NCBI RefSeq assembly: GCF_964204645.1
Contig: NC_134032.1
Span: forward strand, 3,126,916-3,190,915
Source of the DNA: Tubulanus polymorphus
Taxonomy: Eukaryota; Nemertea; Palaeonemertea; Tubulaniformes; Tubulanidae
Length of the DNA stretch: 64,000 nucleotides
Reading direction: 5' to 3'
The notes beneath the pieces were generated by a model that worked only from the letters and a program-made list of their open reading frames with translations, was not told the DNA's origin and did no database searches. The position numbers and the translations under genes were made by a program. Below are positions 1 through 64,000 of this stretch, piece by piece. Every line of letters begins with the position of its first letter. Within the stretch, counting starts at the first letter, position 1.

Positions 1-840
1 CTTTTCTAAGGTACGATGCGGGTTTGAGTTTGGAAATAAAACGGTAACAAACTCTCAGAATTTGCTGGATTGAGTTCGGCTACTAGAGTTGGGTCTAAGT
101 GGCTACGCGTGGTTACACCATCATCTTGTTTTAAATATAGGCGATTGTCGCCGCATTAAACATCCCGGACGTAGCTTTTTTAAGAAGTTCTTTAAATGCG
201 CTCTTATATCATATGAGGGTTTGTAATGTTGAGTTATAAATATAATCTGAATTCGGGTGTATATAGTTTTTTTTTTTAGCGACGCAGGTTTGTGAACGGA
301 GATCATAACCGATAAGTAGGCCTATATCGAAAGGGTGAAATTTTCTGGAAAACTTTTGAGTCTTTCCAGAAATTTCCAGGAACTGTTTAGCATGAGATTG
401 CTTTTGTATTATCTGGTTTGTATTATTTGACTCGGGTCTGATCCGTGCCAATTTGACCCGAGCCTGATCCGTGCCAATTTGGCCCGAGCCTGATCCGTGC
501 CAATTTGGCCCGGGCCAAATCGTCTCCGTGTGATCGCGACTTATGTCAACTATCGACTGGTTAACTCTTAGCCAATCTTTCAGCATCTGCTGCTCCTGAT
601 ATAGTTATGGTTATGTGTAGAAATCTATAGTTTATTTGATTGCTATAACAATTGAAAGTTAATTATGGTTTTGCAGAGAAAGAAAGTTAATTATCAAAAA
701 AAAGATGAAGTTTCGATTTCAAAATTGAAAGTGTGTTTAAACAAAAACGTTTTTTAGTTTAATCCGAATGATTAGAATAAATCACAACGCAGCAAAATTA
801 AGATAATATTTCCGAGGATTTTTTGAACGCTCTTCAGAGA
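1..840. other. AT-rich intergenic sequence
   Basis: No coding signal was found. Short open frames here lack domain character or splice context. The only structure is the short tandem repeat listed separately at 431-515. Confidence 0.5.
431..515. repeat. 26-bp tandem repeat, about three copies
   Basis: The phrase ATCCGTGCCAATTT begins at 441, 467 and 493, giving a 26-bp period. The copies differ by single substitutions. Confidence 0.8.
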
Positions 841-2181
841 CAATGATCTCTTGTATCATTCCCGAAATAGTGACAATATACAAGGAAGGCGCAGCTAGTG
901 TGAAATGTGACAAGATGATGATTTTAATAGATGCGGGTGTTTTATTATACAGCCATCATTTATCATTTATGCGCGCTTCAGACCGCAAAGTATCACGTGA
1001 TAATTATTCGCACATTCATTGGCTAGTCGATGACTCGCTTGTCGACGGGCGTTTCCAGCTCCAGCTAGCACACGACCGCAATTTCCCAATATCAGGCGCG
1101 GATCCAGAGCCATTCGGTGACTACAGCACAGTGAAAAAAGGGCACCAACTTTGAAAAGGGCCAGTATTAATGCCCAGCGAGCGAGTTTGAGTTTGAGTGC
1201 CATTTATTGGTATCATGCCACTTAATTTGCCTTAACATTCAATTTGCTTGTGCCTTTTTTAGATTTTTGGCGAAATTTGCCCATTTTCGATTAGATTTAT
1301 AGAGCAACAATAATGTCTCTTTTAGAATAGAGCCTTTTGAGTAAAGGAAAATGCCTTAGATCGATTGCCTTTTTTGATTTTGGTCAATTTATTTTCATTC
1401 ACATTTTGCTTTAGTCCTAGTACAGAAAGGTAATTATTTTTTTATGGCTCACAAATTGTGTGCCTTTTTATTTACTTTTTCCCGAAACAAAAATTTTCGA
1501 GGGCATTTGAAAACTGCGACTACCGCACGTGCTGCATGTGCGATAGTCTGGATCCGCGCATGAATATCAAACATGTTTGATATTGGGGCGCGACGCGGAG
1601 TAAATCCTCTCGACGACGAGCGATTTCTGTCGCCGGTTGCCGAGCGGTTGCGTGGGCCGGGCTTTAGGTTATTTCGAAAATAGTGACCATTTACAAGGAA
1701 GGCAAGATGATAAATAGATTCTGGTAGATATCCAGCCATCCTTCCTTTATCATAGAGTATTTCAATTCAGATTACGAAGGTCCAGGATTTATTCTATACA
1801 CTTAATGTAACTAGTATAAAGATAGAATGGATGATAGTAGAAATATGATTAGAAAATAACCGCGTCTAATTAATGAACTAATGAAAGACAATAAGCATTG
1901 AATGGAAACTCGTGTTGATTTAGGGGCAAATAATTCGACTGTTTGGACCTCGCAGATTGATTCTCGACCTGAGGGGAATTTGGTAATAACGTGAATTAAT
2001 TCGAAAGGGTTTTAGAAAACGCAAATATATCAGTGAAGCATTTTGAATCCACGCAACTCGAGCAGGAATCGAAATTGATTATTATACATATAAAAATCTC
2101 TCAATTTATCATTCATTTTTTGGCAATATCGACTGTGATATAAGGAAGCTATGTTCAATTATCCGCCAACCTTCAAGCCCC
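841..2181. other. Intergenic sequence with dispersed repeat pieces
   Basis: No gene is supported. An open frame at 843-1154 partly overlaps sequence resembling the dispersed repeat at 1656-1806 (shared phrases ACAAGGAAGGC and ATTTATCAT), so I treat it as repeat-derived. Confidence 0.45.
1656..1806. repeat. Dispersed repeat, copy 1 (second copy at 9916-10069)
   Basis: About 150 bp is nearly identical to 9916-10069. Both begin with GCCGGGCTTTAGG and end near TACACTTAATG. The same GCCGGGCTTT terminus ends the inverted-repeat element at 12927-13310, so these copies may be relatives of that family. They carry no coding potential. Confidence 0.8.
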
Positions 2182-2380
2182 TATCCCTCTAGATATTTCA
2201 ATCAGAGACGATTATGTGTTCTCGTTTTCAAAAGTTTATTATTAGAGTGCGTCAATAGAGAGAGAGAGAGATAATGATCCCGGGTCATTCACAAAATAAC
2301 GTCTCGTACAAGGAAGTGAAATTATCTGCCAAAAAACGATGGTTTCCTATGCTATAATACAACGCAGTTTTCTCATTCAA
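2182..2380 (+). repeat. Block related to the upstream region of the CUB/PLAT gene, copy 1
   Basis: This block shares long stretches with 3180-3370, including GAGTGCGTCAATAGA, CACAAAATAACGTCTCGT and AAGGAAGTGAAATTATCTG. Its last ~70 bp (AAGGAAGTGAAATT through ACGCAGTTTTCT) also match 8268-8340, just upstream of the TATA box of the gene starting at 8436. It may be a duplicated promoter-proximal segment or an old repeat. No start codon with a signal peptide follows it. Confidence 0.65.
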
Positions 2381-2461
2381 AAACATATAATGTCATATTT
2401 ATGAACATTCAGCTGATTTGTGATCAACTCAAAACGAGTTTATTTTGGTGAACGGAAAAAA

Positions 2462-3038
2462 TGGCCAAGGAAAAAATGGCCACGGAAAAGACGGCCAAGG
2501 AAGATTAAATGGAAAACTGACTGTCATTTTATTAACTAACACGAAATCAATTGCATTGATGTTTTCCGATGTTTTGGCATGTCACTTTTCGAGATTATTA
2601 GACCAATTCCTGAATTATTTTAGGTAAATTTACATTGATCATATCTCACTTTGATGTTATCAGACACTGCACCAATTTGCTGTATCACACAATTTCGATG
2701 CATTTACCTTTGATGATTTATGACAGTCTGTGCCCTAATAGCTTACTTAGATGTTTTAAATAATCAATTTAGTTATCTTATTAAGTTTAAGTTCATCACT
2801 AGTAAGTTTATCCATTGACCACTTGCAGGATAGTTCTTGATATATTCATTATATGTAATGAAATGAAATGTAAGTTCATCACATTTCTGAACTCATTACT
2901 ACCGTTATTAATTGTTTTAAGCCCCATGAAAAATAAATGATGTCTTTAAATTGAAAGTTTAATGTTTTTATTAACATTGGCAGTAGTTCACATACATTTT
3001 CCTTGGCCTTTTTTTCGTGGCCATTTTTTCCTTGACCA
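2462..3038. mobile_element. Non-autonomous element with ~38-bp terminal inverted repeats
   Basis: The left end (2462-2501) is built from alternating GGCCAAGGAAAAAATGG-type phrases. The reverse complement of the right end (3001-3038) matches it closely. The 577-bp unit encodes no transposase, which fits a MITE-like DNA element. The superfamily cannot be named from sequence alone. Confidence 0.65.
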
Positions 3039-3179
3039 TACATCCGTTATTTTTACCCCATTGCCTCGCTCAACAAAAACTCCAAAAATCTAAATCGGTT
3101 GAAATTTCAAAACTGGATAAAGGTTGAAAAATTATTTTCTTAGATCTTAGATCCCGATGTATATGACAAAGTTAAATCT

Positions 3180-3507
3180 AACCCTCTCTCAATTTTATGT
3201 GTTCTAGTTTCCAATAGTTTATCAGAGTGCGTCAATAGAAGAGGAGATAGAGAGAGAGATAATGATCCCGATCATTCACAAAATAACGTCTCGTTCAAGG
3301 AAGTGAAATTATCTGTCAAAAAATGATGGTCTACTATGCTATGATACAACGCAGTTTTTTCATTTAAATAAAAAGATCTCAATCTCTGAAATGATCGCAA
3401 ATCGTCTGAAGGTTTACCCCAACCTCCCCTAGGGTATATATGACTTCTACTGGTCCTACCCCTCAGACCTACCCCTCTAGATATTTCAATCAGAGACGAT
3501 TATACAC
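3180..3507 (+). repeat. Block related to the upstream region of the CUB/PLAT gene, copy 2
   Basis: This is the second copy of the 2182-2380 block. The segment CTCTAGATATTTCAATCAGA, which lies at the left edge of copy 1, sits near the right edge here (3473-3492). The two copies are therefore rearranged relative to each other. Confidence 0.6.
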
Positions 3508-3595
3508 GTTTAAGTATTTATTAATATCGAGAGATTCTCACAATAACGAAGCCAAGATTGGATAATTCTATATCAGAAAGATTATTATATTTGAG

Positions 3596-4600
3596 GAGCG
3601 ACGTTTCGGCTAACAATTGTTAGCCATCATCAGGCGTACAATTGTTAGCCATCATCAGGCGTACTGTTAGCCATCATTAGGCGTACTGTTAGCCATCATC
3701 AGGTGTACAAATGTTAGCCATCATCAGGTGTACAAATGTTAGCCATCATCAGGCGTACAACTGTTAGCCATCATCAGGTGTACAACTGTTAGCCATCATC
3801 AGGTGTACAACTGTTAGCCATCATTAGGCGTACTGTTAGCCATCATCAGGCGTACTGTTAGCCATCATTAGGCGTACTGTTAGCCATCATCAGGCGTACT
3901 GTTAGCCATCTTCAGGTGTTCAACTGTTAGCCATCATCAGGCGTACTGTTAGCTATCATTAGGCGTACTGTTAGCCATCATCAGACGTACAACTGTTAGC
4001 CATCATCAGGCGTACTGTTAGCCATCATCAGGCGTACTGTTAGCCATCATCAGGCGTACTGTTAGCCATCATCAGGTGTACTGTTAGCCATCATTAGGCG
4101 TACTGTTAGCCATCATTAGGCGTACTGTTAGCCATCGTCAGGCGTACTGTTAGCCATCATCAGGCGTACTGTTAGCCATCATAAGGCGTACAACTGTTAG
4201 CCATCATCAGGCGTACTGTTAGCCATCATAAGGCGTACAACTGTTAGCCATCATCAGGCGTACTGTTAGCCATCATTAGGCGTACTGTTAGCCATCATTA
4301 GGCGTACAACTGTTAGCCATCATCAGGTGTACTGTTAGCCATCATTAGGCGTACTGTTAGCCATCATTAGGCGTACAACTGTTAGCCATCATCAGGCGTA
4401 CTGTTAGCCATCATTAGGCGTACTGTTAGCCATCATTAGGCGTACAACTGTTAGCCATCATCAGACGTACAACTGTTAGCCATCATCAGGCGTACAACTG
4501 TAAGCCATCATCAGGCGTACAACTGTTAGCCATCGTCAGGCGTACAACTGTTAGCCATCATCAGGCGTACAACTGTTAGCCATCATCAGGTGTACTGAGA
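3596..4600 (-). repeat. Minisatellite of hammerhead-like core units at the end of a Penelope-like element
   Basis: The array starts with a full hairpin motif (3600-3641). It is followed by roughly 44 units of 20-24 bp. On the minus strand each unit reads as CCTGATGATGGCTAAC plus a short spacer. CTGATGA is hammerhead core box 1, and the following GGCTAA is one side of stem II. The partner strand and the GAAA box (TTAGCCGAAACG) occur only once, at 3600-3615. The array lies downstream of the GIY-YIG fragment on the same strand. Hammerhead motifs in Penelope-like elements are established knowledge; amplification of a half-motif is what I see here. Confidence 0.75.
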
Positions 4601-4852
4601 ATAAAATCAAATAACAGGATATTTATACTAGAATATGACAAATGATTAAGATTAAAGGATTAAGATTAAAGTAATTAAATAACAAAAACCGGAACACTAA
4701 GGAAGAAAACAAATAAGGCAAATGACAAATTAAGGGGATGTAGTGCGAGATTAAAGTAATCTAAAAACAAAGCCTGAGGGTTCGAAGGCAGACAAACTAA
4801 GGGGTAATCAGACAAAAACAAAAGGCAAGCACATCAAAGGGATAATGAAGGA

Positions 4853-4978
4853 ATGAGTGAGTGAGTGAGTGAGTGAGTGAGTGAGTGAGTGAGTGAGTGA
4901 GTGAGTGAGTGAGTGAGTGAGCGAGTGGTCAGGTGGGTGGGTGGGTGGTTGAGTGGGTGAGTGAGTGAGTGAATGAGT
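4853..4978. repeat. (GTGA)n microsatellite
   Basis: About 30 tandem GTGA tetramers, degenerating at the right side into GTGG variants. It lies between the hammerhead-like array and the GIY-YIG fragment. Confidence 0.9.
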
Positions 4979-5166
4979 GGAAGTGTCGAACGGAGGAAAA
5001 CAAGCTAACAGGATTAGAATAATGAGGGTACAAGTGAAGCGAGAAATTTAGATCAAAATATTGTGAGGAGTAAAACCATTATTCAAATTAACACATTTAT
5101 CCATATTTTCAATAATTAGGGCAGATTCCGTAATGTGACGTTTAGTTTTATCGGGACAGGGAAAGA

Positions 5167-5600
5167 TTATAGCGGCATTATCAAAATCAAAATTATGACT
5201 AGACGTTCATAAATGTGATTAGCTAATCCACTCTCGGGTTTGAAATTTTTGACGTCATTTTTATGTTCTCTGAGGCGCTTGTTCAAATCACGCCCGGTTT
5301 CACCAATATATATTTCACTACATACTTTACAAGGTATCTTGTATACACCAATGTTTAAAGGTTCCGTTTTGCAGGAATTTTGAGTTAAGTTATGACTAAG
5401 TTTATTATTGTAAGTGTAAATGAGCTGTTTGTTAATGGGTTTTTGATTTTTCCAAGAAAGGAACAAAAGGTACGACGATGGGCTGTTTCTGAGGGCGCGA
5501 AACTCGAGAATTACAAAAATGAGTGCGACGGGCTCGAAAAAGAGCTTTATTCAAGAAGTCGTTAGGATTAGCTTACTTATTAAGGGGAATTCCTGATCTG
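5167..5600 (-). pseudogene. Penelope-like element, GIY-YIG endonuclease fragment
   Basis: The minus-strand frame 5466-5167 contains GVYKIPCKVCSEIYIGETGR followed by KRLREHKNDV. This is the GIY-YIG signature and helix found at the C terminus of Penelope-like polyproteins, with the CxxC between the two strands. The reading frame breaks before and after, so this is a decayed copy. A reverse-transcriptase fragment of the same type lies further upstream on the same strand (7971-7551). The two may be halves of one element split by the CR1-like insertion at 6332-7320; that link is inference. Confidence 0.85.
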
Positions 5601-6331
5601 AGTGAGTGTTATGAAATGAGGATTTTACACTATAGTTTCAATATCAGATGTATATCTTATGATTATCAGTAAAATAAAAACAATTTAAGTAGATACTCTA
5701 TTGATTTAGTAATTACCAACTTTGGAGAAAGACAATTAATATCATCATAGTTCTGAATAGTATATTGTAAGTTTGGCACTCTCTCACATGTCAGTTTTAC
5801 GCTTATGTCAACTCTAGTCATCACTTAAAAATACCTAATTAACATTTTTGAGATAGTTCAGAAAGCCCAGTCCAGTTCGTTTCAGTTGAGTTCAGGATAG
5901 ATCATCATCATCATCATCAATATCACGGACTTATGGAGGCCTGTTGAGGCCTATTGGTGTCCGGCTGGTTTGGTAATTTACATAAATTTAGGTGATATTT
6001 AAAGTATTTCTCAATGCTCATAGTTTGATATGCACCTAGCCCATCTTAAAGATGGGCGTTAAATGTTCTTAAGATCAGTTAGAATGGTTGCCAAGTATTG
6101 TAACATTACATGACTAGTTAAAAATATTGATATCAATAATCTATCATTTCGAGTTTAGATTTTAAAGAATAATAAAGTTATCTATATATAGTTAATAAGT
6201 TCTAATAGTTTTTTGGAGAAAGACTATTGAGATTAGTTATCCATACTCAAGTTATCTAAATAAGTTTTTCTCAGTTATTTCCACATTGATAAAAAAAAAT
6301 GTGATATCAATATTTAGATATATCATGAATA
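5601..6331. other. AT-rich sequence without genes
   Basis: Only short A/T-rich simple stretches and a small ATC triplet run near 5900 are seen. It may be untranslated or decayed retroelement sequence. Confidence 0.4.
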
Positions 6332-7320
6332 TTATAAATTAAGTGTCGTTTTTGATATATTGTTCTGTTCCGGTACACATCCATGCTGTAGTTGGGTTCC
6401 ACTCTTCTTCTTGACATGCTGTTGTTGCTCCTTTTTTGTTCTGTTCTTAGCTAACTGGATCCCGTTGAGTGTTGCAGGTTCGGACCTTTTTAATTTTATA
6501 TAATTCTCTACGCATTGAACCCGATCATTTACACTGGTAAATATCACTCTAATAGGAAGTGGTCTCGTTTGATTTTCATTGCCAATTCTTCTGATGTCTC
6601 TTAAGTTGACTGCACCAAGTTTAATGATACCATTTAGAAATCTTTCCACCCGAGAAAAAAAAATGATCTTATTATCTGATTCAGGTATGTTATATATGAT
6701 AATGTGTGACTGTCTCTCATCATTGGAAGAGCTATTTGAAACACTGATTTCCTCAGTCGATGTTTTTGTTGAAGTGTTAAATCCAGCTTCCATTTTATGG
6801 GTAGATTTCTTGAAGACCATATTTTCACCCTCAATCTGCTTAATTTGATTTGAAAGAATATCGAGATTTTTTGAGTTTGTATCCAATAGTCTACTATGGG
6901 TCTTGATTTTTTTCTCTGATGTCAGCTATGCATTTATTTGTTTTATAGCTTTCTTTTGCAGAAACTTCTTGATGTATTTTGGTAATCCGGGATTCTAAAA
7001 TTTCTATAGCGTTGAAGAATATTTCTCTCATGTTCTTTATCTCCAACTTAATGGTCTCCATCTCTTGAAATTTCTGCTCAGTTTGAAAATCAGTCAAACA
7101 TCGACTACACAGATATTTTACCGGCAGATTCTCTGCATTTTCAGCTGAGTTGGAGCAGTTATTACAAATTGACTGACTGAACTTGGAACACTGGACGATC
7201 TCGTTTTCAAAATTAAACAGACGGTTACATTTAGAACACGGTACATAGTTTCCCCATTCATCATCTTCTTCTGGTGTTGTTGAAGCAATATTCAGAAGAA
7301 CCCCTGTGTATTATTTAACA
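6332..7320 (-). pseudogene. CR1-like non-LTR retrotransposon ORF1 remnant
   Basis: On the minus strand, a Cys-rich zinc-finger-like segment (about 7250-7090, several CxxC pairs) is followed by a coiled-coil-like stretch (7097-6894). An RRM-like L1/CR1 ORF1 region (6886-6332) comes next, containing IIIYNIPES, RRIGNENQTRPLPIRVIF and LAKNRTKKEQQQ. This order is typical of ORF1 proteins of CR1/L2-type elements. Stop codons split the frame, and no ORF2 reverse transcriptase follows, so it is truncated. Assignment to a clade is tentative. Confidence 0.75.
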
Positions 7321-7550
7321 TTGTCCTGCTAAGTTAGATGGCAGGAAGATGTTGTTTCTGTTAAATATGTAGAAGTTACATGGAGCTTAGACGTTCATTC
7401 TTCCTTCCATCCCCATGGTCACTAGGCAACCTCAGATCGAAACAGGGCCGACCTGCGAGTCGCGAGCTTTGACATACATCAGATAAATTATATTCACGTC
7501 AGATCATCGTAAATATACTAGTTAGTATTCTCCTCGTCTGGGTTCGGATT

Positions 7551-7971
7551 TTAAGAGACGTTCGACAAATGATCGCTTCCGATAGTAGAGCACACCTCTT
7601 TAATAGTCTCTCTACAACAAACGCACGGTATCAACTGGTCGATCGGCACGAAAGGACAACCTTTCTGCTGATCGTGGAATTGGATGAAAATACAATTTAC
7701 GTCTATTCGTTCCATGAGTTCATCATCGTGAAAAAAGGGGGTCGCAAATCCTAAAAGCGCAAAGAAATAATCCCTGAGCAACGCCGAGTTTTATGCTATA
7801 AGTGGTAAAGGGAAAATAATGCAAGTAGGATCCAGAATGAGTGGGTTTCCTATAAACTGAGAATTTCAAACACGACAAATAATTATGAATGCACACATCT
7901 AAAAATGGGATTTTTCCATCAACTTCCAATTCAAATGTGAAGTTCAACGAATTTTTCAATCTTAGCTTCAT
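7551..7971 (-). pseudogene. Penelope-like reverse transcriptase, C-terminal fragment
   Basis: The minus-strand frame starting at 7971 reads FTFELEVDGKIPFLDVCIHN, then SVYRKPTHSGSYLHYFPF. This is the conserved region downstream of the catalytic palm of Penelope-like reverse transcriptases (LPFLDV ... YRKPTHTD type). The frame shifts near 7750, and a second frame continues with the following HDDELMERI segment. It is therefore a degraded copy. The MITE at 7977-8141 lies immediately upstream on this strand. Confidence 0.8.
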
Positions 7972-7976
7972 TATTG

Positions 7977-8141
7977 GGGGTCATTCATTTATTACGTACA
8001 CATTAGGGGAGGGGGAGGGTGTCAGTGCAATTGCGTACTGTAATGCTTAATGTATATGAAAAAATGGCCGATTTTGCGTACAGAGGGGGAGGGGAGTTGA
8101 AAAATTCAAATTCTATGCGTACGTAATAAATGAATGATCCC
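7977..8141. mobile_element. MITE with ~23-bp terminal inverted repeats
   Basis: The left end TCATTCATTTATTACGTAC and the reverse complement of the right end agree over about 23 bp with one mismatch. The interior is 165 bp, GC-skewed and non-coding. The flanks suggest a short target duplication (TG or TGG). It sits inside the remains of a Penelope-like element, between its reverse-transcriptase fragment and its terminal fragment. Confidence 0.75.
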
Positions 8142-8205
8142 TGGTGGGATTTCTCTCGTCATCATCATACACGGATATTGTGAATCTTCTCGTCTAATTT
8201 ATTAA
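8142..8205 (-). repeat. Terminal fragment of a Penelope-like element
   Basis: The reverse complement matches the start of the foldback element at 17558-17610 (GACGAGAAGAT, CACAATATCCGTGTA, GAGAAATCCCAC), with small indels. Confidence 0.6.
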
Positions 8206-8267
8206 TATCCGCCCTGATAGTTGTTAAACGATGATTCTTCCTTATATGGACATGTTTTTGTAGAAGG

Positions 8268-8435
8268 AAGTGAAATTTTCATATAAAAACGTTGGTTTCC
8301 TAATAGTTTAACGCACAGTGCGACGCAGTTTTCTGATTTATAAAGTTGATGATATCGGTGTCCGTGTGAATATTATATAAACACAGTTTTTGTTAGTGGT
8401 TCACAGTTAGTTGTTTAGTATCGATAAGTCTCAAT
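8268..8435 (+). promoter_or_regulatory. Candidate promoter and 5' UTR of the CUB/PLAT receptor gene
   Basis: A TATA-like box (TATATAA, 8374-8380) lies about 25 bp upstream of an initiator-like TTCACAGTT (8400-8408), followed by a short leader to the ATG at 8436. The upstream 70 bp is shared with the blocks at 2311-2380 and 3297-3367. Confidence 0.5.
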
Positions 8436-11400
8436 ATGGCGTCGATGAAGAGTTTGTTTGTAGTCGCTGTATTTTTATACGTCGGGAATTCTCTAGGTAA
8501 GTGCATATTTATATCAATATCTCTGGTCGATCGATGTCAATGGATTCATTCTCACGTTGGATTCAACGCTCCGACGACCTAGGAGGCACTTTCCTTATTA
8601 TCTACATCATTTTTCTGAGAGTAATTAATTGATGTATTCAAATGCAAGTCACATATACTTTAGAACTATAGACGATAAGGAGAGGTTTTGATCCATATTT
8701 TAAAAATGCAATTATCAACTGTCTAATCTGATGTCTAATGATCTAATAATCTGTTACTCTAGAAGAGATTCATAATTTTTGATCCATATTTTAAAAATGC
8801 AATTATCAACTGTCTAATCTGATGTCTAATGTTCTAATAATCTGTTACTCTAGAAGAGATTCATAATTTTTGATCCATATTTTAAAAACGCAATTATCAA
8901 CTGTCTAATCTGATGTCTAATGTTCTAATAATCTGTTGTTTGTTGTTTCCTGTTCCAGCTATTTAAATGTCTAATAATCTTATGATAGTTACGATACTGT
9001 TTTTCAAACCCGAAGTAAAGTTCTAGCTTCCAACTACTGTCCAAGATCTCATGATCTACTGCCCAATGATCTTTTTTTTAAATTATTTTATTTACTATTT
9101 TTATTTATTTTTTTTTATTTATAATTTCTTATTTATAATATCCTTTTTTATCCTTTTTCACTCATGATCAACTGTCTAATAATCTAATGATGAACTGTTC
9201 AATGTTCTAATGATCTACTGTCTAATGATTTAATGACGAACTGCCCAATGGTCTCTAATGATTTACTGTCTAATGATTTAATGACGAACTGTCTAATCAT
9301 CTACTGTCTAATGATCTAATGATGAACTGCCCAATGATCTTTTTTAAATTATTTTTTTAATTATTTTTATTTATTATTTGATTTATTTGATTTATTTTTT
9401 GTATTTATTATTTTGTATTTATAATATCCTTTTTTTATCCCTTTCCACTCATGATCAACTGTCTAATAATCTAATGATGAACTGTTCAATGTTCTAATGA
9501 TCTACTGTCTAATGACCTAATGATTAATGGTTTTTACCTCAAAATTTCAAAGTAAAAGTAGATCAGAGTTTTTAGATTTTATGCAAATCGGAGATTGTGC
9601 AATACATCCTAGCAAAGTGGTACGGAATCTGGGTGATTATTTTGACATCAATATGACCATGGATCACCATGTTAAACAAGTCTGCAAGACAGCTTCTTTT
9701 GGTCTTTACAAAATAGGCAAAATTAGACATTTTTTAAATAATCCAATCATGGAAAGATTAGTTCATTGTTTTATAACTTCTAGACTTGATTACTGCAATA
9801 GTCTGTTACTTGGTACAAGTCTGTACAATATAAAAAAGTTGCGGCTTATCCAAAACTCTGCTGCCCGACTTGTCACGAGATCAAAAAAGGTTGATTCGAT
9901 TACTCCAATACTTGCGTGCGCCGGGCTTTAGGTTATTTCGAAAACAGTGACCATTTACGAGGAAGGCAAGATGAAAAATAGATTCTGGTAGATATCCAGT
10001 CATCTTTCCTTTATCATAGAGTATTTCAATTCAGATTATGAAGGTCCAGGATTTATTTTATACACTTAATGATTATATTTGAGGTCGGGTTTGATGATCA
10101 ATTTTCAAATTGCCAGAGGCTCCGAAGACGATATAGAAGACTGCAAGTATATCTGATGTGTGGATCCCTGTAACACGCCCTCCATGTGATAGGACACTGT
10201 AGCATCCTCTCTTCATAAACTCTCCCCCACTGGTGCAGGCTTTTTTTCAAAGATTTAGATTAATAATTATCAGGATCCAGTTCCATAGTTCCACTTGGGT
10301 TTATGATTTTAGGATTAAATCATTGAAGATGAACTAATACAGAACTGTGAACTGTTCTAGATTTTCAGTATTTGTTACTTCTTTATCCAGAGAAATACTG
10401 ATTTCTTTTGTTACAAAAATATGAAAGATGTTACTGAGGGTCTTACTGTTGATTACTGATTAATTTGAGCAGAAATATGAAAGATGTTACTGAGGGTCTT
10501 ACTGTTGATTTCTGATTAATTTGAACAGAAATATGAAAGATGTTACTGAGGGTCTTACTGTCGATTACTGATTAATTTGAACAGAATTATGAAAGATGTT
10601 ACTGATTAATTTTCTTTCATATTACAATAGAAAATTCAATTTGTTACTGATAACAGTTTTTAGAGGTTGCAGCCCTGCTAATTTAAACACAAGATTCCAA
10701 ACAGATTGAAGTGATTTTTCTCAATGATTTCAAGCACATATTCGTATATATCACATCAAATAGGAAGTTGATTGTAAATCTATTAATAGATTAGATTTAG
10801 ACGTGAGGCATTTATACATTTCACATTCACAGCAGTTAAAACTGTGACTTTTTACTTGTGTTGTGTGAATATGTTGTGTGATTGTTGTATGGCTGCGAAA
10901 ACGAAAACTGGGTTTAGGGGTGGGTTTAGGGGCCAGTTTCTTACAAGCCTCGGCTTTTTACTGCTCCCTCCTCTCTATTTCTGTTATATATACTGTGGAA
11001 TAAATCCATTTATTTATTCATTTATTCACTTGTATTGAAACATCTATTCATGTATATCTGTGTATTACCGATAATAATGATTTTGCATTATATGTAACTG
11101 AAAGTGTAAAGGAAAATAAAGAAAGGTGATGATGATATAGAAGAAAGCAAGTATATCTGATGTGTGGATCCCCTGTAACACCCCCTCCATGTGATAGGAC
11201 ACTGTAGCATCCTCTCTTCATAAACCCTCCCCCACTGGTGCAGGCTTCTATTCAAAGATTTAGATTAATAATTATCAGGATCCAGTTCCATAGTTCCACT
11301 TGAGTTTATGATTCTAGGGTTAAATCATTGAAGGTGAACTAACACAGAACTGTAAACTGTTCTAGATTTTCAGTATTTGTTACTACTTTATCTAGAGAAA

Positions 11401-14400
11401 TACTGATTTGATTTGTTTGATGCTTACACAAATGTGAAAGATGTTTCTGAGGGTCTTACTGTTGATTGCTGATTAATTTGAACAGAAATATGAAATATGT
11501 TACTGAGGGTCTTTCAATAGAAAATTCAATTTGTTACTGATAACAGTTTTTATAGGTTGCAGCCCTGTTAATTCTAACAAAAGATTCCTAACTGATTGAA
11601 GTGATTTTTTGTCAATGATTTCAAGCACATATTCTTATATATCACATCAAATAGGGAGTTGATTGTAAATCTATTAATAGATTAGATTTTGACGTGAAGC
11701 ATTGTTTCTATACATTACACATTGACAGCAGTTGAAACTGTGACTTTTTACTTCAGTAAATGGCCAATATGACGCGTTGTTACGGATCTGTAGCCAGCAG
11801 TTTTCATGGGCAATTATTTTATTTCAATAAAGCATAGGCAATATAGTAGTCGATTGAAGGGTTTGTGTTGGCGGTAGGGAATCAAACCCTTGCAAGCGAG
11901 GAATAGATGAAGGTCTCTGAATTCAGGCATAAATTACACCGCGAACCTAGTGTCCGATAAAGGATCGCAGATCAAAAGGTGAAACCAAAATCAGTCGACC
12001 TTTTTGGGAACAAAACAATCACACACAGCCGACCGACCCATTTCGTAAGCCGATCGGCCCTTGGGAGATACAAATGTAAGAAAGATGAACTGATCAAAGC
12101 ATCTTTAAAATTTCCCTTGAAAATTTTTAGAATGTGTTAAAGTGCGAATTTCAGCGAAGAATAATGGCCGCTAGTCGGCCATCTTTATTCAGACCAGGTC
12201 AGGTTTTGGGGGCAAGCGATGAATCACCGACGTAGCATAACTATTCCTGTAAACACTATTTTGCCGATACCTCGCTCTGATTGGCTCATTTACACCGCGC
12301 ATGCGCACTGAGGTGTGCGACTTTAAAAATGTGTACAGAAAATACAACAGAGAGAAAAGAGAACAGTATTGAAACTGAGGCCTGCGAGCACTGGCACAGT
12401 TACTTACTACTAGACCACCGCGGCACAGTCAAATACAGTTGGAATCTTTTACCAGCCCTCAACCTAACCTTAACCCCAATAGTCAGCGCCGTATGTCTAT
12501 AAAATGTGTTGTGAAATGAGATAGAATTTTGAATACAATTAATTTGCCGCTTTAATTTTGACAGTATTTCCGCGCCATGATATGAGGCAGCAGCAGTTTC
12601 TGTATAAGTTCATTGATATTTTTTCTATATTGGCAGATGTTAAAACTGACTCAACTTGTAGTATCGGGCGGTCATATAGATTACAGACCGGTTTCTGTAC
12701 ATTCATTGATATGTTTTCTATATTAGCAGACGCGAATACAGATTCAACTTGCAGTCGGTCATACAGATTACAGACCGGTAGATCAGGTTACATCACTAGT
12801 CCTGGATATCCGGACAATTATAGTGAGTTACTGTGGTGTAGATGGAAGATTGTTCCACCTGTAAACACGGTAAATATAAAACACAGGAAATTGTGAATCT
12901 CAGGAGTGAGAAATATTCACTGTTAAACCGGGTGCGCACACCTTTGCGATCATCATATCATCGCATGCGATGACACAATGAAAATCGCATCATCCCCGCA
13001 TACCTTAGCGATTTTTATGAAGGCCTCAAATACGTGACTGAGCCGCCATTTTGAGCATCACGTGACTGCTTCATCCTTAATTCTGATTGGCTACTAAACA
13101 TTTTCGTTCGGAAAATCGGCAGCGTAGCCCGCAGACCTTTACGATTTTTATCGCACGGAAAAATGGCATGCGAAAATATCGAACATGTTTGATTTGTTGC
13201 GATGATGCGATGTAATCGGCTCCAGATGCCACCGCATACCTTTACGACAACGCGATAAAACCATGCGATGAAGCAATCATACGATCGCTCGCACAGGTTT
13301 GCGCCGGGCTTTAGGAAGAATATTTTTGTCAGCACATTTTGTACGAGTGTCGAACAGAACTTTTATTTCTCTTTGAACCCGACAATCGGGTGCTGAACTG
13401 TTTAACTATTACATTACATCACTCATTATCAATAACCCTTAATGATTACAACCAGTTAGAATGATGTGAACACATTTCAATAACGATACATCTAAATTAT
13501 TTCTATTTCAGAAAGTTGAAATATTGTTTGAAACATTCAGCCTGGAGCCCCCAAATATCGGAGGGAATTGCGTTGACTATATAGCGAGTAAGAATCGAAT
13601 CACGTTCTTCATTATTTTCTTTTAACGAAACAAAACATGATTTAATTTCGCATGAGTCCAAAAATAGTCTTCACTCATTAGAATGGTTTTAAATCTTATC
13701 AGTGAAACTGAACTCTGAATTATATTTGTGTACTTTTAACTTTCATCTTTTATCAGTATTTATATAATAATTATTTAGTAAAAGTGGAGATGAATAAAGA
13801 TATATTAGAATCATTATGATTGTTATATTACAGTAGGTGGAATTGGATATTGTGGCAGTACAGCGCCCTCTACACAATACTATACCGGTGATGTGTTAAT
13901 AGAGTTTATATCAGACAACAGTGTAAACTACATGTATAAAGGGTTTAAACTGATTTGGAGGATATTAAAAGGTAGCTCATAATGAGAAGTTTATCGTGGA
14001 ATCAGTAGATCACATATAAAACAATTCAATTCAATATTTATTTGTAGTTGATTCGACTTGTAGTAAGAAACCTAGAGTACAGGATGATACATCAGGTTAC
14101 ATCACCAGTCCTAAATATCCGGACAAATATAGTGAACACCTTGATTGTAAATGGAGGATTGAGACTCCAAAAAACAAGGTAAATATATACATTGTGATTA
14201 AAACCCCTGAAAACATGGTAAATATCTACATTGTGTATTTGTGAAATGTTGATCCTAGAGAAAAAAAATGATATTGTCGCAATTTCTGCACGAGCAGGTC
14301 TCAGGAGTGAGTAATATTTGCACTAGTAGAAACTCAATGGGGCTAAGATTAGGTCTAACTTTATCCCTGGATTTAGTTTAACCGATAATTCCGGGTTTAA

Positions 14401-17400
14401 GTTAAAACTGATCAAAATAAACGGTTCCTGAAATAGATAATGAATGATAATTCAATTCTAAGTTTGTATATATATATTTTTGCAGCTGGTTGAAATATCA
14501 TTTGACAAGAATTTTCATATAAAGGAAAGTACAGATGTCAATTATAAAGGTGTTTGCTGGGACAAGTTGACGATAGGAAGTGAAATCGGTAAAGATCTAA
14601 ACACACTTCACACCGTGAATGATTTTTTATGATTCATAAAGTTTTATCAGATTTATTTCTTCATCAGGGAGTAATCAATATTGTGGCTGGACAGCTCCTG
14701 GTAAACGATTATACACTGGAAATATAACAATACAGTTTACATCAGACAGTAATAGAAACTATGTCGGGTTCAAACTGTACTGGCGGTTTGTACGAGGTAA
14801 AGGTTAAGATAGTTTATCAATAAAAATGGTAGAAAAATGAAATATTTGAACGAAATTCTGAAATTGATGAGATCCATGGATACCACATAAATCAGTTGTT
14901 ATTTCTTTCAGGTTCAGTTTGGCAGGTGATAGTGTTTACAGGGCGTAGTACAGGTATTATAATACAAACAGTCAGGATAGGTTTCGGTGAGACAGGTAGT
15001 GACATCACGTACTTCCACCTGGGAACCGAGTTCGAGGCCGGATCAAACAAGACTCACGAACTGTTGTTACCAGTGAACATCACAAATCCACATCCACCGA
15101 GAAAACTCATGTTGAAATCTGCACGGAATACAAACTGGCGCGTCATCCAGGTTATAGAAATATGGAGAGGGAGTGGAGAGAGAGGCCGGTGTGAATTTGA
15201 TATTAACTCATATATTCATATATTTAAATTCAATAGGTGGCGCTAGTAGGTGTGATAGATGGTGACAATGTTGTGTACATGTATAACTGCAGTAAGAGCC
15301 ACACAAAGACACAGACTTGTAATTATCATTCAGAAATTCATAAACCAGGTTCGTTAAAACGTATTATTGAACTCAGAATACCTTATGAACTGAACTTATA
15401 ATTAGACTGTTGCGGTAAGCCTAGGCTAACAAACCTTTTCTTTTAAAACCTGAGTTATGAGCAACTTAACGCCTCAAGCGGGCTAGGTGTAAAGTCTACT
15501 AAGGCTCCACGCTGAAAGCTGATGATAATGATGATTATCCGGTCCAATCCGTGTTTGAATTATCCTCAAAGGTCGTAAAAGGGTCCCTCCTCACAGATTG
15601 CGGTCAAGTGTGAAAAGTCATATTTTTTCCTGTTATTTCTAGTTAAATGGCAGATCGCTGTTTTTAGTGGAATCAAGTGGAATAGTTCCAGGTTATACTA
15701 TACCAGTGGAAGAGTTGATATTCAGATTATCGGTGACCGAAATGAATCACAGTTTACATATCTAGGTTCACAATTCGGGAAGATAAGAGAACGAAAAGAT
15801 GTGATCATCTTCACAAGAAATATTGGAAAACCTAAAACTGTAAAAATAAAACGCGAATCCGGAAATAGAGAAAAATGGTGGTTGCTAAAACAAGTAAGTT
15901 GTCAATAAGTCCTAAACTGCTCGTAATGTAGGTCAACCTGCTCATTATGTAGGTCATCCTACTCATGATGTAGGTCATCCTACTCGCGTCGCTATCTGGA
16001 ATCGAGGATCATCAGTGATTTACATTTTACAGGTGAATTGATTGAAATAATCAATACAGGTTCCCCTTGCCCTCCTTCCCCCTCTCCCTCTCATTGTCCT
16101 CCTCACCCCTCACAATCTCCCCTTCTACTCTACCCTCCTCACACCCTCTCATTTCTCACTCCCTCACCTCCTCACTAACTCTCTCACCTCCTCACCCCTC
16201 ACACCTCTCTCAGGTTTTTACAATCTATCTCTGATTTTCTCGTTGTAGTTCACAATGTTCTCCAGTAAGATTTTCCCGAATCAACAATTTGTCGCTAACA
16301 CAACAAAAACGATGTCAAACTCAACCACCAGCACACACATTGGATCGAATCAAGTGGCTGTTATTGAGTTAAAAACTGTAGAATTTGGTGAGTACCACAA
16401 TGAGTACCTCAAGTTAAACACTGTAGATTTTGGTGAGTAGCACAACCTGTAAACCTGCACAGTTGTGACTTCTTAAGCCCGAAAATGGTTGCGTAAGTTG
16501 TTAGTTTGTTTGATTGTGTGGAGTTGAATCTAAGTCCTGTAGCTTGAACTTCAGTTAAAACACGGCGGCGCCGCGAGTCGAACCATATTCAAAATCGATA
16601 ATATATATTTGTAGGACCATCAGCAGTGACACAAGTTACAGAAACCACCTCAACGTCAAGTGAGTTATTTTTACAGAAGGTTTAAAAGTGTACAATCAAT
16701 TGGTTACATGAGCCCCTTGCAGGTTGGGTTAGGTACCATTTGAAAATTGAACAAACATATATATTTATATTTGTAGGACCATCAACAGTGACACAAGTCA
16801 CAATAACCACCTCAACATCAAGTGAGTTATTTCTATTGATCACCAAAGTTTTAGAAAGTGTACATTCATTTCATAAGGCCTTCCCAAATAAAAAGGGAAT
16901 TTCTTTTTAGTTCCCTTTTTAGTCCTAATTCCTGCAATATGAATATAAACACAGAATACACTTCTCCATACCCAAAAACAACTGAATCGCGTCGACTATA
17001 GAGTAAAAATGACATTTATTAGTTCACATAAAACAGAATCTTACATATGCGAAATAAATACCCTGATTAAAGCATTTTACTCTTTAAACTTTTTTGAAAC
17101 AAAAATGCCACGAAAATAATGAATTTGAAACTGTTGACATACAGTTGAGTTTTATATAATTGCAGATTCTAAAAATGCTGGTCCTGCGGACACGGTGGCT
17201 GGTTTCTGGGCAACAGTTGGCAGTGCAATCGGTTTCTCAATTGTGATTGCAATCGTTATCGTAGTAACGGTCGTGTTGTATGTACACCGCAGAAACATGT
17301 ATAACAGAAATAATACTGGTTCGTTGTTTATATTTTACAGGGGGTTTGAGAACTCGTCACTCAATGTCGTAATATTGCTGTATATACAGTTTTAGCAGCA

Positions 17401-19881
17401 TCAGAACCAATTGAATATTCCATGCATAGATTATTCTTATATCTAGAGATTGTCAGGAACCCGATAATGATGCTGATGATTCATACAAATGATGACTTAT
17501 ACTTAGTATATTGAATTGGAAATATGAATTTGTCAGACTCGAAGACTATCACCAAATGAGACGAGAAGATACACAATATCCGTGTAAGAAGATAACAAGA
17601 GAAATCCCACAATAAGTTCAGCCAAAACGAGAAACTTGAATAGAAGAGTTATATATATTTGCGCAACGTTTCGGCTAAAGACTATTAGCCATCATCAGGC
17701 GTACTGAGTACAGGAGAATATTACAAGATATTTATACAAGACCAAAACAATAGAAGCAGAGTGAGTGATTAAAATATTGAAAGGGGAATTGTTATGTCAT
17801 TACTTTAATCTATTCCCCTTTCAATATTTTAATCACTCACTCTGCTTCTATTGTTTTGGTCTTGTATAAATATCTTGTAATATTCTCCTGTACTCAGTAC
17901 GCCTGATGATGGCTAATAGTCTTTAGCCGAAACGTTGCGCAAATATATATAACTCTTCTATTCAAGTTTCTCGTTTTGGCTGAACTTATTGTGGGATTTC
18001 TCTTACTATCACCAAATATTTATGTTCTAGGCAAAACATAGACGTGTGGAATTAGCCCTAAGCAATCATCACAGTCGAGTGGTGACCAGTCAGGTCTGAT
18101 GACCTGATTACAATACCCGATATCATTCTATCATTTGGTCCTCAAAACTTCTTGTAATAGAACGATAACCACACTCAAACGTGGTGAACGGATAATATGA
18201 TAAAATCCCACTATTTACAGATTAAAAGAATTTTAGAACAAGAATTTATTTATTCAATCTAAAATATATAGAATACACGACGTTTCGATCTCAGACTCCC
18301 GACGATGATCTCTAGGGTGAGATTGAAACGTCGTGTATTCTATATATTTTAGATTGAATAAATAAATTATTGTTCTAAAATTCTTTTAATCTGTAAATAG
18401 TGGGTTTTTATCTTATTTTCTTGTCTTACTCTTAATAACTGGCAACCATATGAACCGTAAATTAACTATAAACTGTAGGTTCTAATCCGTAGATTTGGCT
18501 AGTGCAGTGAACAGTTCAGTACTAGTACCGGTACTAGTCCTTCCTTTATTCCGAAACAAACTATTCCTAAAACTCATCGAGTCCTTGACCTGAAAGAGTT
18601 TACTGTTGATGAGAAATACGGTGAAACTCTTAGAGTGAATTGAATCAGAACTAAGAATTAGGAGTAAAAAAATAGAGATGACTTCAGTAATGTGACGACT
18701 GATCCAAATGACGACTTACACTTAGTAAATTGAAATAGAAATACAAATTGAGACTCAAAATAGAGAGACGACGGGTTGTAATGTTGCGATGATTTCACTG
18801 AACTGTTAAATATTCGTCTATTTCTTTTTTCAGGTGTGGTTTCTGAACCGGATGTCGTTTATGAATGTTCTGTTGGCGCTAGTGGTAACTCGTGTTTTAA
18901 CATGTTTGAAATGACGTAACTGACTCTGTAGGAATTCTCCGTGATAACGCGATATTTCTCTGTGTTTTGTAGCTCGGATCGACAGACGAACTGTTCCTCC
19001 ATCTACTCCAGCTGCTCCATCTGCTGCTGGTGTCGGGTTCATTGAAGAAGGTGCGCGCGCAGGTCTTCGCGTCCAACCAGAATCCGTTTCGAATTTTTTA
19101 AACCGATTCTATTTCTGAAATGTGTTTTTTATTTCTAGTTGAGAATGTTGAAGACGATGATTTCACGGCTGGAAGTGTTGATATTGAGGTTTGTATCGAA
19201 CCCTCCCGATCTAGATCCACCTACACCCCCTCAATCTATAGCGTCGAGCCACCCCCCCCCCCCAATCTATAGCGTGGAGCCACCCACACCCCCTCAATCT
19301 ATAGCGTGGAACAACCTACACCCCCTCGATCTATAGCGTGGAACCACCCACACCCACTCGATCTATAGCATGGAACCACCCACACCCCCTCAATCTATAG
19401 CGTGGAACCACCCACACCCCCTCGATCTATAGCGTGGAACCACCCACACCCCCTTGATCTATAGCGTGGAGCCACCCACACTCCCTCAATCTATAGCATG
19501 GAGCCAACACTTCAACAATCTGAAGGGAATGCAAGTTTTTGGCTGAGGGGGTGCAGGGTTTCGACTGAGGAGTCCACACTGAGGGGTGAGGGGTCCACAC
19601 TGAGGGAGGTGAGGGGTCCCGACTATCAGGCTGTTGATACCCGCATAAATTGCGAGATAATTAAACATCTTTTTTTTCTTCAGGATATCGGTGAAGATGG
19701 GACGATCTATGCACGACTAGACAACATGTCCCGACCGGACCCCGCGAGGCTTCAACCGAGCACCTCTAGGGGGCGTACTGCTCCACGAGTGATCCTAGGC
19801 GCCGAGGAAGATGTCGGATTGTACGGTGAATTAGACTTCAGTCGACCTGCGATACCTTTAACAGAACTAAACAACCGCTGA
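8436..19881 (+). CDS. Single-pass receptor with CUB x2, PLAT-like x2, TM and tyrosine-motif tail (18 exons)
   Basis: Proposed exons: 8436-8496, 12730-12869, 13512-13587, 13834-13971, 14048-14178, 14486-14588, 14668-14796, 14912-15150, 15237-15348, 15643-15893, 16249-16387, 16615-16659, 16777-16821, 17166-17318, 18834-18884, 18973-19050, 19139-19188 and 19684-19881. All junctions are GT-AG and in phase, giving 712 codons plus stop. Exon 1 encodes a signal peptide (MASMKSLFVVAVFLYVGNSL). Two CUB domains follow, each from three exons (SGYITSPGYPDNYSE; SGYITSPKYPDKYSE). Next come two PLAT-like beta-sandwich modules (WQVIVFTG..., WQIAVFSG...), each from two exons, then a Thr/Ser stalk with two near-identical 45-bp exons. 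One TM helix follows (FSIVIAIVIVVTVVLYV, then HRR). The tail carries VVYECS, IYARL and LYGEL, which could be phospho-tyrosine or sorting motifs. The PLAT call rests on pattern only. I know no named family with this order. Intron 1 (4.2 kb) is full of repeats. Confidence 0.85.
8689..8940. repeat. 91-bp tandem repeat in intron 1
   Basis: The phrase TGATCCATATTTTAAAAA recurs at 8689, 8780 and 8871, so the period is 91 bp with about 2.7 copies. The units are nearly identical, which indicates recent duplication. Confidence 0.9.
9170..9525. repeat. Degenerate TCTAATGATCTACTG-type tandem repeats in intron 1
   Basis: Repeated phrases such as CTGTCTAATGATCTAATGA alternate with T-rich tracts. A larger unit of about 300 bp (9060-9200 versus 9330-9500) also repeats. 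The run leads directly into the reverse-transcriptase fragment at 9527. Confidence 0.6.
9527..9931 (+). pseudogene. CR1/L2-like reverse transcriptase, C-terminal fragment
   Basis: The frame encodes KVVRNLGDYFDINMTMDHHV, then RLDYCNSLLLG, then LRLIQNSAARLVTR. This is the signature of the region downstream of the palm in CR1/L2/Jockey-group reverse transcriptases. It is 5'-truncated and cut at about 9916, where the dispersed repeat begins, so it cannot encode a working enzyme. It lies in the sense direction within intron 1 of the receptor gene. Confidence 0.85.
9916..10069. repeat. Dispersed repeat, copy 2 (pair of 1656-1806)
   Basis: Near-identical to 1656-1806. Its left boundary interrupts the reverse-transcriptase frame, so it was inserted into or joined onto that fragment. 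Confidence 0.8.
10124..11754 (+). repeat. Tandem segmental duplication in intron 1 (10124-10858 and 11133-11754)
   Basis: Both copies share GTATATCTGATGTGTGGATC, CTCCATGTGATAGGACACTG and an end near AACTGTGACTTTTTACTT. The first copy is longer because it contains the 56-bp tandem repeat at 10421-10612. Confidence 0.85.
10421..10612. repeat. 56-bp tandem repeat, about 3.5 copies
   Basis: ATGAAAGATGTTACTGAGGG starts at 10421, 10477 and 10533, with a truncated unit at 10589. The second copy of the host segment (11430-11515) has only one to two degenerate units, so the expansion followed the segmental duplication. Confidence 0.85.
11755..12590. other. Intron 1 sequence without recognised genes
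   Basis: Near 11880-11915 a phrase (AATCAAACCCTTGCAAGCGA) matches the terminal motif of the MITE family listed at 60241-60523. Nothing else is recognised. Confidence 0.4.
12597..12778 (+). repeat. Tandem duplication of the 3' splice site and start of the first CUB exon
   Basis: Two units (12597-12691 and 12692-12778) each contain an intron end (TTTTCTATATTRGCAG) and the first ~15 codons of the CUB exon (GACTCAACTTG..., TCATA.AGATTACAGACCGG). Either acceptor (exon start 12637 or 12730) joins exon 1 in phase, and the frame is open through both units. Confidence 0.85.
12927..13310. mobile_element. MITE-like element with imperfect terminal inverted repeats
   Basis: The left end reads CCGGGTGCGCACACCTTTGC. 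The reverse complement of the right end reads CCCGGCGCAAACCTGTGC. The flanks TTAA/TTAG could be a target duplication. The interior has further GCGATGATGC-type inverted motifs. The element lies in intron 2 of the receptor gene. Confidence 0.7.
16063..16215. repeat. Polypyrimidine CT-rich tract in an intron
   Basis: About 150 bp is nearly pure C/T with CTCACCCCTCAC-type units, ending shortly upstream of the exon at 16249. Confidence 0.8.
17558..18004. mobile_element. Penelope-derived foldback insertion with 13-bp target duplication
   Basis: Near-perfect 193-bp inverted arms (17597-17789 and 17812-18004) surround a 22-bp loop. Each arm contains a hammerhead-like motif (CCTGATGATGGCTAAT ... TTAGCCGAAACG). 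The 13-bp sequence ACTATCACCAAAT lies at 17545-17557 and again at 18005-18017, which indicates transposition-type insertion. The extra left segment (17558-17596) matches the Penelope terminal fragment at 8142-8205. The element is in an intron of the receptor gene. Confidence 0.85.
18160..18416. repeat. Second foldback family with GAAACGTCG hammerhead-like motif
   Basis: Inverted arms of about 95 bp (from 18194 to 18416) centre near 18305. The centre contains CGACGATGATCTC ... GAGATTGAAACGTCG, a diverged box1/stem II/GAAA arrangement. Sequence from 18160 to about 18292 is shared with 62834-62960. Confidence 0.75.
19220..19510. repeat. 33-bp minisatellite in the last intron of the receptor gene
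   Basis: About nine degenerate copies of CAATCTATAGCGTGGAACCA followed by CCCACACCCCCT. It is C-rich on the plus strand and lies within the final intron (19189-19683). Confidence 0.9.
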
Positions 19882-20131
19882 AACCAGTGAATTATAATCT
19901 GCCAATCGCGACAATCAATTCCTATTATTTTTAATTTTCTTTTCTCATTTCTTTTTTGTGTTATTTGTTTTTTCTATCTATTATCTGTAACTATTTTTTA
20001 TTTTTCGGTCAGCTGTCCCACTGTATGTTTTCCCACTGATATATTGTAAGATTTTTATGATGATCATATAATCATATTCTGTCTTAGAAAACTGATGTAT
20101 AGGATTATACTATGTCATAATTTTTGCAGGA

Positions 20132-20137
20132 AATAAA
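20132..20137 (+). terminator. Polyadenylation signal of the receptor gene
   Basis: AATAAA lies 251 bp downstream of the TGA stop, in an AT-rich 3' region. Confidence 0.6.
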
Positions 20138-20469
20138 GTAATAATAATAATGATGATAATAGGCCTAATAATAATAATTTATCCAAGTAGAATTTTATAA
20201 AAATCAAGACATCATATTCTTTAGATAATAAATGAATTGTAAATAAGTATTTATCTGTCTAATATTGGTGTGTTTGTAATATGTTTCTAATGTTTGTTTA
20301 TGACTGTGCAGGAGTCAGTTGCCTCTAAGTTGGTTGTTATAGTTAACCAGTGGATAGTTGACTATTGATAGTGACAATTAAAAGTTTATTGTTACTATGT
20401 ATGCTATTTATCCACCGGTTATCTTTATCCATCTTAACAAGCTGCTACAGCCTCCGCCCCCCTCCCCCG

Positions 20470-21042
20470 GGCCAGTTGCGTAGTCATAACTTGAGTCCAA
20501 AAGTGGTCTTGAATCTTAAGACTGGTCTTAAGTTGTTAGATTGGCTATAGAACTAAGTTGGTCTTAGACTGGTCTTAAGTTGTTAGGTCGGCTATAGAAC
20601 CAAAATGAGCTTAGAAAGGTCTTAAAGTTGTTAGATTGGCTATAGAACTAAATTGGTCTTAGGCTGGTCTTATGTAGTTAGATTGGTTATAGAACCAAAA
20701 TGAGCTTAGACTGGTCTTAAGTTGTTAGATTGGCTATAGAACTAAGTTGGTCTTAGACGGGTCTTAAGTTGTTAGATTGGTTATAGAACCAAAATGAGCT
20801 TAGACTGGTCTTAAGTTGTTAGATTAGCTATAGAACCAAAATGAGCTTAGACTGGTCTTTAGTTGTTAGATTGGCCATAGGACCAAGTTGGTCTGAGACT
20901 GGTCTTAAGTTGTTAGATTGGCTATGGAACTATGGTCTTGGGTCTAAGATTTTATCTTAAGACTGATTTTAAGTTTATGTCAGATTGGCTGTAGAACTGG
21001 TCTTAGACTGGTTGAAAGTCTAACCATGACTATGCAACCGGC
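20470..21042. mobile_element. TIR element carrying an internal 47-bp minisatellite
   Basis: The ends are inverted: GCCAGTTGCGTAGTCATAAC at the left, and GCCGGTTGCATAGTCATGGT as the reverse complement of the right. Between them lie about 11 copies of a 47-bp unit with the phrase GGTCTTAAGTTGTTAGATTG. The same unit recurs at 37196-37284 and 57402-58640. Confidence 0.75.
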
Positions 21043-21043
21043 A

Positions 21044-21316
21044 CAGAGCCGTCGGTAGGAATTTTTCAGTGGCAAGGCTTATTTCTGAAGGGGGGTCTGG
21101 GGCCCTCCCCTAGAAAGATTTTGATAATTCAATCGCCGGAGATGCGTTTTGGGGCCATTTCATGGTCTCATTCATAGAAACATGAGAAGTCGTGAGCCAA
21201 CCACCTAGTACAGAGAACGACGAGCTGCTACGCGGTACAGCGTGCTTTGAAAAAACTTAAAGCAAAAAAGTGGGGCGGCTTTGGCCGACCCTGCCGCCCC
21301 TGTTCCGACGGCCCTG
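21044..21316. mobile_element. MITE with CAGRGCCGTCGG ends, copy 1
   Basis: 273 bp, bounded by CAGAGCCGTCGG and CCGACGGCCCTG. A 5-bp direct repeat CGGCA flanks it (21039-21043 and 21317-21321). It is about 90% similar to the copy at 56727-57003. A short left-end fragment is also present at 21791-21841. Confidence 0.85.
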
Positions 21317-21790
21317 CGGCAGCTGGATCCAGTTCCACTTTTCGCGGTTAAATCTTAAATGTTATGATAAATCTCAGCACTATGAAACTGGATCAATATT
21401 TTCATCATCTAACCCGCGGGTTACATATGTATTTTCATTGATTGTATGAACTAAAAAGGAATGAATTAATTTGAGAAGATAATTTGAATATAACCACTAA
21501 CAGTCGTTAGCGTTTTATTTTTTTTTGTCGTTTTGATGACGTCATGGATATCTTACGGAAAACCCAGTCTCATGGAAGAGGAGTTTGCATCTTGACCCCT
21601 CCAAATTTGGTGACTTTCTACATACATTTATTTCACCGTACGGTACTGCCGCTATACTCCTTGTTAGCGGGATTTTCATACACTAACGCAAGTCGACTCT
21701 GGCAAGCAAGGGTTATGGAGTATAACTAGAGAGCACGTCGATTGCCAGAGTTGACTTACGTTAGTGTATAGAAAAAACCGCTAACGATGA

Positions 21791-21841
21791 GCATCAGAGC
21801 CGTCGGAAGGAATTTTTCAGTGGCGAGGCTTATTTCTGAAG
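21791..21841. repeat. Truncated left end of the CAGRGCCGTCGG MITE
   Basis: Matches the first ~50 bp of the MITE (AGAGCCGTCGGAAGGAATTT, then GAGGCTTATTTCTGAAG) and is cut exactly where the large foldback element begins. Confidence 0.75.
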
Positions 21842-22269
21842 CATTATGAGAATGCCGGTTTGCTAGCGTATCTATTTAACACCCGTATTGCTCGGGTTAG
21901 TTTTACTATCAACGGGTGGCGCTGTATGTAAATTTCACATAAATCAACGACTTTCGGCTATTAGCGGTACTTAAGACCACTTGAAAACATCGTAGTCAAT
22001 TACGCGGTAGTAGTGAAAATAAAAAGTTACAGTTCGGTGTACAGCACCATAGCACCCATATAATACCACATACATTTTATTCAGACTAAGGACTATTAGT
22101 TAACACTGATCTTCATTTCCATTAATTAATGATCTGTTGAATTAATTAGTAATCCAGTCTTTCGGTGTTCGAGATAAAATGCCCGCAAAATAAGAACTAA
22201 CGAACCAGGGCTGACCACAAATTGCCCAACAGATAGATTTAAAATTTTTGGAAACGTTTTGACAAGTAC

Positions 22270-22800
22270 TGGCTATATAGGCCCTAGTAAATTATCTGTT
22301 TTGCAAACAATTAAGTTGTTTGGTGTCAAATAACTAGATATGATGTGGACATTAAATTAAAAATTGTTTAACTGACCAATGCTTGACCAGTACTGACCAA
22401 TTACCACTAACTAGAACCCACCATAAGTAATTTATATGTTTAGTAAAGCAATAAAATCGTGTTTGGGCGTCGAGCTACTAGATACGATGCGGGCTATGAT
22501 CTAACAACTATTTAACTGACCAATATTTTACCAATACTGACCTTAAAGTAATTTGTTTATTCTAGAAGCAACACAGTCGTGTTTGGTGTCAAATAATTAG
22601 AAATGGTGTGGGCTTTCATCTAACAACTATTCAAGTGACCAAATATTGACCAATACTGACCACATAGCTATATTTATCTGTTTCGGACACAACTTAGTCG
22701 TGTCTCGTATCAAATAATTTCATTCGGTCTGAACGTTAATATAATAACTCTTTTACCTGTACAAGCTACACCAGTACTGTCTAATTACCGATTAAATGTT
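22270..22800. repeat. Subterminal ~120-bp degenerate repeats in the foldback arm
   Basis: Four related units share CGTGTTTGG.GTC, AAATAA.TAGA and CTGACCAAT.TTGACCAGTA-like phrases. The mirror set is in the right arm at about 27820-28340, where an extra partial unit lies around 28340-28420. Confidence 0.65.
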
Positions 22801-23101
22801 TTTAGAAATAACACGGGGTATTGCCTGAATCCTTCGTCAGTACTACTCTTATTAAATGTGTCGTTTTAAAAGTCTTGTCCAATTTTTATTGTAGGAAGCG
22901 AGCTAACTTTGAAATTTCCCACTAAATGCAAAAGATTTTTACGTAGGGTTTTGAACGAACAACGTTTCGATTTGTAATTGTAACGTGCGCATTTGAGCCT
23001 GTAACGTGCACATTTCACTAGTGTGAACGTGCGTATCGGTACCAACATGCGAAACTTGTCAAACTTTTGCGTTCAAGACGTTTAAACTGAACACTAAAGG
23101 A

Positions 23102-23152
23102 GATATTATATCATATCATATCATATCATATCATATCATATCATATCATATA
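23102..23152. repeat. (TCATA)n microsatellite in the left arm
   Basis: About nine ATCAT pentamers. The right arm has only about four at 27455-27480, so the arms differ in repeat number. Confidence 0.85.
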
Positions 23153-24527
23153 TATATGAATAATGAATAGATGGAAGATAATGTAGTAGTTTTGAATGTT
23201 TCGTAACTGCCGTCCACTGACCGCAGATCATCAAAGTTAATCGCCTCATATGAAATATGTATTCGTTATAAGGGATGTAGTAGTTCAGTGAGAATTCAAA
23301 CTTATGGGTAATTTTAAGTGATCACAACGCTGACCAATAGAGAAAGCTGTATCACAACAGAAGTGCGACTAACGTATCTTATTGAAACATTGTAAAATAC
23401 CGGAGAGTAAATGGGAGAACCCTGAATTCGAAACAATTCCACACTCGGATCGTTTACTTTGAAAACACAATTTGCAATTTGTGGACATGCATTATTTCTG
23501 CACCAAAAGCATGAAGTATATTATCTTTGCTCGTAAAAATTTGAAATTTTGAGGAAGATTTTTGGCCTCGTTTACCTGTGAACACGTCCTTCATATATCT
23601 TCTAAGACCGATCTTGATATAATGCTGAGAGTTTAGAGAAAATTATGGTAGGATGTAAACTTAGGCCGCTTCGTATCCGTGGAAGGTTGCTAATTATTGA
23701 TCTTATACACAATAATCATAAGTACGTAACACGAGACTCCATAGAATATCGTTTTTCAATCATACGTACACAAATTATTGCGATATAAAGATAAATAGTA
23801 CTTTAATATACTTTTTACTTCTTATACTGAATATTTCTTTAGTAGTATTAATAAAGAGTGGATCAGCAGGCTACCTGAGCCCATTCCACGATTTGAGGTC
23901 AGTTGCCAAAAGTTAGTAAGTTTACATACCAGTGGATAGTTAACATTTAAAATGACAATTAAAACTTCATTGCTAAAAATAACTTTGTATTCGTAGAATA
24001 GTTACACTCAAATGCGGAGAATTGATAATACTATAATACGATACGAAAATTCACTGTGTACAAATTCAAAAAGATGATCTCTAGTGAACGATCGAACGTT
24101 GTGTCGTTATTTTCTAATGATAAAACTTGGTTTGAGATTTGAAATGTGTACATATTGGATCTTTTTCATATTAACAGTGTATTTGGTCATGTATCATATT
24201 GTATAATGGTTAATTTAAACTAACTGGTTTTAGAGTTGTATCCTTAAATCCTGTAATAGAGGATGCAATCTTTTTGCGGCAAACAGTACAAATAGCTAGA
24301 AAAAGCAACGATAGTGCATTGGTAAACTTAAAGCAAGCGTACAATTGGTTGTTTAGGTTTTTCGTTGGGAAAATTAATGTTTAATCATTATTGAAATATC
24401 CGAGGCGAGCTTTTCCAGGAATTTACAAAGTTGAGCTTTACACAAGGAATTTTTTTTGTGGTCCGATATCCGTGATTACCTCTGGCTTGGAGAGATACAA
24501 TCTAAAACCAACCGTCGAGTCAAATAT

Positions 24528-25172
24528 TTTCGTAAAAGCGCCTTTAGTCGTCATGAACACCCGATTTGAATTCAAATTCAAAAGACTCCTAAAAACGCAC
24601 CTGTTTACTCGATTACTGTAAAGCGCTTGAGCATTTATATGCAAGAATCAGTGAAATTGGCGCTTTATCAGTTGTATTCATCATTCAAACCATTATTCTC
24701 CTTATCCTATGAATTTGGAGACCCATCCTCGCATGAGAATGAATATAATGTGATTCAATTAAAGATGACACATGGCCTCAATATCATAACGTTATGTTTT
24801 TTAACGGGTGGGCGAGATTATATTCTTATGTTTTTGTTTCTCTGAATGTCGCTATTTAAGAGTTCAATAATAATTTCAGTCAACCAAACAAAGGATTTTT
24901 CTGTATGTTTCGTGTCCTGTTTTTCCATAACCCTAGGACTGCATTTTAGGTATTTTTCCTGGATGACCGAACGCTGCTGTTCTTTTCTAGTAATTTGATG
25001 ATATCTGTCGAAATCTAAATTTTAAAAAGGAATCAGGCATATCTCCTTGTTTGATTAAGTAAGAACTCAACTTTAAGGGACACTCCCTTAAAGGCGCCGA
25101 AGTAAAATTAGGAGTCTTTTGAATTTGAATTCAAATCGGGTGTTCATGACGACTATAGGCGCTTTTACGAAA
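24528..25172. repeat. Inverted repeat inside the foldback centre
   Basis: 24528-24597 (GTAAAAGCGCC, GTCGTCATGAACACCCGA, AAAAGACTCCTAA) recurs inverted at 25105-25172. This makes a second, nested palindrome of about 68-bp arms. Confidence 0.8.
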
Positions 25173-25549
25173 CTGAATCTTTGTAAATCGATTTAAGTTT
25201 CACGTTTACGGCACGCGGTCGGTTAGTGAATCCGATTTGGTAAATCAAATCGTTTATGGACGCGGTTTAGTAAATTGATTTATTAAATCGACTAACTTGC
25301 TCGGCGAGCAAGTTAGTGGCGATTTAGTCAGTGAAATCCAACTTGGCGTCCTCTTCGACCGCAGGCTAAAGACATCTATTGCAGACCATCATCTATCAAT
25401 AATTCGGTCACCATTGACGCCCATTTTCTTTCGAATCGCGACCTTTAGATTGATAAATTGATTCGACTCGTTTACGAAAAACGATTCGATTTACAACATC
25501 GAATCGGAATTTAATTAAACCGAATCAGATTCAATTTCGTAAAAGCGCC
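25156..25549. mobile_element. MITE with GGCGCTTTTACGAAA termini, nested in the foldback element
   Basis: The left end reads AGGCGCTTTTACGAAACTGA and the reverse complement of the right end reads AGGCGCTTTTACGAAATTGA. TAT flanks both ends as a possible 3-bp duplication. The interior has many AAATCGATTT-like palindromic phrases and no coding frame. Confidence 0.75.
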
Positions 25550-28500
25550 TTATAATTGAGCATTTTAGGGCTGGAGCAAGAAACGTGTGGGATCGTCCGC
25601 CAAGGTATCGCTAAGGAGTCAGTCCGTGGTGGCTTTTGAAAGCGACGACCGCATATGAATGCATTGATTGAATGACATCTCAAAAGTCAGATTATATAAA
25701 ATTAAACATGATATACGGAAAGGTTCTTCCAATTAGGCCTATACTGGTAAAAATGAAATGACCCAATATGTGACATAAATGTTCAATCAAAAAGTAGAAA
25801 GTGAATCCGTAATTCAGTATGGTAGGCCTATTGTTACAACATCAAACACTAAAATTCAATCCTTTGTTAAATTGGAAGCCAGTGTAGATGAGCAAGTATC
25901 GTGGTCCCTGATTTTAGTTATCGTAATAATTCAAGGCACGCGATTTTGAACTGTTCAACAAGTTGGAGTTTGTGTAAAGATGAATGAGTTTGAAATGGAG
26001 TGGACTTCAGATATTACTGTTTGCATGCCTATGTCTATTACTTAATCTTTTTACTAATCATAGAAAATTGTGGTAAAATATTTGACTCGACGGTTGGTTT
26101 TAGATTGTATCTCTCCAAGCCAGAGGTAATCACGGATATCGGACCACAAAAAAAATTCCTTGTGTAAAGCTCAACTTTGTAAATTCCTGGAAAAGCTCGC
26201 CTCGGATATTTCAATAATGATTAAACATAAATTTTCCCAACGAAAAACCTAAACAACCAATTGTACGCTTGCTTTAAGTTTACCAATGCACTATCGTTGC
26301 TTTTTCTAGCTATTTGTACTGTTTGCCACAAAAAGATTGCATCCTCTATTACAGGATTTAAGGATACAACTCTAAAACCAGTTAGTTTAAATTAACCATT
26401 ATACAATATGATACATGACCAAATACACTGTTAATATGAAAAAGATCCAATATGTACACATTTCAAATCTCAAACCAAGTTTTATCATTAGAAAATAACG
26501 ACACAACGTTCGATCGTTCACTAGAGATCATCTTTTTGAATTTGTACACAGTGAATTTTCGTATCGTATTATAGTATTATCAATTCTCCGCATTTGAGTG
26601 TAACTATTCTACGAATACAAAGTTATTTTTAGCAATGAAGTTTTAATTGTCATTTTAAATGTTAACTATCCACTGGTATGTAAAATTACTAACTTTTGGC
26701 AACTGACCTCAAATCGTGGAATGGGCTCAGGTAGCCTGCTGATCCACTCTTTATTAATACTACTAAAGAAATATTCAGTATAAGAAGTAAAAAGTATATT
26801 AAAGTACTATTTATCTTTATATCGCAATAATTTGTGTACGTATGATTGAAAAACGATATTCTATGGAGTCTCGTGTTACGTACTTATGATTATTGTGTAT
26901 AAGATCAATAATTAGCAACCTTCCACGGATACGAAGCGGCCTAAGTTTACATCCTACCATAATTTTCTCTAAACTCTCAGCATTATATCAAGATCGGTCT
27001 TAGAAGATATATGAAGGACGTGTTCACAGGTTAACGAGGCCAAAAATCTTCCTCAAAATTTCAAATTTTTACGAGCAAAGATAATATACTTCATGCTTTT
27101 GGTGCAGAAATAATGCATGTCCACAAATTGCAAATTGTGTTTTCAAAGTAAACGATCCGAGTGTGAAATTGTTTCGAATTCAGGGTTCTCCCATTTACTC
27201 TCCGGTATTTTAAATGTTTCAATAAGATACGGTAGTCGCACTTCTGTTGTGATACAGCTTTCTCTATTGGTCAGCGTTGTGATCACTTAAAATTACCCAT
27301 AAGTTTGAATTCTCACTGAACTACTACATCCCTTATAACGAATATATATTTCAAATGAGGCGATTAACTTTGATGATCTGCGGTCAGTGGACAGCAGTTA
27401 CGAAACATTCAAAACTACTACATTATCTTCCATCTATTCATTATTCATAAATTATATGATATGATATGATATGATATAATATCTCCTTTAGTGTTCAGTT
27501 TAAACGTCTTGAACGCAAAAGTTTGACAAGTTTCGCATGTTGGTACCGATACGCACGTTCACACTAGTGAAATGTGCACGTTACAGGCTCAAATGCGCAC
27601 GTTACAATTACAAATCGAAACGTTGTTCGTTCAAAACCCGATGTGAAAATCTTTTGCATTTAGTGGGAAATTTCAAAGTTAGCTCGCTTCCTACAATAAA
27701 AATTGGACAAGACTTTTAAAACGACACATATAATAAGAGTAGTACTGACGAAGGATTCAGGCAATACCCCGTGTTATTTCTAAAAACATTTAACCGGTAA
27801 TTAGACAGTACTGGTGTAGCTTGTACAGGTAAAAGAGTTGTTATATTTACGTTCAGACCGAATGAAATTATTTGATACGAGACACGACTAAGTTGTGTCC
27901 GAAACAGATAAATATAGCTATGTGGTCAGTATTGGTCGAGATTTGGTCACTTGAATAGTTGTTAGATGAAAGCCCACACCATTTCTAATTATTTGACACC
28001 AAACACGACTGTGTTGCTTCTAGAATAAACAAATTACTTTAAGGTCAGTATTGGTAAAATATTGGTCAGTTAAATAGTTGTTAGATCATAGCCCGCACCG
28101 TATCTAGTAGCTCGACGCCCAAACACGATTTTATTGCTTTACTAAACATATGAATTACATATGGTGGGTTCTAGTTAGTGGTAACTGGTCAGTACTGGTC
28201 AAGCATTGGTCAGTTAAACAATTTTTAGTTTAATATCCACATTATATCTAGTTATTTGACACCAAATAACTTAATTGTTTGCAAAACAGATAATTTACTA
28301 TATAGCCAGTACTGGTCATGCATTGGTCAGTTGATAGACCAAGGTCCACGCCACGAGTTATTTGATACTAAACATTATTGTGTCGTTTCGGAAAATTTAT
28401 CTGTTGGGCAATTTGTGGTCAGCCCTGGTTCGTTATTTCTTATTTTGCGGGCATTTTATCTCGAACCACCGAAAGACTGAATTAGGCTACTAATTAATTC

Positions 28501-28798
28501 AACAGATCATTAATTAATGGAAATGAAGATCAGTGTTAACTAAGTCCTTAGTCTGAATGAAATGTATGTGGTATTATATGGGTGCTATGGTGCTGTACAC
28601 CGAACTGTAACTTTTTATTTTCACTACTACCGTAATCGACTATGATGTTTTCAAGTGGTCTTAAGTACCGCTAATAGCCGAAAGTCGTTGATTTATGTGA
28701 AATTTACACACAGCGCCACCCGTTGGTAGTAAAACTAACCCGAGCAATACGGGTGTTAGCCTAAATAGATACGCTAGCAAACCGGCATTCTCATAATG

Positions 28799-29672
28799 GT
28801 GAAATACCAACTGCGCACCCCTCGACGGAGAAACCCATCCTCATCGGAGCTGCACCGTCGATGTCATACAACTACACTTCGGATACCCCTGAGGACCATA
28901 CTCTCATCTGGAAAATTTGCGTCTCGAAATGTGCTTCCTTTCTATCTAGTCAACACGCGGGATCATCAACTAAGAGAACTTCTACATCATTACCCGAAAA
29001 AAATAACTAAAATAAACGATCGGACTATTTACACGTAGAAAACGACCAAAAAAATAAAAAAATGGACGAAATGATCTTCAACCTTGTAATTGACGGACGC
29101 CGGGCGCCGAAGGCACCCGGAGGATGTCCCTTTGGTAAACGTGTAGACTAGCTGACAAAGTCAGAAAAAAATGACGTCACTTGACGTCCGGTTTGAAGAG
29201 CTCAGACCACTATTCCAAAATCTTCTATATCCTATAGTAAAAACAAGAAATTCAAGAGTTTAGTTCATATATAAGCGCGTAAATTCAGGGGAAATCCTGC
29301 TTATGGCTCATAGGCCAGCATCTTAGCTACGCATTGAAGTGGTTTTCGCCCCACATACCCAACCTAACTTTTGAAATAATCAAACCTTTAGAAAGGAGGG
29401 GTATCCCGGTACAGGTATGCCAGTACATCCGAGCCAAATATCTAAGGGAATCCCCCACCGTGTTTGGTACCCTTACTCCAAGCAAAAAAAGTCCAGGGAA
29501 TCCCTTATTTCATCATCAATCTGTCTCTCAGGATCAATGGATTTCATACATATAACCGAAATTCGTTACCTATTCCATTTGCAGAAATTATGGCAACATT
29601 TATGGGGGACCTCTTCTTCACTCTAGGTACTATTTTTGGGGTCCGGCCCTACGCATTTTCGAGCTACTAACC
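28799..29672. other. Intergenic sequence without supported genes
   Basis: Several 60-80 residue frames occur but show no domain, signal peptide or splice context. Confidence 0.4.
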
Positions 29673-30224
29673 TACTAATGTCTATTTATTAATTGATGAG
29701 ACCTGTTTTTCTTGGATATTTTGCTAACTTTTTGGGGTACATACCTCATTTATGTCTTAACAGAATGCCAAAAATCGCGGACAACAACTGAATATCCGAT
29801 ATATTTCCAGTTCTGTACCAATTAGATGCATTGGCAAAAAGACTCCTTAAGTCCAGTTGAATGAGAGAGAAAATCCTCCATTTTGTCAAATTTCTTGAAT
29901 TTTTACATTGTCACCATGCCTACGAAATGAAGTTATTTTTCTTGTGGGGTCTCAACAACTAAATCAGGGTGGCGTAGGCATGGTAACAATGTTCAAATCC
30001 AAGAAATTTGACAAAATGGAGGATTTTCTCTCTCATTCAACTGGACTTAAGGAGTCTTTTTGCCAATCCATCTAATTGGTACAGAACTGGAAATATATCG
30101 GATATTCAGTTGTTGTCCGCGATTTTTGGCATTCTGTTAAGACATAAATGAGGTATGTACCCCAAAAAGTAAGCAAAATATCCAAGAAAAACAGGTCTCA
30201 TCAATTAATAAATAGACATTAGTA
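29673..30224. repeat. Foldback repeat with ~255-bp arms
   Basis: Starting from TACTAATGTCTATTTATTAA at the left and its complement at the right, two arms mirror each other to a spacer of about 40 bp near 29930-29970. Small substitutions separate the arms. It is non-coding. Confidence 0.85.
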
Positions 30225-30449
30225 ATTGTGGTCTGATGCCTGAAGTTCATGGGGAAATCGGAAGTAGAATTACGTCACGCTAAAATCCGGCAGCCCATTA
30301 ACTAAATAAAATAAGCCAATTTATGGATCGGGTTATTTCAGAATTTATTTATTTCATGAAATTTCGAACAAGATTGGGTCGATGAATAGTTTAACAATGA
30401 ACCGCGTTGATCGAACGAGTTCGAAAATAGCTGAAATCCCCTTAGCAAC

Positions 30450-30740
30450 GGGAGTGAATTCATAATAAACAAACCACGCGCCGGCCGCGGCCCGGTGCCA
30501 CGCGGTTCGGCGCGCAGGTTCGAATTCCGGAGAATTACGCTCTCGCGCGCGCAGCTGTCATTCCCAGCGGCAGCACTGAAATACACTTTTTTAATCAAAA
30601 GTAACGACCCTAAAAACTGCGGTGAGAGTCGCGTTAGAGTCTTAAAATTTCTCGGCCAGCGCGGCGGCGGATCGGCACGGAAGGCGTAGTCTCGCTCTCG
30701 AGCAGCAGCGACATCGCGGTCGGCAAAAACATTAGTCTCC
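30450..30740. promoter_or_regulatory. CpG-rich block, possible promoter
   Basis: An abrupt GC- and CpG-rich stretch (CGCGCCGGCCGCGGCCCGG, CTCGCGCGCGCAGC) lies in AT-rich surroundings. No convincing coding exon was found beside it, so promoter function is inference. Confidence 0.35.
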
Positions 30741-32888
30741 GCCCCTTCTTCAGCAAATAAGGAATTCGGAATCGCTGGCCACGTGCACTGCTTATTTTGA
30801 ACCGTATTCCCGGCGGATTAGAAAGAAATGTATATTTTTCGCAAGAGAAATCAATTTTTGTACAGACATACGCATTTCCTGCTAATTCGAGTTTTTTCTA
30901 GCAGAAAATAATTTTCCGATTTGTGCGTTTCAAACGCGTATTCGATTTTTTTTCTTTTTGAAGCTAATTAAGAAATGCGTTGTAATCTTCTCATCTTCCT
31001 TTTATTTCCAAATGGAGCTAATTTCTAAATTAACTACCAGGTCAAAATTCTTCAATATTGCAAAAACCCCTCTCAGTTTCCACCATAGAAATGTCATTGG
31101 TTACATTATGGTTTCACAAGGAGTTTTAAACCATTAAAAAATGACACTTTATCTAAACCGAAAGAATAATCTTTTTAGCAGACAGTGGTACCGAGACCTG
31201 ATTTATAAGAAATTTTTCAAGTTTTTTTTCTCGCAAAAATTAAAACATTAAATTTCATTTGATCTTATAATATAAGATTAAAGAATTATGAGGTTTGATT
31301 CATTTCTGAAATTTGGGCTTATAATATATCAAGCCCAAATTTCAGAAATGAATCAAAACTTACAGTTACAGAGTTACAGTTTCATCTTCTTTCTTCCCAC
31401 CCCTTAACTCGAGCATTAATTTTAAATTTTCCAAGTTTTGACTAAGAATTGATTTAATTTCTTCATTAATTCATTGCTTTGGGTTCAACTACAGTACAAT
31501 TTCAATATGAAATATTGGAGTTGATTCTCTTTCCAGTTTCATTAACAACATTTAAGTGTGCTCCTTGTCACTGACAATATTTTGAGTGTTTTCGACTTCG
31601 TTACCCCGTACTTGAGGTTGTTTTCCCCCATCGCTATCATTTCTTACTATGAAAAATTGAATCAAGCTGTGACGAGGCGTCCGTCACTTAGATTTCATCT
31701 ATTACATATTATCATATTATGTAGTACAGCTTATTTTTTGCGACAGCGCCACGGCGCTGGAGCATATTAACCATCTGGTGTCTTCCAATACCACCACCCA
31801 GTGGGCTCAAATTCAAGTTCAAATATACTTTATTGATACTCATCAAATATACTTAATTGTTACTTTATTCAATACAATATTGTTCCCAGTACTGCAAATA
31901 CATCAGATTTCTGCAATTAAGTAGAAAGAACACAAATAAAATTAAGAATCTTTTAGTATTCAGAAAACAACGTACAAGTTATTTTTCAATTTTAATTAGC
32001 AATGAGATAATTTTTTTGCGACGCTCACGCATTCCCTTTCTGGAAGGCAGATCGGCTCTTCCCTGAAAAATTAATTGCTGAATCGACGTCCCGCTAATGA
32101 TGAAAACTATCTTTAGATCCCCTGATTTCAAAATTCAAAAATATAGATTTATATGAACCTTAGGTCTACCTTGTAATTAACAAATTATTCGAAAGCAAAG
32201 ATCTTGCATTCGAGTTTATTCATTTTAAGCAGTTTCGTTATTTCAAGCCCCGGATTGATTGTCTAAATCTCTTTGCTCCTCTCATGACTTGTATTCAATT
32301 AAATTTTCTATTCTCATTCTACAATTGGTACGTGAATACTATCAACGGTAGCATTTCTTTCTTTTCATTTCGTTTTTCATAATGATTTTGTAATATTTAA
32401 ATCTTCATTTTATCGTGACGGGTGCTTCCGCTTTTAAACTGTTAGTTTATTACTTCAGATTTTGTAATCTTCATTAATTTATTCATTCTTTATGACTTCT
32501 CTCTCCAAAATCGGAATAATTGTATCCTTAGACGCTTTTGATCTTGATTTTTAATGACTTTGCAAAACCACCTGTTGCAGTATATTTCCTTTTAGAAATA
32601 TACCTTGTCTCCCTCTCTTATGCTGCAACCACCATGACACGTAGACACAAATATATCAGTTGATAATAATATCAAGACAGCGTTTCTTGTGTTCATCATA
32701 ACCTAGAGGAAACCATCACATAATCCATATATCTAACGTACGTACATACACACCGCAGTGCATGGCATTCACGTATAACCGCGCGTTGCACTACTGCGCT
32801 CTCCTAGCGCGTACTATAAATACTGTCATACGCTGTCTGTTCGTTTAAGACGTTTTTAATTGAAATAAGCTTTATTAGGAACGCATTT
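30741..32888. other. AT-rich intergenic sequence
   Basis: No gene is supported. A palindrome near 31300-31350 (AAATTTGGGCTT/AAGCCCAAATTT) and a possible non-LTR tail in reverse orientation at about 31805-31890 (AATATACTTTATTGATACTC) are the only structures noted. Confidence 0.4.
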
Positions 32889-33092
32889 GGTAAAAGTGCA
32901 GATCCGCACCTCTCGTGATTGACGCAATCTGCTGAATGACAGAATCCAGGCTAAAATCTTTCTAGTGAAGATTTAAAATTAACCAATGGCAATGTACTGA
33001 ATTGCTGATGATATTTTGAATCTGAAACAATGATATTTAATGTAATTGATTGAACCGTTTAACGCGGAGAGGTGCGGATCTGCACTTTTACC
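32889..33092. mobile_element. MITE with ~26-bp terminal inverted repeats
   Basis: The left end reads TGGTAAAAGTGCAGATCCGC, then ACCTCTC. The right end is its exact inverse over at least 26 bp. The unit is about 204 bp with a non-coding interior. Confidence 0.85.
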
Positions 33093-33735
33093 ACGCTTTT
33101 TGTCGTGGATAATCATTTGAACTATTTCTGTGGCAACTATAAATAAGTGTGCTCCTCTTTTAATTTCGTAAGATGCTTCGTCGATGGATACTTAGATTAA
33201 TAGTTTAAGGTAACCTGGTTGGTATAAGCCCATCCGATTATAAAAAGCTTACCACCAACGATTAGGTAACTAACTAACAGACACAGGGACCTCATTCGGT
33301 GTCAATAACCACTTTCACTAGGCCGTACTAGCTGCGTGCACATGGTGCAGGCGATAGTTTCACAGATTTAGTTGAGCTGTTACAATTCCTTTTTATCCTC
33401 TTTTCTACATCTTCAGCAGGTTACCACCAGCTGACGCAACCAGTTTCGCCATATTTTCCCACGGCACCTCGTTTCAGAGGTGTGAAAATGATAATCTGTT
33501 AATCCATTAAACAAGTGCTGAAAACTGCTGAAAACTTTTTGCTTACTAGAGTAATTGTAGGTTTAGCTCCCCTTTTCAACCACCCTCCCCCAACCTCTCA
33601 GTCAGTCTCCCTGTTAATGTGTTTCTCTAATGACTGTTTCAATTATATATTATAGGTTATCCTCTCCGGACTGCCGTGTAAACTTCCTCATTAATACTGG
33701 ACGTGGACTTCAACCGAAATTCATCAGTTTTACTT
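33093..33735. other. Intergenic sequence without supported genes
   Basis: Nothing recognised on either strand. Confidence 0.35.
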
Positions 33736-33739
33736 CTTC

Positions 33740-33895
33740 AGTCCACTTCTTCTGGACTACTAGTGAACTAACCGGACTATATGTTAACTAACCGGACTAC
33801 TAGTGAACAGACCGGACTATAAGTGACCTAACTGGACTATAAGTGAATTTACTGGATGTGAACTAACTGGACTATATTAGTTCACTAACTAGATA
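33740..33895. repeat. Degenerate ~24-bp tandem repeat (AACTAACCGGACTAT type)
   Basis: About six units of GGACTAYWAGTGAACTAACC-like sequence are present, with substitutions and one shortened unit. Confidence 0.75.
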
Positions 33896-34162
33896 GTGAA
33901 TTGGTACTCGTGAAAAAACATCAGTGGTGGACTCCTGAAGGCCAGACAAAGATCAGTCGAACTTTCTATATGGCAGTGCCACGTTGTGGTGCCAATGTTG
34001 GTTGTTTTACATGTCAGTAAATATGTTGTAACATACCCATCTCAAACTATGGCTGTACTGTGATAGCCTTGTCTTACTATCATTTAGCTGTATTTGTTGT
34101 CTGAGAATAAAACGGCTTTCATATTCATTATTCATGTTAAATTTTTCATTTGTTTGGTTAAA

Positions 34163-34312
34163 TGCCAGTAAATCGCCCCTTAGCCCGACCCTGCCAGTAA
34201 ACAACCCCATAGCCCGACCCTGCCAGTCAATCGCCCCATAGCCCGATCCTGCCAGTAAATCGTCCCATACCTCATCCTGACAGTAAATCGCCGCATAGCT
34301 CACCCTCGCAGG
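34163..34312. repeat. ~36-bp tandem repeat, about five copies
   Basis: Units of CCAGTAAATCGCCCCATAGC plus CCGACCCTG. The open frame on the minus strand here (to 34327) is produced by the repeat and is not taken as a gene. Confidence 0.85.
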
Positions 34313-34640
34313 TACATCTTCGTCCAAAACAGTTCGGTTCTACCAGTCGTACCCTCGGTTTTTGTTGTTAGTAGCCGTCATATTGGCTCCCTCCCCGAAA
34401 AACATACTATTTTTTCTGACTTATTAATGTAATTTTTCTGACTTCATAAAACGTACAAGTTTCCGATCCATACATTGCTACAGCTCCGGACAAATATTTA
34501 CCACATGCAGTTTGTCTGAATTTGGCGTGCACATTTTTATTACCGATCATCCGCCGCCCTAGCAATGAGGCTTGTGTGAGGTTGAAAATATTAATATTTT
34601 TGCAACAGAAAATAAGTCGGAACAAATTGTTAGATGGAAA

Positions 34641-34935
34641 AGGCCAAGCGCCCCAGCTGCTTGACGTTTATTTGAAAAATTATACCAAAACACGTGACAA
34701 CCTAATTTGCTGTCACGTACAAAATTGCAATATCATCAATCTAACAAAGAAATACAAAGTCATACAAAACTAACTAGGTCAACCGCCCCAGCTGGATTGA
34801 CCTAGTTTCTGATTTAAACAATTATCGGAAAAAATACTACGCGGTCAAACGCCCCTGCTGTTTGACCTATTTATGAATACAAGTAACTACACCACTATTA
34901 CTAAGAAGTCAAACGCCCCAGCTGTTTGACCTAGT
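34641..34935. repeat. Four dispersed hairpins of one family (GGTCAAAC-GCCCCAGCT-GTTTGACC)
   Basis: Hairpins centre near 34653, 34789, 34855 and 34920. Their stems have different sequences and lengths but share the loop core GCCCCAGCT, or GCCCCTGCT in one. The second has an 11-bp stem (AACTAGGTCAA/TTGACCTAGTT). Spacing is 65-135 bp. Confidence 0.75.
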
Positions 34936-35431
34936 TCGGAGTAAAAAGTCCTCGATTAATCGTAAGTGGGCTGTAAAAATGGGCTAGAAAAGATTAATCG
35001 TAAGAGGGCCAACAAATGCCGTAGGCGCAGGTAGGGGATGGAGGGTGGTAAAATGTTAAACTTTACGCCTGAGTTCCGGAACTGAAAGGACGTGTTTACT
35101 TCGCGTTGATTGGCTGGTTGGCTAATAGCCCGAGGGCGGCGCCACCGGCTGGTGCTGTTGCCCGCCGGGAGAAGAACTTCATTTTCTGTCTGATGGGCAA
35201 CTGGTCATTCGCACATCATTTGTTTTAGAGACACTGAATACACTTTTTCCTTAGACTTTTTAAACTTCCTGCAACGAAGCGACGGGCTTTAAGTCGAAAA
35301 GCGACTCGACGCCTACCAACGTAATTCGCCGGATTATCGTCGATTAGCGGTACTACATAACCCCAGCGTATTCAAACTTCGAAGCATTTTCAAACTTCAA
35401 AAGGAAAGATGCCATTGATCGCAATTCAAGA

Positions 35432-35655
35432 ATGGCCAGTGACCTACCTGCGTTACCTTTTGAAATCATTCGCCGAAGCTTTTATTATCGGTGATGCAAC
35501 CAATCACCGGCTACGAATTTGAAAGGGGTCAGTTAAAAACTAGTTGGTGCTCCTACAAGTCGTCAATACACTTGGGAATTCTACACAGTGTTGAAGTCTC
35601 TGTCGCTGGATATTGCACAGATAGGACACGTATTGGAAAAAGAGAATTTTCATTA
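35432..35655 (+). CDS. Doubtful two-exon small gene
   Basis: The ATG at 35432 follows a CpG-rich, CCAAT-containing stretch (35090-35330). Its frame begins MASDLPALPFEIIRRSFYYR, which faintly recalls the start of an F-box. A donor (CG|GTGATG) near 35491 could join in phase to an acceptor before TCGTCAATACACTTGG (about 35560). That would give a protein of only about 50 residues. I do not recognise it. It could equally be a decayed first exon. Confidence 0.2.
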
Positions 35656-35679
35656 GATTGTAACAAACGCAGCTGAGCT

Positions 35680-36500
35680 GATATGAACTATTTGTTGTAA
35701 ATACAACTGGATTTTGGCAACAGGACACGGAATTAAAAATGACTTCAAAATTGACTCATGAATAAAAGAAGGATTAAATTGACCTCAGCCTCCATCGCGT
35801 TACAAGGTTGCTGTAAGGTAGGTGGAGCATTTATTTAACATTAGCGGTCGAAATTATGTTTTATAGGTTTAGATTTAGAAAAAAATAGTTGCGCTTTAGG
35901 TTAGGGTTAAGGTTAGGTTTAATTAACAGGTACCTGTACCCAGTGTTACAGCTTCATGGAAGAACAGACACGATGAAAAACAAGAGCGGTCCGAATTGAA
36001 TAAGGTAGGACATATTTCAGCGTGGACTTGTCAACTAGAGTTGATACGTCCATGATTTCAGTGAGAAGAAAAAGACCCCCGGGCCACAGAAGATCGAACC
36101 CGAAGTTGAATGATGATGACAGAGTGGCTTGAAAAATTCAGGTGCGACTTGTATGACATGTCTAATAATTCTCGTAGATAAATAGAATTAATAGAACTTA
36201 GTAATAGCTAGTTATGACCCCCAATTAAAACATAATTTCAGCCGTTAATTCTTAGGTATTTTGAATATATTTCACAATCATCCACCACCAAACCCCACCC
36301 CTTAAAACGAAGCTTCGACAATTTTTGTGGGTTAAGCGTGACTTTGGAGCATGATGAATTGACGATTTGGACTTGACAACTTTTTACAAAATACAAGCTA
36401 CAAAAACGTTAACGCATGTAGAACTAGGGAAAGATATAAAACCACGTGACTCTAAACGGGTCAATTATTGCGCGATTTGTTGAGATTCTTGTCGCTAACT
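35680..36500. other. Intergenic sequence without supported genes
   Basis: Nothing recognised except short simple stretches. Confidence 0.35.
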
Positions 36501-36502
36501 CT

Positions 36503-36635
36503 GTTGAGCCATTTTATTTCGAAGTCTCAACTGGCGCCATTTTATTTCGAAGTCTCATCTCGCGCCATTTTATATAAAGTCTCATCTCGTGCCATTTTAT
36601 TTTGAAGTCTTATCTCGCGCCATTTTAGAAGTCTT
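36503..36635. repeat. ~34-bp tandem repeat, about four to five copies
   Basis: Units of GCGCCATTTTATTTCGAAGT plus CTCATCTC, slightly degenerate. Confidence 0.85.
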
Positions 36636-36729
36636 TTCACGCATCCCAGATGACTCCCAGCATCACTCAAGGGTTGCATTTGATGTTGAATTTTGGGAAT
36701 TTATTTTAATTTGATGCATTTTATTTTGT

Positions 36730-36865
36730 TGTTGTAATATGTAATATGTATTGTAATATGTATTCTAATATGTATTGTATTATTGTATCATGTATTGAAA
36801 TATATATTGTAATATGTATTGTATTATTGTATCATGTGTTTTAATATGTATTGTATTATCTTGTA
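36730..36865. repeat. AT-rich TATTGTAATATG-type simple repeat
   Basis: Repeated TGTATTGTAATATGTATTG phrases with variable spacing. Confidence 0.75.
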
Positions 36866-37195
36866 TTTGTATAATTACCCTGCTCACTCAGATCTCTCTA
36901 ATTAGAATCAGTTTACCTATAAATATTGTTGTTTGTACGTTGACTATATTCACTTAGATGTCAGCCTCTATAGTAGTGAAAGCTTGTGCGTCAAATAAAC
37001 TAGTCACACCTATATTGTACTACTCGTCTTGTTACATTTATTCTAAACCCGGTTTACACCCCAGGCTCCGCTACGAATTCCTGATTCGGACCCGCTGTCA
37101 CTGTCGCTGCCATCGTGGACACAGAGGAAAACTGGCTGGTTTCGAACCCGTGAAAGCAGCAGGCCCATTTCTCTTGGACATTGAGCAAAACTTGG

Positions 37196-37284
37196 TCGGT
37201 TGCACAGTCACGGCTTAGACTAAAGACCAGTCTTAGACCAACTTAGTTCTATAGCCAATCTAACAACTTAAGACCAGTCTAAAC
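37196..37284 (-). repeat. Fragment of the 47-bp minisatellite element, inverted
   Basis: The terminal motif GGTCGGTTGCACAGTCACGG is followed by about 1.5 units of the 47-bp repeat in reverse orientation (CTATAGCCAATCTAACAACT). This single-unit copy suggests how the longer arrays began. Confidence 0.7.
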
Positions 37285-37510
37285 TCATTCTCATGCGAAA
37301 GCTTCATTTTTCTAGAGGGAAATCAATCAATTTCATCATTTTCGGTAAATACGACGAGAAATTTTGCCGAAATTGAGAGTATTGAAACAAGCTACACGGC
37401 TGTCTAGAATCAGTTAGTTCGGGTTGAAAAATTCGCAGAAAATTCCAAAACATTATATTTCTACATCACGAGGAGACTGATATTGACCGGTGACCACGTA
37501 CGCTGAAGGA

Positions 37511-37797
37511 TTCGATTGAACCCACTACGCTAAAGCTGTTCCAAGCGAGTTCGGGGAGCGATACCGGACCCTGGCAAGCGAGGATGGGCGTACTTCGGTT
37601 ATCGGAGTTAGTCGACTATAATTGTCGATCTAAGTGAAACCGAATGTAAGCTTAGTCGGAACTATATTCAGGAACGGAAATTAACCGCTTTCGGTTATTA
37701 GTTCCGCCCTGAACACTCATCCTCGCTTGCCAGGGGTCCGGTATCACTCCGGAACTCGCTTCCAGGGAACAGCTTAAGCGTAGTGAGTTCGAATCCC
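37511..37797. mobile_element. MITE with ~75-bp inverted arms and CTTGCCAGG core
   Basis: The left arm contains ACGCTAAAGCTGTTCC, GATACCGGACCCTGGCAAGC and GAGGATG; the right arm contains their inverses. It is related to the copies at 49508-49790, 60241-60523 and 62603-62660. The outer arms carry a TTCGAATCCC-like box, so a tRNA-derived origin is possible. Confidence 0.75.
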
Positions 37798-38970
37798 TAG
37801 ACAAGCCGTGCCGAAGATGTTAACATTTTGAGCACCCCATTAATTTGTTGGCAATCCAAAAAATGAGAACAATATATCAACAGTTTTTCAACTATATGGT
37901 GCTGGGGGTAGGGGCTTAAAACTTATACTTCATTGCCCATTCAAACATGTCTCGATTCAAAAGTTGTGCGAACATACCGGGAATAAAACAGCGGGTTCGT
38001 GTTTGTAATTGGAAATCGATAGGATATATCATAGTTGGTTGTTATGTCAAATTCTAATGGGTTTTTCTTTAGACCAAACATATAATTGGCAACTTTCAGC
38101 GTAAACGTTCTCCAATGTAATTCAGTTCTGTGGATACATCGTAGGCTGTATTTACATTTATTCATTTTTGGAAAAATAGATCCACCAGTTGATGACTGGT
38201 GAGTGGGTAGCTCGGGTCTGGGCAAAAATCTATTTCAAACAAGAATGAAATTTACCATTAAGTTACTTATAAACAACACTGATTGAAAAACGCCCTAAAT
38301 CTCTTGACCTATTTATTATCTTAACGTTACTCGTACGTACGGTCAAAGTGAGGAATCCAAAACGAAAGTGTTTGCGAAATAAAAATAAAAGATTAATTTT
38401 TTTCTTAAAGCAAAATTCCGCATTCGATTGACATCTTAAAGAGGAAACGAAATATTCGCTATCTTCTATTAGATATAAAGCAAAGATTTGGCTAAATGTT
38501 TCAAACGTGACGGCTTAGAATTTTAACAACTCTAATGATGCGCTGATTATTTACGAGGTCAATTCATCTTTTATTTTCATGAACCTGAATGAGCAGGAAA
38601 AATAAAAAAATAACAGGTTCAACATCCCACGGTAATTTTGGGCAGTTTGATATTCGCACCACATTCTTATCCAATTCATAAGAATTTTTCGGTTCCATCA
38701 TTTCCACGTGTCGTGAATACCCACGCCCGATTATATTTCAGAAATATTCTGATAACTTCGTTCGCTCAGGTTTTTAAGAAATCAATTTCATGTTTAAAAT
38801 TCCAATATTTTCTATAGTTTTCAGACGCATCTTGCAGAGAGGGCATGATTTTGGGTGAAATGTGCGAACTTTAATTGATCGAACGAATAATTTAAAAAAA
38901 AAACTATTCCTGAGCTTAGATAGGACAACCCGATAATATTTGCCGAATCAAAACGTTTAGGCTGTTTAAA
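37798..38970. other. Gene-free stretch and 3' flank of the GPCR gene
   Basis: No coding signal was found. The frame at 37941-38225 (minus) has no recognisable domain. Confidence 0.4.
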
Positions 38971-38977
38971 ACATTTA

Positions 38978-41900
38978 TTAACGTAAGCGTTTAGTTTTTG
39001 CTCGTATGGATTTCATATCGATAGTCAGTATTGTGTAAAGTAGGGGATTGAGGGACGAGTTGATCGGTAGGAAAAGAACCGCCAGCCAAGCCGCCACCTG
39101 ATTCGGTATTTCTACCCGTAATACCGCGCAAAACTGAACGATAATTAACGGCATCCAGCAAAATAAATTACAAAGATTTATCACCAAACTTCTACGTGCT
39201 AAAATCAGTTCGGTAGGGTCAATTCTACCCGATCCAGACCTGCTTCCAGAGACGAGTCTGTACATTTGCGCATAAGTCGTCATTATCATAGCGAGTATGA
39301 AGGTGTTGAATACGGCAAAAATTGCGAAGGAATATTGCCAGGCGTTGACGTCAATTGATATTAAATTCATAGGTAAACAAACTCCAGTTTTTCCGTAGAA
39401 TTTAATACCGAAATAAGATAATTCTGACAACGGCAATATGGAGATTGTACTTATAGTAACCCAACACACGCCACAAATAATGGACACGTATCTCGGTGAT
39501 GTAATCGGGCTTCCAGAAAATGGATTAACGATATTTGAAAATCTATGACGTGTTAGAAAGAATAGAAACGTCAACGAGCCTTCGCAAGAAATAGTGACCG
39601 TAACTCCAGCGAAACTGCACAATGAACTGTCCGTCCAAGTTTCAGAATTCAGGAAATAAACTCCTTTAAAAACGTAATCCGCGCCCGCGATCGAAAACAA
39701 ATAAATCGACATGAGAAAATCACAAGCTGCGATATTAATAATTAGGATGTCGGAAGATGTGTTGCGCTTTTCGGAGGATGAAAGTCGAATTGATCGAAGA
39801 CGAAATAAAATGACAATTGTGTTCGCGAAGAAACTGAACGCGGCGATGACCCAGATGATAGCTCTGAGGACTGTGTTACCCATCAGATCAGAACAAGAGG
39901 AAAACTGATCAGCTTTAGGAAGGCACCGGTCGACATTCGGAGCCATGCAGCAAAATTTGTAAGCGTCAGACGATAGAGATACTAGCGATGTCAGATTGAT
40001 GAAAACTTCTCTTTCTGTGGAAATGAATTGAGAATTGTTGGTTAAATCGAGAATTCTAAGTTTATTTAATCCTGAAAAAGCATATCGTGAAATATGATGG
40101 ATTCTGTTGCTGCTGATATTCAACGACTGTAATGTAGATAATCCTCTAAACACATTTCTACCAAGCAGCAATAGCGAAAGCCCTTGAAGGTTCAGAATTT
40201 GTAATGACATTAAATCTCGAAAGGTATTGTCGTCTAAATGGCGTAGTGGATTTGCAGTTATCAATAACTCTTTTAAATTATACAAACCGATGAATGTGTT
40301 TGTGGATAATGACGTTATGTTGTTGTATGTAAGATCTAATGTATGTAAATTATGCAGGTTTGTGAACGAGTTCGGTAAAATATGAGACAATTCGTTGGAA
40401 GAGATGTTGAGCATTCGAAGATAAACGAATGAAGAAAACGTCGATTCATTGAATCGAAATTCGTTTTTTGACAGAATTAAAACTCGAGTTGATTCCGAGA
40501 AAAGACCAGTAATATTTGTTAAACCGGCATTCGCGCAATCAATCAAATGACCTTGGCATCTACAGCCCATCTGACACGTGACGTTACAGAAAGCCTCGTC
40601 ATCAATTGTGAATTTACAATTTACGACACCATCACAAACTTCAGATTGTGGAATACATCGATTTTCGTGGCCACATTTAAACATTCCTGGACACGAAAAT
40701 GTCTCACAGTTTTGTTCATCTTCTGAATTAGGACAATCTGATTGACCATCACACACCTGTCTGATCGGTATACAGTACGATGCTGGACATTTTACAGTAT
40801 CAGCTGGGCATTCAAATTCTTCACATCTCAATACGTGCTCAAAATTTCTACAAACTGGGAAACCATTCGTCATTCTTTCTAGAATACATCTGTGACGTCT
40901 TGAATAGCAGTGAGGAGAATTGAAAGAACATCTTTGTTCATCTGATTCCGTACAGAGATTTGTGAAGTTAGTCGTGCAGTAGTTTTCATTATTGCACTGA
41001 ACAGTAGGATTCACTGTAATACTAGTTGTTGTTACTAATTCATCTTCTTCGAGGCTTCCACTACAATCCACGACACCATCCTGGTACAACTGAGAACTGA
41101 TACAGTCTCCACTGTTACACTGGAACCCCTGACACAATTCAGTAGTGCATCCCATTTCATCTGATCCGTCTTTACAATCAGTGACTCCATCACATCTGTT
41201 AGCCATACTGATACATTGACCACTTTTACAGCGAAATCGTTCAGACAAACACGGGGGATGAAAACAAGATTCCTCATCCGAACCATCCACACAATCTTGT
41301 ACGAAATCACAAAAACCACTTATTGATATCACCTGACCATCATCGCATTGAAACTGACTGTGTAGATTTATATCCGTACAATCGATTTCATCTTCACCGT
41401 GTTGACAGTCGTGTCTGGTATCACATACGCGATGGTTGCTGATACATCTTTGATCGTTACATTTAAACTGCCGCGATTTACAACCGCTTATAGAAGCTGA
41501 CTCGTCATCAGTTACATTGAACGAACACAAAACAGAATGCGCTGTATCTGTCGCATTATCAAAATATTTCATCATCCATTTAACTGATTGAATATAAGTT
41601 ATTTCATCTCTAGTGATTATTGGGTTTATAACTTGCAGTCTGTCATTAGACGTTATCGTTAGTACAGAGCCATATTGATGTTGATATTGAAATGCTGTTA
41701 TCAAATTTAAGATATCTTTTTCAGTATTACTGTTAATACTACCTACTTCGGCCCGGACGCCATTACACATCTCTGTCGCAGTTTTTATATCAAGACCTCG
41801 ATGTTTGTTCCATTGCGTCAGTATTTGATAGCATTGTCTGCCTATGCTTACCAAACCAATCGTACAGCTCGATTCATTGAAATCAATATCTTGAAATGTA

Positions 41901-44900
41901 TTTTCCAGTATTAGAAATGTGTCGTTTTTGGTTATATTTAACATTGTTGCTGTTCTATTTTCGTTATCAATCCTTTCCGATTCGCAAATAAAACTCGTAT
42001 GAACCTCTTCAATTTTGCAGGGGAATCGAACCCAGTTCGCTGATCCTCGTGGATTATTCAGTATCATCGCCGTGCACGGCATATTGACGTCATTTATCGG
42101 TTGTTTTCTGAGAGGAGATATCAATCCTTGAACAACTTCTGGTATCGTGTCGTTATTTGTAGGTTTATACCACTCTGTGTAGCTCAATGGTTTCCCATCA
42201 GTCCACGTGTAGTAACCAAAAGTAGGCTAAAAGTTTAAGTTGCAAATTCATGATTAAAACATCAAAATGGTATATAAAATTCTTTTAACGAGATGGATTT
42301 TAGAAATTAAGAATTTTACCTGCATTTTTAATCCAATCATCATTATGAGCGCTTTCTGTGAATAGGCATTTAGAAGAAGTTCTGTTGCGAATAATCTTTT
42401 GATGGAAATCATTTCCTGTTCTGAGTTGATACTGAGTAGATGTCCCGCATACTTCTGTCTACAGTATATTTCAGCGTTCTCCCAATTCAGACGTTCATCT
42501 CTTATGTATTTTACGCATGAAATTCCCGAATCTAGAAATCCCGATTTACAGACATTTTCAAACTGTTTAACCGGTAACGACTGTTCTAATGTGTATTGTA
42601 TTTGAAATGTAGGGATGAAATGTTTCACCTCAAACCACAGGTTGTCATCTCTTAAACTATAAAACACAAGTCCCGTTATCGCGTTATTGTCACATATTTT
42701 ATGCTCATGTGTGATTCTTCTAGTATCCGATTCATATATCGATTGTTTGTAGATTATCGGATCATTGTCTCTTGCACCCGATTTCGTGCACAGTACCCTG
42801 CCTATGTATTTGATTAGAAACCGGTGGTAGGAAAATTTGCCCCGCCTGACCACTACAGGATAGTTATAATATAGCGGTTGATGTTGATACTCAGATGATC
42901 CCGGATAATTTGGTGACTGCAACAACCCGCATTCATCTTCGAATACGCTCCCATGCACATACGCTTCTATAACGGCAGATTTCAATTTTTGACATTTACT
43001 CCGAAGTTCAACCATTAAATAATAATTCCAGAATAAACTCGCGGTTCGCATTTTCACAGTGTTTAATACCAGGCTGTTATTGAGCGACTGACTAATCAAG
43101 CTAACGTACGTACCACATGACCCGAATGGTATAGCACCCTGAAAACATCGGTCGATTTGATATTCGTGTTCTGATAATATGTAAATGTTTCTCAAAGGTA
43201 GGCGTCGGTTTTCGGGTGTTATCACGAGACAGTGTGACGTCATATCGACCTGCTGTTCTCCCTCCCGGAGGATGTACCCGTCACAGTCGGTAGGACGAAA
43301 TCTGAGATATGATTCTTTTTCAACGGTCAACTGGTCATTCCACTTATACGCGTATGCTGCTACAGTTACCGACCAACCGGATGTAATCAGACTGACGACG
43401 TTACGGTCGTACGGGTCGTATAAACGAGGACAATACGGACCGTATCGTCTAGCCGTGAAATTACCACCGTCGAATATGTAAAATCCAGCTCGCTCGCAGT
43501 TCTCTGATAAAACTGTTAGTCCCATATTCTCTTCATAAATGTCAACTTTCCATTTAAACTCGTATCTAGTGATGCGATAATTTACCGATACTTTTTTTTG
43601 TTTCGGAAACAGTGAGTTTGGCGTCAAAAACGGCAACTGGTTCACCTAGAGTTCGTCAATAATAAGTATATCAGACAGATTTTTGATAATATATGTTATT
43701 TCGGTACGGGGTAACATAATTACAGAGGTTATACTCACCCGACGGTTGTTGACCTTGATATCGTCTATCGAAATAGATTCCATTTTATAGCTTATTTCAA
43801 ATCTTACATCATCGTGAACTGTTGTTTTTAAAACGCACAGTATGACGAGAAAGCCGTCAGATTTGACACTCAGTGATTGCAGGTAGTTGTGACCGAGTAA
43901 AACATCAGTTCCTACAACGCGTAACCCTTCTAGTTTATATACACCAATGACGTCACCGGATGTGACGAGATCACGTGTCCAGTTAAAGACGACGTACTGT
44001 AACACCTGTCCTGTGATAGACCAGCAGTGTAAGTGTTTTGATCGAGTTGTTACGTGTAAACTGTTGTCATCGGGAATGAGCACTCCCGACTCGTTGTTAG
44101 AGATCTGAATCAACCGATTAGCGACGTTCCAATCTGATATTTTATACAATTGGACTAAAAGCAGTGATTGCACAGTTGTCTTCCGTAAAACGAATACAGC
44201 TTTGTTTGTTTTAGAATAAAATGATGAAGGTGGATGTCCAGATTGTTGTGGTATTAAAGCGAAAGGATCACTGCTGGTGTTCCATCCGTCGTGGAGTTTA
44301 ATGGACACCGATGATGATTCCCCAAATCGGTAGAATGTGAAATCGATATCAATTAACGTAAGATTCATCGCATAACCTCGCGGCATCCCGCTCCACTCAA
44401 CAAACAACTTGCAATTACGTAATTTATGAATCGCGAATTTATAACCCCGCTCAGCTTTTAGCCGCTCCAATTTTAAATCGAATCTTGAACCGTCGTGGAA
44501 AATATTTATTTGACTTCGCCCATAACGATAAATGACATAAACGCGACTACCTCGCGCTCCAGCGACTTTACTCCTAAACATCAACGAGATCGAATCGTCA
44601 CGGCGGATTTCATGTTTTCCATCACCGCACAATCTGTTATCGGACTCACTGACGAGAAGGTAGTTATCACCACAGAATATTGACAGCTCGATATCATGGT
44701 AAACTTGGACGTGAAAAGTCCCCGGTAAAGAGCTGTTGATGAACCACCGACATTCAACACCGCGCGATAACGAAGGGTAATTCGGCGAAACGATGTAACC
44801 GGACGTAGAATCTAACGGGTACCACGTATTGTTACAAGACGAACTTACCGTCACAGACGATTCCTCGATAGAGTCTGCTGTGCGATCAGCGCGCGCGATG

Positions 44901-44974
44901 CGAACTTGACAGACGATCAGCGACGCTATAAACAGCGCTCTCAGTCGCCGCTCCATACCGAACAACATCGACAC
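38978..44974 (-). CDS. Adhesion-like GPCR: CUB, C-type lectin, LDLa, LRR and 7TM (GRL101-like)
   Basis: Three exons on the minus strand: 44974-43739, 43645-42320 and 42226-38978. All junctions are phase 0, giving about 1,936 residues. Exon 1 has a signal peptide (from MERRLRALFIASLIVCQVRI at 44956, or the earlier ATG at 44974) and a CUB domain (SGYIVSPNYPSLSRGVECRW). Exon 2 has a second CUB-like region and the start of a C-type lectin fold (WENAEIYCRQKYAGHLLSIN). Exon 3 completes that lectin fold and adds a degenerate second one. Five to six LDLa repeats (CDGVTDCKDGSDEMGC type), an LRR N-cap and about seven LRRs follow. A rhodopsin-type 7TM core ends in NPLLY. The DRY position reads TRHRF. 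LDLa-LRR-7TM is the order in the Lymnaea receptor GRL101 and relaxin-type LGRs; the CUB and lectin extension is additional. The ligand is unknown; membrane location is clear. Confidence 0.9.
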
Positions 44975-45017
44975 GATACGAATTATGCTCGGCTGTCCAC
45001 AGATTTTGAAGTTCTGT

Positions 45018-45023
45018 TTATAA
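45018..45023 (-). promoter_or_regulatory. TATA box of the GPCR gene
   Basis: TATAAA on the minus strand, 44 bp upstream of the first ATG, in a suitable position for a short 5' UTR. Confidence 0.45.
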
Positions 45024-45187
45024 CTGAACTTTAGATCACCTGTTTAGAACTTTACATGACTGCAGAAATAAAATGTTTGAACCACTCAGCAATTTAAGGA
45101 TACGAATAAACTTTTCAGTCCATTATATTTTGCCAAAGGCGATTTTGGTATCATTTACTCGTGTAGTCATTATTTCACGTTTTCCCT

Positions 45188-45530
<343 letters not shown>

Positions 45531-45601
45531 TGTATATCGAGCACACCAATCTGACTATATTCACGCCTGACAACTACGAAACTAGCAAACTTACTTAAAT
45601 C

Positions 45602-46708
45602 TATGGTGGCTGATAAGGGCCATAGCGTAAAATTCCTGGTATGTAAATGAGGGCGCCAGAACGCCAGAACGCCAAAACGAAAAAAAACGTCCAATTTTCT
45701 CTGAAAGTTCGTTTTGGCGCGCCAAAACAAAGAAAATTCCGTTTTGGCGCCCCCGCCAAAACGAACTTTCATTTTGGCGCCCCCGCCAAAACGAACTTTC
45801 GTTTTGGCGCCCCCGCCAAAACAACGAAAAACGTCGAAATTTCTCTAAAAGTTCGTTTTGGCGCGCCAAAACAAAGAAAATTCCGTTTTGGCGCCCCCGC
45901 CAAAACGAACTTTCATTTTGGCGCCCCCGCCAAAACGAACTTTCGTTTTGGCGCCCCCGCCAAAACAACGAAAAACGTCGAAATTTCTCTAAAAGTTCGT
46001 TTTGGCGCGCCAAAACGGAGAATATTCCGTTTTGGCGCCCCCGCCAAAACGAACTTTCATTTTGGCGCCCCCGCCAAAACGAACTTTCATTTTGGCGCCC
46101 CCGCCAAAACGAACTTTCGTTTTGGCGCCCCCGCCAAAACAACGAAAAACGTCGAAATTTCTCTAAAAGTTCGTTTTGGCGCGCCAAAACAAAGAAAATT
46201 CCGTTTTGGCGCCCCCGCCAAAACGAACTTTCATTTTGGCGCCCCCGCCAAAACGAACTTTCGTTTTGGCGCCCCCGCCAAAACAACGAAAAACGTCGAA
46301 ATTTCTCTAAAAGTTCGTTTTGGCGCGCCAAAACAAAGAAAATTCCGTTTTGGCGCCCCCGCCAAAACGAACTTTCATTTTGGCGCCCCCGCCAAAACGA
46401 ACTTTCGTTTTGGCGCCCCCGCCAAAACAACGAAAAACGTCGAAATTTCTCTAAAAGTTCGTTTTGGCGCGCCAAAACGGAGAATATTCCGTTTTGGCGC
46501 CCCCGCCAAAACGAACTTTCATTTTGGCGCCCCCGCCAAAACGAACTTTCGTTTTGGCGCCCCCGCCAAAACAACGAAAAACGTCGAAATTTCTCTAAAA
46601 GTTCGTTTTGGCGCGCCAAAACAAAGAAAATTCCGTTTTGGCGCCCCCGCCAAAACGAACTTTCATTTTGGCGCCCCCGCTAAAACGAACTTTCGTTTTG
46701 GCGCCCCG
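45602..46708 (+). repeat. Left terminal inverted array of hairpin monomers
   Basis: About 105 bp of unique terminus is followed by a higher-order repeat of 144 bp. Each unit consists of 30-bp palindromic monomers (GTTTTGGCG CCCC CGCCAAAAC) plus a spacer with ACGAAAAACGTCGAAATTTC. Spacer starts at 45821, 45965, 46139, 46283, 46427 and 46571 show 144-bp steps, with one 174-bp step from an extra monomer. Because 144 and 30 are multiples of three, long open frames arise on both strands; they are not genes. Confidence 0.95.
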
Positions 46709-46787
46709 GAAACGTGTCTACTCCAGATGCTGACATACAAATTATGTACATACGCATACGTACTCGTGCACGACCGCTTAATTATAA

Positions 46788-49078
46788 TGGACACCGTTCG
46801 GACTTGTATCCTTTTACGTAATAAAGACCAAGTTGCTCAACGGTCGATTTTGCTGTTGATCTTGTTGATGATCTTAACAGATTCCTCTAGTTGATGATAC
46901 TGTTAGGAAGCTTTTTGCAGATGGGTACACAAATGCAGAAATGAGGATTGCCATGTTATCTAACTTCGGAATAACTATTAGGTACGTATATATAAATTCC
47001 ATGGCCTACATCAAGATGGTCTAAGAATAGATTTTAATTGTCTGCAGCTACGTATGGGCACTGCCATTTTTATTCAATATTACTCCTTATAATGATGTGA
47101 TATAGTAGTTTAGTTCACAAACCGTCTTGTTTATTTTAAACTTTCAGTGAACGCCACCTCAAACGACAATTGAATAGGTTAGGTTTGAAAAGAAACAACA
47201 ATTACGTTCTCAATGACGTAACCGCTGCAGTCGAGGAAAGTAATCCGAATTTTTGAAGTGATGCTTATATCTGATAGAAATTGAAAATGTCTTTTGGGTT
47301 TAAGATTATGTTCTCTGCATTATTACAGGTTGAGCTTGCTGGCAGCGGATGTTGCATGGGATATCGTGCTATGTCACAACGTCTCCGTCAACGCTACGGA
47401 ATAAGAGCCCCTAGGTAAGATGTATGATCGGGTGGCTACCTACACGGTTAATTCCTGACATGATAAATGAGGGCGCTAAAGTACCAAAACGCCATAACTA
47501 AAAAAACTTAATTTCTCGAAAAATATTTTTTGGCCAAATTGAAGAATTGTCAGTTTTGTTACTCCTGACAAAAAGAACTTTCGAATCGGCCAGCATATGT
47601 ATAAATGTGTATTTGATTGATGTAAGACCTTTAAGATGAGATCTGGATCACTTCACTCATGTGTTATATGATTGTTTACTTCTAGGTCTCTAGTTTCCAA
47701 TATCCTTCAGAATTTAGACTTCGAAGGAGTACAGAATAGGACCCATGGAGTTTTAAGACGACGACGTTACTTTAACAAGGGTCCCAATTATCTTGTCCAT
47801 CTCGATGGTTATGACAAGCTCAAGCCTTTTGGTTTCCCGATTCATGGGTGTATAGATGGGTAAACATAATATATAATTGATATATCCTAAAAGATATTAT
47901 TTCCACCTATCAACAGCAGTTGCTATAAGTTCAGAATTTGGTTTGTCGAACATGTTCATAAACACAGTCTATATTTAAAAGATTTTCCCGACGAATCCTT
48001 TGGTTAAGAGTTGGAAATACTAATAATGACCCAGAGGTGGTTGCGTGGTACTTTTTAGATTTCGTTCAGGACATTGAAGGTAGATAGAATTGTCATATAT
48101 AAATACACAATGTGCCGAAATTATGCCTGGGAAAATTTATCTGTTATCAATCGTCGATTAAGATAATACTCTGACCGTCATCTTTATATCATCATTCAGC
48201 AGTTCCTCGCTGCATCCGTATGGACGCTGGAACCGAAAATGGCAGAATTGCAGCGATTCAGAAGGCCTTTAGAGCAGAATATGACGACGAAACGTGCGTT
48301 CTTGTGGGTAGATCTACGAGTAATCAGGTTCGTGGTGTCATTAATATGGGTAGATTTGGACAATCCCCATTTCTGCGCTAGAACCAACTTAAGATACTTC
48401 AAAACTCACCAATTATTTTATTTTCTTTGTTTTAAGCGCATTGAACGATGGTGGCGAAGTCTTCGAAACGAAGTTGTTCAGTTTTGGATGAACGTATTTA
48501 AAGATATGGAGGAAAATGGAAGTCTATCTACCGCGGACGTTGTGCACATGTAGGTTAAATACCCGCCTTTAAAGCGCGTGGCGATTTTTTGTGATCCACG
48601 TAGTAATTTCCCTTTCTCCAATATTTTTCAGTCAAACCTTAAGATACTGTTTTTTTGATTTGATAAATGCCGATCTTCAGGATTTCGTGCAGGAGTGGAA
48701 TACACATGCCATCAGGCCTCAACGAAATGTGGATGTTCCACCCGGAAAACCTGATCTATTATACTTCTCGCCGGAATATTACGGTACGAAATACGCTGTA
48801 TAAAAATGAGCATAGGTTTCTAAGTTTACGATGTTTTTATCACTTCTTGATAATACGAAATAATATTTTCAGGCACGATAGACTACAAATTTCCAGTGGA
48901 CGCTGGACTACTTCCGCAAATTCGAGAGGAATTTTGTAGTAAGCCGAATGAATCGAGAGGCTGTGATCCGGACTTTTCAGCGATGTGTGATCTTAAAACG
49001 AGGCAGGGACAACAATCAAGACCGACATCAACCCCAGAAGCCGCTGCTTTGTATGACTGGCTATTAACTCAATTCTGA
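46788..49078 (+). CDS. DDE integrase-core (transposase-like) protein
   Basis: Exons: tentative first exon 46788-46818, then 46891-46981, 47148-47229, 47329-47414, 47686-47859, 47982-48079, 48200-48327, 48437-48549, 48632-48783 and 48873-49078. All are in phase, giving about 386 residues. The start and the donor after 47229 (GCA|GTCGAG) are the weakest calls. The N-terminal part is helix-turn-helix-like (FADGYTNAEMRIAM, ERHLKRQLNRLGL). The catalytic core is retroviral-integrase type: the first Asp in NYLVHLDGYDKLKPFG, the second in IRMDAGTENG, and Glu in NQRIERWW, with 36 residues between the last two, matching D-x35-E. All three acidic residues are present. Proteins of this 'integrase core domain' type are multi-copy in fish, cnidarian and mollusc genomes as far as I recall. 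Its position between inverted termini makes it the likely transposase. Confidence 0.85.
47458..47600 (+). repeat. Decayed copy of the transposon terminus inside an integrase intron
   Basis: CATGATAAATGAGGGCGCTA, then CAAAACGCC and TTTTTGGC, follow the order of the outer array start (GTAAATGAGGGCGCC...), but strongly diverged. It lies between the exons ending at 47414 and starting at 47686. Confidence 0.6.
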
Positions 49079-49507
49079 GAGCATACATGTTAGAATCATT
49101 TTTATACGTATCTGTCCTGCACGGTTTATGTGTTGTCTGTTCATGATGTATTTCGAAGATTCAAATATATCTATGATACACGTTACGCGTTGAAAAGAAT
49201 ATGATTGTAATTTTTCATGGATTCATGCGACTGTTTGGGCTTAGTAATACATCATACTAACACTACCCATGTTTTAATTCGCTATCCAACCCCATCTCAA
49301 GTAGGTGTCTCAGAAATAGAATACGCGTGCCATCAATTTACATGGAGAATTATCTGCGAAAGCGTACTCCAGTATCCGCTATTCTCAAAACGCTTCAGAA
49401 TAAATTTGCGTATGGTTCAAAAAGATGTATTTTTGATTAAATTTATTTTGAGAAAGTTCTATGAAGCGGTTGTTTAAAAAGTGGTCTTATGGACAAGTCA
49501 CATATCT

Positions 49508-49790
49508 TTCATCCTCGCATGCCAGGGGTCTGGTATCGCACCCCGAACTCGTTTCCACCACCCCCTGGCCTCACGACGCGTGATTTCATTACTGGTTGAA
49601 ATACCTCCTTGTACGTTGATTGGTCCATTTAACGGGAAAATCAACAGAAGCCTATAATATCGTTTGCTTAAAGCGCTGTGATTGGTACGACCGGATTCTG
49701 GTCGGCTAGTAACGACTCCAACGACTCGCGAGGTCAAGGGGTTCGGGGAACACGGCTTTAGCGTAGTGAATTCGATTCCCACGACAGGTG
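49508..49790. repeat. CTTGCCAGG-family MITE copy inside the transposon
   Basis: Begins CATCCTCGCATGCCAGGGGT and ends with the GGCTTTAGCGTAGTGAATTC region, like the element at 37511-37797. It occupies the gap downstream of the integrase gene. Confidence 0.6.
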
Positions 49791-50683
49791 AAGATGCATA
49801 CATTGGAACCTCGTTACAACGAACCTCTGGGGACCAGAAAATATTGTTCATTTTAACAGATATTTCGTCATATCCAGTGTGAAATTAATCAAATTGTCTA
49901 ATGTGGGACACAATCTTGTATTTGTTATGTCCGATGAATCGTTGTATCCCAGTTAGTTATAACGAGTTCCACTGTATCTCTATATGAATGTGCAATTTTG
50001 ACAGTATATAATTTAATCGTGTTCGAATACGTGCCAATGACACTTTCGTACTACGATATCATTTGCAGCTCGAGTGAAAGTGAGACACCATGAAAGAACG
50101 AAAACGCAATGAAGTGAAGATATTTGAATATTTTAATCGAAGTATCAAAGTTTCTCTTAAAAGCCTTAAAACATTATCTACGTTTTAATACCGTGTTGAT
50201 ACAATATATCAATATGTACTTAAAGATGATTGTCTTACAATTTCGAGACAAAACATAACTTGACAGCAGAGAAGTGGCACCCCCAAATCGCCCTGTTTTC
50301 AATACAAACAAAAAACGTATTTGGTCATGATTGATTCCCTAATTTGAAACGACAAATATAAGGAGCAAGTTTAACAGCTCTCGGTAAGGTTTGACTCGAG
50401 AGTTAAGTCGGTTTTTTTCAATATTTCCAATGCTTTAACTCTAGAGTCAAACTTAACCGAGAACTGTAGAACCTGGTCAAAATGCACTGCATGAATAATT
50501 ACTTCTATCATCAAAAAGATCGTCACTAAGTAATTCTATGATAAAAGAAACGACATCAGGGCTGGCAATATTAAAAATAAACACACCACTTTTGGCCTAA
50601 ACAAAAGAACTTAAACACGTTTTGATCCAACTTTGAAAATATGAAACTTACGTGGATTACGTCATTTCGTTTCTAGAATAATT
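49791..50683. other. Spacer between the convergent integrase and HECT genes
   Basis: A hairpin with ~33-bp arms (50372-50405 and 50433-50467; GGTTTGACTCGAGAGTTAA and inverse) lies between the two 3' ends. No gene is seen. Confidence 0.5.
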
Positions 50684-53285
50684 TTATACGACGTCCATAA
50701 CCCAAACATTGCTCTGGAGAATATTATCGAATTCTTGTTTCAGTTCGACGTATTCGTCATATGTTTCTGGTAACTCCAATATCTGGGCACATGTTCGAGC
50801 AACTGGAGCTCGTTGGAGACCGTCTACCTTAGTAAAGGTCACGTCAATCTTTTGGCAGTTACAGATGTCAGAACCAGTACAATAGCGGAGGAACTTAGAC
50901 AACATGCTTTCATCCAATGATCTGACATATCTCTTCAGTAACGTAGCAACATTTGACTGAGGAGCTGACAAAACGTTTGGAAAAGAAAGTAATTCTACCA
51001 CTTTGCGACAGGAGGGTTTAAGATCCGTACAAAGATCGAGGTACTGTTTATATGATATTGTTACATATTTCTGTATCATAGGTTTTATACAATCAACTAT
51101 AAATCTCGGCTTTTGCACCAATTCCTGGTGACTAATTTCCCGAATCAACATGGAGAAGTTCTCCTTCGTAGGAAGTTTCCGACATTCATATCCCCCCAGT
51201 ATGTCTATTATCTCTTCGACGTCATTTGCTTCATCATCGAAATTAGCCAATGCGCGTCGAAATACCAGCTCCTCAGACGGAGAAACATATTTCAGGAATG
51301 ATTCGACCAAGTCTACGCTATCATCCTGCTGGAAGAACAATTCGGAAACAAATGGCTGCGCGAGGAATATTGGGAAATATGATGTTTCCTGAAATCCTTT
51401 ACTGATGATGCGTCCTACAGCCTCCCATTTCTCTGTGCCATAATCATGGCGTATGAGAGGGATCATCTGACTACTACCCGTCATACATTGCTTTCTAAAT
51501 TCTGACCAAAATTCAGTGAGACACTCTCGAAAGACACCGTGTCCTTCTCCGGCTTCAACATTTCCATTAGGGAGTATCATTCGAGCATTTATTATTTTCC
51601 CCATCACCGATGCATCACAAAAAGCGTTTATCATATCTTCGACCATGGCTGTTCTGCGAACCAGAAGGTTGTATTCTTCCCGTTCAATGCGATTTATCTC
51701 TTCTTGTGATAACTCGCCACTCGTCTGTACTCTGAATTGAATTGTAGGCGTATCAGGCTGTATCAATTCGAAATCATTAAAGTTGATATCTGCTATACCA
51801 TCACGGGAATGTGTATCATTTGCACCCGTATGTATGCCAACAGCACCGGTAGGCACATAACCAGACTGAATCCCGGCCGCAAATGGAGTTGAAAGTGTAT
51901 GGGCAGATTGGGTATGCGTAGTTAAAACGATAGGTTGAATATCACTACTAGCCGAAATTGTAGATGAGGCTGCTGGCGTAAACGACAATGCCGGTTGCAT
52001 CAACGAAAACATAGGTAAAGTTGACTCAGAAATCGGTGGCTGGTGGGTATTAGCAAGAAAGGATGACATGGATGGCAAGGATGTTTCATCATCACTATCG
52101 TCAACTAAAACAGTTGTGTGAAGATAGAGCCTAATAGGGTTTGTTTTATGTGCTGCGATGTAGGCCTCTAGACCAAAAACATTACCACACTCAAGATAAT
52201 CACATAACCGATTACCATTGAAATTTGCTAAGTAATAGCTCACATCATTGATTTTTAGGTTCATCGCATTCGATTTGCCGTCTGGAAAAAATAGGTTTAA
52301 GAACTCCATGGTTAAGGCCGACAAGTTCATTTCTTTTTTCAGGTCCAAAGTGTGTGTCCCCCCACCCTTGCTTGCAGTAACTAGTACAAAGGTCCCGCTT
52401 TTGATGGCGTGTTTCCAACCTAGTTTTATTCGTCGTGTATCTTTCTCTGCATTTTTTGTCGTCATTGATTTCTTGGTGCCGGCCTTCCGTTTTTGAAATT
52501 GCGTTCTCAACCTGCACAAAACACTAGATGATCCTGAAAATGAAATAATAAAGGAAAGTGTTATATATTTCAAGTAAACAATTTACAAATTTGTAAAAAG
52601 ATCCATTGATCGCAGACCCGTCGTAAGTCGAATCGCAAGGATAGAACAAGTTCTATTCCAGCGATGAGTTATGCGTCAAATGACCTTTGGACTCGGCGAT
52701 GATTGAATCGTTGTCGATCTGACTGTGACAAACGAATCGCCAATCGGCGGTCACGTGTTTACTACCGCTGTTTTTACGACGAGATGGTCGTCGTAAGTCG
52801 ACCTCAGCTTAGCTTAATCACGAGAAATAGGCACAAGCCTGCATAACCTCTCTAAAGTATAACCCTCTGATAGCACAATCTCATGGACAGAATTGAATTA
52901 GCGTAACGGTCAGTGACAACGGTCATGAAAGTAGGAATTAAGCACGTGATTTATCTTAAAACTCAAATTATTACCTGCACTAGACACATTTTCATCTTCT
53001 TTAGGCTGAGAATTTACTATCCTACACCTATTCCTTAGCCGGACTCTATCCCCGATAGCTGTAACTCCTGCTGCTTCAAAATCACTATCTGTCATGGTCG
53101 TGACGTCACTAACACCTATCTGGATGAGAAATTAAAATATGATACATTTTCAGAAGTTATGGCCCTATAGCATTACCAATCGGGGCAAGTCTGTGTATAC
53201 ATAAAGTATTGAAACACGGTACCTTATTTTCGAGAAACTTTGCAATGTATTGGCCTAATCCCAATTCTAGGAGTATGTTGTCCAT
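50684..53285 (-). CDS. SAM-domain HECT-type E3 ubiquitin ligase-like protein
   Basis: Minus-strand exons 53285-53223, 53119-52975 and 52533-50684, in phase, encode 685 residues. An upstream non-coding exon is possible because a good acceptor (TTTACAG) precedes the ATG. Residues 1-~60 form a SAM domain (LLELGLGQYIAKFLENK, MTDSDFEAAGVTAIGDRVRL). A basic linker follows, then a G2E3-like accessory domain (SGTFVLVTASKGGGTHTLDL ... LFFPDGKS), a Ser/Thr-rich low-complexity stretch, and a HECT domain. The HECT C-lobe carries the expected catalytic Cys in ARTCAQILELP and ends in WVMDVV. HECT enzymes pass ubiquitin through that Cys to substrates. HECT domain length (~330 residues) is normal to slightly short. 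Multi-copy SAM or G2E3-like HECT genes in animal genomes are often transposon-borne; that is recollection, not shown here. Confidence 0.85.
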
Positions 53286-53984
53286 CTGTAAAGAAGACAT
53301 TTACGAATTAACGCCATTGAATGATTATAATTCATTAGTTTTCACTAATGCAGACCGAGCAAAATAATCGTCGCTTACAATGATTAGGCAGTACGAGAGA
53401 AACGGCTCACGTCGAAAACTTAGAATACTACCAGTACGTGTTATATTGCCTGCGCATACCAGAGAACGACATCGGTTTTTTTAATATGTTTTCAGCGGCC
53501 GAAAATCAATCGATTTTTAAAATATATTGGCATATTAAAGAACAAAGTTTATGAATAGGCCTATGTGAGCTAAGCAATGCGAGGCAATGTATAGGATTTA
53601 AATGATACCAGGGGCTGATCCAGCATTTTTTAAGGAGTGGGGGTCGAGGGGGTACGGTGGTGCTCTGCTGGTCATCCCGAGAAATCTTAAAAACTTAGTC
53701 CCATTTTCATGAATTGTAAGCGTTTTTAGGCGCTACTTGATCATCTCATACATTTAAGATGTAGGCCTAACATGTCTACTTTGAAAAGTAGTTTTCCAAG
53801 TGGGAGGGGTTCTCGAGGACCCAAAGAAAACCCCTGCATTTAACCCTGAATAGGCTACATACCTGTTCGTTAGTCCGTTAATGTATACACCACCACCATC
53901 GACAACGATATGTATTATCACGTATACCTAGATCCGACTCGTAACAACAAAATCGAAGGGAGACGAATCGGATTTTCAAAGAAA
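53286..53984. other. 5' flank of the SAM-HECT gene inside the transposon
   Basis: Contains a possible MITE fragment at about 53610-53840 (GGGGCTGATCCAGC ... GGGGGTCGAGGGGG), similar in style to 61155-61450. The promoter cannot be placed. Confidence 0.4.
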
Positions 53985-55260
53985 GTTCGACGTTTTTCGC
54001 TGTTTGGCGGGGGGCGCAAAAACGAAAGTTCGTTTTGGCGGGGGCGCCAAAATGAAAGTTCGTTTTGGCGGGGGCGCCAAAACGGAATATTCTCCGTTTT
54101 GGCGCGCCAAAACGAACTTTTAGAGAAATTTCGACGTTTTTCGTTGTTTTAGCGGGGGCGCCAAAACGAAAGTTCGTTTTGGCGGGGGCGCCAAAATGAA
54201 AGTTCGTTTTGGCGGGGGCGCCAAAACGGAATATTCTCCGTTTTGGCGCGCCAAAACGAACTTTTAGAGAAATTTCGACGTTTTTCGTTGTTTTGGCGGG
54301 GGCGCCAAAACGAAAGTTCGTTTTGGCGGGGGCGCCAAAATGAAAGTTCGTTTTGGCGGGGGCGCCAAAACGGAATTTTCTTTGTTTTGGCGCGCCAAAA
54401 CGAACTTTTAGAGAAATTTCGACGTTTTTCGTTGTTTTGGCGGGGGCGCCAAAACGAAAGTTCGTTTTGGCGGGGGCGCCAAAATGAAAGTTCGTTTTGG
54501 CGGGGGCGCCAAAACGGAATATTCTCCGTTTTGGCGCGCCAAAACGAACTTTTAGAGAAATTTCGACGTTTTTCGTTGTTTTGGCGGGGGCGCCAAAACG
54601 AAAGTTCGTTTTGGCGGGGGCGCCAAAATGAAAGTTCGTTTTGGCGGGGGCGCCAAAATGAAAGTTCGTTTTGGCGGGGGCGCCAAAACGGAATATTCTC
54701 CGTTTTGGCGCGCCAAAACGAACTTTTAGAGAAATTTCGACGTTTTTCGTTGTTTTGGCGGGGGCGCCAAAACGAAAGTTCGTTTTGGCGGGTGCGCCAA
54801 AATGAAAGTTCGTTTTGGCGGGGGCGCCAAAACGGAATTTTCTTCGTTTTGGCGCGCCAAAACGAACTTTTAGAGAAATTTCGACGTTTTTCGTTGTTTT
54901 GGCGGGGGCGCCAAAACGAAAGTTCGTTTTGGCGGGGGCGCCAAAATGAAAGTTCGTTTTGGCGGGGGCGCCAAAACGGAATATTCTCCGTTTTGGCGCA
55001 CCAAAACGAACTTTTAGAGAAATTTCGACGTTTTTCGTTGTTTTGGCGGGGGCGCCAAAACGAAAGTTCGTTTTGGCGGGGGCGCCAAAATGAAAGTTCG
55101 TTTTGGCGGGGGCGCCAAAACGGAATTTTCTTTGTTTTGGCGCGCCAAAACGAACTTTCAGAGAAAATTGGACGTTTTTTTTCGTTTTGGCGTTCTGGCG
55201 TTCTGGCGCCCTCATTTACATACCAGGAATTTTACGCTATGGCCCTTATCAGCCACCATA
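53985..55260 (-). repeat. Right terminal inverted array of hairpin monomers
   Basis: This is the inverse of the left array with the same 144-bp higher-order unit and 30-bp palindromic monomers. It is slightly longer (about eight units) and has its own substitutions and one extra monomer near 54650. Outer terminus 55140-55260 matches 45602-45720 inverted. Confidence 0.95.
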
Positions 55261-55269
55261 TAAATCTTA

Positions 55270-55430
55270 TCGACGTCTTGGAAAAGTGGTTATAGCGTTC
55301 GACTGTGGTAGGCCAGGTCGTGGGGTCGAACCCGTACATAACCGTAGTGTCCGCGGGCGCTTAACACTTAACCGCATCGCCTCTCTCCACCCAGGGGTAT
55401 GTGGGTACCTGGCCTGACATGACGTTTGAG
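55270..55430 (+). mobile_element. tRNA-derived SINE
   Basis: An A-box-like AGTGGTTATAGCG and a B-box-like GGGTCGAACCC are followed by CTCTCTCCACCCAGGGGTAT and GTGGGTACCTGGC. These resemble the body of invertebrate tRNA SINEs with a conserved central domain. It directly abuts the right target duplication of the large transposon. Confidence 0.7.
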
Positions 55431-55945
55431 CGTCTAGTAACTGCTTGGATGTTATGTTTTTTCCCCAGAGTATTTATTTCTTTTATGTCTTTTTTTACTC
55501 ATAAATGGTTAGAGTTAAAGGCTGGGGGTAATAATACTGATTTAATAGCGAGCGCCATTGAACATTGCATCGCAGTGAAAAGGGCGCAATCGAAATTAAA
55601 TTTTCATAAATTACTATGAAGTACTATTACTAAATCGGTATTTTCGCGAGGTATACATTGAGGTAGATACTCTTCGCGAGTTAAATTGAGGAGGGCCCAG
55701 TCCGTACGAAAAAAAAACTCGCAGATACAAATACAAACTGTCATATTTCTGACCACGACTGCCAATGCGTTTGGGACGCATTGGCAGTCGAGTTTGATTA
55801 ACAATCAATGTATAATCAAACTCGAATACGATTGGTTGCTTTTAGTGCTAGATACAAAACTTACTGTATGGAAGCCCTGAAACGACATTACGAATTACGT
55901 TTTACCAAATACGTTTTACGTTTTACGAATTAAAAATTACTAGTT
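55431..55945. other. Intergenic sequence
   Basis: A hairpin at about 55755-55795 (GACTGCCAATGCGT/ACGCATTGGCAGTC) is the only structure noted. Confidence 0.4.
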
Positions 55946-56287
55946 ACTTGTGTTCCGTGGTACCCAGTGACAATTAAACAACTTGTGTTCCGTGGTACCC
56001 AGTGACAATTAAACAACTTGTGTTTCGTGGTACTCAGTGACAATTAAACAACTTGTGTTCCGTGGTACCCAGTGACAATTAAACAACTTGTGTTCTGTGG
56101 TACCCAGTGATAATTAAACAACTTGTGTTCTATGGTACCCAGTGACAATTAAACAACTTGTGTTCTGTGGTACCCAGTGACAATTAAACAACTTGTGTTC
56201 TGTGGTACCCAGTGACAATTAAACAACTTGTGTTCTGTGGTACCCAGTGACAATTAAACAACTTGTGTTGTATGGTACCCAGTGACA
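55946..56287. repeat. 36-bp minisatellite, about 9.5 copies
   Basis: Unit ACTTGTGTTCYGTGGTACCC plus AGTGACAATTAAACAA, nearly identical throughout. Confidence 0.95.
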
Positions 56288-56726
56288 AGAAACTGGCTTC
56301 AACGCATAAGTCTAATGTAGATTTGTTCGCCTCGAAGGCCGACGCGTTAAGCGTGGTAAGATATTCTATAGTGTTTTATGAGGAATTATTGCCAGAAGAA
56401 AGAGGTTTCTTTCATGCTCTATATTGTTTAGGCCTAGTATTTTCTCTGTCACAATGGTATTGATTGTTGCGGGAAATATTTTATAATACTAAATGATTTC
56501 GTTTGGTACTTTGGGCAATAAATTTAGGCAATTAGATTTCAGAAATTTGAACAACACGAGCTATGAAAATGTGTGGGACCAATCAGATTGAAACACCTTG
56601 CATCTTACATCTACACAGAATGGATGTATCTCACACAAGATCATGAACGCGATCAACATTTTACTGGTCAGTGTTTTCTATCTCGTCGTCGCCGATGAGG
56701 TTTTCACCGAGTTCCGCTTTCAACAA

Positions 56727-57003
56727 CAGAGCCGTCGGAAGGAATTTTTCAGTGGCGAGGCTTATTTCTGAAGGGTGGTCTGGGGCCGTACCCTAGAAAA
56801 ATTTTGAAAATTCAATCGCCGGAGATGCGTTTTGGGGCCATTTCACGGTCTCATTCACAGAAGCATGAGAAGTCGTGAGTCAACCACCTAGTACTGAGAA
56901 CGACGAGCTGCTACGCGGTACAGCGTGCTTTTGAAAAAAATTTTGTTAAGCAAAAAAGTGGGGCGGCTTTGTCCGCCCCTGTCGCCCCTGTTCGACTGCC
57001 CTG
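56727..57003. mobile_element. MITE with CAGRGCCGTCGG ends, copy 2, inside a coding exon
   Basis: About 90% similar to 21044-21316. A perfect 6-bp duplication CAACAA flanks it (56721-56726 and 57004-57009). Removing the MITE and one duplication (283 bp, not a multiple of three) restores the host reading frame. Confidence 0.9.
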
Positions 57004-57401
57004 CAACAATTCACTCGACTGCCAGAATGTTTGATAGGCGACAAACACAGCGAGAAGATCTCACAAAACTGGGCGAAAACAAACCACGTGATCTCAAACA
57101 GAAATGTTCGTAGCGTCGTCGAGTGCGGAGCTGATTGTATGAATGATCAGAAATGTTCAGTTATGTCGTTCAACGGAGGACATTGTTACCTGTATAACAT
57201 CGACAACGCGTGCAGCGCCACCAATGGGAAAACCAAGTACTTCAAGGTAGGTGCATTCTAATAATATATTTCTTTCTAAATTGAGTGAAATTAAAAGCAG
57301 AAGTGCAGTCAGTATAGAAGGGCTGTTTCTGTGAACGATTTAAGCAGTGAACAGTTCCAACAATTGAAATCTGGTTCTCTCTATTCTCCGACTTTCGACT
57401 C

Positions 57402-58640
57402 TTGTCTTAAGTTGTTAGATTGGCTATAGAACTAAAATGAGCTTATACTGGTCTTAAGTTGTTAGATTGGCTATAGAACCAAAATGAGCTTAGACTGGTC
57501 TTAAGTTGTTAGATTGGCTATAGAACCAAAATGAGCTTAGACTGGTCTTAAGTTGTTAGATTGGCTTTAGAACTAAAATGAGCTTAGACTGGTCTTAAGT
57601 TGTAAGATTAGCTATTGAACCAAAATGAGTTAAGACTGGTCTTAAGTTGTTAGATTGGCTATAGAACTAAGATGGGCTTAGACTGGTCTTAAGTTGTTCG
57701 ATTGGCTATAAAACTTAAATGAGCTTAGACTGGTCTTAAGTTGTAGCTATTGAACCAAAATGAGTTAAGACTGGTCTTAAGTTGTTAGATTGGCTTTAGA
57801 ACTAAAATGAGCTTAGACTGGTCTTAAGTTGTTAGATTAGCTATTGAACCAAAATGAGTTAAGACTGGTCTTAAGTCGTTAGATTGGCTATAGAACTAGA
57901 ATGAGCTTAGACTGGTCTTAAGTTGTAAGATTAGCTATTGAACCAAAATGAGTTAAGACTGGTCTTAAGTTGTTAGATTGGCTATAAAACTAAAATGAGC
58001 TGAGACTGGTCTTAAGTTGTAAGATTAGCTATTGAACAAAAATGAGTTAAGACTGGTCTTAAGTTGTTAGATTGGCTATAGAACTAAGATGGGCTTAGAC
58101 TGGTCTTAAGTTGTTCGATTGGCTATAAAACTTAAATGAGCTTAGACTGGTCTTAAGTTGTAGCTATTGAACCAAAATGAGTTAAGACTGGTCTTAAGTT
58201 GTTAGATTGGCTTTAGAACTAAAATGAGCTTAGACTGGTCTTAAGTTGTTAGATTAGCTATTGAACCAAAATGAGTTAAGACTGGTCTTAAGTCGTTAGA
58301 TTGGCTATAGAACTAGAATGAGCTTAGACTGGTCTTAAGTTGTAAGATTAGCTATTGAACCAAAATGAGTTAAGACTGGTCTTAAGTTGTTAGATTGGCT
58401 ATAAAACTAAAATGAGCTGAGACTGGTCTTAAGTTGTAAGATTAGCTATTGAACAAAAATGAGTTAAGACTGGTCTTAAGTTGTTAGATTGGCTACAGAA
58501 CTAAAGAGCTTAGACTGGTCTTTAGTTGTAAGATTAGCTATTGAACCAAAATTAGTTAAGACTGGTCTTAAGTTGTTAGATTGGTAATAGAACTAAGAGA
58601 AACTGGTCTTAAGATAAACTAAGATTGTCTTAGACGGGTT
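57402..58640. repeat. 47-bp minisatellite array, about 26 units
   Basis: Same unit as 20470-21042 (CTTAGACTGGTCTTAAGTTG ...). A 417-bp higher-order duplication is visible: ACTAAGATGGGCTTAGACTG occurs at 57666 and 58083 with matching flanks. The right end (GCCATGGATAACTGG) resembles the element terminus. The array lies in intron 1 of the PAN-domain gene. Confidence 0.95.
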
Positions 58641-59561
58641 TTAAGCCATGGATAACTGGTTCCTGCTGGCTGGGTCAGTATTGGGATATGGCCTACACTA
58701 AAAATCTGAAATTTTATACCACCGATTTTAGGTGTCTCAGAACGCCGGCGTTTAATCTGAACTTACTCCAAGGCTTCATTGTGGTTCCTGAAGAGGCTTT
58801 GACTGGTTACCTTTACCTTGAAAATGTCCTGAATAATTTTTATAAGAAAATACATCATTATTCATGTTTGTTTCAGAAGATAAATGATGGACCAACTACC
58901 ATTAACAGTAGCAGCAGTTCCACCACTATGGCGACAGGTAAGTTTTTTGCTTACAATTTACACCAAGTTCCACAGTAATACAGACTATTGAATAAAACGA
59001 ATTTGACTCAAAACTTTGCAGGATTTGAACCTGTACCTGAAACAACATTTATAACACCTCCTCAAAACGACAATCTGTTTTTTTTATTTTCATTCGTGAA
59101 ACCGAAACTGCGCAAACTTCGTTATTTCTTCGATTTCGAGAAAGTTGATACTGAACGTGAAATCGTGTTCGGAGAGGGAGCCAATATGACGGCGTATGAT
59201 GTAGAAAGAAACAAGGTGAAACTCATACATGTCAAAGGTTAATAACAGCCAAACTGTTTCATCGTCGGCTACTGCCCTGAATTTATATTTCGGGGGCAGA
59301 ATTGATGGACATCATATCAAAAACTACTCGATTTCTTATTTAGTCCGCGGACGTGGTATAGAAGGAATTATTACGGAAGAATCGCAAAAGATGTTCTCGC
59401 GCACGTCTTATAAACATATTGTTTGTAACAAATGTCCAGAGGCAAAGGAAGTGAAGTATCCGATCAATGATGTATTCAACGAGGAGGACTGGGTTTCAGT
59501 GAGATGCACAAACGGGGATGCGTACATTAATGCGTACGTTTATCAAACGGTCAAATCGTGA

Positions 59562-60240
59562 CAGATATTGGGACGATTGATTGTCAAATAATAACCAGTG
59601 TTATATTTTCACTAATCACACATCAGACCAACAAAGAATCTATATGGCTGTCATTTTCATGGTACTATTTCGATAGCGACTGGATTGACATTTTTTTCGT
59701 TTTATGATATATGTTGATGTGAATTAATTCTCGTTTGAATGAGGCAATTAGTAGTTTCTGTCGGGTCATCGGCAACCAATATTTCCAGTGCGGGTACATA
59801 CACGTGTAATGTCGAATATTGGATACACGCAGATATTATGACGTACGTGGTACGTTAGAAGTGATACTTCATTATCACCATCCGGCATCAATATTCTATT
59901 TTACCGGCACAAAAAGTATATTCAAATTGAAAATATTCGTCAGCGTTACAGTTTGAGTCAGTATTGAATGCTTTAAATATTTCATGGCACAAAATCGTTT
60001 TTTGGAGCACAAGGCCAGTCTATCGAGCAAATTACTATTCAATTCCAATGAAATTCAGTCAACAACTACGCAATGCTCTCGTGGAACATACCCAGTGACT
60101 AGAAACGTCTCGAAGATATTGAAAGGTCACAGGCCTAACTGATGAAAGAATTATCGTCTCCTCGAATGACAATGCTACCCTGTAATTACGCAAAAAATCA
60201 CGGAAATAAGGTAACTGCGCGTCAGCATTGTTATCAGTAT
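59562..60240. other. 3' flank of the PAN-domain pseudogene
   Basis: AT-rich sequence; no canonical polyadenylation signal or gene is obvious. Confidence 0.35.
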
Positions 60241-60523
60241 CCTCGCTTGTCAGAGTTTGATTGCCTCCCGCCGGAGCTCACGCCAACACAAACTCAGCGC
60301 CCACCAGTCTATGTATCAGATGCGTGGTATTTATAGAGCAAACGTTGTACCGGTATAAATGCGTCTGATTGGCTAGATATATAGACTGGCGGGCGCTGAG
60401 CGGAACCTATCCGCCCAAGAAATCGTGGGCGATGTAATGGACCAATGAAGGTTTTTCAGCCACGTTTTGTATTGGCGTTGGCTTCAGCGGGCGGCAATCA
60501 AATCCTGGCAAGCGATGATTTGA
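60241..60523. mobile_element. CTTGCCAGG-family MITE, full-length copy
   Basis: Terminal ~50 bp are inverted (TCGCTTGTCAGAGTTTGATT / AATCAAATCCTGGCAAGCGA). The inner sequence is also self-complementary around GTCTAT and CTGATTGGCTAGATATATAG. A 9-bp direct repeat TATCAGTAT occurs at 60232-60240 and 60524-60532, a likely target duplication. Confidence 0.75.
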
Positions 60524-60544
60524 TATCAGTATCTGAGTGCGATC

Positions 60545-60655
60545 TGATTGTTACACATCGTCGCAGTCGACCCAGGCGTCCACTTGCAACTGGTGGAGGA
60601 TAGTAGCACACCACCGCAGTCGACCCAGGCGTCCACTCGCGACTGAGGGAACCGC
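60545..60655. repeat. Short tandem duplication (CGCAGTCGACCCAGGCGTCC)
   Basis: Two near-identical ~55-bp units, each with CGCAGTCGACCCAGGCGTCC followed by ACTYGC.ACTG. Confidence 0.8.
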
Positions 60656-60834
60656 ATAAAATACATCGAATTTTTAATTTTTGACATTGCCAACTCATTT
60701 AAACAGCTTCATAATCAATTAAATTATTAATTATTTCGCAATCAATTTTCTCTCGCTAGAAAAATATCGGTTTTTTTAGAGCATATGTTTATATCCAAAC
60801 AGCTACCACGGTTACAGGTGCAGCTACCGTGAAG

Positions 60835-62566
60835 ATGGAACAATTCAGCTATAGTCGCTTCGTAGTGATATTCACGCTCTCGATTTGGGTTCATTACAGT
60901 TGGTGCAATAGTAAGTTTTTTGGATGGCTGTATTCAAGTTTGCTTGTACAAAATGAATCTCAAGTTTTTTTTATCATTGCATTGAAGAAACATTCACAAT
61001 TCAAAGAAATAATATAAGGGCAAAACTTTACGTTTCGATTGCTTAAAAGTATAGTAACGATTACGAACACGAGCATACGTGGCTCCTGGAAAACATATTT
61101 CTTATACATGAAATTTCGAAATATAACTATCGATTCAGTTTATCTTCACAGCAGGGGCAAGCACATCTAGGCTGGCAGAAAGGGGCGGATCCAGGCTGGC
61201 GGAAAGGGGCGGATCTTGTGAACTCTTATGAAAGGGCTCTTTTTAGTCGCGCCACAGGTGCAAAGTATTTGCAAGCGGTCCAGGGACAGGCCCGAGAGAG
61301 AATTGAAAACTTAGTTATGTTTTCATGCGATTTAGTGCATTTCAAAGCTAGATCAGCACAGGGGAATAGCAGCATGTATTTTCAAAACGACACTTGGTCA
61401 GAAGGTGGGGGGGGGGGGTGTCGTACCCTCCGAATCCACCACTGCAAAGCCACCAAAAGTTGAAACCTTGAATTAGGTTTTATCACGAGTTAATTTTTCC
61501 CGTTGATTCTTTTCCTTCAGTTTTTCGAAATTCTATTAGGTATATTTATTGTTCTATTGTTTTTGCATTGTGTGAGTCGATGTGCACTACGTCATCGATA
61601 TTGAGGCTAGACTGGTTGCCAGTCAATTAAATTAAATTAAATTTTCGATTTTTTCAAATTCAAATTAACCTTATTGGTAATCCTTATTGAATTTTTTTTC
61701 ATTTTTTATGAGTTTCGCTACTAATTCAAATATAAATTGTTATTATTTTCATATTTTTCATTTTTTATGAGCTCGACCTTTCGACCTTTGATCTGAAAGC
61801 CTATTATCCCTATTACTGTAATGAAAGCATTGTATAATTGGTGGATGCTGTGATAATATGTGGATTCAGGAGTCTGAAAATCCAGTTCAAAGTTCATTGA
61901 AAATTGAAAAATTAATTTTGACAACGACGACCTACTGCTCGCTGCGCCATCTGACGGGATAGTTGGTGCTGCCGGGTTTCTCATTTTAACCAAATTCAAA
62001 TTCATACACATTCAATCCATTTTTTTCAGCCTACGGATTTTCAACATTGAGTTTAGGATCTGTTTGGAAAGGAAGTGACAGAATGCTGTGTTATACATTG
62101 GTGTTTTATGAAGTGAAATTCCCGTCGAACGGATTCATAACAGGATTCGATTACTACAGACAAGTTGGTAATTGGAGAACTGATGAATTGGGCGTGTTTA
62201 GAAAATCTGAAACCGGGCGGAACAGCTACACTCTGATTCACAGAATCGCGATTCCTACCGGACCTACGGGGGTTGTACAAATAAGGTTTAACCAGTCGCG
62301 ATGGATGACCGTTCAAGAGAATGACGTACTTGGTTTTCAATGCGTCGATGGAAGAAATGGAGGGTCAGCGGCGTTGTTCAACCGGTCTTCTCGATTCGTG
62401 GCTCCTTATAGAAGATATGCTGGTAAACGGAAATCATGGACCGCCGGAGAAACTGCTGATTTCCCCGATCCTAGCCCATCATTTGTATCATTGCCGTACA
62501 AGATATTCTACATTACCAGTGAAGACACCTTCATGATCAATGATAATCTCGTCACGAACGTGCGAG
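60835..62566 (+). CDS. Secreted protein gene with an unassigned beta-sandwich-like domain (5' part)
   Basis: Exon 1 (60835-60910) encodes a signal peptide (MEQFSYSRFVVIFTLSIWVH) and joins in phase 1 to exon 2 (62030-62566), which ends at a donor (CGAG|GTATGA). The exon-2 domain of about 175 residues has a strand pattern with LVFYEVKFPSNGFITGFDYY, LGVFRKSE, YTLIHRIAIP and QENDVLGFQCV, ending near LPYKIFYI. This reminds me of uncharacterised extracellular domains where hydrophobic strands alternate with a 'GDviGf' motif, but I cannot name it. Later exons were not found, so the gene is incomplete here, or the message ends at the in-frame stop at 62593-62595. Confidence 0.6.
60911..62029 (+). other. 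Intron 1 of the secreted-protein gene
   Basis: Holds a possible MITE (about 61155-61450, with GGGGCGGATCCAGG near the left and a G-run near 61408) and simple AT-rich sequence. No exon is recognised within it. Confidence 0.4.
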
Positions 62567-62602
62567 GTATGATTTTTGTTTTTCGCTTTCAGTGATTTGT
62601 GT

Positions 62603-62833
62603 CTAAAACCATCCTCGCTTGCCAGGGCTTGATTGCGACCCAACGAAGCTCACAAACCCTTGCCGCAAACCCTTCGTTGGTCTATTATTACATTGCCCAA
62701 GACTTTTTGTGCGGACAGGTTACCGCTAAGCGGCAACCAGTCTATATATTTAACCAATCAGTTGCGTTGTACTGATCGAGCGAATCTGCAGGCAAAAACA
62801 ACGCACCTGATTAACAACGCATAGACTAGATAG
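62603..62833. repeat. Partial or diverged CTTGCCAGG-family MITE
   Basis: Begins CATCCTCGCTTGCCAGGGCTT and later shares AGTCTATATATTTAACCAATCAG-like sequence with 60360-60385. A clear right terminus was not found. Confidence 0.5.
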
Positions 62834-63030
62834 AACGATGACCACACTCAAACGTGGTGAACGGATAATAAGATAAAATCCCACTATTTACAGATTAAAA
62901 GAATTTAAAAACAAGAATTTATTTATTAAATCTAAAATATTTAAAAGACACGACGTTTCGATCTCACCCTAGAGATCATCGTCAGGTGTGACACCTGACG
63001 ATGATCTCTAGGGTGAGATCGAAACGTCGT
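62834..63030. repeat. Second-family Penelope-type fragment with a perfect 81-bp palindrome
   Basis: 62834-62960 matches 18160-18292 (ACTCAAACGTGGTGAACGGA; TAAAATCCCACTATTTACAG). The core 62950-63030 is a perfect palindrome with 40-bp arms and one central base. Each arm carries CCTGACGATGATCTC ... GAGATCGAAACGTCGT, a hammerhead-like box 1/stem II/GAAA arrangement. Confidence 0.85.
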
Positions 63031-63299
63031 TTATGGCTGGATAACAGTTCATAAGAAATCCAGTTGTTTTGTCGTCAATTGGCTTTGAACTTTCTTCCTC
63101 GATGCGAATACGAACATACTTCTAGTTTCTGTCCAATATTATTATAAATTAGGAAATTCAGGCTATAAATTGACACCTTATTTTATTAGAATATGCAATA
63201 AAATTGTCCTGGTCGCTGATGAGAAACAAGGTATCATTTTTAGCCTTGAATTTGAATAATCCACTTGTAACGTCCAATATGCATTCATGTCTCCTTTTC

Positions 63300-63470
63300 A
63301 ATTCAATTTAATTCAATTCAATATATTTATTTGCATAAAATATAATATGTAAACATATATACAATCTACACAGGCCAAACAAAGCCAGAAAGGCCGCTTA
63401 ACGCTAGCACCTATACAAAAAACAAAACAAAGTACCGTAGCAAAAATATACATAAAGTATACACATATAA
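63300..63470 (-). repeat. 3' tail of a non-LTR retrotransposon
   Basis: On the minus strand the sequence ends in ATGCAAATAAATATATTGAA followed by repeated TTGAATTGAATT-type units. This is typical of 3' ends of CR1/L2-like elements. Confidence 0.5.
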
Positions 63471-63740
63471 TTAACAATATGACTCAGCAGAATGTGGATG
63501 GGTAATTATTATGTGACTGATTATTAATTATACAGTTTGGGCATCCTTTATAGTCAAACATTTGGCAATGTCGCCAGTCGCCATTTTCTTCTAGTCAAAA
63601 ACCATATTCACCTTACTAAAAACTTGGGATTCACAATTTAGATTTTGAACGTTGCCAAAGTATGAAAAAAATGGTTTAATATAATCGAACGCGCATCAAA
63701 GATAATTAAAAAACGAAAAAGACAAAAGTGCCCGAACGAA

Positions 63741-63821
63741 ATGGCGGCTAGCTACTGTAAAATGGTTATTCACATATGGATTTCAAGTGCAACGGACAGA
63801 AAAACACAACTGCTGAATAAG
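63741..63821 (+). CDS. Possible first coding exon of a gene continuing beyond the window
   Basis: The ATG at 63741 in a good context (CGAAATGG) opens 27 codons (MAASYCKMVIHIWISSATDR, then KTQLLNK). They end exactly at a strong donor (AAG|GTAAGT). No domain is recognisable, so only start context and donor support it. Confidence 0.3.
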
Positions 63822-63939
63822 GTAAGTTATATATTTGCCTACCGATGTGAAGCCTACCACGAATTTTGTTGCTGTGGCCACCAAAAGTAATACAACTTCA
63901 GGTAACAGTATTCAAGTCCGAGTTCTCGAATCGCAGTCT

Positions 63940-64000
63940 TATCTGGCTAATAGACTTTAGCCGAAACTGCAAATATATATACTCTTCTATTCAATTTTCT
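63940..64000 (+). repeat. Truncated Penelope hammerhead-like terminus
   Basis: GGCTAATAGACTTTAGCCGA, then AACTGCAAATATATATACTC, matches the right arm of the foldback element at about 17900-17960. It is cut by the window edge. Confidence 0.7.

Follow-up and report, generated by a model that had tools for sequence, protein, structure and literature searches.

Transposons whose products remove ubiquitin or DNA methylation are already on record in the literature. In the excerpts of the literature used here, TET-bearing IS3EU elements of fungi carry alpha-kinase and TET/JBP genes, and the author reads the TET/JBP genes as a means of escape from silencing (PMC12730594). Helitrons carry VTD or OTU deubiquitinases, and the excerpted text has the authors speculating that these protect transposition proteins or overcome a limit on transposon inheritance (PMC9741609). 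As for the superfamily itself, the excerpts describe complete IS3EU families as having TA..TA termini, usually 6-bp target-site duplications (TSDs) and no HHCC motif (PMC10045372), the IS3EU elements of rust fungi as having TAYGG..CCRTA termini and 6-bp TSDs (PMC12730594), and Intons as reportedly derived from IS3EU, with several conserved proteins (PMC3520738).

The element described here, from the nemertean Tubulanus polymorphus, fits the IS3EU/GingerRoot superfamily by its ends and TSD. It resembles these elements in its TA..TA ends, its 6-bp TSD and the lack of an HHCC pattern before the catalytic core, and differs from them by a SAM-HECT gene, where the excerpted account of TET-bearing fungal IS3EU gives alpha-kinase and TET/JBP. 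With the deubiquitinase-bearing Helitrons it shares a transposon-encoded enzyme of the ubiquitin pathway; as far as the excerpts describe them, however, Helitrons are rolling-circle elements with a ubiquitin-removing domain inside the Helitron frame, whereas this element has a separate gene predicted to attach ubiquitin. The Intons (and Entons), unlike this element, are fungal and encode five to six proteins, and the excerpts on them name no HECT. Our literature search, which ran outside Repbase, the GingerRoot paper and most subscription journals, found HECT and IS3EU together in no paper; the papers retrieved for IS3EU and ubiquitin were unrelated as far as titles and abstract openings tell, and in the titles and abstract openings of the top-ranked results from the wider literature no HECT gene was reported in such a transposon. 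An earlier description of HECT in such elements is possible; the pairing across families and the apparent exchange of HECT domains described below appear to be new.

The window, i.e. the whole stretch of DNA analysed, is 64,000 bases long (C8:3126916-3190915), and the genome searched comprises 268 Mb in 77 contigs. Positions 45602-55260 of the window are a complete DNA transposon of 9,659 bp, with the following features:

45596..45601, no strand: left TSD TAAATC, present as a single copy in the empty sites L035, L036 and L037
45602..46710, plus strand: left inverted arm, with the terminus TATGGTGGCTGATAAGGGCC followed by tandem units of about 144 bp and TTTTGGCG..CGCCAAAA palindromes
46787..49078, plus strand: integrase/transposase gene, 386 aa, 10 predicted exons, D-D-36-E, PF24764 (rva_4)
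46787-46817, 46891-46981, 47148-47229, 47329-47414 and 47686-47859, plus strand: predicted integrase exons 1-5
47982-48079, 48200-48327, 48437-48549, 48632-48783 and 48873-49078, plus strand: predicted integrase exons 6-10
49079..50683, no strand: intergenic region, about 1.6 kb, separating the convergent genes
50684..53285, minus strand: SAM-HECT ligase gene, 685 aa, predicted exons 53285-53223, 53119-52975 and 52533-50684
Ligase residues 5-49: SAM (SAM_1, E 7.9e-7)
Ligase residues about 105-215: conserved GGG..LANF..LYLHT region, without a Pfam match at E 0.1
Ligase residues 594-671: HECT C-lobe (PF00632, E 1.1e-8, above the cut-off)
53966..55260, minus strand: right inverted arm, with a palindrome array like that of the left arm and the end CCTTATCAGCCACCATA
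55261..55266, no strand: right TSD TAAATC

The element starts with TATGGTGGCTGATAAGGG and finishes in the reverse complement of TATGGTGGCTGATAAGGG; over a longer stretch, TATGGTGGCTGATAAGGGCC lies at 45602 and its reverse complement ends at 55260. The arms, about 1.1 and 1.3 kb long, are palindrome-rich and consist mostly of tandem units, and their outer 509 bp are identical at 501 of 509 positions. The terminal motif is TATGG..CCATA, and the window and its copies carry TATGGTGG..CCACCATA, in agreement with both the TA..TA and the TAYGG..CCRTA pattern. A sister element, L021, shares 18 of its first 20 bases with the terminus in the window. The arms are also dense in TTTSSCGC sites, a motif that we take to be E2F-like: 36 and 39 lie in the two arms (45602-46710 and 53966-55260), against four in the window's other 54,341 bases. 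However, TTTSSCGC is absent from L021 despite a similar palindrome array, and control of the element by E2F is therefore not claimed. The array of L021 is likewise palindromic but differently worded, as one would expect from joint change of array and integrase.

The splice sites of both genes are predictions from consensus and phase, and both predicted frames are stop-free in the window. The integrase has the catalytic residues D137, D196 and E233, with 36 residues separating the last two, and matches PF24764 with E 1.1e-38 without the first exon and 1.2e-38 with it; D-D-36-E and PF24764 would both fit a transposase related to those of IS3/IS481. HTH_21 is significant in a related integrase, L029, but not in that of the window, and the one HHCC pattern tried is absent from integrase residues 1-130. 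In the ligase, the HECT cysteine is Cys651 in ARTCAQILELP. The Pfam match covers the C-lobe alone (the C-terminal part of the model), and the putative N-lobe aligns weakly to that of UBE3C. Similarity to UBE3C as a whole is weak (E 0.0064 with a single sequence, 0.00038 with a profile): the ligase has the C-lobe motif L-x-R-x-P-x-A-x-T-C in common with UBE3C (PDB 6k2c), and differs from it by an N-terminal SAM, the unnamed GGG region and its encoding in a mobile element. An AlphaFold model of the main ligase exon, made from the window sequence alone, was without confidence (mean pLDDT 35.8) and was set aside. The first-pass annotation had described inverted ends with a perfect 6-bp duplication, two convergent spliced genes, a complete D-D-x36-E integrase core, and a SAM and a HECT domain with its catalytic cysteine, and all of these features hold up, with TAAATC exact on both flanks.

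That annotation had also proposed to look for further copies by their outer ends, for empty sites with one TAAATC and for co-occurrence of the two genes, and each of these was found. The outer 199 bp of the element recur genome-wide. From 67 listed terminus matches, with partial tandem-unit matches left out and nine matches left unpaired, at least 29 copies could be paired, of which five measure 8.8-9.9 kb and the other 24 measure 0.5-3.6 kb; L014 (8,593 bp) is a further, sixth long copy. The 7.26-kb core has no match in the short copies L005 and L007, the other 22 short copies being classed by length. In four other copies (L009, L010, L012 and L013) this core is 99.6-99.8% identical to the window, and in L011 it is 99.6-99.9% identical, in two pieces. 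As in IS3EU, the TSDs are 6 bp long, and they are perfect in all eight copies with both ends read:

Long copies: window TAAATC; L009 ATATAT; L010 GAAACT; L011 TAAAAC; L014 CTTTTG
Short copies: L005 GTATTT; L007 CAAAAC
Sister family: L021 GGATTG

Alternative end pairings, for L007 from 1432 and for L021 from 5701, did not pass the TSD test and were discarded. A short copy at L007:1432-2834 is nested in the arm of a second copy and flanked by a duplicated CAAAAC, and thus the family inserts into itself.

When the flanks of seven insertions were joined and searched against the genome, matches across the junction were obtained for four (window, L010, L011 and L014), and none for L009, L021 and L005 among the matches listed. 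The empty sites of these four elements each hold a single target copy. Those of the window, three in number with the joined flanks unbroken, agree at 316/320, 317/320 and 307/320 aligned bases, and those of L011, L014 and L010 at 308/318, 301/306 and 258/262. These empty sites are paralogous sites and not alleles, because the element had inserted in other repeats. Every long A-family copy of which one or both termini were read, eight in all (window and L009-L015), has both genes, some of them broken; the integrase alignment shows one stop in L009 and one in L011. Of the A-family loci for which no terminus was read, L017, L020 and L028 have both genes, L016 has the integrase with ligase matches just beyond the stretch examined, L019 has a ligase remnant of 49 aa, and L018 has no ligase. 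As judged from these sequences, the SAM-HECT gene moves with the element; its place in the mobile unit, proposed in the first-pass annotation, is shown by the repeat copies, the perfect TSDs and the paralogous empty sites, and the recent activity suggested there is supported by the near identity of the core in four other copies. That annotation could not place the pair in a named superfamily, and IS3EU/GingerRoot is proposed here from the ends and the TSD length. We consider it highly probable that the element is a DNA transposon of the IS3EU/GingerRoot kind, recently active and apparently autonomous, with two genes of its own. Its near-identical copies and readable empty sites make the family suited to experiments.

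At least 56 integrase loci and at least 73 HECT loci were collected genome-wide; the grouping of matches into loci, the integrase groups A-D and the label of each HECT locus, host (17) or transposon-type (56), are manual assignments guided by how strong the matches were and how far they spread. A HECT match lies within 10 kb of 33 of the 56 collected integrase loci, and 32 of these 33 pairs are convergent. Random placement, repeated 2,000 times, never paired more than five loci or gave more than two convergent pairs; since near-identical copies are not independent, this should not be read as a p-value on independent events. By group, HECT-paired loci number 14/15 in A, 6/7 in B, 3/18 in C and 10/16 in D. 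Of the 14 A-family loci paired with a HECT match, 13 have 1,571-1,704 bp between the integrase and HECT matches, and the remaining one has 5,078 bp. Seven paired families for which sequence was read are clearly distinct (window, L021, L023, L025, L030, L032 and L033), and the pairing extends to integrases about 29-33% identical to that of the window. None of the 17 host-labelled HECT loci lies within 588 kb of an integrase.

The pairing is incomplete on both sides. No HECT match was found within 10 kb of 23 of the 56 collected integrase loci, and thus the ligase is not universal or some ligases are too diverged to detect; conversely, no integrase lies within 10 kb of 22 of the 56 transposon-type HECT loci. 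Three intact integrases are intronless (C3:15.41M, C4:17.38M and C7:11.94M), and genome-wide searches with four ligase queries and the Pfam model placed no HECT within 10 kb of them. One of them was read (L029:4431-5636, minus strand, 401 aa, stop-free), and no recognisable ligase was seen in its 8 kb. The intronless frames L029, C4:17.38M and C7:11.94M, of 401 and 400 aa, are 40% identical to the window integrase, and they perhaps represent a ligase-free lineage. Beyond this genome, no relatives were confirmed in viral contigs with the integrase alignment or the ligase exon as query. Prokaryote contigs gave one match, L034, a 3.8-kb contig from a sponge-symbiont MAG, which has integrase fragments 43% identical at 1991-2508 and no HECT recognised by eye in its frames, and which is probably sponge DNA.

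In the parts compared, the integrases of group B are 60-66% identical to those of the A family, those of C 37-40% and those of D 28-33%; a filter on local similarity was applied to all B rows and, with the exception of the window, to the A rows, making those identities upper estimates. In the dN/dS and distance comparisons, codons or residues likewise had to reach a sufficient local similarity, and thus dN is biased low and distances are underestimated. Between families, integrase dN is 0.25-0.29 (L021-L027) with dS saturated; between the window and L025, dN is 0.37 for the ligase (401 codons) and 0.25 for the integrase (248 codons), dS being saturated in both. Low dN with saturated dS points to constraint against amino-acid change in both genes, even with the filter. 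Within the near-identical set L009-L013, where changes are few, the integrase has a dN/dS of 0.17-0.18 and the ligase one of 0.28-0.47; older copies give 0.3-0.8, and the value of 1.97 for the L017 ligase comes from eight changes.

The HECT domains appear not to follow the integrases. Their C-lobes are 38-55% identical among the window, L025 and L030, 60% between L021 and L023, 45% between L032 and L033 and 24-34% between these two pairs, and identity between the first three and the other four is 19-28%, a split with local support 0.991. In the integrase tree, in contrast, L025 is nearest L023/L024 (73% identity, support 0.954), whereas its HECT C-lobe is 20% identical to that of the L023/L024 side and 55% to that of the window. 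The N-terminal half of the ligase is recognisable in the window, L025, L031 (the tail of the L022 element) and L023, and SAM in the first three. The simplest reading would be that the HECT domain was replaced on a common N-terminal half, or the reverse; the trees, of 9 and 12 rows without an outgroup, give no direction, and no N-terminal half was identified in L032/L033. A scan for TSD and terminus did not find the ends of the L023, L024, L025, L026, L029, L030, L032 and L033 elements, and the L025 ligase is therefore assigned to its integrase by position, lying 1.4 kb away in convergent orientation. That the catalytic domain appears to have been exchanged between families suggests that what selection has kept is HECT activity and not a HECT domain of one particular kind.

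The recurrence of the ligase beside related integrases suggests that it helps the movement or survival of the element. By analogy with the proposed family, the integrase would bind the palindrome arrays in the arms, cut the TATGG ends and join them to target DNA 6 bp apart. The mechanism that we prefer makes the ligase an accessory protein acting in trans: it would use SAM to multimerise or dock, bring in an E2 and hand ubiquitin via Cys651 to a protein that limits transposition. The first-pass annotation had likewise suggested host restriction factors or the integrase itself as what the ligase could modify. We see about an even chance that this target is a host silencing or repair factor; the integrase or the post-transfer complex is a less probable candidate. 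The host factor comes first because of how the fungal TET/JBP genes and the Helitron deubiquitinases have been read; together with the alpha-kinase genes of fungal IS3EU, these are the precedent for the explanation.

On a wider and tentative reading, which we favour rather less than an even chance would warrant, animal IS3EU/GingerRoot elements are basically a two-protein system, with a DDE integrase and a HECT ligase needed for spread and a HECT domain replaceable on a SAM-GGG targeting half. If this is true, many animal HECT genes annotated as host genes would be transposon proteins, and caution is in any case due, as HECT genes in animal genomes may be genes of mobile elements. A predicted ubiquitin ligase of its own, kept in distant families and apparently refitted with another catalytic domain, would be a testable handle on how a transposon acts on host protein control.

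One may argue that the ligase instead restrains its own element, marking the integrase for turnover or dismantling the strand-transfer complex and so limiting damage to the host. In bacteria a protein-unfolding machine takes apart the MuA complex, which offers a parallel, and the ligase is often encoded beside the integrase, as the element's own regulator would be. Conservation of the gene does not distinguish self-restraint from an effect on host proteins; we regard self-restraint as unlikely, if worth keeping in mind. DNA transposons also capture host genes, and the HECT gene could be such a captured passenger carried without a role, as might be argued from the 23 integrase loci without HECT and from the only moderately low ligase ratio in L009-L013. 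Against this, the convergent pairing persists to integrases about 29-33% identical, the L025 ligase keeps the SAM and Cys motifs at 48% identity to that of the window in alignment, and different HECT domains sit on a common N-terminal half, which makes a passenger improbable.

Polintons (Mavericks) have DNA polymerase and capsid genes and a larger size, whereas in this element of 9,659 bp the longest frame outside the two genes and the arrays has 128 aa. Derivation from a Polinton/Maverick, Ginger1/2 or a retroelement is very improbable, considering also the TA..TA ends, two genes in 9.7 kb and no HHCC pattern before the core. According to the excerpts, Polintons also have 6-bp TSDs and a related integrase, whereas the TSDs of Ginger1/2 are 4-5 bp (PMC10045372). 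Finally, the 22 transposon-type HECT loci without an integrase might suggest a host-family ligase beside which an integrase element repeatedly landed, but this can practically be dismissed, since the HECT gene lies inside the same ends and TSDs in the window, L009, L010, L011 and L014, the flanks of four insertions are joined elsewhere without the element, and 32 of 33 pairs are convergent.

Some observations concern the surroundings of the copies. At C12:6.50-6.55M, three A-family copies lie about 23 kb apart in a single orientation, perhaps through tandem segmental duplication. In the window, a frame containing a TA-type simple repeat (45201-45554) lies shortly before the insertion site. Three adjoining long frames occupy 38978-45043 on the minus strand, and the transposon begins about 560 bp beyond the outermost of them. 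Two of these frames have no Pfam match, and the third, of 1,082 aa, has LDL-receptor class A, leucine-rich and 7tm_1 domains and presumably resembles the snail GRL101 receptor.
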